Assembly: GCA_902626385.1 (NCBI GenBank)
Contig: CACOEZ010000001.1
Coordinates: 1-64,000 of the forward strand
From: an uncultured SAR86 cluster bacterium
GTDB taxonomy: Bacteria; Pseudomonadota; Gammaproteobacteria; Magnimaribacterales; D2472
Direction: 5' to 3'
Length of the DNA: 64,000 bases
In this document: positions 1 to 64,000 of the stretch, piece by piece
Layout: every line of letters starts with the position of its first letter
How positions within the stretch are numbered: the stretch's first letter is position 1
Made by a program: the position numbers and the translations under genes
The notes under the pieces: generated by a model
Database searches by the model: none
What the model saw: the letters and a program-made list of their open reading frames with translations, nothing else
Told to the model about the DNA's origin: nothing

Positions 1-261
1 TCCCATTGAATTCATGAGCCAGTTTATATTTTGAGGAAGCCAGTAATTAAGCGTCTCTGATCTCCTTATGTTTACTGGATCGCCATTCAACCATCCAAAT
101 GTAAACCATAATTCCCACCCCAATGCACAAACAACAATGCCAACAATATAAAATGTTGGAACCCAATTTGGCAATGCCGACTTTCTAAAAATATAAATTA
201 AAAGTGGTATAAAAACAGCAAAATAAACAACCGCAATAACTCGAACTTCATCTAAAGACAA
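1..261 (-). CDS. Hypothetical membrane protein, C-terminus outside the window (possible TTG start at 261)
   Basis: Open frame on the minus strand to the window edge: LSLDEVRVIAVVYFAVFIPLLIYIFRKSALPNWVPTFYIVGIVVCALGWELWFTFGWLNG..., with hydrophobic segments. Confidence 0.5.
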   Translation of the reverse strand, partial: MSLDEVRVIAVVYFAVFIPLLIYIFRKSALPNWVPTFYIVGIVVCALGWELWFTFGWLNGDPVNIRRSETLNYWLPQNINWLMNSMG

Positions 262-264
262 ATC

Positions 265-846
265 TTATAATCCTAATCTATTAGTCCAGTCATCATCAGA
301 TGGTCTTTTATGATTTACTACCATCTCAACAAGTTCTGAGGGTGAATCAGAAACCAACAACTCTTTAAGGTTTGAAGATGAGATAAAACCCTCTTCAACG
401 GCTTTTTCAAACCATTTTAGTAAATAATCATAGTAACCTTCTGTATTTAGAATACCTAGAGGTTTATTTATAATTCCCAGCTGATTGCTAGCCATAATCT
501 CAGCTAATTCATCTAGTGAACCTACGCCACCAGGTAGTACTATAAATGCATCTGACCTACTCATAAATTCATCTTTCCTGTCCAATAATGTTTCTGTAAC
601 TACGATGTCTTTTAGCCTCGGATTGGCTAACTCTAAAGCATGTAAAGATTTTAAAGAAATGCCCAAAACTTCTACACCGTTGTCCAGGGCGGTGTCAGAG
701 ATAATTTTCATAAGACCAACGTTGCCGCCACCAAAGACAACATTTATACCTTTTTTTGCTAAATTCTCTGCAACGAGTTTTGCATCTTCAGCATATTTAG
801 GATTTTTTCCTTCATGAGCACCACAAAATATTGAAATATTCTTCAT
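265..846 (-). CDS. LOG family protein (TIGR00730-type Rossmann fold; cytokinin riboside 5'-monophosphate phosphoribohydrolase-like)
   Basis: 193 aa; GGGNVGLMK and LPGGVGSLDELAE (PGGxGTxxE-type) motifs. Confidence 0.9.
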   Translation of the reverse strand: MKNISIFCGAHEGKNPKYAEDAKLVAENLAKKGINVVFGGGNVGLMKIISDTALDNGVEVLGISLKSLHALELANPRLKDIVVTETLLDRKDEFMSRSDAFIVLPGGVGSLDELAEIMASNQLGIINKPLGILNTEGYYDYLLKWFEKAVEEGFISSSNLKELLVSDSPSELVEMVVNHKRPSDDDWTNRLGL

Positions 847-852
847 ATGTTT

Positions 853-1290
853 TTAGACCTTAAAATTAAAAGTTACTGGGCCCTTATTATTCATTGAAAC
901 TTCCATAAATGCTCCAAACTTTCCCTCTTTGACTTTATTAGACAATTTCTTAAATTCTCTAATAAATTCATCATACAGCAATTTCGCATCATCAGGTTTC
1001 GCTGCTTTATGAAAACTTGGCTTATTACCTTTGTTTGTTATTGCAGCAAGTGTAAATTGGCTGATAATTAAAATCTCTTCGTCGCTATTTTTCAAAGATA
1101 GTGAAGTGATACCTTTTGAGCCATCTAACATCTTAAAGTTAAATATCTTATGCGCCATCTCTTTTGAAGTTTCTAAACAATCTTGTTGCTCAATACAGAT
1201 GAATACTAATATGCCCTCATGAATAGAAGAATATTCTTCATTTTCAATTATTACTGAAGCCTGAGAAACTCTTTGAACAGTTGCTAACAA
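853..1290 (-). CDS. dtd: D-aminoacyl-tRNA deacylase
   Basis: 145 aa; MLATVQRVSQASV N-terminus, SQFTLAA and NKGPVTFNF motifs of the DTD family. Confidence 0.95.
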   Translation of the reverse strand: MLATVQRVSQASVIIENEEYSSIHEGILVFICIEQQDCLETSKEMAHKIFNFKMLDGSKGITSLSLKNSDEEILIISQFTLAAITNKGNKPSFHKAAKPDDAKLLYDEFIREFKKLSNKVKEGKFGAFMEVSMNNKGPVTFNFKV

Positions 1291-1293
1291 GCT

Positions 1294-2301
1294 CTATCTG
1301 TCTTCTAGATCTTCTTCCCATTGACCAAGAGAAGCTAATTTATTCATCTCTGCTCTATGAGATAGTTCATCCTGGGATATAAAAACATTTTCAGGTTTTC
1401 CCCCCCAAGCTTTAAGAGCAGCAGCTTGTAAGGCACGTCCATAAGAAAAACTTAGTTTCCAGGAAAATCCACCTATTTTGTTCATAGCATCTAGATGCGC
1501 AGTTGCTAGAACATCTGATTGTCCGCCAGATAAAAATGCTATTCCTGGTAATTCTTGAGGTACATTCTTAGTAAGAACATCAATAGTTTTTTTTGCGACT
1601 TCATCAATCCCAGCTTGAGTAGGGCAATTTGAACCAGATGTAACCATATTTGGTTTTAATAGAGTTCCTTTTAAGTTGACTCCATGTTTTTCTAGATGCT
1701 CAAATAAGGCATTAAGAGATCTATCAGTAGCGTCGTAGCAATCTTCTATTGAATGATTGCCATCCATCAGAACTTCTGGCTCAACAATAGGAACCATCCC
1801 ATTATCTTGTGCACATTTTGCATACTGCGCAAGAGCATCCATATTTGCATTAATACATTTATCAGTTGGGATACCTTCTCCGATATTAATTACTGCTCGC
1901 CATTTAGTGAATTTTGCACCCATCTCAGCATATTCTTTCAATCTCTCGCTAAGACCATCAAGGCCAACTGTCACGGTCTCGCCCGGGCAATTCTCAATTT
2001 GCTGAAGTCCTTTATCAACTTTGATGCCCGGTAGGGCTCCTTGACTAGATATTAGATCTCTTAAAAGTGTGCCATCAGAGGCTACCTGTCGTATTGTTTC
2101 GTCAAATAAAATTACTCCGCCAATATTTCCCTTCATGCCTTCAGACCTGAATAACATTTCTCTGTAATCTCTTCTGTTTTCTTCAGTTGACTCTACGCCA
2201 ATAGAATCAAATCTTTTACCACAAGTAGGATTGCTCTCGTCAGCTGCCAAAATACCCTTACCGTCTGAAACAATATAATTTGCTATTTCTTCTATAGTCA
2301 T
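1294..2301 (-). CDS. fbaB: Class I fructose-bisphosphate aldolase
   Basis: 335 aa; GKGILAADES, FTKWRAV, GTLLKPNMV, FLSGGQSD class I aldolase motifs. Confidence 0.95.
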   Translation of the reverse strand: MTIEEIANYIVSDGKGILAADESNPTCGKRFDSIGVESTEENRRDYREMLFRSEGMKGNIGGVILFDETIRQVASDGTLLRDLISSQGALPGIKVDKGLQQIENCPGETVTVGLDGLSERLKEYAEMGAKFTKWRAVINIGEGIPTDKCINANMDALAQYAKCAQDNGMVPIVEPEVLMDGNHSIEDCYDATDRSLNALFEHLEKHGVNLKGTLLKPNMVTSGSNCPTQAGIDEVAKKTIDVLTKNVPQELPGIAFLSGGQSDVLATAHLDAMNKIGGFSWKLSFSYGRALQAAALKAWGGKPENVFISQDELSHRAEMNKLASLGQWEEDLEDR

Positions 2302-2304
2302 TTT

Positions 2305-3459
2305 TTACCCCTCCTTATCTTTAGCATTCAAAGCTTTAATTGATGGAAGGATTTTACCTTCCATAAACTCAAGAAATGCTCCTCCACCTGTAGAACAATA
2401 TGATACATCATCTGAATTAATATATTTATTGATAGCGGATAATGTTTCTCCACCTCCGGCGATTGAAAATGCATCTGATTTTGCAATAGCTTCAGATATA
2501 TCTTTTGTTCCTTTCTCAAATAATTTATTTTCAAAAACACCCATTGGTCCGTTCCAAAGAATTGTCTTAGATGAAGATAGTATTTCGTAAACATCTTTTT
2601 CTATATATAAATCTAAAATCATGTCATCATTTTTGATTTCTTCAATGAATTTTTCTTGTATATTTTCTCCTTCAAAAGTTTTTGACGTTATCACTTTTTT
2701 AGGTAAAAGAATTTTACCGTCACTTAAAATCTCTTTAGCAACTCCGATCATGGATTCTTCAATTAAAGAATTTCCAACATTAAAACCAGCAGCGCTAATA
2801 AAAGTATTGGCTATGCCTCCGCCAACAATTATATTTTTAGCAACACAATTAATATGCTGAATTAATTCGAGCTTTGTAGATACTTTTGCTCCACCTATAA
2901 CAGCAACATATGGATCTTCATAATTATTTAGTGCTTTTGTAAGAAAATTATTCTCTTTTTCAAGAAGTAGTCCAGCACATGCAATTTTTGATTGCTCAAT
3001 TGCTGAATGAGTAGAGGCCTGTTCTCTGTGCGCAGTTCCAAAAGCATCAAATACATATATATCTCCAAGGTTAGCAAGCTTCAGTCCTAGCTCATTAGAG
3101 TTTATTTTTTCTCCATGAAAAAATCTTATATTTTCAAGAAGTTGAATGTCTGAATTAGTATTAAAAATTTTATTAGATTCTGGGCTATCTATTAACTCAC
3201 AACATTGATTAATTATTTTTGACAGATGCTCTGCGACTGGTCGTAGGGAAAATTGTTCATCAAAATTTCCTTCAGACGGTCTTCCAAGATGACTTATAAG
3301 TAGAATCTTTGCCTTATTTTTGAGCGCGTGCTCAATAGAAGGTAAACATGCCTCTATCCTTGTAGCATCAAGAACAATTCCATCTTTTAGTGGCACATTC
3401 ATATCGACTCTCATAACAAGGTTTTTATTGGTTATATCTATTGAGGTGAGATTAATCAT
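2305..3459 (-). CDS. pgk: Phosphoglycerate kinase
   Basis: 384 aa; RVDMNVPLKDG, LISHLGRP, VIGGAKVSTK, STGGGAFLEF motifs. Confidence 0.97.
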   Translation of the reverse strand: MINLTSIDITNKNLVMRVDMNVPLKDGIVLDATRIEACLPSIEHALKNKAKILLISHLGRPSEGNFDEQFSLRPVAEHLSKIINQCCELIDSPESNKIFNTNSDIQLLENIRFFHGEKINSNELGLKLANLGDIYVFDAFGTAHREQASTHSAIEQSKIACAGLLLEKENNFLTKALNNYEDPYVAVIGGAKVSTKLELIQHINCVAKNIIVGGGIANTFISAAGFNVGNSLIEESMIGVAKEILSDGKILLPKKVITSKTFEGENIQEKFIEEIKNDDMILDLYIEKDVYEILSSSKTILWNGPMGVFENKLFEKGTKDISEAIAKSDAFSIAGGGETLSAINKYINSDDVSYCSTGGGAFLEFMEGKILPSIKALNAKDKEG

Positions 3460-5491
3460 TAATTAATGATTTTGCGGTCTCAATTACGTTTGTCTTATTA
3501 AAACCAAAATGATCTAGTAATTGACTACCAGGTGCAGATTCTCCGAATGTTTCTATTCCTATTACTTTATCGCTTCTGTTTAAAATTCTATACCAAGAAT
3601 TTGGGTGAGCACATTCCACTACAAGCACTGGTTTGTTAGGATTGATAACCTTATTCTGATATTCATTAGGTTGCTCTAGGAAAACATCTAAAGATGGCAT
3701 TGAAACAACGTTTGCTTTAATTGATATATTTTTTAGTTCTTCTGTTGCATCTTGTACTAACTGGACTTCGCTTCCAGTTCCAATAATTGTTAAGTCTGGT
3801 TCTTCATTTTCTTCAAGCAAATAGCCTCCCATTTCAATGCAGGAAACTTGTTCGGATGTTCGTTTAATAGGAACTGTTCCTTGTCTACTAAAAATTAAGC
3901 AAGTTGGTGTTTTATTTGAGCTAACAGCAGCTTTCCATGCAACTGCTGTTTCAACTAGGTCTGCTGGCCTCCAATTATTTAAGTTGGGTGTTGACCTCAA
4001 GGTTACCATATGTTCAATAGGTTGGTGAGTAGGTCCGTCTTCACCGAGCGCGACAGAATCATGTGTATAAACAAATATATTTGGCAACCCCATAAGAGCT
4101 GAAAGTCTGACTGCGTTTCTCGCATAATCGGTGAAAACTAAAAAAGTTGCACCATAGGGCTTTATGCCTCCATGAAGAACCATGCCATTCATAATGGCTG
4201 ACATCCCAAATTCTCTAACCCCGTAATTAATGTGATTTCCTGAAGGATTTTCGTTTGAAAATGTTGTGCTTGAGGCTGAAAATGTATTATTTGATGGGGT
4301 TAAATCTGCTGAACCACCTAGAAGTTCTGGCATTTCTTTCACAAAAAAATCTAAACATACCTTTGATGCTTTTCTTGTTGCCATGGAAGAATCATTTGAA
4401 CAACAATCATTAAGAAATTCTTCAAACTTTGTTTGGAAATTATTTGGCATCGCTGCTTCGATTCTTCTAAGTAACTCGGATGAATCATTTGGATAATTAT
4501 CTTGATATGTTTTTATTATATTATCCCAATCTGAATTTAATTCAGCCCCAGAATTTTTTGAGTCCCAAAAATCATATACCTCTTGGGGAACTTCAAATGG
4601 CGAATAAATCCAACCAAGTGCCTCTCTTGTTTTTTCAATTTCTTCTTCACCTAGCGGTGCGCCATGAACATCAGCTGAACCTGCTTTATTTGGAGAGCCG
4701 AAGCCGATTGTTGTTTTACAAAATATCATAGAGGGTTTATTAGATTCCTCTTTTGCCTTTTTAATAGCATTATCAATCTCATCTACGTTATGGCCATCCA
4801 CACAGATTGTTTGCCAACCATAGCTTTTGAACCTATCAACAGAATCATCTGTGAACCAGTTTTTTATTTCCCCATCTATAGAAATACCGTTTTCATCATA
4901 AAAACAAATTAATTTTCCAAGATTATGTGTTCCTGCAAATGAGCAAGCTTCATGGGATATCCCTTCCATTAAACAACCATCTCCTAAAAAAACATATGTA
5001 AAATGATCAATAGGCTTTATATCCTCTTTATTGAATTGAGCAGCTAAAATCTTTTCTGAAATTGCCATACCAACTCCATTTGCAATCCCTTGACCTAAAG
5101 GTCCTGTGGTTGTTTCAACACCAATGTCTATATCGTATTCTGGATGTCCAGGAGTTTTTGATTTTAACTGTCTAAAGTCCTTAATGTCTTCTATTGAAAG
5201 CTCATATCCAGTTAAGTGCAATAAGCTATATAAAAGCATTGAGCCATGACCGTTTGATAAAACAAACCTGTCCCTGTTGAACCAGGTTGGATTTGAGGGA
5301 TTGTGTTTAAGATGTTTACTCCATAAAACAGTAGCTATTTCAGCCATTCCCATAGGCATACCAGGATGTCCAGACTTTGCTTTTTGTACAGCATCAGCTG
5401 ACAAAAATCTAAGAACATTTATATGGTCTAATTGATGCAATTGAATAACCTCTGGTTTAAATGATAATAATATTTTTGTAGACAAAAGCAT
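3452..5491 (-). CDS. tkt: Transketolase (true start may lie downstream of the ORF start)
   Basis: 679 aa; SGHPGMPMGMA, GPLGQGIANGVGMA, GDGCLMEG, THDSVALGEDGPTHQPIEH motifs. Confidence 0.95.
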   Translation of the reverse strand: MLLSTKILLSFKPEVIQLHQLDHINVLRFLSADAVQKAKSGHPGMPMGMAEIATVLWSKHLKHNPSNPTWFNRDRFVLSNGHGSMLLYSLLHLTGYELSIEDIKDFRQLKSKTPGHPEYDIDIGVETTTGPLGQGIANGVGMAISEKILAAQFNKEDIKPIDHFTYVFLGDGCLMEGISHEACSFAGTHNLGKLICFYDENGISIDGEIKNWFTDDSVDRFKSYGWQTICVDGHNVDEIDNAIKKAKEESNKPSMIFCKTTIGFGSPNKAGSADVHGAPLGEEEIEKTREALGWIYSPFEVPQEVYDFWDSKNSGAELNSDWDNIIKTYQDNYPNDSSELLRRIEAAMPNNFQTKFEEFLNDCCSNDSSMATRKASKVCLDFFVKEMPELLGGSADLTPSNNTFSASSTTFSNENPSGNHINYGVREFGMSAIMNGMVLHGGIKPYGATFLVFTDYARNAVRLSALMGLPNIFVYTHDSVALGEDGPTHQPIEHMVTLRSTPNLNNWRPADLVETAVAWKAAVSSNKTPTCLIFSRQGTVPIKRTSEQVSCIEMGGYLLEENEEPDLTIIGTGSEVQLVQDATEELKNISIKANVVSMPSLDVFLEQPNEYQNKVINPNKPVLVVECAHPNSWYRILNRSDKVIGIETFGESAPGSQLLDHFGFNKTNVIETAKSLIND

Positions 5492-5601
5492 AGGTATAAA
5501 TAGATATTTTGTTATAAAATGTTCGATAGTGGTTTTTGCCTTCTTTTAAATAAATTTTTTTAAAATTGCTCTAAAATTCACAAAATTCAGGGAGAAAATT
5601 T

Positions 5602-6753
5602 ATGAGTTATATATTTACATCGGAATCAGTATCTGCGGGACATCCAGATAAAGTATGCGATCAGATTTCGGATGCCGTTCTTGATGCGTATTTAGCTGAA
5701 GATCCAAATAGCAGGGTCGCTTGTGAAACTATGATTAAAAATAATATGGTCTTTATTGCAGGGGAAATTACTTCCACAGGCAGTCCTGATCTAGAACCAG
5801 TTGTAAGAAAAACAATAAATGAAATTGGATACGATACTGATGAATACGGTTTTAATGGTGATTCTTGTGAATTTACAAATTTGGTTTTTGAGCAGTCTCC
5901 CGATATTTCTCAAGGAGTTACTGAAGGAGAGGGAGAAAATCTTGAACAAGGTGCCGGCGATCAAGGTCTTATGTTTGGTTATGCGTGTACTGAGACAGAG
6001 TCTCTAATGCCACTTCCTATTGATTTATCTCATAGATTAGTTAAAAAACAGGCTGATGTAATGAAAGAGAATGGTCTTTCATGGTTAAGGCCAGATGCTA
6101 AAAGTCAAGTCAGTGCAATATATTCAGATGATGGCAAAACAATCGAAGGTTTATCTGCAATTGTTTTATCAACTCAGCATGATGAAAATGTCAGTCAGGA
6201 TGAAATCAAAGAAGGCGTAATGGAAAGTATTATTAAACCAATTGTACCAAGTGAATGGATACTTGATTCAACTAAAATTTTCATTAATCCTACTGGTAAA
6301 TTCGTTATTGGAGGACCAGTAGGCGATTGTGGTTTAACTGGAAGAAAAATTATTGTAGATACATATGGAGGCATGGCGAGACATGGCGGTGGTGCTTTTT
6401 CTGGCAAAGATCCATCAAAGGTGGATAGATCAGCAGCTTATGCGGCAAGATATGTTGCAAAAAATATTGTTGCTGCTGGACTTGCAGATTACTGCGAAAT
6501 TCAAGTTTCTTATGCTATCGGGGTAGCAAAACCAACTTCAATAAATGTTAATACTTTTAATAGTGAAAAAATTTCTAAAGATGCTATTGAAAAAATCGTT
6601 GAAGAGCATTTTGATTTAAGGCCGAAAAGTCTTATTAATATGCTTGATCTAAAGAGACCCATTTATCAACCAACTGCAGCATACGGTCATTTTGGAAGAA
6701 CAGATATTGATCTAACCTGGGAAAGAACAGATAAAGTTTCAGAAATTTCATAA
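5602..6753 (+). CDS. metK: S-adenosylmethionine synthase
   Basis: 383 aa; [55 protein letters not shown]. Confidence 0.98.
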
Positions 6754-6777
6754 AAATAATTTAATAAAGGAAAAAAA

Positions 6778-8172
6778 ATGGAAAATGATTATAAAGTAGC
6801 AGATATCAATTTAGCTGAATTCGGAAGAAGAGAGATCTCTCTTGCTGAAAATGAGATGCCTGCATTAATGGCATTAAGAGAAAAATATAGATCGGAGCAA
6901 CCTCTTGCAGGTGCAAAGATAATGGGCTGCATTCATATGACAATCCAGACAGCTGTTCTAATGGAAACTCTAATAGACCTAGGAGCAGAGCTAAGATGGT
7001 CATCCTGTAATATTTTTTCTACTCAAGATCATGCTGCCGCAGCAATGGCAGCTAAAGGTGTTCCTGTGTTTGCATGGAAGGGTGAAACAGAAGAAGAATT
7101 CGAGTGGTGCATTGAGCAGACTATTTGTAAAGATGGAAAACCATGGGACGCAAATATGATTCTTGACGACGGTAGCGACCTAACAGCAATGGTGCATGAA
7201 AAATTTCCTGAAATGCTCGAAACAATTCATGGTGTTTCAGAAGAAACCACAACTGGGGTGCATAGATTAAAAGAAATGCTTGAAAAAGGTGAGCTCAAGG
7301 TTCCTGCAATAAATGTAAATGATTCAGTAACAAAAGCAAAAAACGATAATAAATACGGTTGTAGACACAGTTTAAATGATGCTTTAAAAAGAGGAACGGA
7401 CATGTTGCTCTCTGGTAAAAAAGGACTTGTCATAGGATATGGTGATGTGGGAAAAGGATCGGCAGCTAGTTTGGCTCAAGAGGGAATGATTGTAAGTGTA
7501 GTTGAATCAGACCCTATATGCGCTATGCAAGCATGCATGGATGGTTTTTCAGTTGTTTCATGTTACAAAGATGGAGTTGTAACAAGAGATGCATCTGACA
7601 TTAATATGCAAGTTATGGGAGATACTGATCTTGTAGTAACCACGACAGGTAATGTAAATGTGTGTGATTCTGCAATGTTGAGCACTCTAAAAAATACAGC
7701 TGTAGTTTGTAATATTGGTCACTTTGATAATGAAATTGATACAGCATACATGAGAGATAACTTTTACTGGGACGAAATAAAGCCCCAAGTTCATAGAATT
7801 TTCAGAGATACTGCTCCTGATGGAACTCCTGATTTATCAAGCAAGAATTATATAATTCTTCTTGCTGAAGGCAGGCTTGTAAATCTTGGTAATGCTACCG
7901 GTCATCCAAGTAGAATAATGGACGGCTCTTTTGCGAACCAAGTTTTGGCTCAAATACATTTATACAAACAGGGCTTCGCCAATATAAATGATGAAGATAC
8001 AAGAGCTGAAATGATAACTGTTGAGGTTTTGCCGAAAAAGTTAGATGAGGAAGTTGCAAGTCTTATGGTCGAAGGATTTGGTGGGACAGTCACCAAACTG
8101 ACAAAAGATCAAGCAGATTATATAAATGTCCCACAGGATGGGCCATTTAAAGAAGAGAGTTATAAGTACTAA
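6778..8172 (+). CDS. ahcY: Adenosylhomocysteinase
   Basis: 464 aa; [34 protein letters not shown], ends PFKEESYKY. Confidence 0.98.
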
Positions 8173-8216
8173 TTTTTAAATACCAATTGTGTTCATAGTC
8201 GCCCAAAATTTAAGCC

Positions 8217-8300
8217 ATGAAACAGTCTAATTACTTTTTATTAGTCTTTTTGTCATTTCTAATAATAGGATGTGGTGTAAAAGGACCAATTATATTTTAA
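8217..8300 (+). CDS. lptM: Minimal LptM/YifL-type lipoprotein (27 aa), below the ORF-track size cutoff
   Basis: Hand-translated: MKQSNYFLLVFLSFLIIGCGVKGPIIF*. Signal peptide plus lipobox IIGC, then CGxKGP as in E. coli YifL/LptM (GCGLKGPLYFP); immediately upstream of dapF as in E. coli. Confidence 0.8.
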   Translation: MKQSNYFLLVFLSFLIIGCGVKGPIIF

Positions 8301-8321
8301 AAGTTTTCTAAAACTTTCTTT

Positions 8322-9107
8322 ATGGTAATCAAATTTGAAAAATGGCATGGAAATGGCAATGATTTTGTTATCTTAAACACTATTGATAACAGAGTTAAAA
8401 TTACGAAAAACTTCATTAAAAAAATTTCAAATAGAAATAAAGGTATAGGTTTTGATCAATTAATAATTGCTGAGCTGCCAACAAAAGATAATCATGACTT
8501 CTTCGTTAGATTTTTTAACGCTGATGGATCGGAGGCAAATATGTGTATCAATGGTCTTCGCTGTGCTGCCTCCTATATCTGGAAAAATAATTTTGCTCCA
8601 CTCAGGCAAATAACTTTCATGACGAAAAAAAACATTATTAAATCAAATCCAATTAATTTATCAGGTGTATCAATGTATATGGATAAGCCTGAAGAAATTA
8701 AAGATAAAATAGTTGCTAACTCTTTAAAAAAAATATTAAAAACTCCTTTCAAAATATTTAATATTGGCAACAATCATTTATGCGTAAAAATGAACTCAAT
8801 TGAAAAATATGATTTAGATAGTTTGTATATAAGATTGCCAGCCTCAGTAAAAAAAATGGATATAAATCTTAGTATTTATGAAATTCAAAAAAATAAGATT
8901 CTAATAAGAACTTATGAAAATGGAGTTGGTGAAACATTATCATGTGGCTCAGCTTCCCTTTGCCTAGCATCACAATTTACAGAAAAAACAAAAAGCAATG
9001 TCAAAATAGCTTCGATTGGTGGAAAATTAAATTTTAAAAGATTTGGAAATGGTATATTAATTACAGGCGATACAAATTTTATATTTGAAGGAAATGTAAA
9101 TGGCTAA
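8322..9107 (+). CDS. dapF: Diaminopimelate epimerase
   Basis: 261 aa; KWHGNGNDFV, FNADGSEANMCINGLRC, ENGVGETLSCGSAS. Confidence 0.95.
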   Translation: MVIKFEKWHGNGNDFVILNTIDNRVKITKNFIKKISNRNKGIGFDQLIIAELPTKDNHDFFVRFFNADGSEANMCINGLRCAASYIWKNNFAPLRQITFMTKKNIIKSNPINLSGVSMYMDKPEEIKDKIVANSLKKILKTPFKIFNIGNNHLCVKMNSIEKYDLDSLYIRLPASVKKMDINLSIYEIQKNKILIRTYENGVGETLSCGSASLCLASQFTEKTKSNVKIASIGGKLNFKRFGNGILITGDTNFIFEGNVNG

Positions 9108-9732
9108 AAAATTAGATTCTAAGGACGTTGAATTATTTTTATTAGATAATTTAGATTTCTTTGAAACCAGGGAATCATTGGTTAGTGAGTTGAAATTTAA
9201 ACATTCACAAAGTTCTGCTTCCTCAATCCTAGAAAGACAAGTCATAAAACTCAGAGAAGAACACAAAAATATTATTGAGCTCCTAAGATCATTTATTGAT
9301 ACTGCATCCATTAATGAAGATTTATTTAAAAAATCTAAGGATCTTACACTTAAGATACTTGAATCAGATACTGAAGGAGATATAAAAAAAACAGTTGAAC
9401 AAAGTTTTAAAAAAGACTTTGAAGTCGATAAATGTATGCTTGAGTTTTATGACAACGATGCACTTGATAAAATAGAGAATGCAACTGGTCTTTCTATGCA
9501 TAAAGGAGCCATTCATTGTGGATCTTTTTCAAACGAGAAAATGTTATTTCTTTTTAGTGATAAAAAAATTGAGTCTTTGGTTATTGCTGTAATTGTCATT
9601 GGAGAAAAAATAGGGCTATTAAAACTAGGCAGCTACGATAGAACAAAATATCTTGGAGATGAGGATACAACCTTTATAGAATACATAAGAGACGTACTTG
9701 AAAAAAAATTAACATCAAGCTATGGAAAATGA
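9100..9732 (+). CDS. DUF484 family protein
   Basis: 210 aa; lies between dapF and xerC as in other gammaproteobacteria; GAF-like DUF484 architecture. Confidence 0.8.
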   Translation: MAKKLDSKDVELFLLDNLDFFETRESLVSELKFKHSQSSASSILERQVIKLREEHKNIIELLRSFIDTASINEDLFKKSKDLTLKILESDTEGDIKKTVEQSFKKDFEVDKCMLEFYDNDALDKIENATGLSMHKGAIHCGSFSNEKMLFLFSDKKIESLVIAVIVIGEKIGLLKLGSYDRTKYLGDEDTTFIEYIRDVLEKKLTSSYGK

Positions 9733-10618
9733 AACATTTATTAACAAAAATGTTGAAGAGTATATATCTTATATTGCGGACGTAAAAAATCTTTCAAAAA
9801 ATACTACTAATTCATATAAAAGAGACTTAAATAAATTCGCAAATTTTGTAATAGGTCTAGAAATTACTAACTATAGCTCTATCAATGATGAAATATGTTC
9901 GGCGTGGATTGGTGACTTATTTTCTGATGGTATTAATCCGAGAAGTATTCAGAGACATCTGTCATCAGCAAAGGGATTTTTTAAATATTTAAAGAAAAAT
10001 GGATTAGTAAATACGTCTCCATTTGATTTAATTTCTGCACCAAAAACTCCTAGCAATCTTCCTGACGTGTTGTCTCCGGAGGATGTAGAGCAGTTATTAA
10101 ACTTCAAGCCGTCTTCTCTGGTTGAAGTCAGAGATATGGCCATTGTTGAATTAATTTATTCTTCTGGATTAAGGGTTTCAGAGGCAATAGATATTGATAT
10201 TGCAGATTTTGAAGAGGATATGAGCTTTCTTAGAGTAATTGGCAAGGGTTCAAAAACAAGGTTAGTGCCATTGGGGAAATTTGCTATAAATGCAATTAAA
10301 AACTGGTTAATTGAAAGAGAAAAAATCGTTAATAATACAGATGCCCTTTTCTTAAACTCAAAAGGCACAAGACTTTCAGTAAGAAGTGTGCAAATTAGAT
10401 TAAAGAAAATGGCTCTCAAGCAAGGTCTTCCTCCAATATATCCTCATATGTTGAGACATAGTTTTGCAACACATATGCTTGAATCAAGTGGCGATTTGAG
10501 AACAATTCAAGAACTTCTAGGTCATAGCTCATTGTCAACCACTCAAATATACACAAAATTAGATTATCAGCATCTTGCAAAAATTTATGATCAAGCTCAT
10601 CCAAGGGCAAAGAAGTGA
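9722..10618 (+). CDS. xerC: Tyrosine recombinase XerC
   Basis: 298 aa; LIYSSGLRVSEA, PHMLRHSFATHMLESSGDLRTIQELLGHSSLSTTQIYTKLD (R-HxxR-H-Y). Confidence 0.93.
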   Translation: MENETFINKNVEEYISYIADVKNLSKNTTNSYKRDLNKFANFVIGLEITNYSSINDEICSAWIGDLFSDGINPRSIQRHLSSAKGFFKYLKKNGLVNTSPFDLISAPKTPSNLPDVLSPEDVEQLLNFKPSSLVEVRDMAIVELIYSSGLRVSEAIDIDIADFEEDMSFLRVIGKGSKTRLVPLGKFAINAIKNWLIEREKIVNNTDALFLNSKGTRLSVRSVQIRLKKMALKQGLPPIYPHMLRHSFATHMLESSGDLRTIQELLGHSSLSTTQIYTKLDYQHLAKIYDQAHPRAKK

Positions 10619-11319
10619 ATAAAATCATTAAGATGATCACTTTTGATCTTGATGATACTTTGTGGGACAACATACCGACTATCACAAAGGCGGAGTTTGA
10701 AACGAGAAAGTGGATAGAAAATCAAGTAGGTTTCGTTGATTGGGGAACCTTTGAAGACTTTCTTGATATTAGAGAGGCGCTCATTAAAGATGATGCGAGT
10801 ATTGCATGGGACATTAGTAAACTTAGAAAAGAAATATTTAGAATTAAGCTCGATCATATTCAACCAGAGAGCTTAAGGGATGAAATTGTTGAAGGAGCCT
10901 TTGAGCTATTTATCTCTAAAAGACATGAGGTAACCTTTTATGAGGGTGTGGAAGGTGCTATTCAAAAGCTTTCAAAGAAATACATTCTTGGAGTGCTTAC
11001 AAATGGGAATGCAGATATATATAAGTTTGATATTGGAAGATACTTTAAGTTTTCTATTAGTTCACTTGAGGCAAAAGATAGTAAACCCAATCGAGCGCAT
11101 TTTGACGAAGCTATTAAACAGGTTGATGGCATCAATTTTGATAATATCCTCCACATAGGCGATCATCAGATAAATGATATCTTAGCTGCATTTAATCTTG
11201 GAATTGAAACACTTTGGTTTAATAATAAAGATATGGAATGGGATCAAGATTTTACAAAGCCTAATGAATTTAAAGAATGGAAAAAATTACCAGAAATAAT
11301 ATCAAATAAATATGAGTAA
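10615..11319 (+). CDS. yigB: HAD-superfamily hydrolase, YigB-like
   Basis: 234 aa; FDLDDTLWD, GVLTNGN, HIGDHQINDILAA; downstream of xerC. Confidence 0.85.
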   Translation: MNKIIKMITFDLDDTLWDNIPTITKAEFETRKWIENQVGFVDWGTFEDFLDIREALIKDDASIAWDISKLRKEIFRIKLDHIQPESLRDEIVEGAFELFISKRHEVTFYEGVEGAIQKLSKKYILGVLTNGNADIYKFDIGRYFKFSISSLEAKDSKPNRAHFDEAIKQVDGINFDNILHIGDHQINDILAAFNLGIETLWFNNKDMEWDQDFTKPNEFKEWKKLPEIISNKYE

Positions 11320-11551
11320 CGAAGACCTTTCAAAAGCAATTAAGAGTATTATTGAAAAAGAATTAAAAGGCATCAGTAAATTAATACCGAGTGATGTTCT
11401 GTCAAATATTGAAAAAAGTATATCTCCTCAAATCGAAGACATAATTGAGCAAAGCGGTTTTGTTAAAAGATCAAAATATCGTAACCTTAAAAAGATTATT
11501 GATGATTTAGAAAAAAGACTTTCGGAATTAGAAAAAACTAGAGCTGATTAA
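11312..11551 (+). CDS. ubiK: Ubiquinone biosynthesis accessory factor UbiK-like (BMFP domain)
   Basis: 79 aa; amphipathic/coiled-coil protein with C-terminal FVKRSKYRNLKKIIDDLEKRLSELEK typical of YqiC/UbiK. Confidence 0.75.
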   Translation: MSNEDLSKAIKSIIEKELKGISKLIPSDVLSNIEKSISPQIEDIIEQSGFVKRSKYRNLKKIIDDLEKRLSELEKTRAD

Positions 11552-12122
11552 GGTAATTATCAATCCTCTCAGAGTTCATTACTAAAGTTGATCTATAATT
11601 TTGTGAAGCTTGTTTAATATCATCCATATTTACAGCTTCTCCTACCTGAATTACTCCTATCATTGCCATCATCGCATGTGGATCACACTGATATACATAA
11701 ACGCCCTCTGTGTCTAAAGTTACACTTATATCTTGATTAAGTTGTCCAGCCCAAGGTTCTGCTCCAGCCGGAACCATGCCTTCAACAGATGCTGAATTAT
11801 GTGACATGTCTGTGGCTTTAAAATGAATAGTATCTCCAACAGAAACTTTAATTACGGCTGGCTCGAATATCATTTGGCCGCCATCACCAGTATTTAACAT
11901 CTTTACCTCATGCTCAGAACCTTCAGAAAGTTGAACTTTTTCTATTTCGACTGAGGCAGTTGAGGACATTTGACTGGCTTGGGCTACAGTCCCACAATCT
12001 TGACCTTCTAAACAAAGTTTAATTGGTAAAAATAATCTTTCTTTTACAGCTTCCTCATATTTCTTTCCATTAAAAAGAATCAAAAAACATAGAGGTAATA
12101 TTATTAAAATCTTATTTTTCAT
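11538..12122 (-). CDS. Pseudoazurin/plastocyanin-like cupredoxin with an N-terminal extension
   Basis: 194 aa; MSHNSASV and YQCDPHAMMAMIGVIQVG type-1 copper site. Confidence 0.8.
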   Translation of the reverse strand: MKNKILIILPLCFLILFNGKKYEEAVKERLFLPIKLCLEGQDCGTVAQASQMSSTASVEIEKVQLSEGSEHEVKMLNTGDGGQMIFEPAVIKVSVGDTIHFKATDMSHNSASVEGMVPAGAEPWAGQLNQDISVTLDTEGVYVYQCDPHAMMAMIGVIQVGEAVNMDDIKQASQNYRSTLVMNSERIDNYLNQL

Positions 12123-12126
12123 GCTT

Positions 12127-12756
12127 TTAACTAAATGGTTTTTGAACTTCTACGAGATAGTCAACAACTTTTAACATTTCGCTTAATGATTGATTTGGTT
12201 TTGTTTTCACATAATATTTTCCATCCACTATCATAGTGGGAGTAGCATCTATTTTTAATTGTCTAGCATACTTAATTGCCCTATTAACTTTTTGCTTAAC
12301 GGTGAAAGAATTCAAATATTGAGTAGTAAGTTCAGGCGCTACACCAAATTTTTTTAAAAAATCTTGAATAGCCTTTGGGCTTTGAAGGAAATTTCCTTCT
12401 TTATGAATTGTTACAAAAACTGCGGAATGGGTTGAAGGATCTAATTTTAAAGATTCAATTGTGTAATACAGAGCTGCATGAAGCTGATGAATTCCTTGCC
12501 AGGTTATAGGCATTTTAACCAATTTTACATCTTCGTCTTGATTTGCTGCCCATGAATTAATGGCCGGCTCAAATGAATAACAGCCTAGACATCCATACCA
12601 AAACGCTTCCATTACCTCCACAACACCATCTTTTTTGACTGGAATTGGATTATTAACTTCAACATAATCAATACCTAGTCTGTATTCTGCATTTACGCCA
12701 ATTGTAAATAGAAATAAAATTGCAAGACCAAATTTAACCTTCAAAAATTTTTTCAT
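12127..12756 (-). CDS. dsbA: Thiol:disulfide interchange protein DsbA family (CLGC active site)
   Basis: 209 aa; signal peptide, AFWYGCLGCYSFEPAI, cis-Pro loop DATPTMIVDGKYYV. Confidence 0.88.
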   Translation of the reverse strand: MKKFLKVKFGLAILFLFTIGVNAEYRLGIDYVEVNNPIPVKKDGVVEVMEAFWYGCLGCYSFEPAINSWAANQDEDVKLVKMPITWQGIHQLHAALYYTIESLKLDPSTHSAVFVTIHKEGNFLQSPKAIQDFLKKFGVAPELTTQYLNSFTVKQKVNRAIKYARQLKIDATPTMIVDGKYYVKTKPNQSLSEMLKVVDYLVEVQKPFS

Positions 12757-13418
12757 TGATATAACCCATGCATATAATTTGCTAAAGCATTAATTTCATC
12801 ATCAGAAAGATTTTGTGCTATTGATTGCATCATTTCAGCTAACTCGCCTGAATTTCTTTCCTTAGATCTATAAGCTTTGAGCGTTGATTTTAAATATCCA
12901 ACTTGTTGGCCTGCAACAGAAGGAAAGCCTGCTAAGCTATTACCTTGTCCATGTACTGCATGACATGATGTACATGCTGGAACACCTTTTTTCATATTAC
13001 CAAATCTATAGAGCTGCGTCCCAAGCTGAAGTAATTCCTCATCGTTCTGAGCCTGTCCAACAGTTGAATTATATTTTGAGTAATACGCTGCAATGTCTAA
13101 CAAGTCTTTATCTTCCAGAGTTTGTAAATATGGTGTTACTGACATCATTAGTGCATTCATTCTTGCACCATCTCTAAAGTACTTTAATTGTTCATAGATG
13201 TACTTTTGATTTTGGCCTGCAAGCTTTGGCCAATCACTACTAATACTATTTCCATCAGCTCCATGGCAAGCTGCACACGACGCAACTAATTGTGAGCCAT
13301 TGTCTGCATTTCCTGATTGAAAATTTTCAGGAACTTTGATTTCTTTTGAACCTGCTTCTGCGGCACAAACCTCATTAAAAGAGCCTAAGAAAACAAAAAA
13401 TATTAAAAAATATTTCAT
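12753..13418 (-). CDS. Diheme cytochrome c4
   Basis: 221 aa; signal peptide; two CXXCH sites (CAACH, CTSCH); repeated cytochrome c domains. Confidence 0.92.
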   Translation of the reverse strand: MKYFLIFFVFLGSFNEVCAAEAGSKEIKVPENFQSGNADNGSQLVASCAACHGADGNSISSDWPKLAGQNQKYIYEQLKYFRDGARMNALMMSVTPYLQTLEDKDLLDIAAYYSKYNSTVGQAQNDEELLQLGTQLYRFGNMKKGVPACTSCHAVHGQGNSLAGFPSVAGQQVGYLKSTLKAYRSKERNSGELAEMMQSIAQNLSDDEINALANYMHGLYQ

Positions 13419-13484
13419 AGAAAATATTAGAGTGTATTGTTGATGTGTATTATAAACATAGGTTGATATGATATAAACGATTAA

Positions 13485-14066
13485 ATGAAAAACCTTTTTA
13501 AAAATACTGAGTTCGTTTTTGGGGTAACTGAGTATAAAAATCTTCCAAAAGACGAAGGAATTGAAATTCTGCTAGCTGGTAGGTCTAATGCAGGAAAATC
13601 AAGTGCGCTAAATGCTTTAACTGAAAACTTAAAGTTAGCGAGAATAAGTAAAACACCAGGCAGAACAACAGAAATCAATTTCTTTAAAGTTGACGAAAAT
13701 ATTAATCTTCTAGATCTTCCTGGATACGGTTATGCGAAATCTAGTAAGGCTAAAAGAAAAGATTGGGGGCCGCTGCTTGGTGAATACTTTCAAAATAGAA
13801 ACGCTCTGGCTTTAGTCATAATTTTTATGGATATTCGCCATCCGCTTAAAGAAAAAGATAAAGAAATGATAAATTTATGTAAAAATTTTGAAGTGCCTTT
13901 TTTACCTGTTCTGACAAAATCTGACAAATTAACAAGAAATAAAGTCAATAAAACGATTTCCTCAGTTAACAATGAAATTTTAGGTGTAAGTGCTATAGCA
14001 GTTTCATCGAAAGATATGAGTGGTTTTGACAAACTTCACAAACAAATACTAGAATTTATAAAGTAA
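13485..14066 (+). CDS. engB: Ribosome biogenesis GTP-binding protein EngB/YsxC
   Basis: 193 aa; GRSNAGKSSALNAL, KTPGRTTEINFF, DLPGYGYA, TKSDKL. Confidence 0.95.
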   Translation: MKNLFKNTEFVFGVTEYKNLPKDEGIEILLAGRSNAGKSSALNALTENLKLARISKTPGRTTEINFFKVDENINLLDLPGYGYAKSSKAKRKDWGPLLGEYFQNRNALALVIIFMDIRHPLKEKDKEMINLCKNFEVPFLPVLTKSDKLTRNKVNKTISSVNNEILGVSAIAVSSKDMSGFDKLHKQILEFIK

Positions 14067-14581
14067 TGTTGGAATATCAAAAACAGGATTGTCACTTAAC
14101 CTTACAAGAAGGATTAGAGTGTTATTACAAGTCTTTTCCTGATTCAACTCAGGTGTTTGAAGATGATCATAGTTCTGGTACTTTGCTCAGAGATCATGAC
14201 TGCACCCATGTAATATTTGGCCTTGATATTTCAATTGAACAAGAGTCTATTTTAGATTCATGGGTTGTGTGGGGCAGTAAATGGGAATTGAAGTACATAT
14301 TAGGTTACAACAAACTTCCTCAAATTAAGCAACTCTATAAAGATCTATATAAAGAATTTGGCATTCTCGGTTTTTTAAAAATCTTTTGGAAGCTTGGTGG
14401 TATTAAGAGAAAAGTTATGTTCAGGGCGCTTAAAATGAAAAAAAAATGGCCATTTAAAATGCCTGAAGAATACTTAAATATAAAGATCTCAGAATTGAGA
14501 GAGAAACATGGCATAAAAATTCTTCTTCCTGAAGAAATGAATTACGTTCCTGTAAAAAGATTGGCTGCTACAAATAATTAG
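14066..14581 (+). CDS. Coq4-family protein (putative ubiquinone biosynthesis)
   Basis: 171 aa; HDCTHVIFGLDISIEQE fits the Coq4 HDxxHx11E metal-binding motif; C-terminal PEEYLNIKISELREKHGI. Confidence 0.7.
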   Translation: MLEYQKQDCHLTLQEGLECYYKSFPDSTQVFEDDHSSGTLLRDHDCTHVIFGLDISIEQESILDSWVVWGSKWELKYILGYNKLPQIKQLYKDLYKEFGILGFLKIFWKLGGIKRKVMFRALKMKKKWPFKMPEEYLNIKISELREKHGIKILLPEEMNYVPVKRLAATNN

Positions 14582-15677
14582 TTACATTGTTTATATAATT
14601 TTGAATATATTCAATTTGCCCTTCGTTTTTTGACATCCTTTTGGATCTTGTTAAATAAAATAGTCCTGTTTCAACATCGGACAAGTTCACATAAGAAGCC
14701 CCTATGTACAAATAAGAGATAGCAAGAACTGATTCAAATGGTTTTTTATCTCTAAGGTATTGATCTATCTTCTTGGATAACTCAATAATTCTTTGGTAAT
14801 CTTGGAGGCTATATAGAGATTCAATCATTATTGAGACTGCACCAACTAACATTGCTTCCGGAATTTCATCTTTTTCATTTTCTACTTTTGAAATAAACTC
14901 ATTTAAGTAAGTAATTGAATCTTTATAATTTTTTTGAAGAAACTTAATTCTTGCAAGTTCAAATAAAAACTCATTTTCATATTTTTTGTTTTCCATCGCT
15001 ATTTCAGTGGCAGAATCAAAGTATTTGTTTTTGATTTGATTTAGTACCCTCTCATATTTTCTTATAAGGCTTTTACTTCCAATTTGTAATTGAGCGCCAT
15101 CAAACATAAATGAGGTTCTGTGTTTTGCATTTTTTACAGCTATGTTTGAACCTTTATATGTTGCTGGCTTATATTTAATTGTCTTTGCCCAACGAACCGC
15201 TGACTTATTAAAGCCGTCGCATAATTCAAATTTAGCAAACGGTGAATGTAAATTGCCACACCAACTTTCTTCGACAGATATATTTTCAGTCTTTCCTTCA
15301 GCTGTAATGTCAAAATTCAGAATAACATATCCCATCTTTCTCTCCATCATCATTTGAGATGGGTATCGTAGATTTTTTCTATTTTCTGAAACTTTTTGAT
15401 AGCTAGTGAAGTCTGTAAGCATAAAGGCTTTTCTAGCATGAACATTATTTTTAAATTCTTTTCCTATTATGTAGAGAGCTCTGTTAGCCCTTTCTGTAAG
15501 TTTGCAGTTTGTGTTATGTCTGTTTTCAGGAAGAAGCCCCTCTTCAACAATACATTGATTAAAACTAATCTTTTCATTGTCTAATACATCATTAAAGTAA
15601 TTTATTAGATCATCTGCTACAACAAAATTTGATAGTAAAAGGGCTACATATAAATATTTGTGGTTAATGCGCTTCAT
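14568..15677 (-). CDS. Secreted protein with TonB-C-like domain and TPR-like C-terminal half
   Basis: 369 aa; signal peptide; YVILNFDITAEGKTENISVEES...SAVRWAKTIKYKPAT resembles TonB C-terminal domains; helical repeat C-terminus. Confidence 0.65.
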   Translation of the reverse strand: MKRINHKYLYVALLLSNFVVADDLINYFNDVLDNEKISFNQCIVEEGLLPENRHNTNCKLTERANRALYIIGKEFKNNVHARKAFMLTDFTSYQKVSENRKNLRYPSQMMMERKMGYVILNFDITAEGKTENISVEESWCGNLHSPFAKFELCDGFNKSAVRWAKTIKYKPATYKGSNIAVKNAKHRTSFMFDGAQLQIGSKSLIRKYERVLNQIKNKYFDSATEIAMENKKYENEFLFELARIKFLQKNYKDSITYLNEFISKVENEKDEIPEAMLVGAVSIMIESLYSLQDYQRIIELSKKIDQYLRDKKPFESVLAISYLYIGASYVNLSDVETGLFYLTRSKRMSKNEGQIEYIQNYINNVTNYL

Positions 15678-18339
15678 TCCAGTTATCTCCTATTTCAGCT
15701 TCAGCAATTAAAGGTATTTTAAGATTTACGGTATTCTCCATTTCAGCCTTTATTTTGCTCATAATCTTGGCGGCATCACCTTTAGGGCATTCAAATACCA
15801 GCTCGTCGTGCACTTGCATGATCATTTTTACATTTTTCATTTCTTCACGAATTAGTTTATCGATATCCAGCATAGCCTTTTTAATAATATCTGCAGCTGA
15901 TCCTTGAAGGGGAGCATTAATTGCAGCTCTCTCTGCTGCCTGTCTTCTAAGCCCATTAGCTGCATTTATTTCATTTAAATATAGTCGTCTACCCATGATG
16001 GTTTCAACATATTTGTCTTCTTTAGCTTGAGCTTTAATATTATCCATGTAGTCTCTTACACCTGTATATCTTGCAAAATATGCATTCAAATAATCTTGAG
16101 CCTCTCCTCTGGTAATTCCTAACTGTCTTGTTAAGCCAAAAGCTGACATACCATACATCAAACCAAAATTAATTGCTTTTGCGCTTCTTCTTTGGTCTTG
16201 AGTTACATCATCAATTGAGACCCCAAATACTTCTGATGCAGTTGATGAATGAACATCAATGTCATTATTAAAAGCATGTGTTAAATTTTTATCTTCAGAA
16301 AGGTGAGCCATAATTCTTAATTCAATTTGTGAGTAGTCAGCTGATATAAGAACACAACCATCTTCGGGAATAAATGCTTCTCTTATTCTTCTTCCTTCGG
16401 CTGTTTTAATTGGTATATTCTGAAGATTTGGTTCAGTTGATGAAAGTCTTCCAGTTGAGGTGACTGCTTGTTGATATGAGGTATGAATCCTTTCTGTTTT
16501 TGGATTCTCTATGTTAATTAAGCTGTCCGTATAAGTAGATTTCAACTTAGCGAGAGTTCTATATTGAAGAATTATCCTTGGAAGTTCATATTCTTCAGAG
16601 AGCCTCTGAAGTGTATCTTCATTAGTTGAAGGTTGTCCTTTCGGTGTTTTCTTTAGAACCGGTAATCCTTGTTTTTCGTATAAAATCTCAAGAAGTTGTT
16701 TTGGAGAATCTAAGTTGAATTCTTCTCCAGCAATCTCAAAAGCTTGTTTGGATAGCTCATTAATTTTTTTACTAAGCTCTTCCGAGTGTTTAGCAAGTTT
16801 ATTTTTATCTATTTTTGCTCCGTTTTGCTCTACTTTTGATAATACATAAACTAATGGATATTCAAGATCAATGAGAAGTTTTTCTTGAACGGGTTTATCT
16901 TTTAATAAGGGCCTAAGAACATTAAATAATCTCAATGTTATGTCTGCGTCCTCAGCTGCATAATCGGTAGCAACATCTAGTTTTACTTCAGAAAAGCTTA
17001 TTTGTTTTGAAGCAGTTCCAGTTACATCAGTATATTTAGTTGTTGAGTAATTTAAATAAAAATCCGCTAGTCTATCCATTCCATGTCGCGTCGCAGTGCT
17101 ATTCAAAACGTAAGACATTAACATAGTGTCACCTAAAAATTTTGAAATTTTTATTCCGTGTCTCGCAAGTATCGGTATATCGAACTTAAGATTTTGCCCT
17201 ATAACTTTGTCTTGATTTGCTTCAATTACTGGGCCCAAGGTTTTTACAAGATATTCCAAATCCAATTGATCTGGACAACCTTCATAGTTATGTCCAATTG
17301 GTATATAACAACCTTCGCACTCCTTAACAGATAATGATATGCCTAAAAGATTTGCTGACACAACTTCAACAGAATCTGTCTCAGTATCAATAGCAAATAT
17401 TTTTGTTTTATTAATTTTTGAAATCCATTTTTTTAAATCTTTTTCATTAAGAACTGTTTCATATTTAGCATCACGCTTTTTTAAAGACTCCTTTTCAATG
17501 TCTTTATTAATAGGAGCAAATTCTAGTTCAGCAAAGATTCGTTCTAGCTCATCTTCATTTGGATTAAGTTGAAGTAGGTCATTAAAATCTTGTCCAATGT
17601 CTACATCAGTTTTTAGGGATACTAGGTCTATATTTCTATCAAGATCATCGAGAGAATTTCTAAGATTATCTCCAACAACACCTTTAATAGAATCTGCGTT
17701 TTTCTTAATAGTCTCTATGTCGCCATACTCATTAAGCCATTTTGCAGCCGTCTTCTGTCCCACTTTTGGAACTCCAGGTATGTTATCAGACGTATCACCA
17801 ACCAGAGCAAGCATATCAATTATTTGGCTTGGCTTAACTCCAAATTTTTCAAAAACTTTATCTTCATTAAAAATCTCATGTTTCATGGTATTCATCAATG
17901 TTGTATCTGGATCTTTAACTAATTGCATGAGATCTTTGTCTAGTGACGAAATAACACATTTATAATTTGCCTCCTTTGCTTTTTTTGCAATAGTTGCAAT
18001 TACATCGTCTGCTTCTACTCCTGCAATCTCGATTAATGGAAATCCTATTGCCTTGCAAATAGATTTTACTGGTTCGAGTTGTGCGCGAAGCTCATCAGGC
18101 ATAGGCGGTCTATTTGCTTTATATTCTGCATAAATCTTATTTCTAAATGTTTTTCCTTTTGCGTCAAAAACTACAATAATCGGAGATCCTTCACTATCTT
18201 TCTTTAAATTCATTAACATGTTGGTAACGCCTTTTACAGCTCCAGTTGGTATCCCTGATGATGTTGATAATGGGGGCATGGCATGAAATGCTCTATATAA
18301 ATATGAGGAGCCGTCAATTACAAAAATTCTGTCTTTCAT
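15664..18339 (-). CDS. polA: DNA polymerase I
   Basis: 891 aa; 5'-3' exo (FVIDGSSYLYRAFHA), 3'-5' exo DTETD, polymerase motifs ISADYSQIELRIMAH, RRSAKAINFGLMYGMSAFGL, QVHDELVFE. Confidence 0.97.
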   Translation of the reverse strand: MKDRIFVIDGSSYLYRAFHAMPPLSTSSGIPTGAVKGVTNMLMNLKKDSEGSPIIVVFDAKGKTFRNKIYAEYKANRPPMPDELRAQLEPVKSICKAIGFPLIEIAGVEADDVIATIAKKAKEANYKCVISSLDKDLMQLVKDPDTTLMNTMKHEIFNEDKVFEKFGVKPSQIIDMLALVGDTSDNIPGVPKVGQKTAAKWLNEYGDIETIKKNADSIKGVVGDNLRNSLDDLDRNIDLVSLKTDVDIGQDFNDLLQLNPNEDELERIFAELEFAPINKDIEKESLKKRDAKYETVLNEKDLKKWISKINKTKIFAIDTETDSVEVVSANLLGISLSVKECEGCYIPIGHNYEGCPDQLDLEYLVKTLGPVIEANQDKVIGQNLKFDIPILARHGIKISKFLGDTMLMSYVLNSTATRHGMDRLADFYLNYSTTKYTDVTGTASKQISFSEVKLDVATDYAAEDADITLRLFNVLRPLLKDKPVQEKLLIDLEYPLVYVLSKVEQNGAKIDKNKLAKHSEELSKKINELSKQAFEIAGEEFNLDSPKQLLEILYEKQGLPVLKKTPKGQPSTNEDTLQRLSEEYELPRIILQYRTLAKLKSTYTDSLINIENPKTERIHTSYQQAVTSTGRLSSTEPNLQNIPIKTAEGRRIREAFIPEDGCVLISADYSQIELRIMAHLSEDKNLTHAFNNDIDVHSSTASEVFGVSIDDVTQDQRRSAKAINFGLMYGMSAFGLTRQLGITRGEAQDYLNAYFARYTGVRDYMDNIKAQAKEDKYVETIMGRRLYLNEINAANGLRRQAAERAAINAPLQGSAADIIKKAMLDIDKLIREEMKNVKMIMQVHDELVFECPKGDAAKIMSKIKAEMENTVNLKIPLIAEAEIGDNWNEAH

Positions 18340-18393
18340 TATTAAATGTTATTTAGTGTATTATTGCTTTTGTACTTTTTATAATAAATTAAA

Positions 18394-18885
18394 ATGCTGA
18401 ATCTCATTAAAGAAGTTTATCAAAACTATTTTGAAATAGCCTCAACTATAACAGCTGCTATGATAATTATAGTCGCCTATTTACTTGATAAGGCCTTTTT
18501 TTTGCAGGCTTGCGCCATGTGCATATTAACTAGATACATTTTTGGTTTGGTTTTGCTCTCATCAATTTCAACTTATTTCGTTAAAAATAAATTTGGATAT
18601 GTACTAATTGCCATATCCTCTGTTATCGGTATTTTTGTAACTTCAAAACAAATCTACATTCAGAATCTTGCATTAGAAGATCTCGCTCAGCTTTCTGGTT
18701 GTGGCATGCCTTTCCATACCATGGTTGACTATTTTGGTATTCTTGAAGCTATATCAAGAACTCTTCAAGGTGGGCCAAGTTGTGCTGAGGATGGCATGCG
18801 ATTTATTTTCAACTTTGCTGAATGGGCTTTCATTTTCTTTTTAATCTATCTATTTTTATCGATTACAAAACTCTTAAAAAGCTAA
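18394..18885 (+). CDS. dsbB: Disulfide bond formation protein B
   Basis: 163 aa; four TM segments, QACAMCILTRY, periplasmic CGMPF...GGPSC. Confidence 0.85.
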   Translation: MLNLIKEVYQNYFEIASTITAAMIIIVAYLLDKAFFLQACAMCILTRYIFGLVLLSSISTYFVKNKFGYVLIAISSVIGIFVTSKQIYIQNLALEDLAQLSGCGMPFHTMVDYFGILEAISRTLQGGPSCAEDGMRFIFNFAEWAFIFFLIYLFLSITKLLKS

Positions 18886-18961
18886 TTTTTAATTATTTTT
18901 GTAGTATAACTACACAAATAATCTTTCAAAAATCCTTTAAATAAAGCTTTTTTTTAAATCG

Positions 18962-18990
18962 TTGACTTTTTTTTATCTATATATTTTACT
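18962..18990 (+). promoter_or_regulatory. Candidate sigma70 promoter of pckA
   Basis: TTGACT (18962-18967), 17-nt spacer, TTTACT (18985-18990). Confidence 0.4.
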
Positions 18991-19016
18991 GCACTACATA
19001 GTAATTCGAATTATTG

Positions 19017-19099
19017 CTAACAAAGTTAATATTATAGGTACATAATTATCACCTCTACATATATAATTATTCCCCCCAAGTACCTATAATATTTGTTAG
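19017..19099 (+). promoter_or_regulatory. Long bulged hairpin in the pckA leader
   Basis: CTAACAAAgttaaTATTATAGGTAC (19017-19041) pairs with GTACCTATAATATTTGTTAG (19080-19099): 20 bp with a 5-nt bulge. An inner ATAATTAT/ATAATTAT pair (19042-19049 / 19063-19070) is possible. Ends 6 nt before the pckA ATG. Confidence 0.75.
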
Positions 19100-19105
19100 T
19101 ACATT

Positions 19106-20653
19106 ATGAACAACCATATACCAATTGCCGCTGCGCTTGAACTAACTAATGAAGAGCTAATTTCTGCTGCTGTTGAGAATGGTGAGGGCGTTATTGCATC
19201 TAATGGAGCATTGTCAACTGTAACAGGTGAAAGAACAGGAAGAAGTCCTAATGATAGATATATTGTAAAAGAACCCGGGACCGACGATTTAATAGATTGG
19301 GGCGAAGTTAACAAGCCTTTTGAAGAAGACAAATTTAATTCTCTTTGGGAAAAAGTTGAAGGCTATCTTGCTGAAAAAGACAGATATATTTCTCATGTTC
19401 ATGTTGGGTCGCATCCTGACCATTATTTACCCGTAAAAGTTACAACAGAAACAGCGTGGCATTCTTTTTTTGCAAGGTTAATATTTGTATGCGTAGAAAA
19501 ATATAATCCAATTAACAAACAAGAGTGGCAAATTTTATCTGCTGCTAATTATGAGTGCTCACCTGATGAAGATGGTACAAATTCAGAGAGTTGTGTCATC
19601 ATTAATTTTGCAAAAAGAAAAGTAATTATAGCTGGTATGAAATATGCTGGAGAAATGAAAAAATCCATGTTTTCTGTTCAAAACTTTTTGCTTCCTGAGC
19701 AAGACGTGCTTCCAATGCACTGCTCTGCAAATGTAAATAAGCATGGAGATGTGGCATTATTTTTTGGTCTTTCGGGTACTGGCAAGACAACGCTTTCTGC
19801 AGATCCTAAATGCTCTTTAATTGGAGATGATGAGCATGGATGGAGTCCGGGGTCTGTTTTTAATTTTGAAGGCGGTTGTTATGCAAAAACTATTGATCTG
19901 AGTAAAGAAAATGAACCTGTTATATTTAATGCCATTAAACATGGTAGTGTGATTGAAAATGTTTTTTTAGAAAATAATGTGCCTGATTATTCAAATACAT
20001 CTTTGTCAGAAAACGGAAGATGTTGTTACCCCAGATCACACATTGAGAATGCAGTTGAGGAAAATTCCGCTGGTGAACCAAAAACAGTAATATTCTTGAC
20101 ATGCGATTTAACTGGCTTGATTCCACCTGTTTCAATATTATCAAAAGAGGCTGCTGCATATCATTTTTTAAGTGGTTATACAGCAAAAGTAGGTTCAACA
20201 GAAATGGGCTCAGCATCCGATATAGCGTCAACCTTTTCGACCTGTTTTGGTGCACCCTTTTTCCCAAGACCAGCAAATATATATGCTGATTTGTTAATGA
20301 AAAGAGTTGGAGACTTTGGGTCAAAAGTATTTTTAGTAAACACTGGCTGGACTGGGGGTCCGTATGGTGTTGGCTCTCGATTCAAAATACCAACTACAAG
20401 AAGAATAGTTAATGCTATACAAGATGGCGAACTTAATGATGTTGAAACTCAAAAATTGCCTGGGCTCAATCTTGAGGTACCTCTAGAGATTGATGGAGTT
20501 GATCCTAAGCTACTAAACCCAATTGAAACATGGAATGATAAAGATGAATATGCAAGGTATTTAAAAGATCTGATTTCTAAGTTTCAAGAAAATTTTAAAA
20601 AATTCGACGTCAGTCCTGAGATAGTGTCTGCTGGACCTGGGTTTGATGATTAA
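19106..20653 (+). CDS. pckA: Phosphoenolpyruvate carboxykinase (ATP)
   Basis: 515 aa; [48 protein letters not shown]. Confidence 0.97.
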
Positions 20654-22151
20654 TGGACTCTCAGAAAGCAGGCTAGAAGTTCTAAAAAACGATAAATTTT
20701 TTCGCGATCTGATAATAAGTAGAGGAATCGAAAAAGAATTCTTCAGAGTTGATAAAAATGGTCATATTTCTAAAAGGCCACATCCCAGTTCTTTAGGTTC
20801 AGCTCTTACAAATAGATACATTACAACTGATTTTGCAGAAGCACAGCTTGAATTAGTAACTCCTGTTTTTACAAATATTGATGATCTTCATGACTTCTTA
20901 CTTAAATTACATGCGTTTGTTTCTCAAAATATAGACCATGACGAAATGCTGTGGCCATTTTCTATGCCTCCGCATATTCAAAACGAATCGGATATTAATA
21001 TTGGGTTCTATCATCAAAGCAACATAGGACTTCTAAAGCATGTTTACAGAAAAGGTCTTAGAGTTAGATATGGTGCAACTATGCAATGCGTTTCGGGCAT
21101 GCACTACAATTTTTCTATTGATAAACATTCCATGAATAAATTGGTAAGGACTTATACTCAAGATGAATATAACGATATGTATCTAGGCTTAGTAAGAAAC
21201 TTTAAAAGGCTGTTTTGGTTTATTTTATGCGAGTTTGGTCAAACAAATGTTGTAGATAAGTCCTTTGTAAAAGACAGATCCCATAAGTTAGATGAATTAA
21301 ATAAAAAAGATATGTTTTTGAGAGATGCTACTTCACTAAGAATGAGTGAAATTGGTTATGTAAGTAAGGCTCAAAAAAATCTCAACGTTAAATATAATTC
21401 TCTTGAGGAGTTTTTGGCAAACATCAAAGATGCAATCAAAATACCCTACTCAGATTTTAAACAAAAAGGTTTGCTTGATAATAATGGTGAATATCATCAA
21501 ATTTCTGATGGGATAATTCAAATTGAAAACGAATATTATGATTCTATTAGGCCAAAAAGAGCTTCTGAAGTTGGACTTCGTCCTTTCGATCAACTAAAAA
21601 AATTCGGTATAGAATATCTTGAGGTGCGAGGGATTGATATAGACTCAAATGAGGAAACTGGTATTTCAAAATACCATATCGAGTTTCTAGATTTAATCTT
21701 GATTTACTGTTTAATTTCTCAAAGCCCAAAAATTACAGACAACGAAAAACTAAATATTGATAAAAATGACTTGGAGGCAGTGTATGCCGGAAGAAATCCG
21801 AATACTCTTCTTAATTTTGAATCTGGAGAAATATCTATAAAAGATGCAAAAAAAATAATATATAAAGATCTATTGATGCTTGCTAAGTATTTTGAGGATA
21901 GTGAAAAAAAAACTAACTCAATCAACTTTGTTAAGAATTATAATAAATCCAAACTGCCTTCAAAAACTTTTCATGAGGACGGCGTAAAAAGAGCGCATGC
22001 AGTGACAGAGTTATTGAGGAAACAAAGTAATAATAAATTTGCTAATATAAAAGAAGAAGCGGAGCTTTCATTAAAGAAGTTAGGTGATATAAATGAAAAC
22101 TCTATCGAAGAAATGAATAAATTTGTCAAAAATTATAATAAGAGCATCTAG
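20643..22151 (+). CDS. gshA: Glutamate-cysteine ligase
   Basis: 502 aa; [62 protein letters not shown]. Confidence 0.95.
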
Positions 22152-22160
22152 GGAGAATTT

Positions 22161-23159
22161 ATGAAAGCATTACAATGTGTTGAATTGGGCATGCCTGACA
22201 AACTTGAAGTAAATGAAATACCTGATCCAGAACTTCAATCGGGTCATGTGATGATCGAAAACAAAGCGGCCAGTGTAAATTTCCCTGATGTTTTAATGAT
22301 CCAGGGATTGTATCAATTTCAACCAGAACTTCCTTTTTCTCCCGGAGGAGAATCTGCAGGAACTATAGTTGAGGTGGGTGATGGCGTCGAGAATTTTAAA
22401 GTGGGAGACAGGGTTGTTGCAATGCTTGGCCTAGGCGCCTTTGCTGAAAAAGTTGTTGCACATGAAAATGCTGTCATGAAGATACCTGACTCTATGGATT
22501 TTGAGACTGCAGCAGCCTTACCGATGACCTATGGAACATCTTTATACGCATTAAAACAAAGAGCTTCACTTAAAGAGGGTGAAACATTATTGGTTCTTGG
22601 AGCTGCTGGTGGTGTTGGTTTAGCTACAGTAGAGCTGGGGAAGGCAATGGGTGCCAAAGTTATTGCAGCAGCATCAACACAAGAAAAAGTTGATATGTGT
22701 ATTAAGCATGGTGCTGATGAAGGATTTGTTTATCCATCAGGTGACTTAACTAGAGATCAACAAAAGGAATTGTCTACAAAAATTAAAGATCTAACTGGTG
22801 GCGCTGGAGCAAATGTCATTTATGACCCTGTTGGTTCAGGCTATTCTGAGCCAGCATTGAGAGCTATTGCTTGGGAAGGAAGATATTTAGTAATAGGTTT
22901 TGCTGCAGGCGATATACCAAGGATCCCACTCAACTTAACTTTGCTAAAAGGATGTCAGATAGTAGGTGTTTTTTGGGGTGCTTGGACTGGACTAGATCCA
23001 GCTGGCAATGTGGCTAATTTTGAGGAAATATTTAAACTGCATGTTGATGGAAAAATTGCTCCTGAAGTTTCTGACAAATTCACTCTTGATAATGCCTCAG
23101 ATGCCATAGCACATCTTCAAAACAGAAAAGCTAAAGGCAAGGTTATAATTCAAATTTAA
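22161..23159 (+). CDS. NADPH:quinone oxidoreductase / zinc-independent MDR family
   Basis: 332 aa; LVLGAAGGVGLATVELGKAMGAKVIAAAS. Confidence 0.88.
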   Translation: MKALQCVELGMPDKLEVNEIPDPELQSGHVMIENKAASVNFPDVLMIQGLYQFQPELPFSPGGESAGTIVEVGDGVENFKVGDRVVAMLGLGAFAEKVVAHENAVMKIPDSMDFETAAALPMTYGTSLYALKQRASLKEGETLLVLGAAGGVGLATVELGKAMGAKVIAAASTQEKVDMCIKHGADEGFVYPSGDLTRDQQKELSTKIKDLTGGAGANVIYDPVGSGYSEPALRAIAWEGRYLVIGFAAGDIPRIPLNLTLLKGCQIVGVFWGAWTGLDPAGNVANFEEIFKLHVDGKIAPEVSDKFTLDNASDAIAHLQNRKAKGKVIIQI

Positions 23160-23160
23160 A

Positions 23161-23952
23161 ATGAAGAACTATAAAACATTTAAATATTTTTTATTCCTAA
23201 ACATAATATTTTTTTTGATTCCATATGCATCAACTCATTCACTGGAAGATGCTATAAATAGCAAAGACCGAAGTGTAAAAAACGTTAAAAGAGATCAGTA
23301 CAGAAATCCCTATGAAACATTGAGCTTTTTTGAGATTCAGCAAGATATGAAAGTTGTAGAATTATCACCTGGTGGTGGTTGGTACACAGAAATACTTGCA
23401 AATTATATTCATGCTCCTGGAATGCTAATTGCTGCACATTTCGATAAGAATTCTGAAAGAGATTTTTATGTAAGAATGCGAAACAGTTTTGAAAATAAAA
23501 TTAATCAAAATCCAATGTATAAAAATGTTTCGATAGTTGACTTGAGTTCAAAGTTAGCTGAAGCAGAGACTGTAGATGCTGTATTAACATTTAGAAACTT
23601 ACATAATTGGATTGGACCTCAAATAGATATAATATTTTCTAACGCACATATGGCTTTGAAAAAAGGGGGAATACTTGGAGTTGTTGAACATAGAGCCAAT
23701 CCTGGAACGAGTCTTGAAGAAATGAAAAGAACAGGTTATGTAACTGAAGAATATGCCATCAAAATAGCTAAAAAGCACGGATTCACTTTAATTTCAAAAT
23801 CAGAAATTAATGCGAACCCTAAAGACACAAAAGATTATGCACGGGGTGTGTGGACATTGCCACCAGTATTGAGATTAAAAGAGGATGATAAGCAAAAGTA
23901 TATAGCTATAGGTGAAAGTGACAGGATGACGCTTTTATTTAAAAAGATTTAA
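23161..23952 (+). CDS. Exported SAM-dependent methyltransferase-like protein
   Basis: 263 aa; N-terminal signal/TM; VVELSPGGGWYTEILANY motif I; FRNLHNW. Confidence 0.75.
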   Translation: MKNYKTFKYFLFLNIIFFLIPYASTHSLEDAINSKDRSVKNVKRDQYRNPYETLSFFEIQQDMKVVELSPGGGWYTEILANYIHAPGMLIAAHFDKNSERDFYVRMRNSFENKINQNPMYKNVSIVDLSSKLAEAETVDAVLTFRNLHNWIGPQIDIIFSNAHMALKKGGILGVVEHRANPGTSLEEMKRTGYVTEEYAIKIAKKHGFTLISKSEINANPKDTKDYARGVWTLPPVLRLKEDDKQKYIAIGESDRMTLLFKKI

Positions 23953-23955
23953 TTT

Positions 23956-24588
23956 TTATTCGCTTGTTACTGATTGGTAGGTCAGAGAAAGTCTTGATAA
24001 ATCAAAGGGGGGTCTAAAAACACCGGCAAATTCTCCGCTTGGGTTTAATAATATTATGTTATTTACATGATTGTCTAAGTGGGAGTGATCCATTTTGTCG
24101 TCACTGGGCATAACATTATTCACTGCTAATTGTGTCGCTAAATTCAAGAGCATTGGTCTAACATTTTGAACCCCTACAAAAGATTGATCAAAGCCTTTTG
24201 CATACTTGTCTATCTGTTCGGGTGTATCTCTTTCTGGATCAATAGATACGAGAACCCATTGCTTATCGTCTAATGGGAAGTCTTTTTCTTTCAAAACTTT
24301 TATTAGCTTTGAGATTTGATACATAGTTGTAGGGCATTCATCGGGGCATCTTGTAAAACCAAAATACATCAAAGTCCACTTTCCTAATAGATCAGCTTTT
24401 TTAAACTCACCATCACTAGTATAAAAAACAAAATCAGATATTTGTTTTGGCTGTTCGAATAAAAATAAGCCATTCACTAATAATTCATTAGCACTTAAGG
24501 TCCTTGGTGTTGTTAGTTTATTAATAAATAGTGTTAGTACAGTAAGTATGAAAACAACAATTATTAGTATATTTTTTCTTACAGTCAT
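23956..24588 (-). CDS. SCO1/SenC copper chaperone
   Basis: 210 aa; GKWTLMYFGFTRCPDECPTT (CxxxC), SIDPERDTPE. Confidence 0.92.
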   Translation of the reverse strand: MTVRKNILIIVVFILTVLTLFINKLTTPRTLSANELLVNGLFLFEQPKQISDFVFYTSDGEFKKADLLGKWTLMYFGFTRCPDECPTTMYQISKLIKVLKEKDFPLDDKQWVLVSIDPERDTPEQIDKYAKGFDQSFVGVQNVRPMLLNLATQLAVNNVMPSDDKMDHSHLDNHVNNIILLNPSGEFAGVFRPPFDLSRLSLTYQSVTSE

Positions 24589-25502
24589 TAACTCACAATT
24601 ATAAAGTGGTCGACAAGCAAAGCGAGAAATATAAGAAATATGTAATATATCGAGAATTGAAATGTCTTCATTGCAATCTCATTATCTTTGCTAACAAAGA
24701 GTTTCACGGCATAGTACATAAATATGCTACTAAGAATCAATGCTGAAACAAGATAGATTATTCCTGACATAAGAACAACGTATGGAAGAATACTTACTAT
24801 GAATAAAATTATGGTGTACAAAACAATTTGTAATTTAGTGAACTCGACCCCATGTGTCACTGGGAGCATCGGAATTGATTCTTTTGCATATTCATCTTTT
24901 CTATAAATCGCTAAAGCCCAAAAGTGAGGAGGAGTCCAAACAAATATAATTAAAACCAGAAGTAATGCATACGGATCAATAGTGTTTGTAATGGAGGACC
25001 ATCCAAGTAAAGGTGGAGCAGCTCCAGCCAAGCCCCCTATTACTATATTCTGTGGTGTTGCCCTTTTTAAATAAACCGTATAAATAAAGGCGTATCCTAT
25101 CAAAGATGTAATTGTTAAAACCATGGTCAATGTATTTACAAAAAAATATAAAATCATTGAGCCTAATATCCCAATAATCAAAGCAAACACAGAAGCATGC
25201 ATTGGAGAGAGCTCTCCTTGAGGGATTGGTCTTTGATCTGTTCTAGTCATTGATGCATCTGTTTTTCTGTCAATTACTTGATTAATGGCTGCTGCTGAAG
25301 CAGCACATAAAGCTATCCCCAGCAAAGAAACAAACAAATATAAATATGAACTTACATATTGCTCTGCTAAAAGCATTCCTACAAATGCACAAATCAACAT
25401 CATGTAAACTACGTTTGGTTTACAGAGATGATAATAACTCTTTAAAAGTGTCATTTTTTCCAGGCAAGATAATTTACAGTAAAAGTTGCAAGCAACAAGC
25501 AA
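24588..25502 (-). CDS. ctaB: Protoheme IX farnesyltransferase (heme O synthase); likely start at the internal MTLLKSYYHLCKPN
   Basis: NQVIDRKTDASMTRTDQRPIPQGELSP prenyltransferase motif; multiple TM segments. Confidence 0.93.
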   Translation of the reverse strand: MLVACNFYCKLSCLEKMTLLKSYYHLCKPNVVYMMLICAFVGMLLAEQYVSSYLYLFVSLLGIALCAASAAAINQVIDRKTDASMTRTDQRPIPQGELSPMHASVFALIIGILGSMILYFFVNTLTMVLTITSLIGYAFIYTVYLKRATPQNIVIGGLAGAAPPLLGWSSITNTIDPYALLLVLIIFVWTPPHFWALAIYRKDEYAKESIPMLPVTHGVEFTKLQIVLYTIILFIVSILPYVVLMSGIIYLVSALILSSIFMYYAVKLFVSKDNEIAMKTFQFSIYYIFLIFLALLVDHFIIVS

Positions 25503-26425
25503 GCTGCTACAAGATTATGCGCAATTGCGACATATAAGGGTAGAACTTTAACAACATTTATTATTCCAAGTGTAATTTGGGTAAGCAAAAGAATGCCCAG
25601 CGTTGAAGCCAATGGCGCTGCATCAGAAAACCAAAGTCTCGACATTAAAATTAAGAAGATAATAGCAACAAGTATTGCTGAAATCCTATGCGTATAATGA
25701 ATAGCGACACGCGCTGGATTATCTAGCAGCCCATACAAATAATTAGGCCCTACTTCTTGATTTAAATCGAAGCCGCTCTTGAAATCCATTTCTGGCAAAA
25801 AAGAACCCTGACAGGTTGGAAAGTCAGCACATGCCAAGGATGCATAATTTGTGCTAGTCCAAACGCCTAAAAATATCTGAAATATTAGAACTACGAATGC
25901 AACCCCAGCTATGAGCTTTAAGCCAGATATGTTTATTTGATTAAAAATTTCAAAATTTCTAGATTTCAAATATATAAAATAGAAAAGCGTTAAAGTTGTA
26001 AACCCACCAAATAAGTGTCCTGTAACTATAATTGGTAAAAGCTTAAGACTAACTGTTAAATATCCAAACAAACCCTGGCAGCATATAAAAAATAAAAGAA
26101 ATGATGACCATCCTCTGATTGCGCCATCTTTTGTTTTTTTGAATGATAAATAGACCAAGAAAATAGCGAAAAGGCCCAATCCGGCAGCAAAATACCTATG
26201 AACTACTTCTGGTATTGCTTTATTAATATCATAAGGAAACATTGGATATCTGCTCTCGGCAAGAGCAATCTCTGCCTCAGTAGTTGGAAAAACAATGAAA
26301 CCATAACAGCCAGGCCAATCGGGACATCCTAAACCAGCATCGACAAGTCTTGTCCATGCACCCAAAGCAATTACGACAAAAGCCATACAAATACCGGCAA
26401 AAGATAGATTTCTTATAGTGTTCAT
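25451..26425 (-). CDS. ctaA: Heme A synthase (COX15/CtaA)
   Basis: 324 aa; GAWTRLVDAGLGCPDWPGCYG, EVVHRYFAAGLG, IHYTHRISA. Confidence 0.93.
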   Translation of the reverse strand: MNTIRNLSFAGICMAFVVIALGAWTRLVDAGLGCPDWPGCYGFIVFPTTEAEIALAESRYPMFPYDINKAIPEVVHRYFAAGLGLFAIFLVYLSFKKTKDGAIRGWSSFLLFFICCQGLFGYLTVSLKLLPIIVTGHLFGGFTTLTLFYFIYLKSRNFEIFNQINISGLKLIAGVAFVVLIFQIFLGVWTSTNYASLACADFPTCQGSFLPEMDFKSGFDLNQEVGPNYLYGLLDNPARVAIHYTHRISAILVAIIFLILMSRLWFSDAAPLASTLGILLLTQITLGIINVVKVLPLYVAIAHNLVAACLLLATFTVNYLAWKK

Positions 26426-26976
26426 TAAATTAGTACCTTTAAATCTTTTAGCATTAGCTTTGGATCTGTTTCAGGATCAAAATACATGACTGCTCTACCA
26501 TATGGATCAATTACAAAAATAGGATTTTCTTTTATAAAACTGATGTTCGAGTTTGCCTGCAAGACATCTAATAAAGTGCCGTTTTTATCCTTGATAATTT
26601 CAATCCTAGGATATTGGTCCTGTAAATCAATCATTTTAATATCTAATGCATTGTCAGAGTAAAAAACAATTCTTTTTAGCTTATTAATGTCTCTGTTTAG
26701 AGCTACGTTTAATTGTCTCATCAAATATATTGATTCTATACTCTTATCCATATTGGTTACGTAAACAGATAGAACCCATTTTCCGTCCTCAAATTCTACC
26801 AAATCTCTATTTTCTTCAGCGTTCTTAAATTGATTGAACTCGAAATAGTTATTAAAAAAAACTCCGTTATTCTTTGTTCCATCAGGCGACATGCCAAAGG
26901 TAAAGTACATAGATGAAAACAAAACAACCAAAATAGGTGTTAACAAGATGGCTGCGAGAAAAATTTTATTTTTCAT
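26425..26976 (-). CDS. Cytochrome oxidase locus-associated membrane-anchored protein
   Basis: 183 aa; N-terminal TM; between SURF1 and ctaA, the usual position in gammaproteobacterial cox loci. Confidence 0.6.
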   Translation of the reverse strand: MKNKIFLAAILLTPILVVLFSSMYFTFGMSPDGTKNNGVFFNNYFEFNQFKNAEENRDLVEFEDGKWVLSVYVTNMDKSIESIYLMRQLNVALNRDINKLKRIVFYSDNALDIKMIDLQDQYPRIEIIKDKNGTLLDVLQANSNISFIKENPIFVIDPYGRAVMYFDPETDPKLMLKDLKVLI

Positions 26977-27667
26977 ATTTATTTAATCCATACCAAATAT
27001 ACATGCCACATAAAACTAGAAACATTAGAAACCATTGTGCAGAATATCCATAGTGTTTTGTTGGGGTCATATTTGTGGGTGTAATTTTAATATATTCTAG
27101 ACTTTTTTGATTGATAGGATCAGCTAATAAAATCATTGGAAAAAGATTCATATCAAATTGTTCTGCCAAGATCTCAAAATTTTTAGATTGAGATATCTTT
27201 GGCCATTCTGAAGTAACAAGATCGTTTGAAAGAACAAGACCGAGCTCAGGCAACTCTAAGATTCCGCTCACTGTTTCACTTTTTTCCTCTATGCTTATGT
27301 CAGGCAGCACTTCTCTATATTTATTTTGTTTAATCCATCCTCTATCAACAAGAATGGTTTTATCACTGCCCTCAATGTTTAGTGGAGTAATAACTTTATA
27401 CCCTGCAATGCCTCTATTTATAATATTGTCTATCAAAATTTGCTTAGAATTCACCCAGGTACCTTTTACAAATACTCTATCCCATTTCTTTGAACTAACA
27501 TCAAGGTTAGATGGAGTTTTTTTGAGGTTATCGTTAAATTCATTCAAAATGCCAGCTTTTGACTGACCTCTTTCAATTTGCCATACACCCAACGAAAAAA
27601 ACAGGATAGCAAAGAATACAAAAAAAATTGTTATTCTAGCCCCAGGTTTAAATTTATTTTTTTTCAT
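26966..27667 (-). CDS. SURF1 family protein
   Basis: 233 aa; LGVWQIERGQSKAGIL, ILVDRGWI, two terminal TM helices, KHYGYSAQWFLM. Confidence 0.9.
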   Translation of the reverse strand: MKKNKFKPGARITIFFVFFAILFFSLGVWQIERGQSKAGILNEFNDNLKKTPSNLDVSSKKWDRVFVKGTWVNSKQILIDNIINRGIAGYKVITPLNIEGSDKTILVDRGWIKQNKYREVLPDISIEEKSETVSGILELPELGLVLSNDLVTSEWPKISQSKNFEILAEQFDMNLFPMILLADPINQKSLEYIKITPTNMTPTKHYGYSAQWFLMFLVLCGMYIWYGLNKYEK

Positions 27668-27701
27668 ATCTATTAAAGTATATATGCTTTAAAATTTTAA
27701 A

Positions 27702-27923
27702 ATGATCAAAACTCTTGTATACATTGTCGCTGTCCTTTTAGTCCTCTCACTTGCCGGAGGATTCTTTTTTCTTTTCATAGATCAAGGTGACACGGGCAGA
27801 AAGAGAACAGTTTACATGCTTGGTTTAAGAGTTTTCTTTGCTGCTTTGCTTATCATTTTAGTTGCTATTGGTCTCTATACAGGAGAACTTGGTAATAATG
27901 CAGTGCCTTGGAATAATTCTTAA
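27702..27923 (+). CDS. Twin-transmembrane DUF2909-like protein
   Basis: 73 aa, two TM segments; located at the cox locus. Confidence 0.65.
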   Translation: MIKTLVYIVAVLLVLSLAGGFFFLFIDQGDTGRKRTVYMLGLRVFFAALLIILVAIGLYTGELGNNAVPWNNS

Positions 27924-28838
27924 CTAAAGAATATAAACAAACAAAAATAGCATCACCCACACAACATCAACAAAATGCCAATACCATGATGCTGCCTCGA
28001 AACCAAAATGGTCATGTTCCTCAAAATGTCCCGCGAAAACTGATCTTGCCAACATTATTGCCAGCATAAAGCCCCCCATCATTACGTGGAAGCCATGAAA
28101 CCCAGTTAACATGAAGAATGTTGATCCATATATACCTGAATTAAGCGTAAGTCCGTAATGTGCGTAGGCTTCGTAATATTCAGCAGCTTGCAATCCAACA
28201 AATATTAAAGCTAGAAAAACAGTTACTCCAAGAAAAATATTAAATTTTCTTCTATTGCCATTCTTCAAACCAAGATGTGCAAAGTGAACAGTAACACTTG
28301 AGCTCAATAAAACAATCGTATTCCAAAGAGGAAGCCATTCCAATGCATGATCCCAACCAGGCCAGGCCATGCTCTTTTCAGCTAATTCAAATTCTGCACC
28401 TTTGTCCGGTGTAGTTATAACTGGCCATGTTGCTTCAAATGCAGGCCATAATTCAACTGCAGTAATAGCTGCGCCCTTAGATCCTTCGCCGGCTAACCAA
28501 GGGACTGCTAGTGTTCTTACATAAAAAAGCGCGCCGAAGAACGCAGCAAAAAACATTACCTCAGAAAATATAAACCAAGCCATTCCATAAACATAAGATT
28601 GCTTAAGTTGATTTGAATCTAGCCCTGCGAGATGTTCTTTAATGACCTGCCTGAACCAAAAAAACATTGTTAAGAAAAGGCAGGCAAAGCCGGAGTACAA
28701 TATATAAACAGAGTTACTAGTTGGGTCGTCCAAATTATTTATCGTGCTGGAAGCTCCCATAACCAAGACAAAAAGAGAGAAAGCCATAAAAATTGGAAAT
28801 CTACTTTGATCAGGTACGTAATAACTTCCCCCGCTCAT
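27924..28838 (-). CDS. ctaE: Cytochrome c oxidase subunit III
   Basis: 304 aa; FFAAFFGALFY, GFHGFHVMMGG, WYWHFVDVVWVMLF. Confidence 0.95.
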   Translation of the reverse strand: MSGGSYYVPDQSRFPIFMAFSLFVLVMGASSTINNLDDPTSNSVYILYSGFACLFLTMFFWFRQVIKEHLAGLDSNQLKQSYVYGMAWFIFSEVMFFAAFFGALFYVRTLAVPWLAGEGSKGAAITAVELWPAFEATWPVITTPDKGAEFELAEKSMAWPGWDHALEWLPLWNTIVLLSSSVTVHFAHLGLKNGNRRKFNIFLGVTVFLALIFVGLQAAEYYEAYAHYGLTLNSGIYGSTFFMLTGFHGFHVMMGGFMLAIMLARSVFAGHFEEHDHFGFEAASWYWHFVDVVWVMLFLFVYIL

Positions 28839-28843
28839 TAAAG

Positions 28844-29401
28844 TTACTCCATGTCCATTAAGTTGTGAGCCATAGCTTCATCACTATAATCTGTAATATC
28901 AAAAATTGTATAAGACAATATTATATTTTTAATGTTTGATGGTAGGTCATTTGATACAAGTAGTTTTACTGGAAGCACGGCATCTTCACCCGGCATTAAG
29001 ACTTGTTGTTCAAAACAAAAACACTCTAACTTTTTTAAATGCTCTGCAGCATTTGAAGGTGCGACACTTGGTACGGCTTGTGCCATCATCTTTTTGTTAG
29101 TGGTATTTTTGACATAAAAAGTAGCTGTATGATATTTGCCAGTTTCTATTTTCATTACCTGTTCTGATGGTTTAAAAGTCCATGGCATATTCTCATTATT
29201 TGTAGAAATAAATTGAAGTGCTATAGGTCTGCCCTCATTTGTTACCAACTCATCAGAATATTCTGATTGAAATACTTTGCCATTAATACCGGTAATTTCA
29301 CAAAATACATCATACAAAGGAACAAGAGCAAAACCAAAAGCAAACATAAGTGGCACTGCAACCACTAATTTAATTAAAGTTTTTTTTGCTCCTTTATTCA
29401 T
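28844..29401 (-). CDS. ctaG: Cytochrome c oxidase assembly protein CtaG/Cox11
   Basis: 185 aa; FALVPLYDVFCEITG, FCFEQQVLMPGED. Confidence 0.93.
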   Translation of the reverse strand: MNKGAKKTLIKLVVAVPLMFAFGFALVPLYDVFCEITGINGKVFQSEYSDELVTNEGRPIALQFISTNNENMPWTFKPSEQVMKIETGKYHTATFYVKNTTNKKMMAQAVPSVAPSNAAEHLKKLECFCFEQQVLMPGEDAVLPVKLLVSNDLPSNIKNIILSYTIFDITDYSDEAMAHNLMDME

Positions 29402-30984
29402 TAGTCAATTTTTGGAGGTGTAGAGAAGGTATGGTACGGGGCAGGTGAAGCAACAGTCCACTCTAATCCCTTTGCTCCTTCCCAAACTTGTCCAGTGGCT
29501 TTTTTGCCACCCATAACTGTCTTAAGCACTATAAACAAAAATAAAATTTGTGAAAAACCAAAAAGAAAAGCGCCAACGCTAGAAACCATATTCCAGTCAG
29601 CAAATTGTAGAGCATAATCAGGATATCTTCTTGGCATGCCAGCTAAACCAATAAAATGTTGTGGGAAAAAAGTAACATTTACTCCAACAAAAGATAGCCA
29701 AAAATGAAGTTTACCCAAACGCTCGTCATACATATTGCCACACCACTTAGGTATCCAATAATATACAGCTGCCATTATCGAAAATATCGCACCAGGTACT
29801 AAAACATAGTGGAAATGTGCAACAACGAAATAGGTATCGTGGTATTGAAAATCGGCTGGAACAATAGCAAGCATTAAACCTGATAATCCACCGATTGTGA
29901 ATAAAACTACAAAAGCGACTGCAAAAAGCATAGGTGTTTCAAAAGTGATAGATCCCCTAAACATAGTAGCAACCCAATTAAAAACTTTAACCCCAGTTGG
30001 AACAGCGATTAACATCGTAGCCCACATAAAGAATATCTCAGCAGCCAGTGGAAGACCAACAGTAAACATGTGGTGAGCCCAAACTACAAAAGATAGAATT
30101 GCAATAGAAAGCATAGCCCACACCATTGAAGAATATCCGAATAACTGTTTTCTTGAGAATGTTTCTATTATGTGTGAGACGATACCAAAGGCTGGCAAAA
30201 TCATAATATAAACTTCAGGATGACCAAAAAACCAAAATATATGCTGAAATAAAACTGGATCCCCACCACCAGCAGCATTGAAGAAACTTGTTCCAAAATG
30301 TATATCCATAAGCATCATAGTTACAGCACCAGCTAAAACAGGCATAACCGCAATTAGTAAATAAGCTGTAATTAGCCATGACCAAACAAATAGAGGCATC
30401 TTCATTAAATCAACGCCCGGCGCCCTCATGTTCATGATGGTAACAACTACATTTATAGCGCCCATAATGGATGAGGCACCCATTATATGAACTGAAAATA
30501 TAAAAAATGTAACACTAGGTGGTGCGTATGTTGTAGATAGTGGTGCATAAAAAGTCCATCCAAAGTTTGGTGCTCCACCTTCCATAAACAAAGATGAGAG
30601 CAAAATAAAGAAAGCGAAAGGAAGAATCCAAAAGCTTAAATTATTCATTCTCGGTAACGCCATATCTGGAGCTCCAATCATCATTGGAACAAGCCAGTTT
30701 GCAAGCCCAACGAAAGCTGGCATAACTCCACCAAAAATCATAATCAACCCGTGTAAGGTTATCATTTGATTATAAAATTCAGGTTCTACAATTTGCATGC
30801 CTGGTTGGAAAAGTTCGGCCCTAATAACCATTGCCATTGCTCCACCAATAAGGAACATTGCAAAACTAAACCACAAATATAATGTTCCTATATCCTTATG
30901 ATTGGTTGTGTACAACCATCTTGTAATACCTTTAGCAGGCCCATGATGGTGGTCGTCATGATGATTTTCTATAACTGCGCTCAT
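29401..30984 (-). CDS. ctaD: Cytochrome c oxidase subunit I
   Basis: 527 aa; [41 protein letters not shown]. Confidence 0.97.
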
Positions 30985-30998
30985 AATACTTTCCTATT

Positions 30999-32150
30999 TT
31001 ATATTTTAGGTTCTTTATAATCTACGATATCTTTTGGAACGACAATTTCGCCATCACCATTTTCAGCATTTCCCCATGCTTGTCTCGTATATGTAATAAC
31101 TGCTGCTAATTCGACTTCTGATAAGTAGTCAAAAGAATTCATCGCAGCGCCTTGAACTCCTTCCATTAAAATTTCAATATGCCTGTCTTTGTTGTTAAGT
31201 GCGATATCACTACCAGCAAGTGCTGGAAAAATTCCAGCTATGCCCTGACCAGCAGTCTGATGACATGCCACACAGTTTACCTCATAAATACCTTCACCGC
31301 GCTCCATCAGCTCAGCGGTTGTCCATTCTTTGGTAGTCAGTTCGGCTAGTTTAATTGCTTCCTGTCTCTTACCATATACCCAATCATCGTATTCGTCTTG
31401 CTCTACAACTTTCACAACGATTGGCATAAAACCATGATTTTTACCACAAAGCTCTGTGCACTTACCTCTGTATATTCCCGGCTCATCAACAACAGTCCAT
31501 GCGGTATTAACAAAACCGGGTATTGCATCTTGCTTGATTGCAAATGCTGGCATCCACCAAGAGTGGATGACGTCGTTAGCAGTTATTAGAAATCTAACCT
31601 TCTTACCAGCAGGAATGACCACCATTTCATCAACTTCTTGTAAATAATTTTCGCCCTTTGGAACAAGGTTGTATATTTCATCAAGATCAGTCGACAAGTT
31701 TGAAAAGAAACTGACTTCGTCTTCTAGGTATCTGTATTGCCATTTCCATTGATAACCTGTTACTTGAATATTTATGTCTCCGGCCTCATCATCATAGATT
31801 TTTACAAGCGTTTTAGAGGCTGGCACAGCCATTGCTATTAAAATTAAAAATGGAATTATTGTCCATGCTATTTCAAGCTTGTGATTTTCATGAAAAGTTG
31901 CCGGGACAGGATTTTTCTCTTTTGTGTGAGCCCACATTGAGTAAAACATTACGGAAAATACAACAGCCCCTATGGCAACACATATCCAAAATATAAGCAT
32001 GTGAAGCTCAAAAACTTCATTGGAAATATCAGTAATACCTCTGGTCATGTTTAGCGCAAACCAGTCTGCGGATATCATTGGTGACGCACATAGGAATATA
32101 AGAGGAAGTAGAACATTCCTCTTAGAATTTTTAAGAAGTCTAAAAAACAT
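30999..32150 (-). CDS. ctaC: Cytochrome c oxidase subunit II with fused C-terminal cytochrome c domain
   Basis: 383 aa; CuA site CTELCGKNHGFM; C-terminal VNCVACHQTAGQG. Confidence 0.95.
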   Translation of the reverse strand: MFFRLLKNSKRNVLLPLIFLCASPMISADWFALNMTRGITDISNEVFELHMLIFWICVAIGAVVFSVMFYSMWAHTKEKNPVPATFHENHKLEIAWTIIPFLILIAMAVPASKTLVKIYDDEAGDINIQVTGYQWKWQYRYLEDEVSFFSNLSTDLDEIYNLVPKGENYLQEVDEMVVIPAGKKVRFLITANDVIHSWWMPAFAIKQDAIPGFVNTAWTVVDEPGIYRGKCTELCGKNHGFMPIVVKVVEQDEYDDWVYGKRQEAIKLAELTTKEWTTAELMERGEGIYEVNCVACHQTAGQGIAGIFPALAGSDIALNNKDRHIEILMEGVQGAAMNSFDYLSEVELAAVITYTRQAWGNAENGDGEIVVPKDIVDYKEPKI

Positions 32151-32189
32151 TATCCGCCCAATGTAAGTGTGTCTTAATAATAAAATTTA

Positions 32190-32228
32190 CTTATGATGCA
32201 TTATAAGTCATTTATATATATACAACAA
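32190..32228 (-). promoter_or_regulatory. Candidate sigma70 promoter of the cox operon with overlapping dyad
   Basis: Minus strand TTGTTG (32228-32223), 17-nt spacer, TATAAT (32205-32200); imperfect palindrome CTTATGATG/CATTATAAG at 32190-32207 covers the -10. Confidence 0.6.
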
Positions 32229-32283
32229 AGAAAAATTGTAAATTTTTGATAAGTATAATATCTTTTTGGAGCTTTAATTTCTA

Positions 32284-32493
32284 TTAATTTTTATCTCTAT
32301 TTTTCCTGAAATCATCAATATTGATAACTTTAATTTCCGAATTATTATTAGAGTCTTTTATCTCTGGTCTTTTCTCAACAAAGTCACATTTTACACAGTA
32401 AATCTCATCGTCTGCTGGATTGAGTGCTATGGTATCCTTGCTTTTACATTCTGGACAAATCGCACCTGCAATAAATTGAACGAACCTTTTCAT
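32284..32493 (-). CDS. YheV-like zinc-ribbon protein
   Basis: 69 aa; MKRFVQFIAGAICPECKSKDTI...YCVKCDFVE (CxxC...CxxC). Confidence 0.8.
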   Translation of the reverse strand: MKRFVQFIAGAICPECKSKDTIALNPADDEIYCVKCDFVEKRPEIKDSNNNSEIKVINIDDFRKNRDKN

Positions 32494-33329
32494 TCTCTCA
32501 TGGCCTCCAAATCTGCAAGAACTGTTTTTGTTTCAGGAAAAACTCCAAACCACATTTTATAGGAATGAGCAGCTTGAAAAACAAGCATGCCAATACCATC
32601 GAAAACACGATTTGATTTATCACTAGCCCATTTACAAAATGGGGTCTCAGCAAGAGAATAGTTTAAGTCATAAAAAATAGCATCATTTGAAATTAAAAAG
32701 TCGTTAGTTGGCTTAAATTCACCCGTAAGGCCTGCTGAGCTTCCATTTATTACAATGTCATATTTGTTGTCTCTTGAAAGAACCGTATCGACTTCTTTCA
32801 TGTGTGAATATTTTCTTGCTAGTTTTTCAGCGGTTTCAACTGTTCTATTAAATATAGTAATGCTTTTAACATCACTATTTGCGATCCTATATAAAATGCT
32901 TTCAACTGCAGCTCCTGCTCCTATAACTAGAGTCCTTTTATTTGTAAAGTCGAAGCCTTTTTGCTTTACATCATCAAAAAATCCCTCGCCATCTGTTGAA
33001 TAAAGAAAAATTTTTTTGTCATCTTTTACTAATGTATTAACAGCATTGATGTAACTGGCTTCTTTAGAAATAATGCCATCTATTTCCGTTGCTAGTTTTT
33101 TATGTGGAAGTGTGATGTTTAATCCTTTTGAGGTTGGATCTTTAAAAAAATCATTAACAAAGTACTTAAACTCATCTTGATTTACTTTATAAGGCAAGTA
33201 TTCAATATTGATATTAGTCAAACGAGCAAATCTTGAATGAATAAAAGGAGATAATGAATGTTCAATTGGATCTCCAATAACTCCTAACTTTGCTATTTTA
33301 GACATTCCAGTCCCTATTGATGAATTCAA
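32490..33329 (-). CDS. aroE: Shikimate dehydrogenase (likely start at MSKIAKLGV, 33305)
   Basis: KLGVIGDPIEHSLSP, NITLPHK, YINAVNTL, VFDGIGMLVFQAA. Confidence 0.93.
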   Translation of the reverse strand: MNSSIGTGMSKIAKLGVIGDPIEHSLSPFIHSRFARLTNINIEYLPYKVNQDEFKYFVNDFFKDPTSKGLNITLPHKKLATEIDGIISKEASYINAVNTLVKDDKKIFLYSTDGEGFFDDVKQKGFDFTNKRTLVIGAGAAVESILYRIANSDVKSITIFNRTVETAEKLARKYSHMKEVDTVLSRDNKYDIVINGSSAGLTGEFKPTNDFLISNDAIFYDLNYSLAETPFCKWASDKSNRVFDGIGMLVFQAAHSYKMWFGVFPETKTVLADLEAMRE

Positions 33330-34203
33330 GAAGAGATTTCTCCATTCTTTTGTAAACTTCTGATGTATTGTATTGCCACTTTGTATTATTGGGTAAAGAC
33401 GCTAATATCGATTGAATTCTTCCTTTTGATTGCAATCCAAATAAAGTTCCTCTGTCGCAGACTAAGTTAAATTCAACATACCTACCTCTTCTAATTAGCT
33501 GAAATTCTTTCTCAGAAAGAGTAAATTCGATATCTTTCCTTAAATTAATAATTTTTAAATAAGAGTCTAGATAGTTTTTCGCAACGGTTTTAAGAAAATC
33601 AATACTGTTTTCTAATGATAAATCGGTTAAATTATCAAAAAATATGCCCCCAACGCCTCTTCTTTCATTGCGATGGGGTAATTTGAAATAATTATTGCAG
33701 TTCTGCGAAAAAACTTTGTAATATTCGCAATCAACCTCATCTAAAAAACTTTTAGCTCTTGTGTGCCAATCAATGCAGTCTTCTCTGTAAGCGATGTATG
33801 GCGTTAAATCATATCCACCGCCTATCCACCATTCAGCAATATCTTTATTTTTATCTAAAATACCAAAAATACGAACATTCATGTGACTAGAAGGAACATG
33901 GGGGTTTATTGGATGAGAAATAACTGAAACGCCTGTTGCCATATATCCGAACCTGGCTTCCATTTTGAGATCATTAGCTAACGCTGTTGCTGGCAATTCA
34001 GAACCATGAATTGATGAAAAGTTAACAGCGCAATTATCAAAAAATTCACCATCTTCTATCACAAAAGTTTTTCCGCCTCCCCCTTCTTCTCTATCCCAAT
34101 TATCAAGAGAGATTGTTGCATTAGTATTTGCCTCTAAAGAGGAAAAAGCTTCGATAATATCAGACTGGATATTTAGTAGGTTATTTTTAATATTATCTTT
34201 CAT
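33298..34203 (-). CDS. hemF: Oxygen-dependent coproporphyrinogen III oxidase
   Basis: 301 aa; WWIGGGYDLTPY, HRNERRGVGGIFFDNL, RRGRYVEFNLVCDRGTLFGLQS. Confidence 0.97.
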   Translation of the reverse strand: MKDNIKNNLLNIQSDIIEAFSSLEANTNATISLDNWDREEGGGGKTFVIEDGEFFDNCAVNFSSIHGSELPATALANDLKMEARFGYMATGVSVISHPINPHVPSSHMNVRIFGILDKNKDIAEWWIGGGYDLTPYIAYREDCIDWHTRAKSFLDEVDCEYYKVFSQNCNNYFKLPHRNERRGVGGIFFDNLTDLSLENSIDFLKTVAKNYLDSYLKIINLRKDIEFTLSEKEFQLIRRGRYVEFNLVCDRGTLFGLQSKGRIQSILASLPNNTKWQYNTSEVYKRMEKSLLEFINRDWNV

Positions 34204-34206
34204 TGA

Positions 34207-34767
34207 TTAGTTACGCACTATAGATCTTGATTCAAGATCAATTATTTTAGACGGCTTAATGTTTTTGCCAAGGCGCTCATCATAATATGCCAAATCATCA
34301 GATTCAAAAAAATTTACTATATCATTAGGATTATTGATAAGTTCTTCGCCAGACAAGTTTGCAGATGTTGAAACTATAAAACCCTCAAACCCCATAAATA
34401 ATGACTTTATAGGTAAGTGATTACTTACTCTGACAGCAATTTTTCCATTTTTTGTATGTAGGTGCTCTGGCAAGTTCTCATTGTATTTGAGCAAAAATGT
34501 AACCGGTCCTGGCCAATTTTTACTTAGAAAATTTTTATCTTCAGCGCTCAAGTTGATGAGATATTTATATAAAAATTCTTGCGAATTACACAATAAGATA
34601 AAATTTTTTGAAGGATTTCTTTTCTTCAATTGAAAGATTTTTTGAACTGCTTCTTTGTTAAATGCATCGCATCCTAATCCCCAAATAGATTCGGTAGGAT
34701 GGGCAAGAATTTTTCCTGATTTTAACCACTCTATGGCTGAGTGGATATCTAAAGATTTTTTATTCAA
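34207..34767 (-). CDS. tsaC: Threonylcarbamoyl-AMP synthase (TsaC/YrdC)
   Basis: 186 aa; AHPTESIWGLGCDAF, KKRNPSKNFI, PGPVTFLL, STSANLSGEE. Confidence 0.93.
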   Translation of the reverse strand: MNKKSLDIHSAIEWLKSGKILAHPTESIWGLGCDAFNKEAVQKIFQLKKRNPSKNFILLCNSQEFLYKYLINLSAEDKNFLSKNWPGPVTFLLKYNENLPEHLHTKNGKIAVRVSNHLPIKSLFMGFEGFIVSTSANLSGEELINNPNDIVNFFESDDLAYYDERLGKNIKPSKIIDLESRSIVRN

Positions 34768-35268
34768 TTATGAGTTAAGTTTTTGATCTTTTTCTAAAAC
34801 TTCTTTTCTCATATTTTCTTTAAATTCTCTAAGCTTAGCAGATAAGTCCTCATCCGAAGTTGCTAGGATTTGGACTGCTAAAATTGCACTGTTTTTAGCC
34901 CCACTTTTTCCAACAGCTACAGTTGCGACAGGCACACCTGGAGGCATCATTGCAGTGGATAATAATGCGTCGATTCCACCCATTCCCCCAGACTCGATTG
35001 GAATACCTATAACCGGCTTCGTAGAGTGAGCTGCAACAGCTCCTGCAAGGTGGGCAGCCATACCAGCTGCTGCTATAAAAACTTGGCAGCCATTATCTTC
35101 TGAGTCTTTTATTAACTTCATGACATCGTGTGGTGTTCTGTGGGCTGACATGACATTTTTTGTGTAATTTACACCGAAATCATCTAAAACTGCGAAACTA
35201 GCTTCTACAATGGGCAAATCACTATCAGATCCCATTATTATTGCTACTTGGACATTTGAATTTGACAT
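34768..35268 (-). CDS. purE: N5-carboxyaminoimidazole ribonucleotide mutase
   Basis: 166 aa; IMGSDSDLPI, SAHRTPH, AAAGMAAHLAG. Confidence 0.96.
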   Translation of the reverse strand: MSNSNVQVAIIMGSDSDLPIVEASFAVLDDFGVNYTKNVMSAHRTPHDVMKLIKDSEDNGCQVFIAAAGMAAHLAGAVAAHSTKPVIGIPIESGGMGGIDALLSTAMMPPGVPVATVAVGKSGAKNSAILAVQILATSDEDLSAKLREFKENMRKEVLEKDQKLNS

Positions 35269-35333
35269 ATTTTGTTACTCTATAATTGTTAAGTAGATTA
35301 TAATCTCGAAATTATAATAAAAAACAGCTAAAT

Positions 35334-35843
35334 ATGTCTAAAAAACTAAAAATTTTAATTTTTCCTGATCCAAAACTTAGGACAGTGGCAAAAAAAGTAG
35401 AGAAATTCGACAAAAGTCTAAAAAAGCTGTCTGAAGACATGTTATTCACAATGTATGACGCAAATGGCATTGGTTTAGCTGCTACACAAGTAGATAGACA
35501 CATTAGACTAGTGGTGATGGATCTATCTGAAGACAGAAACGAGCCCCTAGTTTTTGTAAATCCAGAATATACAGTCGCTGAGAAGCATAGTTTAGTGGAT
35601 TTTGAGGAAGGTTGCTTATCAATTCCTGGATTTAATCAAAACATTGCAAGACCAGATAAAATAGACCTTACATGGCAAGACCTTGATGGAAAAAAGCATA
35701 ATGATGCCCCTGAGGGTTTGCTTAATATCTGTATACAACATGAAATTGATCATCTAGAAGGTAAGCTTATGGTTGATTATATTAGTGCGTTAAAACGAGA
35801 TCGTGTTCGTAAGCGTCTTTTAAAAGAATTTAACAGAAAATAA
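35334..35843 (+). CDS. def: Peptide deformylase
   Basis: 169 aa; [27 protein letters not shown]. Confidence 0.97.
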
Positions 35844-35858
35844 CAGATTTTAATAAAA

Positions 35859-36779
35859 ATGAACATCTTATTTGCTGGAACAACCTTTAATTCATCAAAA
35901 ATACTTAATTTTCTACATGAAGCAGATGAGATAAATGTTATTGGGGTAATCACAAAACCTGATAAACCAGGAAAAAGAGGGTCTAATCTAATTGAATCAC
36001 CAGTATCTTCCGCTGCCAGAAATGCAGACATTAATTTATTCAAACCGGAACAATTAGATTGTATTGATTTTAAAGAGACTATTTCTAAATTAGATGTAGA
36101 TATTCTTGTGGTTGTGGCATACGGAAAGATATTACCGGAATGGATGTTAAATATTCCAAAAATTATGCCAATTAACATTCATTACTCTCTGCTACCATAT
36201 TATAGAGGCTCTTCTCCAATTCAAGCATCTATCATTAACGGTGACAAACATACAGGCGTAACTTTTATGAAAATGAATAAGAGCCTTGATGGGGGTGAAA
36301 TAATCAACAAATTTGAATGCGAAATTTTAAATGATGACAATAAGACAACACTAGAAAGAAAGCTAACTGAAATATCAATAAAGGAAATTAGCAATGTCTT
36401 AAAGTTAATAAAAACTAAAAAAGTTAAATTGCTTGATCAAAAATCAGAGGATGTGTCTTATTGTAAAAAAATTGTTAAAAATGATAGTCTGATAGATTTT
36501 AGTGAATCTAGTTCAGAAATTTTTAATAAATTTAAGGCGTATATTGAATGGCCTGGATTAACCTTTAAATATAAAAATACCTTAATAAAAATACACGGTC
36601 TTAAGATAACTGATGAAGATTCTAGCTCTAAAGCTGGAACGATAAACAAAATTACAAAATCTGGATTATATATAAATACTGTAGATAAATTGATAGTAAT
36701 TACTAACTTACAATTTCCTAATAAGAAAATAATAAAATCTGAAGATGTTTTCAATTCATACAAACAATTCTTTTCATAA
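35859..36779 (+). CDS. fmt: Methionyl-tRNA formyltransferase
   Basis: 306 aa; VVVAYGKILPEWML, NIHYSLLPYYRGSSPIQ. Confidence 0.95.
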   Translation: MNILFAGTTFNSSKILNFLHEADEINVIGVITKPDKPGKRGSNLIESPVSSAARNADINLFKPEQLDCIDFKETISKLDVDILVVVAYGKILPEWMLNIPKIMPINIHYSLLPYYRGSSPIQASIINGDKHTGVTFMKMNKSLDGGEIINKFECEILNDDNKTTLERKLTEISIKEISNVLKLIKTKKVKLLDQKSEDVSYCKKIVKNDSLIDFSESSSEIFNKFKAYIEWPGLTFKYKNTLIKIHGLKITDEDSSSKAGTINKITKSGLYINTVDKLIVITNLQFPNKKIIKSEDVFNSYKQFFS

Positions 36780-36835
36780 AAAAATTTTTACTATAAGTCT
36801 TTTAATTACTTCAAAAGAGGTTTAATTTACACAAT

Positions 36836-38191
36836 ATGAAAGTGCTAATTTTAGGTGCTGGTCGTGTTGGGGGTAGTCTTGCCCGCGCGCTTGTAAATAA
36901 TAACTATGATGTTGCTATTGTAGATCAAGATAAAAATGCTTTAAATTCTCTTGAGGAAAAATTAGATATTATGACAATTGAGGGTCATGCTTCGCACCCT
37001 CTTTCGATTAAAAAATCTGGAGCTGACGAAACCACAACAGTAATCGCAGTAACATCAAACGATGAAGTAAATATAATTGCTTGTCAGGTAGCCAAAAAGC
37101 TCTTCGATGTAAAAAAGACAATATGCAGAATAACGGATGAGTCATATGGCAAAGACTTAGATATGTTTGGTGAAAAGATTATCGATATACTAATTAGTCC
37201 AGAAGACGAAGTTAAAAATCATCTTAAAGATCTCATCATTCACCCAGGAACAGATCAGATAGAGAAATTTGCAGACGGCAAAGTAAACCTTGTAAGTGTT
37301 AAGGCAAAAAAGAAAGGTAAGCTTGTGGGAAGAGAGTTGAAGGGCATTAAAGATGATATGCCAGATACAGATGCTTTTGTTGCATCGATATATAGAAAGG
37401 GGAAACCATTCATACCTTCAGGAGAAACAATAATTAAAGAAAACGATGAAGTTTACTTCATAACCTCAGAAAAAAACACAGACCAAATTGTTGATGAATT
37501 TAGGGATCATGAAGAAAATTACTCTAGAGTAATGATTGTCGGTGGCGGAAAGATAGGATACTCACTAGCCAAAGAACTTGAAAATGAATATAAAACGAAA
37601 TTAATAGATTCAGATGAAGAAAAGTGTATAAACCTTTCGAAAAATCTTGATAAAACCATTGTGCTCCATGGGTCTGCAACTGATGAAGATTTATTAAAGA
37701 GTGAAAGCGTATCTAATATAGATATATTTTGTGCATTAACAGATGATGATGAAACAAATCTAATGTCTTCATTGCTTGCAAAAAAGATGGGAGCAAAGAA
37801 AACAATGATAATCTTAAATAATCCATCTTATCTTGGCCTAGTTCCTGGTTTCATAGATATTTACATAGCTCCCTATCGTTTAACTGTCTCTTCTGTTCTT
37901 CAGGACTTGAGAGAAGGTGATGTTATGCAAGATGTAATGTTGAAAATGGATACCGGAGCTGAAGCTGTTGAGGGTGTTGTTCATGCAAATGAATATACTT
38001 CTAGCTTATTTGGAAAATCCATTAAAGAAATTAATTTACCAGAAGGCGCCTCAATAGGGGCTGTTGTTAGGCACGGTGAATTAATGATGCCAGAATCTGA
38101 TGTTGAACTATGTCTTAATGATCATCTAATTGTTTTTCTAGCAAACAAAAATATGATGTCGGAAATTGAGGTTTTGTTTAAAAATAATTAA
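36836..38191 (+). CDS. trkA: Trk potassium uptake protein TrkA
   Basis: 451 aa; two RCK/TrkA-N domains (LGAGRVGGSLA, VGGGKIGYSLA). Confidence 0.95.
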   Translation: MKVLILGAGRVGGSLARALVNNNYDVAIVDQDKNALNSLEEKLDIMTIEGHASHPLSIKKSGADETTTVIAVTSNDEVNIIACQVAKKLFDVKKTICRITDESYGKDLDMFGEKIIDILISPEDEVKNHLKDLIIHPGTDQIEKFADGKVNLVSVKAKKKGKLVGRELKGIKDDMPDTDAFVASIYRKGKPFIPSGETIIKENDEVYFITSEKNTDQIVDEFRDHEENYSRVMIVGGGKIGYSLAKELENEYKTKLIDSDEEKCINLSKNLDKTIVLHGSATDEDLLKSESVSNIDIFCALTDDDETNLMSSLLAKKMGAKKTMIILNNPSYLGLVPGFIDIYIAPYRLTVSSVLQDLREGDVMQDVMLKMDTGAEAVEGVVHANEYTSSLFGKSIKEINLPEGASIGAVVRHGELMMPESDVELCLNDHLIVFLANKNMMSEIEVLFKNN

Positions 38192-39621
38192 TGAACTTTA
38201 AATCAATATTAAAGTTATTTAGCATACTGGTCTTATTCTTTAGCATTTCGTATGTATTTCCTATAGTTGTATCTATTATCTTCAATGACGGTGCTATAAA
38301 TTTATTCTTGTATACACTCATTGGAGTAAGTTTAATTGGACTGACAGGATTTTATATCACCAGGAATGTTAATAACGAGCTATCTCAAAAAGATGGCTTT
38401 GTTATTATAGTTATGTTTTGGGTTGTATTATGTTTCGCAGGCTCAATTCCTTTTTATCTGAGTGGAATGACTTTTATAGACTCTATATTTGAGTCTATGT
38501 CTGGTATTACAACTACAGGAGCAACAGTAGTATCTAATTTAGATAACCTTCCAGAATCTTTATTATTCTATAGACAGCTTTTACAGTGGATGGGTGGTAT
38601 GGGTCTAATTGTTTTAGCAATTGCAGTTATGCCGCTACTTGGAATAGGTGGAGGTCAGATTTATAAAACAGAAATTCCCGGAGCGATGGGAGAACAGAGA
38701 CTAACACCTAGAATTAAAGAAACAGCACAAGTCTTATGGTTAATATATTTTGGCCTAACAGTCATATGCGGTGTTTTTTATTATATTGGCGGCATGAATT
38801 CATTTGATGCCGTTTCACATGCAATGTCGACTGTCGCAATTGGTGGTTTTTCAACTCATAATGAAAGCATTGGCTACTTTAATAGTCTTTCAATAGAAAT
38901 TGTATGTATTATTTTTATGCTGCTTTCTGCTTTTAGCTTTACATTACATTATTTTGCAATATTTAAGAAAAAACCTCTTAAGTATTTGTATGATCCCGAG
39001 CTAAGATTTTTTATTTCGATCTTAATAATTATTTTTATTATAGGGGTTGTAATATCCAATCTTAGTATGCAGGGCCCATCTATAAGAGAAATTGCCTTTC
39101 ATAGCGTTTCCATGCTTACAACAACGGGGTTTTCAATATCAAATACTTCTAATTGGCCTTTTTCTTTATCCTTCCTACTTCTTATTGGTGCTTTCATAGG
39201 AGCCTGTGCTGGATCTGTAGGAGGAGGCGTGAAATCTTGGAGAGTTCTAATTATGATTAACCATGCCTATAAAAATATCATGACAATAATACATCCAAAT
39301 TCAGTGATGACTCTTAAGATAGGAACAAAAAGCGTTGATGATGGGGTTGCAACGTCCGTATGGGGATTTTTCTCGATATATGTTATTTCATTTATTCTTT
39401 TGCTTTTATTCGTTTTAATGTCAGGGCTTGATTTTGAATCTGCTTTTTCTGCTGTAGGAGCTTGTTTAAATAATCTCGGCCCGGGGCTTGGAATAGTTTC
39501 CGAGAATTATTCGGATATCAGTTCATCAACCAAGGGAATATTAGCATTTGCAATGCTACTTGGACGTCTTGAAATTTTTACTTTGTTGGTAATTTTAACC
39601 CCGATGTTTTGGTCAAAGTAA
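38191..39621 (+). CDS. trkH: Trk potassium transporter TrkH
   Basis: 476 aa; SGITTTGATV, QWMGGMGLIVL, STVAIGGFSTHN, TTTGFS filter motifs. Confidence 0.95.
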   Translation: MNFKSILKLFSILVLFFSISYVFPIVVSIIFNDGAINLFLYTLIGVSLIGLTGFYITRNVNNELSQKDGFVIIVMFWVVLCFAGSIPFYLSGMTFIDSIFESMSGITTTGATVVSNLDNLPESLLFYRQLLQWMGGMGLIVLAIAVMPLLGIGGGQIYKTEIPGAMGEQRLTPRIKETAQVLWLIYFGLTVICGVFYYIGGMNSFDAVSHAMSTVAIGGFSTHNESIGYFNSLSIEIVCIIFMLLSAFSFTLHYFAIFKKKPLKYLYDPELRFFISILIIIFIIGVVISNLSMQGPSIREIAFHSVSMLTTTGFSISNTSNWPFSLSFLLLIGAFIGACAGSVGGGVKSWRVLIMINHAYKNIMTIIHPNSVMTLKIGTKSVDDGVATSVWGFFSIYVISFILLLLFVLMSGLDFESAFSAVGACLNNLGPGLGIVSENYSDISSSTKGILAFAMLLGRLEIFTLLVILTPMFWSK

Positions 39622-40485
39622 CTACATATTCTCGTATGGATCATTTGGCAAATTTTTGCTCCTTTTAAACCTCTTATATTCCCATGAGTAATCTGAGGGC
39701 CTTTCATTTATAAAATTCTCAATATCTTTATTTACTAAAAGTTTGCGCTTACTATCATTATAAATACTATCATGACAGCTTTTAATTTTTACTTTAAGAT
39801 TTCTATTTTGATTTGATTGAATGTAAAAATAAATGACTGGGACGTTGCTTTTGGATGCAAGCGACTGAACAAGAGTTGTTGAATATGCCTTTACATTAAA
39901 AAATTCAATATGTTCTCCAAGTCCCCTCTTGGGTACTTGGTCAGCAGCAAAACAGACAATTTTTTTATCTTGAAGCGCTTTATAAAGATGACGAACTCCT
40001 CCAATGTTTGTTTCATAGCATTTTGAATTTCCGCTTTCTCTTTTTGATTTTACAAAATAATTAAGAGCATTATTTTTGATTTTTTTATACAAGCTTACAG
40101 TTGTATGCTGTGAGTTCATCCAAGTCAATAACATATCCACACTTCTGTTATGAAACGAGACAGCAATCAAACCATTTTGTTTTAAATTATTTAAAAGAAA
40201 GTTGTTTTCTACGCATAGTAAATTATCATTTGATTCAAATTCTGATGATCCCCATGAGTAAATAGATTCATATCCAGATAAAAATGACTCTTTTAAACTT
40301 AACTTTGAAAGGATTTGAACGTCACTTTTTGATCTATTTGGATATGCAATTTCAATATTTTTTTTAGTAATTTTAAAATTAGATGAATATTTATAAGCCC
40401 TTGATGCAAAATAAATGTCAATAAGAAAACTAAATAGGGGTTTTGGAATAAAAGTAATTAAATAAAAAAGCGGTTTCATAATCAT
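39622..40485 (-). CDS. Lipid A acyltransferase (LpxL/HtrB-like)
   Basis: 287 aa; VSFHNRSVDMLL (Hx4D/E region), CFAADQVPKRG; LPLAT family layout. Confidence 0.75.
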   Translation of the reverse strand: MIMKPLFYLITFIPKPLFSFLIDIYFASRAYKYSSNFKITKKNIEIAYPNRSKSDVQILSKLSLKESFLSGYESIYSWGSSEFESNDNLLCVENNFLLNNLKQNGLIAVSFHNRSVDMLLTWMNSQHTTVSLYKKIKNNALNYFVKSKRESGNSKCYETNIGGVRHLYKALQDKKIVCFAADQVPKRGLGEHIEFFNVKAYSTTLVQSLASKSNVPVIYFYIQSNQNRNLKVKIKSCHDSIYNDSKRKLLVNKDIENFINERPSDYSWEYKRFKRSKNLPNDPYENM

Positions 40486-40587
40486 TTATAAGCAATGCTT
40501 GCTATAATCATAAAATATATAATTTATTTGTTAAAGGCAAAACCTCTATAAGAAAAATATATATGAATACATGTTGATAATATAAAC

Positions 40588-40601
40588 TAGACATTTGTCT
40601 A
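40588..40601. promoter_or_regulatory. Short dyad upstream of glyS
   Basis: TAGACA-TT-TGTCTA, 20 nt upstream of the TTG start. Confidence 0.35.
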
Positions 40602-40621
40602 TTTTAAGTTAAGGATTAATA

Positions 40622-41974
40622 TTGGCCGCAAAAAACATGGAAGAATTAGTTGCTCTTTGTAAAAGAAGAGGTTTTATATTCCAATCTAGTGAAATATACG
40701 GTGGTATACAAGGGGTGTACGACTTTGGTCCATTGGGCGTAGAGCTTAAAAATAACATTAAATTATCATGGTGGTCTTCAATGGTATATGAAAACGACAA
40801 TATTGAAGGATTAGACGCTTCTATTTTATCAAATCCCCTAGTTTTAAGATATTCAGGACATGAAGATACTTTTTCAGACCCTATGGTTGATTGTAAAGAG
40901 TGTAAGTCTAGGTTTAGAGCGGATTCCATAGAAAATAAATGTCCAAAATGTGGTTCAATGGATCTTACAGAGCCTAGACCATTTAACCTAATGTTCAAAA
41001 CTAGTGTTGGCCCTATTGAAGACGAAAATAACTTCGCATATTTAAGACCTGAAACAGCTCAACAAATATTTACAAATTATAAGAATGTTGTTGATTCGAC
41101 TTCGAGAAGTGTGCCTTTTGGTATTGCACAAATTGGTAAGGCTTTCAGAAATGAAATTACTCCTAGAAATTTTATTTTTAGAGTAAGAGAATTTGAACAA
41201 ATGGAGCTTGAGTATTTCGTAAAGCCTGGAGAAGATGAGGAAAGTCTAGACTCATGGGTACAAAAAAGATTAGATTGGTGGGAGAAACAGGGTGTACCCA
41301 CAGATCAACTAGAGCTCTACGAGGTACCCATGGATGAACTTGCGCATTATTCAAAACGCACTGTTGATATAATGTACAAGTTTCCTCATGGTACCGAAGA
41401 GCTTGAAGGTATTGCCAATAGAACTGATTTTGATTTAGGCTCACACTCTAAGAAACAAGATGAACTCAATATTAAAGCAAGTGTAAAGCAAAATAAAGAT
41501 TCAAATTCTAAGCTCGGTGCCCAAAGCGACGGTGGAGATTGGTTTGTTCCTTTTGTTATAGAGCCATCAGCTGGAGTTGAAAGAGGCTTTCTGGCTATAC
41601 TTAACGAAGCCTATACAGAAGAGGAAGTTGAAGAAAATAAACGCAGAGTTGTTCTAAAACTTAAACCCCATTTGTCTCCGATAAAAGCAGCTGTCATTCC
41701 TCTTAAAAAAAATAACAAAGACATAGTTGATTTATCTACAAAGATCAAAGATGGGCTCCAATCTCTTGCCCTTGGCAGGGTGGTGCTTGAGAATACCGGT
41801 AACATTGGAAAGGGTTATAGAAGGCATGATGAAATAGGCACACCAACTTGCATAACAATTGATTTTGACTCTCTTGAGAACGAAACTGTAACTGTCAGAG
41901 ATAGAGATACAATGAATCAAGAAAGAATAAAAATTAAAGAACTACAAAACTATTTCATAAAATCTATTAAGTAA
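40622..41974 (+). CDS. glyS: Glycyl-tRNA synthetase, single-chain (alpha2) type; TTG start or ATG at 40637
   Basis: 450 aa; [51 protein letters not shown]; dimeric class IIa GlyRS. Confidence 0.95.
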
Positions 41975-41977
41975 ACT

Positions 41978-44601
<2,624 letters not shown>

Positions 44602-45678
44602 TTATCCTAATTGTTCCACGTGGAACTTTTTAAACTCATTGAATTCAGCAGATATTTTACTACTAAAATGGTCGTCAATACAGGAAAAAATCACCTGATT
44701 GCGATTATGTTTCAGTAAATTAATAAGCAGCCAAAAAACTCTATCATCAAGCTCTGATTTAATATCATCAATTATCAAAGATGGATCAACCCCATAAGAT
44801 TTTTTAAGTACTTCATTTTGCGCGCAACACCACATTATTGAGAAAAATTTTTGTTCTCCTCTTGAAAGAAGTTGACGAGCATCGATGTTATTTATCAGAA
44901 ATTTTATATCTGCTTTATGCGGGCCGAATACAGTACTTCTTCTTTTGAGATCTGAGCTAATATTATTGCTGAGAGTATTAAGTAAGCTATCATCTCCATC
45001 CCAGCCTTTATAAAACTTTATGTTTATGCTTTTAAGAAATGTGAAAACTTTTTCGGGTTCTAATATATCAATCAAATTGTTGAATTCATTCAAAGTCTTA
45101 TTAAAAAAACTTTTTCTATAGCTCGTTAACGAGGTTCCCTCTTTAGCGACAGATTCATTCCAAATAGAAATATCGTTGATATAGCCCGATTTAAGGAGAC
45201 TATTTCTCTGCTTTAAAGCTCTATAGAAAGAAAACCAATCACTAGAAAAATTCTCATCCGCTACAAAAATCGATCTGTCTAATAACTTTCGTCTAAAGTC
45301 TGGAGAAGCATCTGCAAATGAAAAAGTATTATTATGAATTGTTGTACAGGGAAATTCTCTGATTAGCTTGCTTGTTGTAGTTTTAGTATTGTTTAATAAC
45401 ACTGATATAGGCTTTGATAGATCTTTTGTAATTTCTAAAATATATCCTCTCTCAGAATCAAAAGCTTTCAAATAAAAGTTTGTATCGTCATATCTAATGA
45501 GTGATGAAAGATTAGAGCTTTTAAAAGATTTTCCACTCGAAAACAAAAATATAGATTCTAGTATTGAGGTTTTGCCTGAGCCGTTGGGCCCATGAAAAAA
45601 ATTAATACCAGGAGAAAGATCAAATTCTAATTCTTCAAAACACCTAAATCTTTTAAGAGATATTTTAGTTAATGGCAC
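44602..45678 (-). CDS. recF: DNA replication and repair protein RecF
   Basis: 358 aa; FHGPNGSGKTSILESIFL Walker A; LSRGEQKFFSIM signature; DDIKSELD. Confidence 0.93.
   Translation of the reverse strand: MPLTKISLKRFRCFEELEFDLSPGINFFHGPNGSGKTSILESIFLFSSGKSFKSSNLSSLIRYDDTNFYLKAFDSERGYILEITKDLSKPISVLLNNTKTTTSKLIREFPCTTIHNNTFSFADASPDFRRKLLDRSIFVADENFSSDWFSFYRALKQRNSLLKSGYINDISIWNESVAKEGTSLTSYRKSFFNKTLNEFNNLIDILEPEKVFTFLKSINIKFYKGWDGDDSLLNTLSNNISSDLKRRSTVFGPHKADIKFLINNIDARQLLSRGEQKFFSIMWCCAQNEVLKKSYGVDPSLIIDDIKSELDDRVFWLLINLLKHNRNQVIFSCIDDHFSSKISAEFNEFKKFHVEQLG
44612..44627. promoter_or_regulatory. parS-like ParB-binding site
   Basis: TGTTCCACGTGGAACT: 14-bp perfect palindrome GTTCCACGTGGAAC matching the chromosomal parS consensus TGTTNCACGTGNAACA at 15/16; within the recF 3' end; parAB is encoded in the same window. 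Confidence 0.85.
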
Positions 45679-45684
45679 TTTAAA

Positions 45685-46788
45685 TTATATTAAAAGCGGC
45701 ATTACAACATACTTTAAGCTTTCGTTATTGGGATCTGTTATTAAGCAGCTTTTATCAGATCCAAAGAAATTAACTTCAATAATTTCTGAATCAATTGTTG
45801 AAAGTATCTCCTGAAGATAATTAACATTAAAAGCTATATCCACATTCTCACCTTTGTATTTGCAGTTAAGATTTTCTTCCCCCTGCTCTTTTTCTGGATT
45901 ATTTGCTGAAATATGTAAAGAATTTTCATTAGTTACTATTCTAACGCCTTTGTACTTTTCACTAGATAATACACTCACTCTGCTAAGGCTTTCAGAAAAT
46001 AGCTTTTTGTCTATTTCCAATACCGAGCTTTCTCCTGACGGGATAACTTGCTCATAATCTGGAAATTTGCCCTCTATTAGTTTACTTACGAATACTGTTC
46101 CAGATGATTCGACTGAAACGGATGTTTGCGAAATTTTTACAATAACGTTATCGGAATTATCTCCTGCAATTTTGCCTATTTCGTTGATAGATTTTCTTGG
46201 TACTATTCCACTAGTGCTTTCAGAAGATGCTTCATTAAGAGTGGTTGAAGCAAGTGCTAGTCTGTGTGCGTCTGTTGCGACAGTGGTTATATTTTTGTCA
46301 TCGATAGATACAAATAGTCCATTAAGATAATGTCTCCAATCCTGATTGCCCATTGCAAATGAGGTTTTGGTTATAAGCATATTAAGATTTACAGAAGATA
46401 TGTTTATTTGTGATTCTGTATCTTCAATTTCAAATACAGGAAAATCTTCGCTGGGTAAAGTTGATAGATTGTATTTTCCGGAAGAAGTTTCAATGTTTAG
46501 GTTATCACCATCAAGATAAAAATGTATTTCAGTTAAATCAGGTAATAGTCTACAAAGATCGCTGAGCTTTCTTGCGGGTGCTGTGGTTTTTCCACCGCTT
46601 TTAAAGTTAGAAATTGTTGATGTTGTAGAAATCTCGCTTTCTAAATCTGTTGCAGTAAATTTTAAAGATGTTTCATCAACCTCAATCAAAACATTTGATA
46701 GTATCGGCAGTGTTTGTCTTTTTTCAACAACTCCCAGTGTTAGATTAAGTGATTTAACAACCTCTTCTTTGAGAATATAAAAATCCAT
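45685..46788 (-). CDS. dnaN: DNA polymerase III beta clamp
   Basis: 367 aa; LPILSNVLIEV, GKTTAPARKLSDLCR, terminal YVVMPLLI (VMPMRL-type). Confidence 0.95.
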   Translation of the reverse strand: MDFYILKEEVVKSLNLTLGVVEKRQTLPILSNVLIEVDETSLKFTATDLESEISTTSTISNFKSGGKTTAPARKLSDLCRLLPDLTEIHFYLDGDNLNIETSSGKYNLSTLPSEDFPVFEIEDTESQINISSVNLNMLITKTSFAMGNQDWRHYLNGLFVSIDDKNITTVATDAHRLALASTTLNEASSESTSGIVPRKSINEIGKIAGDNSDNVIVKISQTSVSVESSGTVFVSKLIEGKFPDYEQVIPSGESSVLEIDKKLFSESLSRVSVLSSEKYKGVRIVTNENSLHISANNPEKEQGEENLNCKYKGENVDIAFNVNYLQEILSTIDSEIIEVNFFGSDKSCLITDPNNESLKYVVMPLLI

Positions 46789-48083
46789 TAATTTGTAAGG
46801 GCTCTGTTAAGGTTTCTATAATCCTCTTCATGTGATGGATTTTCTTTTCTAAGGTCGGCGATTTTTTTGCATGCATGAAGAACTGTGGTATGGTCTCTTC
46901 CATTAAATGCCTCACCAATCTCCGGAAGGCTATGATTTGTTAGGTGTTTGGTTAATGCCATAGCCATTTGTCTTGGTCTTGTTATAGACCTACTCCTTCT
47001 TTTTGAGAGGAGGTCAGATAATTTGATGTTGTAGTATTCTGCTACTGTTTTTTGTATATTTTCAATGCTTACCATTTTGGCTGATATTACAAATAAATCT
47101 TTAAGAGCATCTTTCACAAGCGCCAAATCAATTTCTTGATTAGTGAACCTGGCATTAGCAACAACTCTTTTAAGAGCTCCCTCAAGTTCTCTAATGTTTG
47201 ATCTAATTCTTTGTGCTATGTAAATTGCACAATCATTTGGCAACAAAACACCCATCGTGTTTGCTTTATTTAATAAAACCGCAGCTCTTGTTTCGAGCTC
47301 AGGCGGGTCAATGACAACAGGCAATCCCCAACCAAGTCTCGACTTAAGCCTTTCTTCAAGACCATCAATTTCTTTTGGGTATTTATCACAGGTTAAAATC
47401 ATCTGATTATTTCTATCTAATAAAGCATTAAATGTATGAAAGAACTCTTCTTGTGATTGTTCTTTACCCGCAAAGAACTGAATGTCATCAATCAGAAGTG
47501 CATCTGCATTTCTATAATAAGACTTAAATTCGTTCATTGCACCTAATTGAAGGGCTTTAACCATATCAGATACAAACTTTTCAGAATGCACGTAGACAAT
47601 TCTTTTGTTTGGTTCGTTTTTAAGTATTTCGTTTCCGACAGCGTGCATAAGGTGAGTTTTTCCAAGACCAACTCCACCATAAATAAATAAAGGGTTGTAA
47701 TCTCCCTTTGGATTAGCGGCAACTTGTTTTGCGGCAGCTAGGGCTAAATGGTTTGACTTCCCTTCAACAAAATTATCAAATGTATATCCATCAACAAGTT
47801 TTATTTCTGAGTTTTTTTCATTGTTTTGATATTTATCAACAAATGTTTCTTTTGTTAAGGTCTTAAAAACCAGACTTATGTTCTTTTTAGAGTTTTGCTT
47901 AATTAGATTTTCGATATCTTGAGCAAAGTTCTTTTCGATATAATTTAGTATGAAATCATTTGGAGCCATTAGCTCGAGTGTATTTTCTTCTTGAGTTGCT
48001 TTTAATGGTCTAATCCAGGTGTTAAAGTCCTCTTGTGACAGTGTGTTCTCAAGCTTTTCAGAACACTTATTCCAAAGTTCCAA
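46788..48083 (-). CDS. dnaA: Chromosomal replication initiator DnaA
   Basis: 431 aa; [45 protein letters not shown]. Confidence 0.97.
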
Positions 48084-48261
48084 TATTTTCTCCTAGTTAG
48101 AATGATAGTCTATTAAAAAACTCACAAGATATCTACAGGATAAATTATAGAATTTTCTGTGGATAACTTGTATATAAAAAAAATTAATAATTTATTATTT
48201 TTTTTATGAATTTAAAAAAATATTAAGTTATAATTCGCACCACTTTTTTTATCCAACTATT
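48084..48261. other. Candidate oriC (dnaA-rpmH intergenic)
   Basis: One perfect DnaA box TGTGGATAA (48158-48166, reverse complement TTATCCACA) beside a very AT-rich tract (48174-48235); dnaA and rpmH diverge from it. Confidence 0.4.
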
Positions 48262-48396
48262 ATGAAGAGAACATTTCAACCTAGCAATCTTAAAAGAAAG
48301 AGAACACATGGTTTTAGAGCAAGAATGTCAACCAAGGCTGGTAGAGCTGTTCTTTCTAACAGAAGAAAAAAAGGAAGAAAAGTCCTTAGTGCATAG
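48262..48396 (+). CDS. rpmH: 50S ribosomal protein L34 (below the ORF-track size cutoff)
   Basis: Hand-translated 44 aa: [44 protein letters not shown]. Confidence 0.98.
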
Positions 48397-48398
48397 AA

Positions 48399-48722
48399 TT
48401 GCCAAACCCCAAGAAAAAAAACCAAGAGCTCCATAGGCTTTATAGCTGCAAACATTTTAGAATTTTTAAAAAAATTAATAGTTGTGGCTTAGAAATATCT
48501 ATATCGAAAAAATATTTTAAGCTTGCTGTTGATAGAAACTTTATAAAAAGAAGGGTAAAAGAAATTATCAGGCAAAATAATTATGATTTTTTTAACAAAG
48601 ATGGTTTTGTTTTTTCTGTATTTAGGCCATTTGCGGAGTTATCATATCAACAAGCAGACAAAGAGGTTTGTATAGCGGTTAATAGTATTTTTGAGGATTT
48701 TAAAAAAACAAATGGGAATTAG
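48399..48722 (+). CDS. rnpA: Ribonuclease P protein component (TTG start)
   Basis: 107 aa; KLAVDRNFIKRRVKEIIRQ signature; downstream of rpmH. Confidence 0.92.
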   Translation: MPNPKKKNQELHRLYSCKHFRIFKKINSCGLEISISKKYFKLAVDRNFIKRRVKEIIRQNNYDFFNKDGFVFSVFRPFAELSYQQADKEVCIAVNSIFEDFKKTNGN

Positions 48723-50244
48723 AAATGTATACTGGGGATTGATAATCCTTTTATCTGGTGCCCTTCTTTTTGAATGGACTTCTGAAAAGCGATCTGATGC
48801 GATTCAGGAGCATCTTAGCTACGCTGAATCTTTTAACTCCTCATTTCTTGGTGATGAATATGTATCAATTGAAAGTGAGGAACTTTTTCTGATTATTGCG
48901 GTTAAGACCGGTTCAATAATTGAAACAAGGCTAAAAAAATATCCTGTTGAAAATGTTCCCGGCTCTCTGGGTTTTCGTGTGTTTGGAAGTGGTCAGAACA
49001 GCGCTTTTAATTATTATTTTAAAAGTGGCTTTACAAAATCTAACCCTGTTTTTTCGGTAGATGTTATCAAAGATAATTCGGTTAGGTTAATAGATGACGA
49101 GCTCGGAATATCGAAGCTTATATCTTTTTCTGAGGCCCCATATGAAGTTCTTGTTCTCGACTCATCTTTAAACGGAGTAGAGGGCAAGTCGTTTGCCGGT
49201 CTATACAGGACGGCTGGTAGGCCGCTTGATTTAAAATCAGATGCTCTGAGTGGCGGTATGATGAATAATGGCTCTTATTTGGGTGTTGCAATTAGCACCG
49301 ATAGCGAGCCCTACGAAACAACTAAGCTAAACCAAATTGATGAGGGTGGTATTGAGTCCCTTTCAAGATCGGGTTGGGTTGCTTTTGTTCAGAAATACTT
49401 TTTTGCAGCGTTGATTGGGTCTGAGGATTTTATATACAATTTTTACGCGCTTCCCTCAGAGGGTGGCTTGTTTAGAATGGGTTATACGGTTGAAAACCCG
49501 TCTGCTGTTTCTTCGGTATTTGAGCATGAGCACAGAATCTTTGTGGGTCCAAAGATTAGAAAAGATTTAATGGGCAGGGCTGATAATTTAGAGCTAACTA
49601 TCGAAATGGGTTGGTTTTGGTTTCTTGCTCAACCGATGGTTTTCGCAATGGATGCAATCAACGCGTATGTGGGTAATTGGGGGTTAACTATAGTTATATT
49701 TACGCTCCTTATTAAAATGGTGTTTTGGCCAATTACTGCCAAATCATTTACCTCAATGGCGGCGATGAGAAAAATAACACCCGAACTTAATGAAATTAAA
49801 CAGCGATATAAAAACGACAATCAAAAGATTCAGGCTGAGACAATGAAACTTTTTAAAGAACATGGCGCCAATCCTTTAGGCGGTTGTTTGCCAATACTAA
49901 TCCAGATGCCTTTTTTTATAGGTTTTTTCTTTGCTCTGAGGGAGATGGTTGAGTTGAGACATAGCACTTTTGGTGTGTGGTCCGATCTTTCTGTGCCTGA
50001 TCCGTATTTTTTATTTCCTGTTGCTTTTGCTGTTCTTATGACGGTCACACAAAGACTAAACCCTCAACCAGCCGGGATGGACCCAACCCAAGCACAGGTA
50101 ATGAAATATATGCCAGTTATGTTTTCTTTGTTTTTTGTAGTTATGCCGGCTGCTCTGGGTCTCTACATGGTTGTAAACACAGGAGTTCAATTAGCGCAGC
50201 AAGCATATATGTACAAAAAAAGTGGCGCCCTGACGAGCGGTTAA
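48712..50244 (+). CDS. yidC: Membrane protein insertase YidC (start MGIRNVYWG; ORF opens at 48691)
   Basis: Periplasmic domain plus NWGLTIVIFTLLIKMVFWPIT, GGCLPILIQMPFFIGFFFALREMVELRH. Confidence 0.95.
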   Translation: MGIRNVYWGLIILLSGALLFEWTSEKRSDAIQEHLSYAESFNSSFLGDEYVSIESEELFLIIAVKTGSIIETRLKKYPVENVPGSLGFRVFGSGQNSAFNYYFKSGFTKSNPVFSVDVIKDNSVRLIDDELGISKLISFSEAPYEVLVLDSSLNGVEGKSFAGLYRTAGRPLDLKSDALSGGMMNNGSYLGVAISTDSEPYETTKLNQIDEGGIESLSRSGWVAFVQKYFFAALIGSEDFIYNFYALPSEGGLFRMGYTVENPSAVSSVFEHEHRIFVGPKIRKDLMGRADNLELTIEMGWFWFLAQPMVFAMDAINAYVGNWGLTIVIFTLLIKMVFWPITAKSFTSMAAMRKITPELNEIKQRYKNDNQKIQAETMKLFKEHGANPLGGCLPILIQMPFFIGFFFALREMVELRHSTFGVWSDLSVPDPYFLFPVAFAVLMTVTQRLNPQPAGMDPTQAQVMKYMPVMFSLFFVVMPAALGLYMVVNTGVQLAQQAYMYKKSGALTSG

Positions 50245-50245
50245 A

Positions 50246-51559
50246 ATGTCTGTTGTTTATGCGCTTGCTACTCCGGCTGCAAAATCTGCCATTTGTATTT
50301 TCAGGGTTTCTGGTGATGGTTGTTTTGATGATATAGCAGGCTTGTTTGGATTAGACGGGTTTAACCCTCGCACTTTTTACCTTGTTGATATGAAAAACGG
50401 TGAGCGGCTTGTAGATAGGGTTGGATTAATTCTATTCAAAGGTCCTAATAGTTATACGGGCGAGGATTCTTTTGAGGTTTATGCTCATGGCAGTCTTGGT
50501 ATTATGTCTCTTATCTCAGATACTTTTGACAGTCATGGTTATTCTGAGGCCCCTCCTGGTGAGTTTACTAAAAGGGCTTTTTTAAATGACAAAATTAGTC
50601 TTAATGAAGCTGAGTCTTTGTCAGATCTTATAGATAGTACAAGCTCTGATGAGGTTTTCTTATCTGGTTCTTCGTTGTTTGGAGATCTCTCCAATCGTTT
50701 AGCTGAATATTCAGAAAGGGTTAATTTAATAAGAATAAGGGTTGAAGGAGAAATAGATTTTTCTGAGGAAGGTGAAGATTTCATGGATGATGGTTTGCTA
50801 GATGATCTCCAAAAAGTTAAAGAAGATTTTGAATCTTTTGTTTCGTTGTGTGCAAATAAGAGGGATATTTCACAAAAGAAAAATATACTGCTTGTGGGGC
50901 CGACAAATTCAGGTAAGTCGTCTATTTTTAATAGGTTGGTTGGATATGAAAGAGCAATTGTTACAGACCGGCCTGGTACTACTAGAGACATGATTAGTTC
51001 TGAGGCTTTTTTTGAAACAAGTGTTTTTTCTATAAGCGATACTGCTGGGATGAGGAAGACTGACGATGTTGTTGAAGAAAGGGGTATTGAAATTTCTTTA
51101 AATCAAATGTCTGAGGCTGATTTGGTTTTAGGGGTTTTTGAAAACTATTCAGAAGATATGATTTCTTTTTTAGAAAAAACATGTGGATCGAATAAATTTC
51201 TTAGCGTTCAAAATAAAATAGATATTAATAAAGCAGATGTTAAAAAATATGATTGTTGTGTTTCAGCAAAAAGTGGTGATGGGTTTAAAGAACTAAGACA
51301 AGAAATAGCAAGTTTTTTTAACGAAACAGGTGTAAAAAACGAAAAGGATTTTATGGTTAGAGATAGGCATGTCAAAATATTTATGTCTGTTACAAAAAAT
51401 TTAGAGCAAGCAATACAGGGATTAAATAACAAAAAAACTTTAGAGTTAGTGGCAGAAGATTTGAAAAACGCAAGATCTGATCTGGATGAATTAATAGGTA
51501 GAAAATTTTCAGACTCTCTTCTTGGCGACATCTTTAGCTCTTTTTGTATTGGTAAATAA
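50246..51559 (+). CDS. mnmE: tRNA modification GTPase MnmE
   Basis: 437 aa; GPNSYTGEDSFEVYAHG, GPTNSGKSSIFNRLVG, DTAGMR, C-terminal CIGK. Confidence 0.96.
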   Translation: MSVVYALATPAAKSAICIFRVSGDGCFDDIAGLFGLDGFNPRTFYLVDMKNGERLVDRVGLILFKGPNSYTGEDSFEVYAHGSLGIMSLISDTFDSHGYSEAPPGEFTKRAFLNDKISLNEAESLSDLIDSTSSDEVFLSGSSLFGDLSNRLAEYSERVNLIRIRVEGEIDFSEEGEDFMDDGLLDDLQKVKEDFESFVSLCANKRDISQKKNILLVGPTNSGKSSIFNRLVGYERAIVTDRPGTTRDMISSEAFFETSVFSISDTAGMRKTDDVVEERGIEISLNQMSEADLVLGVFENYSEDMISFLEKTCGSNKFLSVQNKIDINKADVKKYDCCVSAKSGDGFKELRQEIASFFNETGVKNEKDFMVRDRHVKIFMSVTKNLEQAIQGLNNKKTLELVAEDLKNARSDLDELIGRKFSDSLLGDIFSSFCIGK

Positions 51560-51594
51560 CATGTGTGTAAGTTGTGTTAAATAAAAACTAAAGA

Positions 51595-51620
51595 AAACTG
51601 TAAACAGTTTGTTAACTGTT
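51595..51620. repeat. Two overlapping, mutually exclusive hairpins downstream of mnmE
   Basis: AAACTGT-AA-ACAGTTT (51595-51610) and AACAGTT-TGTT-AACTGTT (51603-51620), the second followed by TTT; weak terminator possible. Confidence 0.5.
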
Positions 51621-51771
51621 TTTGTTGTGTGTATTTAATAGCTAATTAAGAGGTTTAAATGGTTGTTTTTTACTGTAACAGGGCCTGTTTGATAGTTTTA
51701 TTAACAAATATTCACACACTAACAAAAATAACAACAAGTATATAATATAGATATTATTATTTAATTATTTT

Positions 51772-53619
51772 ATGTATAAGTTTGATGTCATAGTAATTGG
51801 TGGAGGTCATGCCGGCGCTGAAGCAGCTTTCTCAATTGATAGAGCTGGGCTTAGTTGTGCGTTAATTACAATGGACGAATCAAAAGTAGGGCAGATGTCA
51901 TGCAATCCCGCAATAGGAGGTCTCGGTAAGTCACACATAGTTAGAGAAATAGATGCAATGGGAGGTCTTATGGCTATAGCAACAGATATGTCAGGCATTC
52001 AATACAGAACCCTAAACACTCGAAAAGGTGATGCGGTTCAGGCATTAAGGGTTCAATGCGACAGAGATCTCTATAAAAAAGCTGTACAAAAAATACTCAA
52101 CAAAACCAATATTAAGATTATTAGTGAAGAGGTGGTGGATTTAATAATTTCAAAAAATTCTGTATTAGGGGTTATTACAAAAGACAAACGTTATTTATCA
52201 AAGAAAACAATTCTTACAACTGGCACATTTTTAAACGGAAAAATGTACACAGGAAGAGATGTTATAAGTGGGGGTAGGACAGGAGAACAACCATCAATAC
52301 CTTTGTCTAAAAAATTGTATGGATTGAAGTTACCAATGGGGAGATTGAAAACTGGCACACCAGCAAGAATTAAACTTTCAAGCATTGACACATCAAAGAT
52401 GGAAGACCAGCCAGGCGACACACCCACCCCATGGATGTCAATTTCTAACCCACCCAAAAAACACCAAACACAACTATCTTGTTTTATTACAAGAACAAAC
52501 AAAAAAACACACGAGATAATTAAAAACAACATTCATCTATCAGCGATGTACTCAGGAGAAATACAGGGAATAGGGCCAAGATATTGCCCATCAATAGAGG
52601 ATAAAATCTTCAAATTTCAAAACAAAGACAGCCACCAAATATTTATCGAACCTGAAGGAGTAAAAAAGGATTTGGTTTACCCAAACGGAATATCAACAAG
52701 CCTGCCCAAAGAAACACAAGCAGAATTTATTCGTTCAATTAAAGGCATGGAAAACTCTGAAATAACAGAGTATGGATATGCTGTAGAGTATGATTTTGTA
52801 GACCCAAGATCTTTGGAGAAAACACTTCAACTTAACAGCCTAAGTAACTTATATTTAGCGGGCCAAATTAACGGAACAACAGGCTACGAAGAGGCGGCGG
52901 CTCAGGGATTAATTGCTGGCATAAACGCAAGCAACAATATTAAAAAACAAGAGGAGTTTATTCTTGATCGAAGCGAATCTTATATCGGAGTAATGCTCGA
53001 TGACTTAACATCACACGGCATTACAGAGCCATATAGAATGTTTACTAGCCGAGCCGAACACAGACTTCTATTATCACAAAACAACGCCCAGCAAAGACTT
53101 CTAATGAAGGCGCGGAAAATAGGCATGGTTGACAAAGAAACCGAAACCAAGTTTTTAGAAAACGAGAGGAAGTACAAAGATTTTGTTGAACAGACGCTTA
53201 AAAAAACAAAAACCAACTATTTTATTAACAAAAAAAACACAAAGACAAAACTTAACGAAAACAAAAGCCTGTATAAACTCTTGTCAAGAAATGACGTCAA
53301 CGAAAAAAAACTCTTTAAAACCAACCAAACCAACGAAAAACACTATCAAAGAGCAATCACTGAAATAAAATACTCTGGTTATATCGCAAAACAACTAAGA
53401 GAAATAAATAAAACAAAAAAACAAAACAACAAAAAAATACCAAAAAACATCAACTATAAGGAAATTTCAGGCCTATCAAACGAGGTACGCGAAAAACTTA
53501 TTAACAACAAACCCAAAACAATAGGTGGCGCAAATCAAATAGAAGGAATAACGCCAGCAGCTTTAAATCTAATATTAATACACATAAAAAAGGGCGAACT
53601 TCTTAAAGAAAATGCTTAG
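51772..53619 (+). CDS. mnmG: tRNA uridine-5-carboxymethylaminomethyl modification enzyme MnmG
   Basis: 615 aa; VIVIGGGHAGAEAA, SCNPAIGGLGKSH, GTFLNGKMYTGR, GQINGTTGYEEAAAQGLIAG. Confidence 0.97.
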   Translation: MYKFDVIVIGGGHAGAEAAFSIDRAGLSCALITMDESKVGQMSCNPAIGGLGKSHIVREIDAMGGLMAIATDMSGIQYRTLNTRKGDAVQALRVQCDRDLYKKAVQKILNKTNIKIISEEVVDLIISKNSVLGVITKDKRYLSKKTILTTGTFLNGKMYTGRDVISGGRTGEQPSIPLSKKLYGLKLPMGRLKTGTPARIKLSSIDTSKMEDQPGDTPTPWMSISNPPKKHQTQLSCFITRTNKKTHEIIKNNIHLSAMYSGEIQGIGPRYCPSIEDKIFKFQNKDSHQIFIEPEGVKKDLVYPNGISTSLPKETQAEFIRSIKGMENSEITEYGYAVEYDFVDPRSLEKTLQLNSLSNLYLAGQINGTTGYEEAAAQGLIAGINASNNIKKQEEFILDRSESYIGVMLDDLTSHGITEPYRMFTSRAEHRLLLSQNNAQQRLLMKARKIGMVDKETETKFLENERKYKDFVEQTLKKTKTNYFINKKNTKTKLNENKSLYKLLSRNDVNEKKLFKTNQTNEKHYQRAITEIKYSGYIAKQLREINKTKKQNNKKIPKNINYKEISGLSNEVREKLINNKPKTIGGANQIEGITPAALNLILIHIKKGELLKENA

Positions 53620-54217
53620 GCCAGATGAGCTTTCTATTGAAATCAACAACGAAAAAAAAGAAAAGATTTTAACCTTTATAAACCTAGCGCTTGATTTTAA
53701 TAAAACACATAATATTTTTTCCAGGAGTAGTGAACAAGAGGTTTTCGAAAAGGATGTTTTAGACTCCTACCCCATAACAAAATTTATAGATAACAAAAAA
53801 AATATTCTAGACCTTGGTTCTGGGGGCGGTTTTCCTGGCCTGGTTATTGCAATAATAAAACCTAACAATAATGTATATTTATTAGAGAGCAATCAGAAAA
53901 AAGCCTATTTTTTAAGAAAAATTATCGACGAGCTTGATATTAAGAACGGAATCGTGATTAATGAAAACATTACAAAAAGAAATAACCTTGGGACGTTTGA
54001 CATAATCACAGCAAGAGCTTTTGCAAAAATAGGTAAGATCATCGAGCTTACAAGAAACAATCTAAAAAAAGAAACAGAATATCTTCTACTCAAAGGAACA
54101 ATCCAAAAAATAAAAGAAGAGCTAAAAGTATTAGACACAAACCAATTAACATATGAAATAATCAAACTAGAAAACAAAAAACAAGAAAGACACATTATTA
54201 AAATTAAAAACAAATGA
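53612..54217 (+). CDS. rsmG: 16S rRNA (guanine527-N7)-methyltransferase
   Basis: 201 aa; ILDLGSGGGFPGLVIAI, ITARAFAKI; downstream of mnmG. Confidence 0.92.
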   Translation: MLRPDELSIEINNEKKEKILTFINLALDFNKTHNIFSRSSEQEVFEKDVLDSYPITKFIDNKKNILDLGSGGGFPGLVIAIIKPNNNVYLLESNQKKAYFLRKIIDELDIKNGIVINENITKRNNLGTFDIITARAFAKIGKIIELTRNNLKKETEYLLLKGTIQKIKEELKVLDTNQLTYEIIKLENKKQERHIIKIKNK

Positions 54218-54975
54218 ACAAGGTCATTGCAATAGCAAACCAGAAAGGGGGTGTGGGTAAAACCACTACCGCTGTAAATATTGCGGCATCACTGGCGGCA
54301 ACAAAAAGAAGAACGTTGCTTGTTGACCTAGACCCACAAGGCAATGCCACCACAGCAACAGGAGTAGATAACCTTAACTCGAAAACACTTTATTCACACT
54401 ACTTTGAAAAAACACCCATAAATAAATGCATCCAAAAAACAAAAGACAATTACGATGTTATCCCTGGCTCAGAAGAGTTAATTGCACTCGAGGTTTCAAT
54501 AAGGAGTGATGGCAATCAAGCATTTTTATCAAAAAGCCTCAAAGACCTAGAGAGTAATTACGATTATACAATAATTGACACACCACCAACATTAAATCAG
54601 TTAACAATTGAGGGGCTTTTATGTGCTTCTGGAACGCTAATTCCGCTTCAGTGTGAATATTATTCCCTAGAGGGCGTGACCGGACTAATGAACACAATTA
54701 ATACACTCTCAAATAAAAACATGACAACTAATAGGGTTTTGGGTATTGTTAGAACAATGGTTGATATGAGAAACAATCTAGCCAAAGAGGTTTCAGAGGA
54801 GCTTGAAAGGCACTTTCCTTCACTTGTATTCAATACACTAATACCAAGAAATATAAAATTAGCTGAAGCACCAAGCCATGGAATATCTGGAATACAGTAC
54901 ATGCCAAACTCATACGGCGCAAAGGCGTATTTAGCTCTTGCTGGAGAATTAATAAGAAGGGTGGAGCATGTCTGA
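54214..54975 (+). CDS. parA: Chromosome partitioning ATPase ParA (Soj)
   Basis: 253 aa; ANQKGGVGKTTTAVNIAASLA, LVDLDPQGNATT, IIDTPPTL. Confidence 0.96.
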   Translation: MNKVIAIANQKGGVGKTTTAVNIAASLAATKRRTLLVDLDPQGNATTATGVDNLNSKTLYSHYFEKTPINKCIQKTKDNYDVIPGSEELIALEVSIRSDGNQAFLSKSLKDLESNYDYTIIDTPPTLNQLTIEGLLCASGTLIPLQCEYYSLEGVTGLMNTINTLSNKNMTTNRVLGIVRTMVDMRNNLAKEVSEELERHFPSLVFNTLIPRNIKLAEAPSHGISGIQYMPNSYGAKAYLALAGELIRRVEHV

Positions 54976-55813
54976 AGATAAAAAAATTTTAAATAAGGGT
55001 CTCGACGCACTTCTTGGGCAGACAGATACAAAACAGCGAACAGTCAAAGAAATAGAGTTGGAGAAAATAAAACCCGGAAGATTTCAGCCAAGATCAAACT
55101 TTGATGATGAAAAATTAGGAGAATTAACAGAATCTATCAAAAACCAGGGTGTTTTGTCTCCAATATTAGTAAGAGAGCTGGGACTAAATGAGTTCGAGGT
55201 GATCGCTGGTGAAAGAAGATTAAGAGCCTCAAAACAAGCGGGACTAACTTCAATTCCTTGCTTGGTTGACCAAAAGCAGGACCAAGATGCCCTTATATCA
55301 GCATTGATTGAGAATCTTCAAAGAGAGGACTTAAACCCTGTTGAGGAGGCCAGGGGGCTGGACAGGCTCAAACGCGAGTTTGGATTAACACAAGACGAGG
55401 TTGCAAAATCTACCGGAAAGGCTAGGAGTACAATCGCAAACTCTTTAAGAATTTTATCACTTCCCAGCAGCATCTTAGACATGCTCTCCAGTGGCATGAT
55501 TGAAAAGGGACATGCAAAACTTCTGGCATCTATGGAGCCCAAAGAGGCGGAAGAAGCAGCAAAAAAAATTGTAAAAAATAACCTCTCTATAAAAGACTTT
55601 AGCAGCATAAATTCAAAAAAATCTACCAATAAAAAAATTATTTCCACCTCAAAAGACACTGATTTGTTAAATGTTGAAAGAGAAATGTCAGAAACATTTG
55701 GTCACAAAATAGAAATAGATACTAAAAACAAAAAAGCCGGAAAGGTCTCGATTTTCTATAACACGCTCGATGAGCTTGATTCGATAATTCAGAAGTTAAA
55801 AAATAAACAATAA
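54968..55813 (+). CDS. parB: Chromosome partitioning protein ParB (Spo0J)
   Basis: 281 aa; GERRLRASKQAG, ENLQREDLNPVEEARG, helix-turn-helix GLTQDEVAKSTGKARSTIANSLRIL. Confidence 0.96.
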   Translation: MSEDKKILNKGLDALLGQTDTKQRTVKEIELEKIKPGRFQPRSNFDDEKLGELTESIKNQGVLSPILVRELGLNEFEVIAGERRLRASKQAGLTSIPCLVDQKQDQDALISALIENLQREDLNPVEEARGLDRLKREFGLTQDEVAKSTGKARSTIANSLRILSLPSSILDMLSSGMIEKGHAKLLASMEPKEAEEAAKKIVKNNLSIKDFSSINSKKSTNKKIISTSKDTDLLNVEREMSETFGHKIEIDTKNKKAGKVSIFYNTLDELDSIIQKLKNKQ

Positions 55814-55818
55814 ACAGC

Positions 55819-55847
55819 TTGTTTATAAATTAATATGTTTCTATAAT
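55819..55847 (+). promoter_or_regulatory. Candidate sigma70 promoter of the atp operon
   Basis: TTGTTT (55819-55824), 17-nt spacer, perfect TATAAT (55842-55847). Confidence 0.6.
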
Positions 55848-55889
55848 TCTCGCCAGAATAAGAAATAAATTAACCCTATAATCCGCAGT

Positions 55890-57112
<1,223 letters not shown>

Positions 57113-57126
57113 TCCTCAAAATATAG

Positions 57127-57357
<231 letters not shown>

Positions 57358-57372
57358 GATAAAGACTTAAAT

Positions 57373-57843
57373 ATGAATATAAACGCCACCTTACTTGCTC
57401 AAGCAGTTGTAATGATTGTATTTGTTGCAATATGCTGGAGATATATCTATCCCCCAATTCTTTCCGTTATGCAAGAAAGAGAGAAAAGAATTTCCGATGG
57501 CCTAGAGGCTGCAAAGAAAGCAGATGATTCTTTAGAAGAAGCCAAACTCGCATTTGATAAAGAGCTTGATCAAGCGAAAGCCGAAGCAGCCGAAATTCTA
57601 GAAAAAGCAAATAATAGAGCCTCTCAAATAGTAAGTGACGCGTCTTCAAAAGCTGAAGCTGAAGCAGAGAAAATATTAACAGCCGCCTCAACAACTATTG
57701 AAAATGAAACAAACAAGGCTAAAGAAGAACTAAGACAACAAATGTCTGACATTATTATAGACACCACTCAAAAAATCTTAGGCGATGAAATTTCAAAAGA
57801 GAAACACGAAGAAATTCTTAAAAAAGCTGCAGAGGAACTTTAA
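57373..57843 (+). CDS. atpF: F0F1 ATP synthase subunit b
   Basis: 156 aa; single TM then long charged helix. Confidence 0.94.
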   Translation: MNINATLLAQAVVMIVFVAICWRYIYPPILSVMQEREKRISDGLEAAKKADDSLEEAKLAFDKELDQAKAEAAEILEKANNRASQIVSDASSKAEAEAEKILTAASTTIENETNKAKEELRQQMSDIIIDTTQKILGDEISKEKHEEILKKAAEEL

Positions 57844-58380
57844 ATGATAGAACTTACGCCACTAGCAAGACCATATGCAAAGGCCTTATTCTCATCTGCC
57901 CTTGAATCAAAAAATATTGATGAAATGGCTGATGAATTAAAGACAATGGCAATGGCCTCCAAAACAGAGGGCGTAATAAATACAATAGAGAACCCAACTC
58001 TTTCTAGACAAGATATTGTCAATGTCCTCGTAAGCCTTTTTGATGAAAGTGTTTCTGATAAATCTAAAAAACTTATTGAAATCTTGGCTGAAAACAAGCG
58101 CTTAAATTTACTAGAGACCATTTACATTATTTATCAGGAACTGCTTGAAGAACATAGAGAACAAAAATCAGTTGAAGTATTTGTCGCGGTTGATCCTGGT
58201 GAGGATTCTAAAAATAATATAGAGCAAAAGTTAAAAGAAACATATGGTGAAGATGCCAATATACATTTTTCAAAAGACCCAAAAATGATGGGCGGCCTAT
58301 CTATTAAGATAGGAGACGAGACTCTTGACCTTTCAATAAGAGGGAAAGTCAAAAAACTAGTAAACCAATTAAACTTTTAA
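57844..58380 (+). CDS. atpH: F0F1 ATP synthase subunit delta
   Basis: 178 aa; ARPYAKALFSSA, MMGGLSIKIGDETLDLSIRGKVKKL. Confidence 0.95.
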   Translation: MIELTPLARPYAKALFSSALESKNIDEMADELKTMAMASKTEGVINTIENPTLSRQDIVNVLVSLFDESVSDKSKKLIEILAENKRLNLLETIYIIYQELLEEHREQKSVEVFVAVDPGEDSKNNIEQKLKETYGEDANIHFSKDPKMMGGLSIKIGDETLDLSIRGKVKKLVNQLNF

Positions 58381-58389
58381 GGTGAAATT

Positions 58390-59934
58390 ATGAGCCAACT
58401 AAATCCATCAGAAATCTCCAGCGTTTTAAAGGAAAAAATTGCAGGACTTGATCTATCAGCAGAAAGAAAGAATGAAGGAATTGTCGTCAGCGTTTCTGAC
58501 GGTATTGTAAGAATACATGGCATGGGAGATGTTATGTACGGAGAAGTAATAGAATTCGAAAACGGTACAAAGGGCATGGCCTTAAACCTTGAACAAGATT
58601 CCGTCGGAGCAGTTGTTCTTGGAGATTATTTAGAAATCATCGAGGGGCAGAAGGCGGTATGTACTGGAAAAGTTTTAGAAGTCCCAGTTGGAGAAGCGCT
58701 TTTAGGAAGGGTTGTAAATACCCTTGGAACTCCTATTGATGGCAAGGGAGAAATTAAAGCAGACCAATCTATGCCCGTGGAAGTTGTTGCTCCAGGAGTT
58801 ATAGCTAGACAATCTGTTGATCAGCCAGTTCAAATTGGACTTAAGGCTGTAGATGCAATGGTTCCGATTGGTCGCGGCCAAAGAGAATTAATTATCGGTG
58901 ACAGACAAACAGGCAAAACAGCTGTTGCAGTTGATGCGATTATTAATCAAAAGGGCACAGGAATTAAATGTATATACGTTGCAATAGGTCAAAAACAATC
59001 TACTGTGGCAAACGTTGTAAGAAAACTTGAAGAATACGGCGCTATGGAACATACAATAGTTGTTTCAGCTACTGCCGCAGATCCAGCGCCGATGCAATAT
59101 CTTTCTGCCTATGCAGGTTGTACTATGGGCGAATATTTTAGAGACAGGGGTGAAGATGCTCTTATTGTGTATGATGATTTATCAAAACAAGCAGTAGCAT
59201 ATAGACAGGTATCACTATTATTAAAAAGACCTCCAGGTAGAGAAGCATACCCTGGTGATGTTTTCTATCTACACTCAAGATTGCTAGAGAGAGCTGCAAG
59301 AGTAAACGCAGATTATGTAGAACAGGTAACAAATGGAAAAGTTAAAGGTAAAACGGGTTCACTAACAGCATTGCCTATAATCGAAACACTAGCAGGAGAT
59401 GTTTCGGCGTTTGTTCCTACAAATGTAATATCAATTACTGACGGTCAAATATATCTTGAAACCGAGTTATTTAATTCTGGTGTAAGACCAGCAATTAATC
59501 CAGGCCTTTCAGTATCAAGGGTTGGCGGATCAGCTCAAACAAAAATAATGAAAAAACTAGCTGGCGGAGTAAGAACGGCGTTAGCACAATACCGTGAATT
59601 AGCAGCATTCTCACAGTTTGCATCTGACCTTGACGATGCAACCAAACAACAGCTTGCTAACGGTAAGGCATTTACTGAGCTACTTAAACAAAAACAGTAT
59701 GCCCCAATGAGCGTTGCTCAACAGGCGTTAAGCCTATTTGCTGCCGATAGGGGATACATGGCTGATGTGGATGTTGAGAAAATTCTGGCTTTTGAGGAAG
59801 CCCTTCATGGTTACCTTACATCCGAAAAGGGTGATCTTGAGGAGCAAATAAACTCTACAGGTGATTGGAACGAAGACATAGAAGCTCAATTTGTTGAACT
59901 AGTAGAAGACTTTAAGAAAACACAGACTTTTTAA
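58390..59934 (+). CDS. atpA: F0F1 ATP synthase subunit alpha
   Basis: 514 aa; [32 protein letters not shown]. Confidence 0.98.
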
Positions 59935-59936
59935 AT

Positions 59937-62208
<2,272 letters not shown>

Positions 62209-62209
62209 A

Positions 62210-62623
62210 ATGAGTACAATGAAAATTAACATAGTTTCCTCGAGTGAAGAGATTTATTCTGGTGAAGCAACTATGGTTTTTGCTACAGGTACTTTGGGTG
62301 AGCTAGGAATTGCTCCAGGCCATACACCACTACTAACCGGATTAGCTCCTGGACCAGTAAGAGTTCAAAATGGTTCAGATGAAGAGGCCTTTTTTTGCTC
62401 AGGGGGTTTCTTAGAAGTACAGCCCGATCTTGTAACAGTTTTGTCAGATACTGCTGAAAGGGCTGAAAGCCTAGATGAATCTGAGGCTATTAAAGCAAAG
62501 GAAATAGCAGAGCAAGAACTTGCAAACAAAGATACCACTATCGATTACGCAAAAGCATCAGCTCAGCTAGCCGAAGCTGTTGCAAGACTAAAAACTATTC
62601 AAAAACTCCGCAAAAAACAGTAA
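62210..62623 (+). CDS. atpC: F0F1 ATP synthase subunit epsilon
   Basis: 137 aa; GELGIAPGHTPLLTGLAPGPVRV, FFCSGGFLEVQPDLVTVLSDTAERAE. Confidence 0.96.
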   Translation: MSTMKINIVSSSEEIYSGEATMVFATGTLGELGIAPGHTPLLTGLAPGPVRVQNGSDEEAFFCSGGFLEVQPDLVTVLSDTAERAESLDESEAIKAKEIAEQELANKDTTIDYAKASAQLAEAVARLKTIQKLRKKQ

Positions 62624-62649
62624 GGTATATATTTAATTTATATTAAATT

Positions 62650-64000
62650 GTGAACGTACACACTATAGTTCTAGCAGCAGGAGAGGGCTCTAGAATGCAA
62701 TCTAAAAGAGCAAAATCCATGCAAAAAATTGGTGGACAAACCATGCTCGAAATGATTTGTCGAACTGCAAGCTATATCAGCCCAAAAATTACACTTATAG
62801 TCGGATTTGATAAAGAATCTATTGTAGAAGAGTCTAAAAATTTTGGGTTAGATATTTCAGCATGTGAGCAGCCTGTGCCAATTGGAACAGGCGATGCTGT
62901 GAAGTGCGGTATACACGAAGTAAAAGATGCTAGTAAAGTATTGGTTTTATATGGAGATGTTCCATTAATAAAACAAAATACAATAGAAGAGCTTATTAAT
63001 GCATCTGGTGACGGATTATCTATACTTACCACTGAATTAGACGATCCTTATGGTTATGGCAGAGTTAAAAAAAATCCTGAAGGCTATGCAACAGGCATTA
63101 TCGAAGAAAAAGATGCATCAAATGAAGAAAAAGAAATAAAAGAGGTATTTACAGGGATACTATGTTCTTCAACTAACATTTTAAAAGATAGTCTTTCAGA
63201 GATTGATAATAATAACGCAGCTGGCGAATTTTACTTAACAGATATTGTTTCTATAATGAACAACAAAGGTATTAAAATAAATACATATTTAGCTTCAAAT
63301 GATGAAGTTAAGGGGGCGAACTCTAAAAAAGAGCTTGCACAACTAGAGGCGATTTATAGATCTATGAAAGTAGAAGATTTATTAAACATGGGAATAACCA
63401 TTTCGGATCCGAATAGGCTTGATGTGAGAGGTGATGTCGAATGTGGCAAAGACTGCTCTATTGACGTAAATGTTATTCTAGAAGGAGAGATTAAATTGGG
63501 AGACAATGTGTCTATAGGGGCAAATTGCATAATAAAAAATACATCGATAGGCAGTAATTCTAAAATTGATGCGTTTTCACATATCGATGGTGCATCAATC
63601 TCAGATAGTTGCATTATCGGTCCGTATGCAAGACTGAGAGAAGGTAGCCAAATAGAAACATCTGCAAAAGTTGGAAACTTTGTAGAGACAAAAAATATTG
63701 TTTTAGGCAAAGGCTCAAAAGCAAATCATTTGACATATTTGGGCGATACTGAGGTAGGGAAAGAAACAAACATAGGAGCTGGAACAATAACGTGTAACTA
63801 TGACGGTAAGGACAAGCATAAAACATCCATAGGTGATGAAAGTTTCATAGGAAGCAATTCAGCTTTAGTAGCTCCAGTTACAATCGGATCCAATGTAACA
63901 ATTGCAGCAGGATCCGTAATTACAAAAGATGTCCCAGATAATGCGCTGGGTCTTGGACGCGCTAAACAGAACAACAAAGAAAACTGGTCTAAAAAAAAGG
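62650..64000 (+). CDS. glmU: Bifunctional UDP-N-acetylglucosamine pyrophosphorylase / glucosamine-1-phosphate N-acetyltransferase (partial, GTG start; 3' end outside window)
   Basis: Hand-translated VNVHTIVLAAGEGSRMQSKRAKSMQKIGGQ...; later left-handed beta-helix repeats and NHLTYLGDTEVGKETNIGAGTITCNYDGKDKHKT. Confidence 0.95.
   Translation, partial: MNVHTIVLAAGEGSRMQSKRAKSMQKIGGQTMLEMICRTASYISPKITLIVGFDKESIVEESKNFGLDISACEQPVPIGTGDAVKCGIHEVKDASKVLVLYGDVPLIKQNTIEELINASGDGLSILTTELDDPYGYGRVKKNPEGYATGIIEEKDASNEEKEIKEVFTGILCSSTNILKDSLSEIDNNNAAGEFYLTDIVSIMNNKGIKINTYLASNDEVKGANSKKELAQLEAIYRSMKVEDLLNMGITISDPNRLDVRGDVECGKDCSIDVNVILEGEIKLGDNVSIGANCIIKNTSIGSNSKIDAFSHIDGASISDSCIIGPYARLREGSQIETSAKVGNFVETKNIVLGKGSKANHLTYLGDTEVGKETNIGAGTITCNYDGKDKHKTSIGDESFIGSNSALVAPVTIGSNVTIAAGSVITKDVPDNALGLGRAKQNNKENWSKKK

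Follow-up and report, generated by a model that had tools for sequence, protein, structure and literature searches.

The window analysed here, a 64,000-nucleotide stretch from an uncultured SAR86 cluster bacterium, carries at 19106..20653 of the forward strand the pckA gene for ATP-dependent phosphoenolpyruvate carboxykinase (NCBIfam NF006823, 881 bits, and TIGR00224, 590.8 bits, both above cut-off). The gene is preceded by an inverted repeat (19017..19099, forward strand) that ends 6 nt before the ATG at 19106 and would form a leader hairpin in the RNA transcribed from an upstream promoter, P1. The coordinates and sequence of the repeat and its distance to the start codon agree with an earlier note on this DNA, apart from a slight shift in the register of the bulge (AGTTA instead of gttaa). 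Folding of the isolated 83-nt stretch yields a 7-bp and a 13-bp helix, separated by a 5-nt bulge in the 5' strand, then an 8-bp inner stem and a 13-nt loop, and reproduces the second pair of 8-nt arms and the C-rich 3' bulge that had been described. The minimum free energy is −19.3 kcal/mol, compared with −7.3 ± 2.1 kcal/mol for 200 dinucleotide shuffles of the same stretch (z = −5.66), none of which folded as well. The fold is common to 27 species, and in many sister species the helix is longer by 3–4 pairs, towards or into the AUG. One fold dominates in the leader, and neither a competing fold nor a terminator or expression platform could be made out.

All parts of the hairpin are given on the forward strand. 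The bulge AGTTA (19024..19028) is 5 nt long in all carriers and free in sequence. It is followed by the 13-nt 5' arm of the second helix together with the 8-nt inner stem ATAATTAT (19029..19049, invariant in 20 of 21 columns), the apical loop CWCCTCWACATAT (19050..19062) with an invariant CCTC, and the 9-nt bulge TCCCCCCAA on the 3' side (19071..19079), in which CCCCAA is invariant among carriers and all nine positions are conserved to at least 92%. In the 3' arm GTACCTATAATATTTGTTAG (19080..19099) the sole variable position, 19099, is compensated at 19017. Each of the two inner-stem arms (19042-19049 and 19063-19070) is complementary to itself (ATAATTAT). With a spacing of 21 bp, they might in addition serve as DNA sites on the same face of the helix. 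The resemblance of the loop to an anti-Shine-Dalgarno sequence (AUCACCUC, identical to the usual 16S tail) was dismissed as coincidence, as the two letters before CCUC vary. The absence of a Shine-Dalgarno sequence before the pckA ATG, pointed out earlier, is real but not distinctive, because only 17 of the 50 genes in the window carry an SD-like motif and a start of this kind is ordinary here. An A/U-rich helix over the start region would suit an RNA thermometer, one of the functions first suggested for the element, but in the folding model the 3' arm stays paired above 50 °C (more than 97% at 4–60 °C), well beyond the temperatures of the sea, which leaves this explanation with practically no probability.

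The promoter P1 (TTGACT-N17-TTTACT, 18962..18990, forward strand) had been proposed in the earlier note and is well supported by comparison, its TTGAC being conserved in the genus and in the family. Upstream lies an operator, TGTAGTATAACTACA (18900..18914, no strand assigned), which is conserved before pckA across the family and has the same sequence as the sites of Pseudomonas RccR, a protein that binds TGTAGT/ACTACA sites before pckA, aceA and pntAA (PMC5489143). An ACTACA half-site (18993..18998, forward strand) coincides with the inferred P1 start (+1 at about 18996-18998), and its CTACA is invariant in all aligned carriers. The half-site takes the same place relative to the promoter before pntA and aceA. 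The pckA operator lies 62 bp upstream of P1, and this geometry recurs before pckA in most of the family; across genus and family TTGAC is found 61–62 (or 50–52) bp from the operator and 32–33 bp before CTACA. The 15-bp pattern TGTAGTNNNACTACA occurs at four genome sites in total, counting those with 0–1 mismatch, the others preceding pntA, the isocitrate lyase gene (aceA) and an unnamed ORF. TTGAC and CTACA are separated by 32 bp at the pntA and isocitrate lyase sites (operator distances 62 and 50) and by 33 bp at the fourth (operator distance 61). The genome also encodes an RpiR-family regulator (Pfam HTH_6, 74.7 bits), whose best NCBIfam match is HexR, below the cut-off of that model; together, the operator pattern and the regulator point to RccR/HexR-type control at P1.

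These sites outline what may be a small SAR86 regulon of the RccR/HexR type, in which TGTAGTNNNACTACA is combined with a second ACTACA at the promoter start (18900-18998 in the window; L165, L166 and L167 elsewhere). The two classes of distance from the operator to the −35 box, 50–52 and 61–62 bp, differ by about one helical turn, and the pckA operator lies about 94 bp from the half-site at the start; such spacings suggest DNA looping. The fourth site (L167:1686-3015) precedes a 123-aa ORF without a Pfam match and a large ORF that resembles a lipoprotein and contains a poly-Gly stretch; one would not expect a regulator of central carbon metabolism to act there.

The hairpin is confined to one genus. 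pckA is present in 31 of the 34 examined species of this SAR86 genus, and the full hairpin stands directly before it in 27 of these 31. In other genera pckA is likewise preceded by P1, but the hairpin is missing. A covariance-model search of 204 genomes of the SAR86 order matched 28, all from this genus and all at pckA, the 28th being a weak, degraded copy in species G003; each genome thus holds one copy at a constant position (27 full, one partial). Three sister species (G007, G010 and G015) have a diverged version that keeps the AUAGGU/ACCUAU pairing, not the inner stem, and forms just 7–8 pairs, folding no better than shuffles. Among 85,462 GTDB species, 24 contain an exact copy of the 3' part, one in each, including SAR86A, and all of these species are labelled SAR86 or marine Gammaproteobacteria. 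Within its own genome the element has only short chance matches (14–34 bp, 82–100% identity), and no copy was present in the phage and plasmid records searched. A dispersed repeat or MITE, against which the earlier note had cautioned, is therefore rejected. A search of the same genome for a G-rich trans partner gave the element itself as the sole exact match.

Conservation of the element is extreme. Across 24 distinct hairpin sequences, TATTATAGGTACATAATTAT, ATATATAATTAT and CCCCAAGTACCTATAATATTTGTTA are invariant, in runs of 20, 12 and 25 nt; the two inner arms, CCUC in the loop and the greater part of the C-rich bulge do not vary. For comparison, the fourfold-degenerate sites of pckA in these species have a mean identity of 43%, with none of 116 columns invariant, and the coding sequence contains no invariant run of 9 nt. 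The flanking spacers vary freely (mean majority letter 0.63 to 0.72), as does the 5-nt bulge (0.54). The distance from the promoter CTACA to ATAGGT is 40 bp in 27 of 27 carriers, though the intervening sequence varies, and the distance from hairpin to ATG varies over 4 bp. Judged by this comparison, the hairpin is under very strong selection. Two possible partners of its unpaired nucleotides in the coding sequence were rejected. The UUGGGG that might pair over a long range with the C bulge contains a GGGG that is present in every carrier but is forced by Trp-Gly (TGG GGN), occurs also in non-carriers and is preceded by a varying base (GAT/GAC/GAA/GAG); the GAGG that could pair with CCUC early in the gene is not conserved.

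Changes in the outer helix bear on whether the repeat acts as RNA or as DNA. Standard pairs fill 96.4% of the pair cells in the 24 distinct sequences, compared with 26–52% in slid structures, and the covariation score is 0.061, compared with 0.016–0.026. Double changes convert pair 9/93 from C-G to A-U and pair 7/95 from U-A to A-U, pair 8/94 takes G-U, A-U and G-C, and more positions take G facing U; the shuffle control for pairs with double changes is weak, with 113 of 500 shuffles as high. In a parsimony count on the pckA tree, purines of the 5' arm facing U changed between A and G 13 times and to T once, whereas unpaired A became T in 31 cases, G in 25 and C in 4 (one event, in G006, was added by eye from the alignment, the row of that species being absent from the scripted count). 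The binomial P is about 2e-4, with p = 30/69 for purine-purine changes, and about 0.015 without the most variable column. Exchange of A and G facing U gives G-U in the sense RNA and A-C in the antisense RNA. As pairing is kept solely in the sense RNA, these changes give moderate support to the view that the hairpin functions as RNA, within the pckA transcript. An antisense-strand RNA is disfavoured by the direction of these wobble changes, and the model scores the opposite strand far lower.

The earlier expectation of covariation in relatives thus holds for the outer helix, with its compensatory and wobble changes, but not for the inner helices, which do not vary. The inner 21 pairs show one change, A-U to G-U, and because they never covary they are uninformative on structure. 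Their invariance must have another cause: a downstream promoter, sequence-specific binding or a DNA function. A to G opposite U would be allowed in the inner helix yet is nearly absent there, so that an additional sequence requirement is likely.

This rigidity also bears on the idea of a metabolite or ion riboswitch whose aptamer would be made of the C-rich loop and bulge. Such a sensor would account for conserved unpaired nucleotides between helices before a metabolic gene, but it would be expected to show an expression platform or a second fold and helices that covary, and it would have to serve one gene in one genus. A cmscan of 18800-19300 against Rfam at E up to 10 returned only two chance snoRNA matches, in the coding region, and no riboswitch, in accordance with the first reading that no known class is recognisable. 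A riboswitch is on balance very unlikely. The name given to the element in the earlier note, a candidate new cis-regulatory RNA, is a fair one for a single-copy structure downstream of P1, absent from Rfam, paired in the sense strand and strongly selected.

What had been missed is that the 3' arm and the inner 3' stem coincide with an apparently older, promoter-like pair of boxes, TATAAT-N17-TATAAT, which we call putative promoter P2. Its upstream box, TATAAT (19062..19067, forward strand), belongs to a TATAAW-N17-TATAAT/TATAGT pattern that the alignment shows for g1, g4 and g5, three genera, as well as for hairpin-less species; its −10-like TATAAT (19085..19090, forward strand) lies within the 3' arm. 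In an alignment anchored on the last TATAAT-like box before the pckA start, TATAAW, a 17-bp gap and TATAAT/TATAGT are common to this genus, g4 and part of g5, and in genus g7 we read TAGACA upstream of TATAAT with a 16-bp gap, by our own interpretation of the alignment. An exact TATAAT occurs within 45 nt of the pckA start in 10 of 15 genera (first genome of each), compared with a mean of 2.6 and a maximum of 8 genera in 300 shuffles. The upstream box in this genus is not TTGACA-like, and its 17-bp gap to TATAAT is fixed. Since the relatives in other genera that share the boxes lack the hairpin, the 3' half of the hairpin looks like an inherited, older downstream promoter, and the 5' arm with the CCTC loop looks like a genus-specific addition. 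Because this older pair of boxes, a feature of the DNA, occupies the 3' arm and inner 3' stem, part of the conservation of the hairpin is probably promoter conservation.

Short-leader transcripts from putative P2 are plausible, because in this genome starts without a Shine-Dalgarno sequence are common and several starts have a TATAAT nearby. A transcription start inside or downstream of the hairpin, which the earlier note had counted against its reading, may hold for a fraction of pckA mRNA. TATAAT was also observed 7–9 nt before SD-less starts at 18394 and 24588 in the window and at a chorismate synthase-like ORF (L038:1567), and near-leaderless transcription may be common in this genus.

A natural deletion separates the two halves. 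Species G003 is nested among hairpin carriers in the pckA tree and has lost (at L045) the operator, P1 and the 5' arm of the hairpin; its CCTC loop and C-run have decayed, and both P2 boxes and their 17-bp gap are retained. This pattern, a single case with one ambiguous base, is as would be expected if the P1 transcript depends on arm, loop and C-run while the boxes belong to P2, and a species without P1 offers a natural comparison.

The same data can be weighed for an element that works at the DNA level only, in which the repeat and its loops would be binding sites and the P2 core, with the RNA hairpin as a by-product; two regulator dimers could, for example, sit on the ATAATTAT boxes, whose spacing of 21 bp is close to two turns of the helix. 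Conservation of the P2 boxes across genera that have no hairpin, inner arms that are invariant instead of covarying and the fixed 40-bp spacing between P1 and the hairpin in a varying sequence (27 of 27 carriers) would fit this explanation. Compensation in the outer helix that keeps G-U pairs of the sense strand would not, and the one-sided 9-nt insertion, a plain bulge in RNA, breaks the dyad symmetry of DNA. The box spacing is also 23 in one species (G019), which has 2 extra loop bases, and G003 has kept P2 while its 5' arm, loop and C-run have degenerated. A purely DNA-level role is unlikely.

The reading we prefer, with a probability we put close to, though short of, an even chance, is that of a cis-regulatory leader hairpin that closes the start region of the P1 pckA message and overlaps the older putative promoter P2. 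P1, with its RccR/HexR-type operator, would yield a long message containing the hairpin. In the folded message the 20 nt upstream of the AUG would be paired, in several species almost into the AUG, and loading of the ribosome would be prevented. The unpaired CCUC of the loop and CCCCCC of the bulge, unchanged for as long as the genus has existed, would be where a trans factor binds and either stabilises the hairpin or opens it; a protein is preferred as this factor because the sequence of the helix is frozen as well, with a metabolite, a small RNA or RNase III as alternatives. We infer that short transcripts from P2 would start within or after the 3' arm and so escape the hairpin. If P2 function constrains the 3' arm, and the need to pair with that arm constrains the 5' arm, the absence of covariation in the inner helix is partly accounted for. 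That the same 30 bp would act both as a downstream promoter in DNA and as a closing arm in RNA, with promoter choice setting the translatability of pckA mRNA, is a more specific proposal and an unlikely one.

The hairpin could instead govern processing or stability, as an RNase III site (or one that guards against RNase E) at which the P1 message is trimmed or protected. A run of 21 base pairs, almost unbroken and with an internal loop on one side, makes a plausible RNase III target; cleavage would yield the same short 5' end as P2, as the 3' product would presumably begin near the P2 start. RNase III, however, depends on structure more than on sequence, and invariant arms and loops would be unexpected, which makes this explanation quite unlikely.

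Leader hairpins that gate translation and are bound by a trans factor are known, for example in the autoregulatory leaders of ribosomal-protein genes. The leader hairpin proposed here for the P1 message is like them a single structured RNA that would close the start of one gene in one clade and that has conserved unpaired nucleotides; it differs in that the gene is pckA, the binder is only proposed, the inner helices are invariant and the 3' arm doubles as promoter-like sequence. In tandem-promoter arrangements of the LUTI type, the long isoform is poorly translated. The arrangement at pckA is similar, an upstream promoter giving a long leader and a downstream promoter a short one, except that both pckA promoters are predicted from sequence. 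Pseudomonas RccR, also an RpiR-family regulator, has TGTAGT/ACTACA operators before pckA, pntAA and aceA, but its control is transcriptional (PMC5489143); SAR86 adds a leader hairpin, which is absent from the other RccR-type targets and from other genera. Like the orphan riboswitch candidates and motifs of comparative-genomics screens (PMC2864571, PMC8632094, PMC11109978), the element was found by conservation upstream of a metabolic gene; unlike them, it shows slight covariation in a narrow clade. The main texts of Weinberg 2010 (PMC2864571) and of the 26- and 50-genome screens (PMC8632094 and PMC11109978) do not mention SAR86 or pck, and our literature search returned nothing relevant on riboswitches, leaderless mRNAs or conserved intergenic elements of SAR86 or on pckA leader RNAs. 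The hairpin is thus a candidate for an undescribed, genus-specific leader RNA that overlaps a promoter, and it may well be a previously undescribed translation switch for the long pckA message.

SAR86 bacteria are among the most abundant uncultured bacteria of the surface ocean, and their small genomes are thought to hold little regulation. That no part of the pckA coding sequence is as conserved as this 80-nt element points to strongly selected control on the entry into gluconeogenesis. The element also suggests that promoter sequence may come to form an arm of an RNA structure; such reuse would partly explain why both arms are frozen and do not covary. If the dual use of these base pairs as promoter and closing arm is true, pckA would have a bacterial switch based on a long undecoded leader, with an ultraconserved C-rich site read by a factor.
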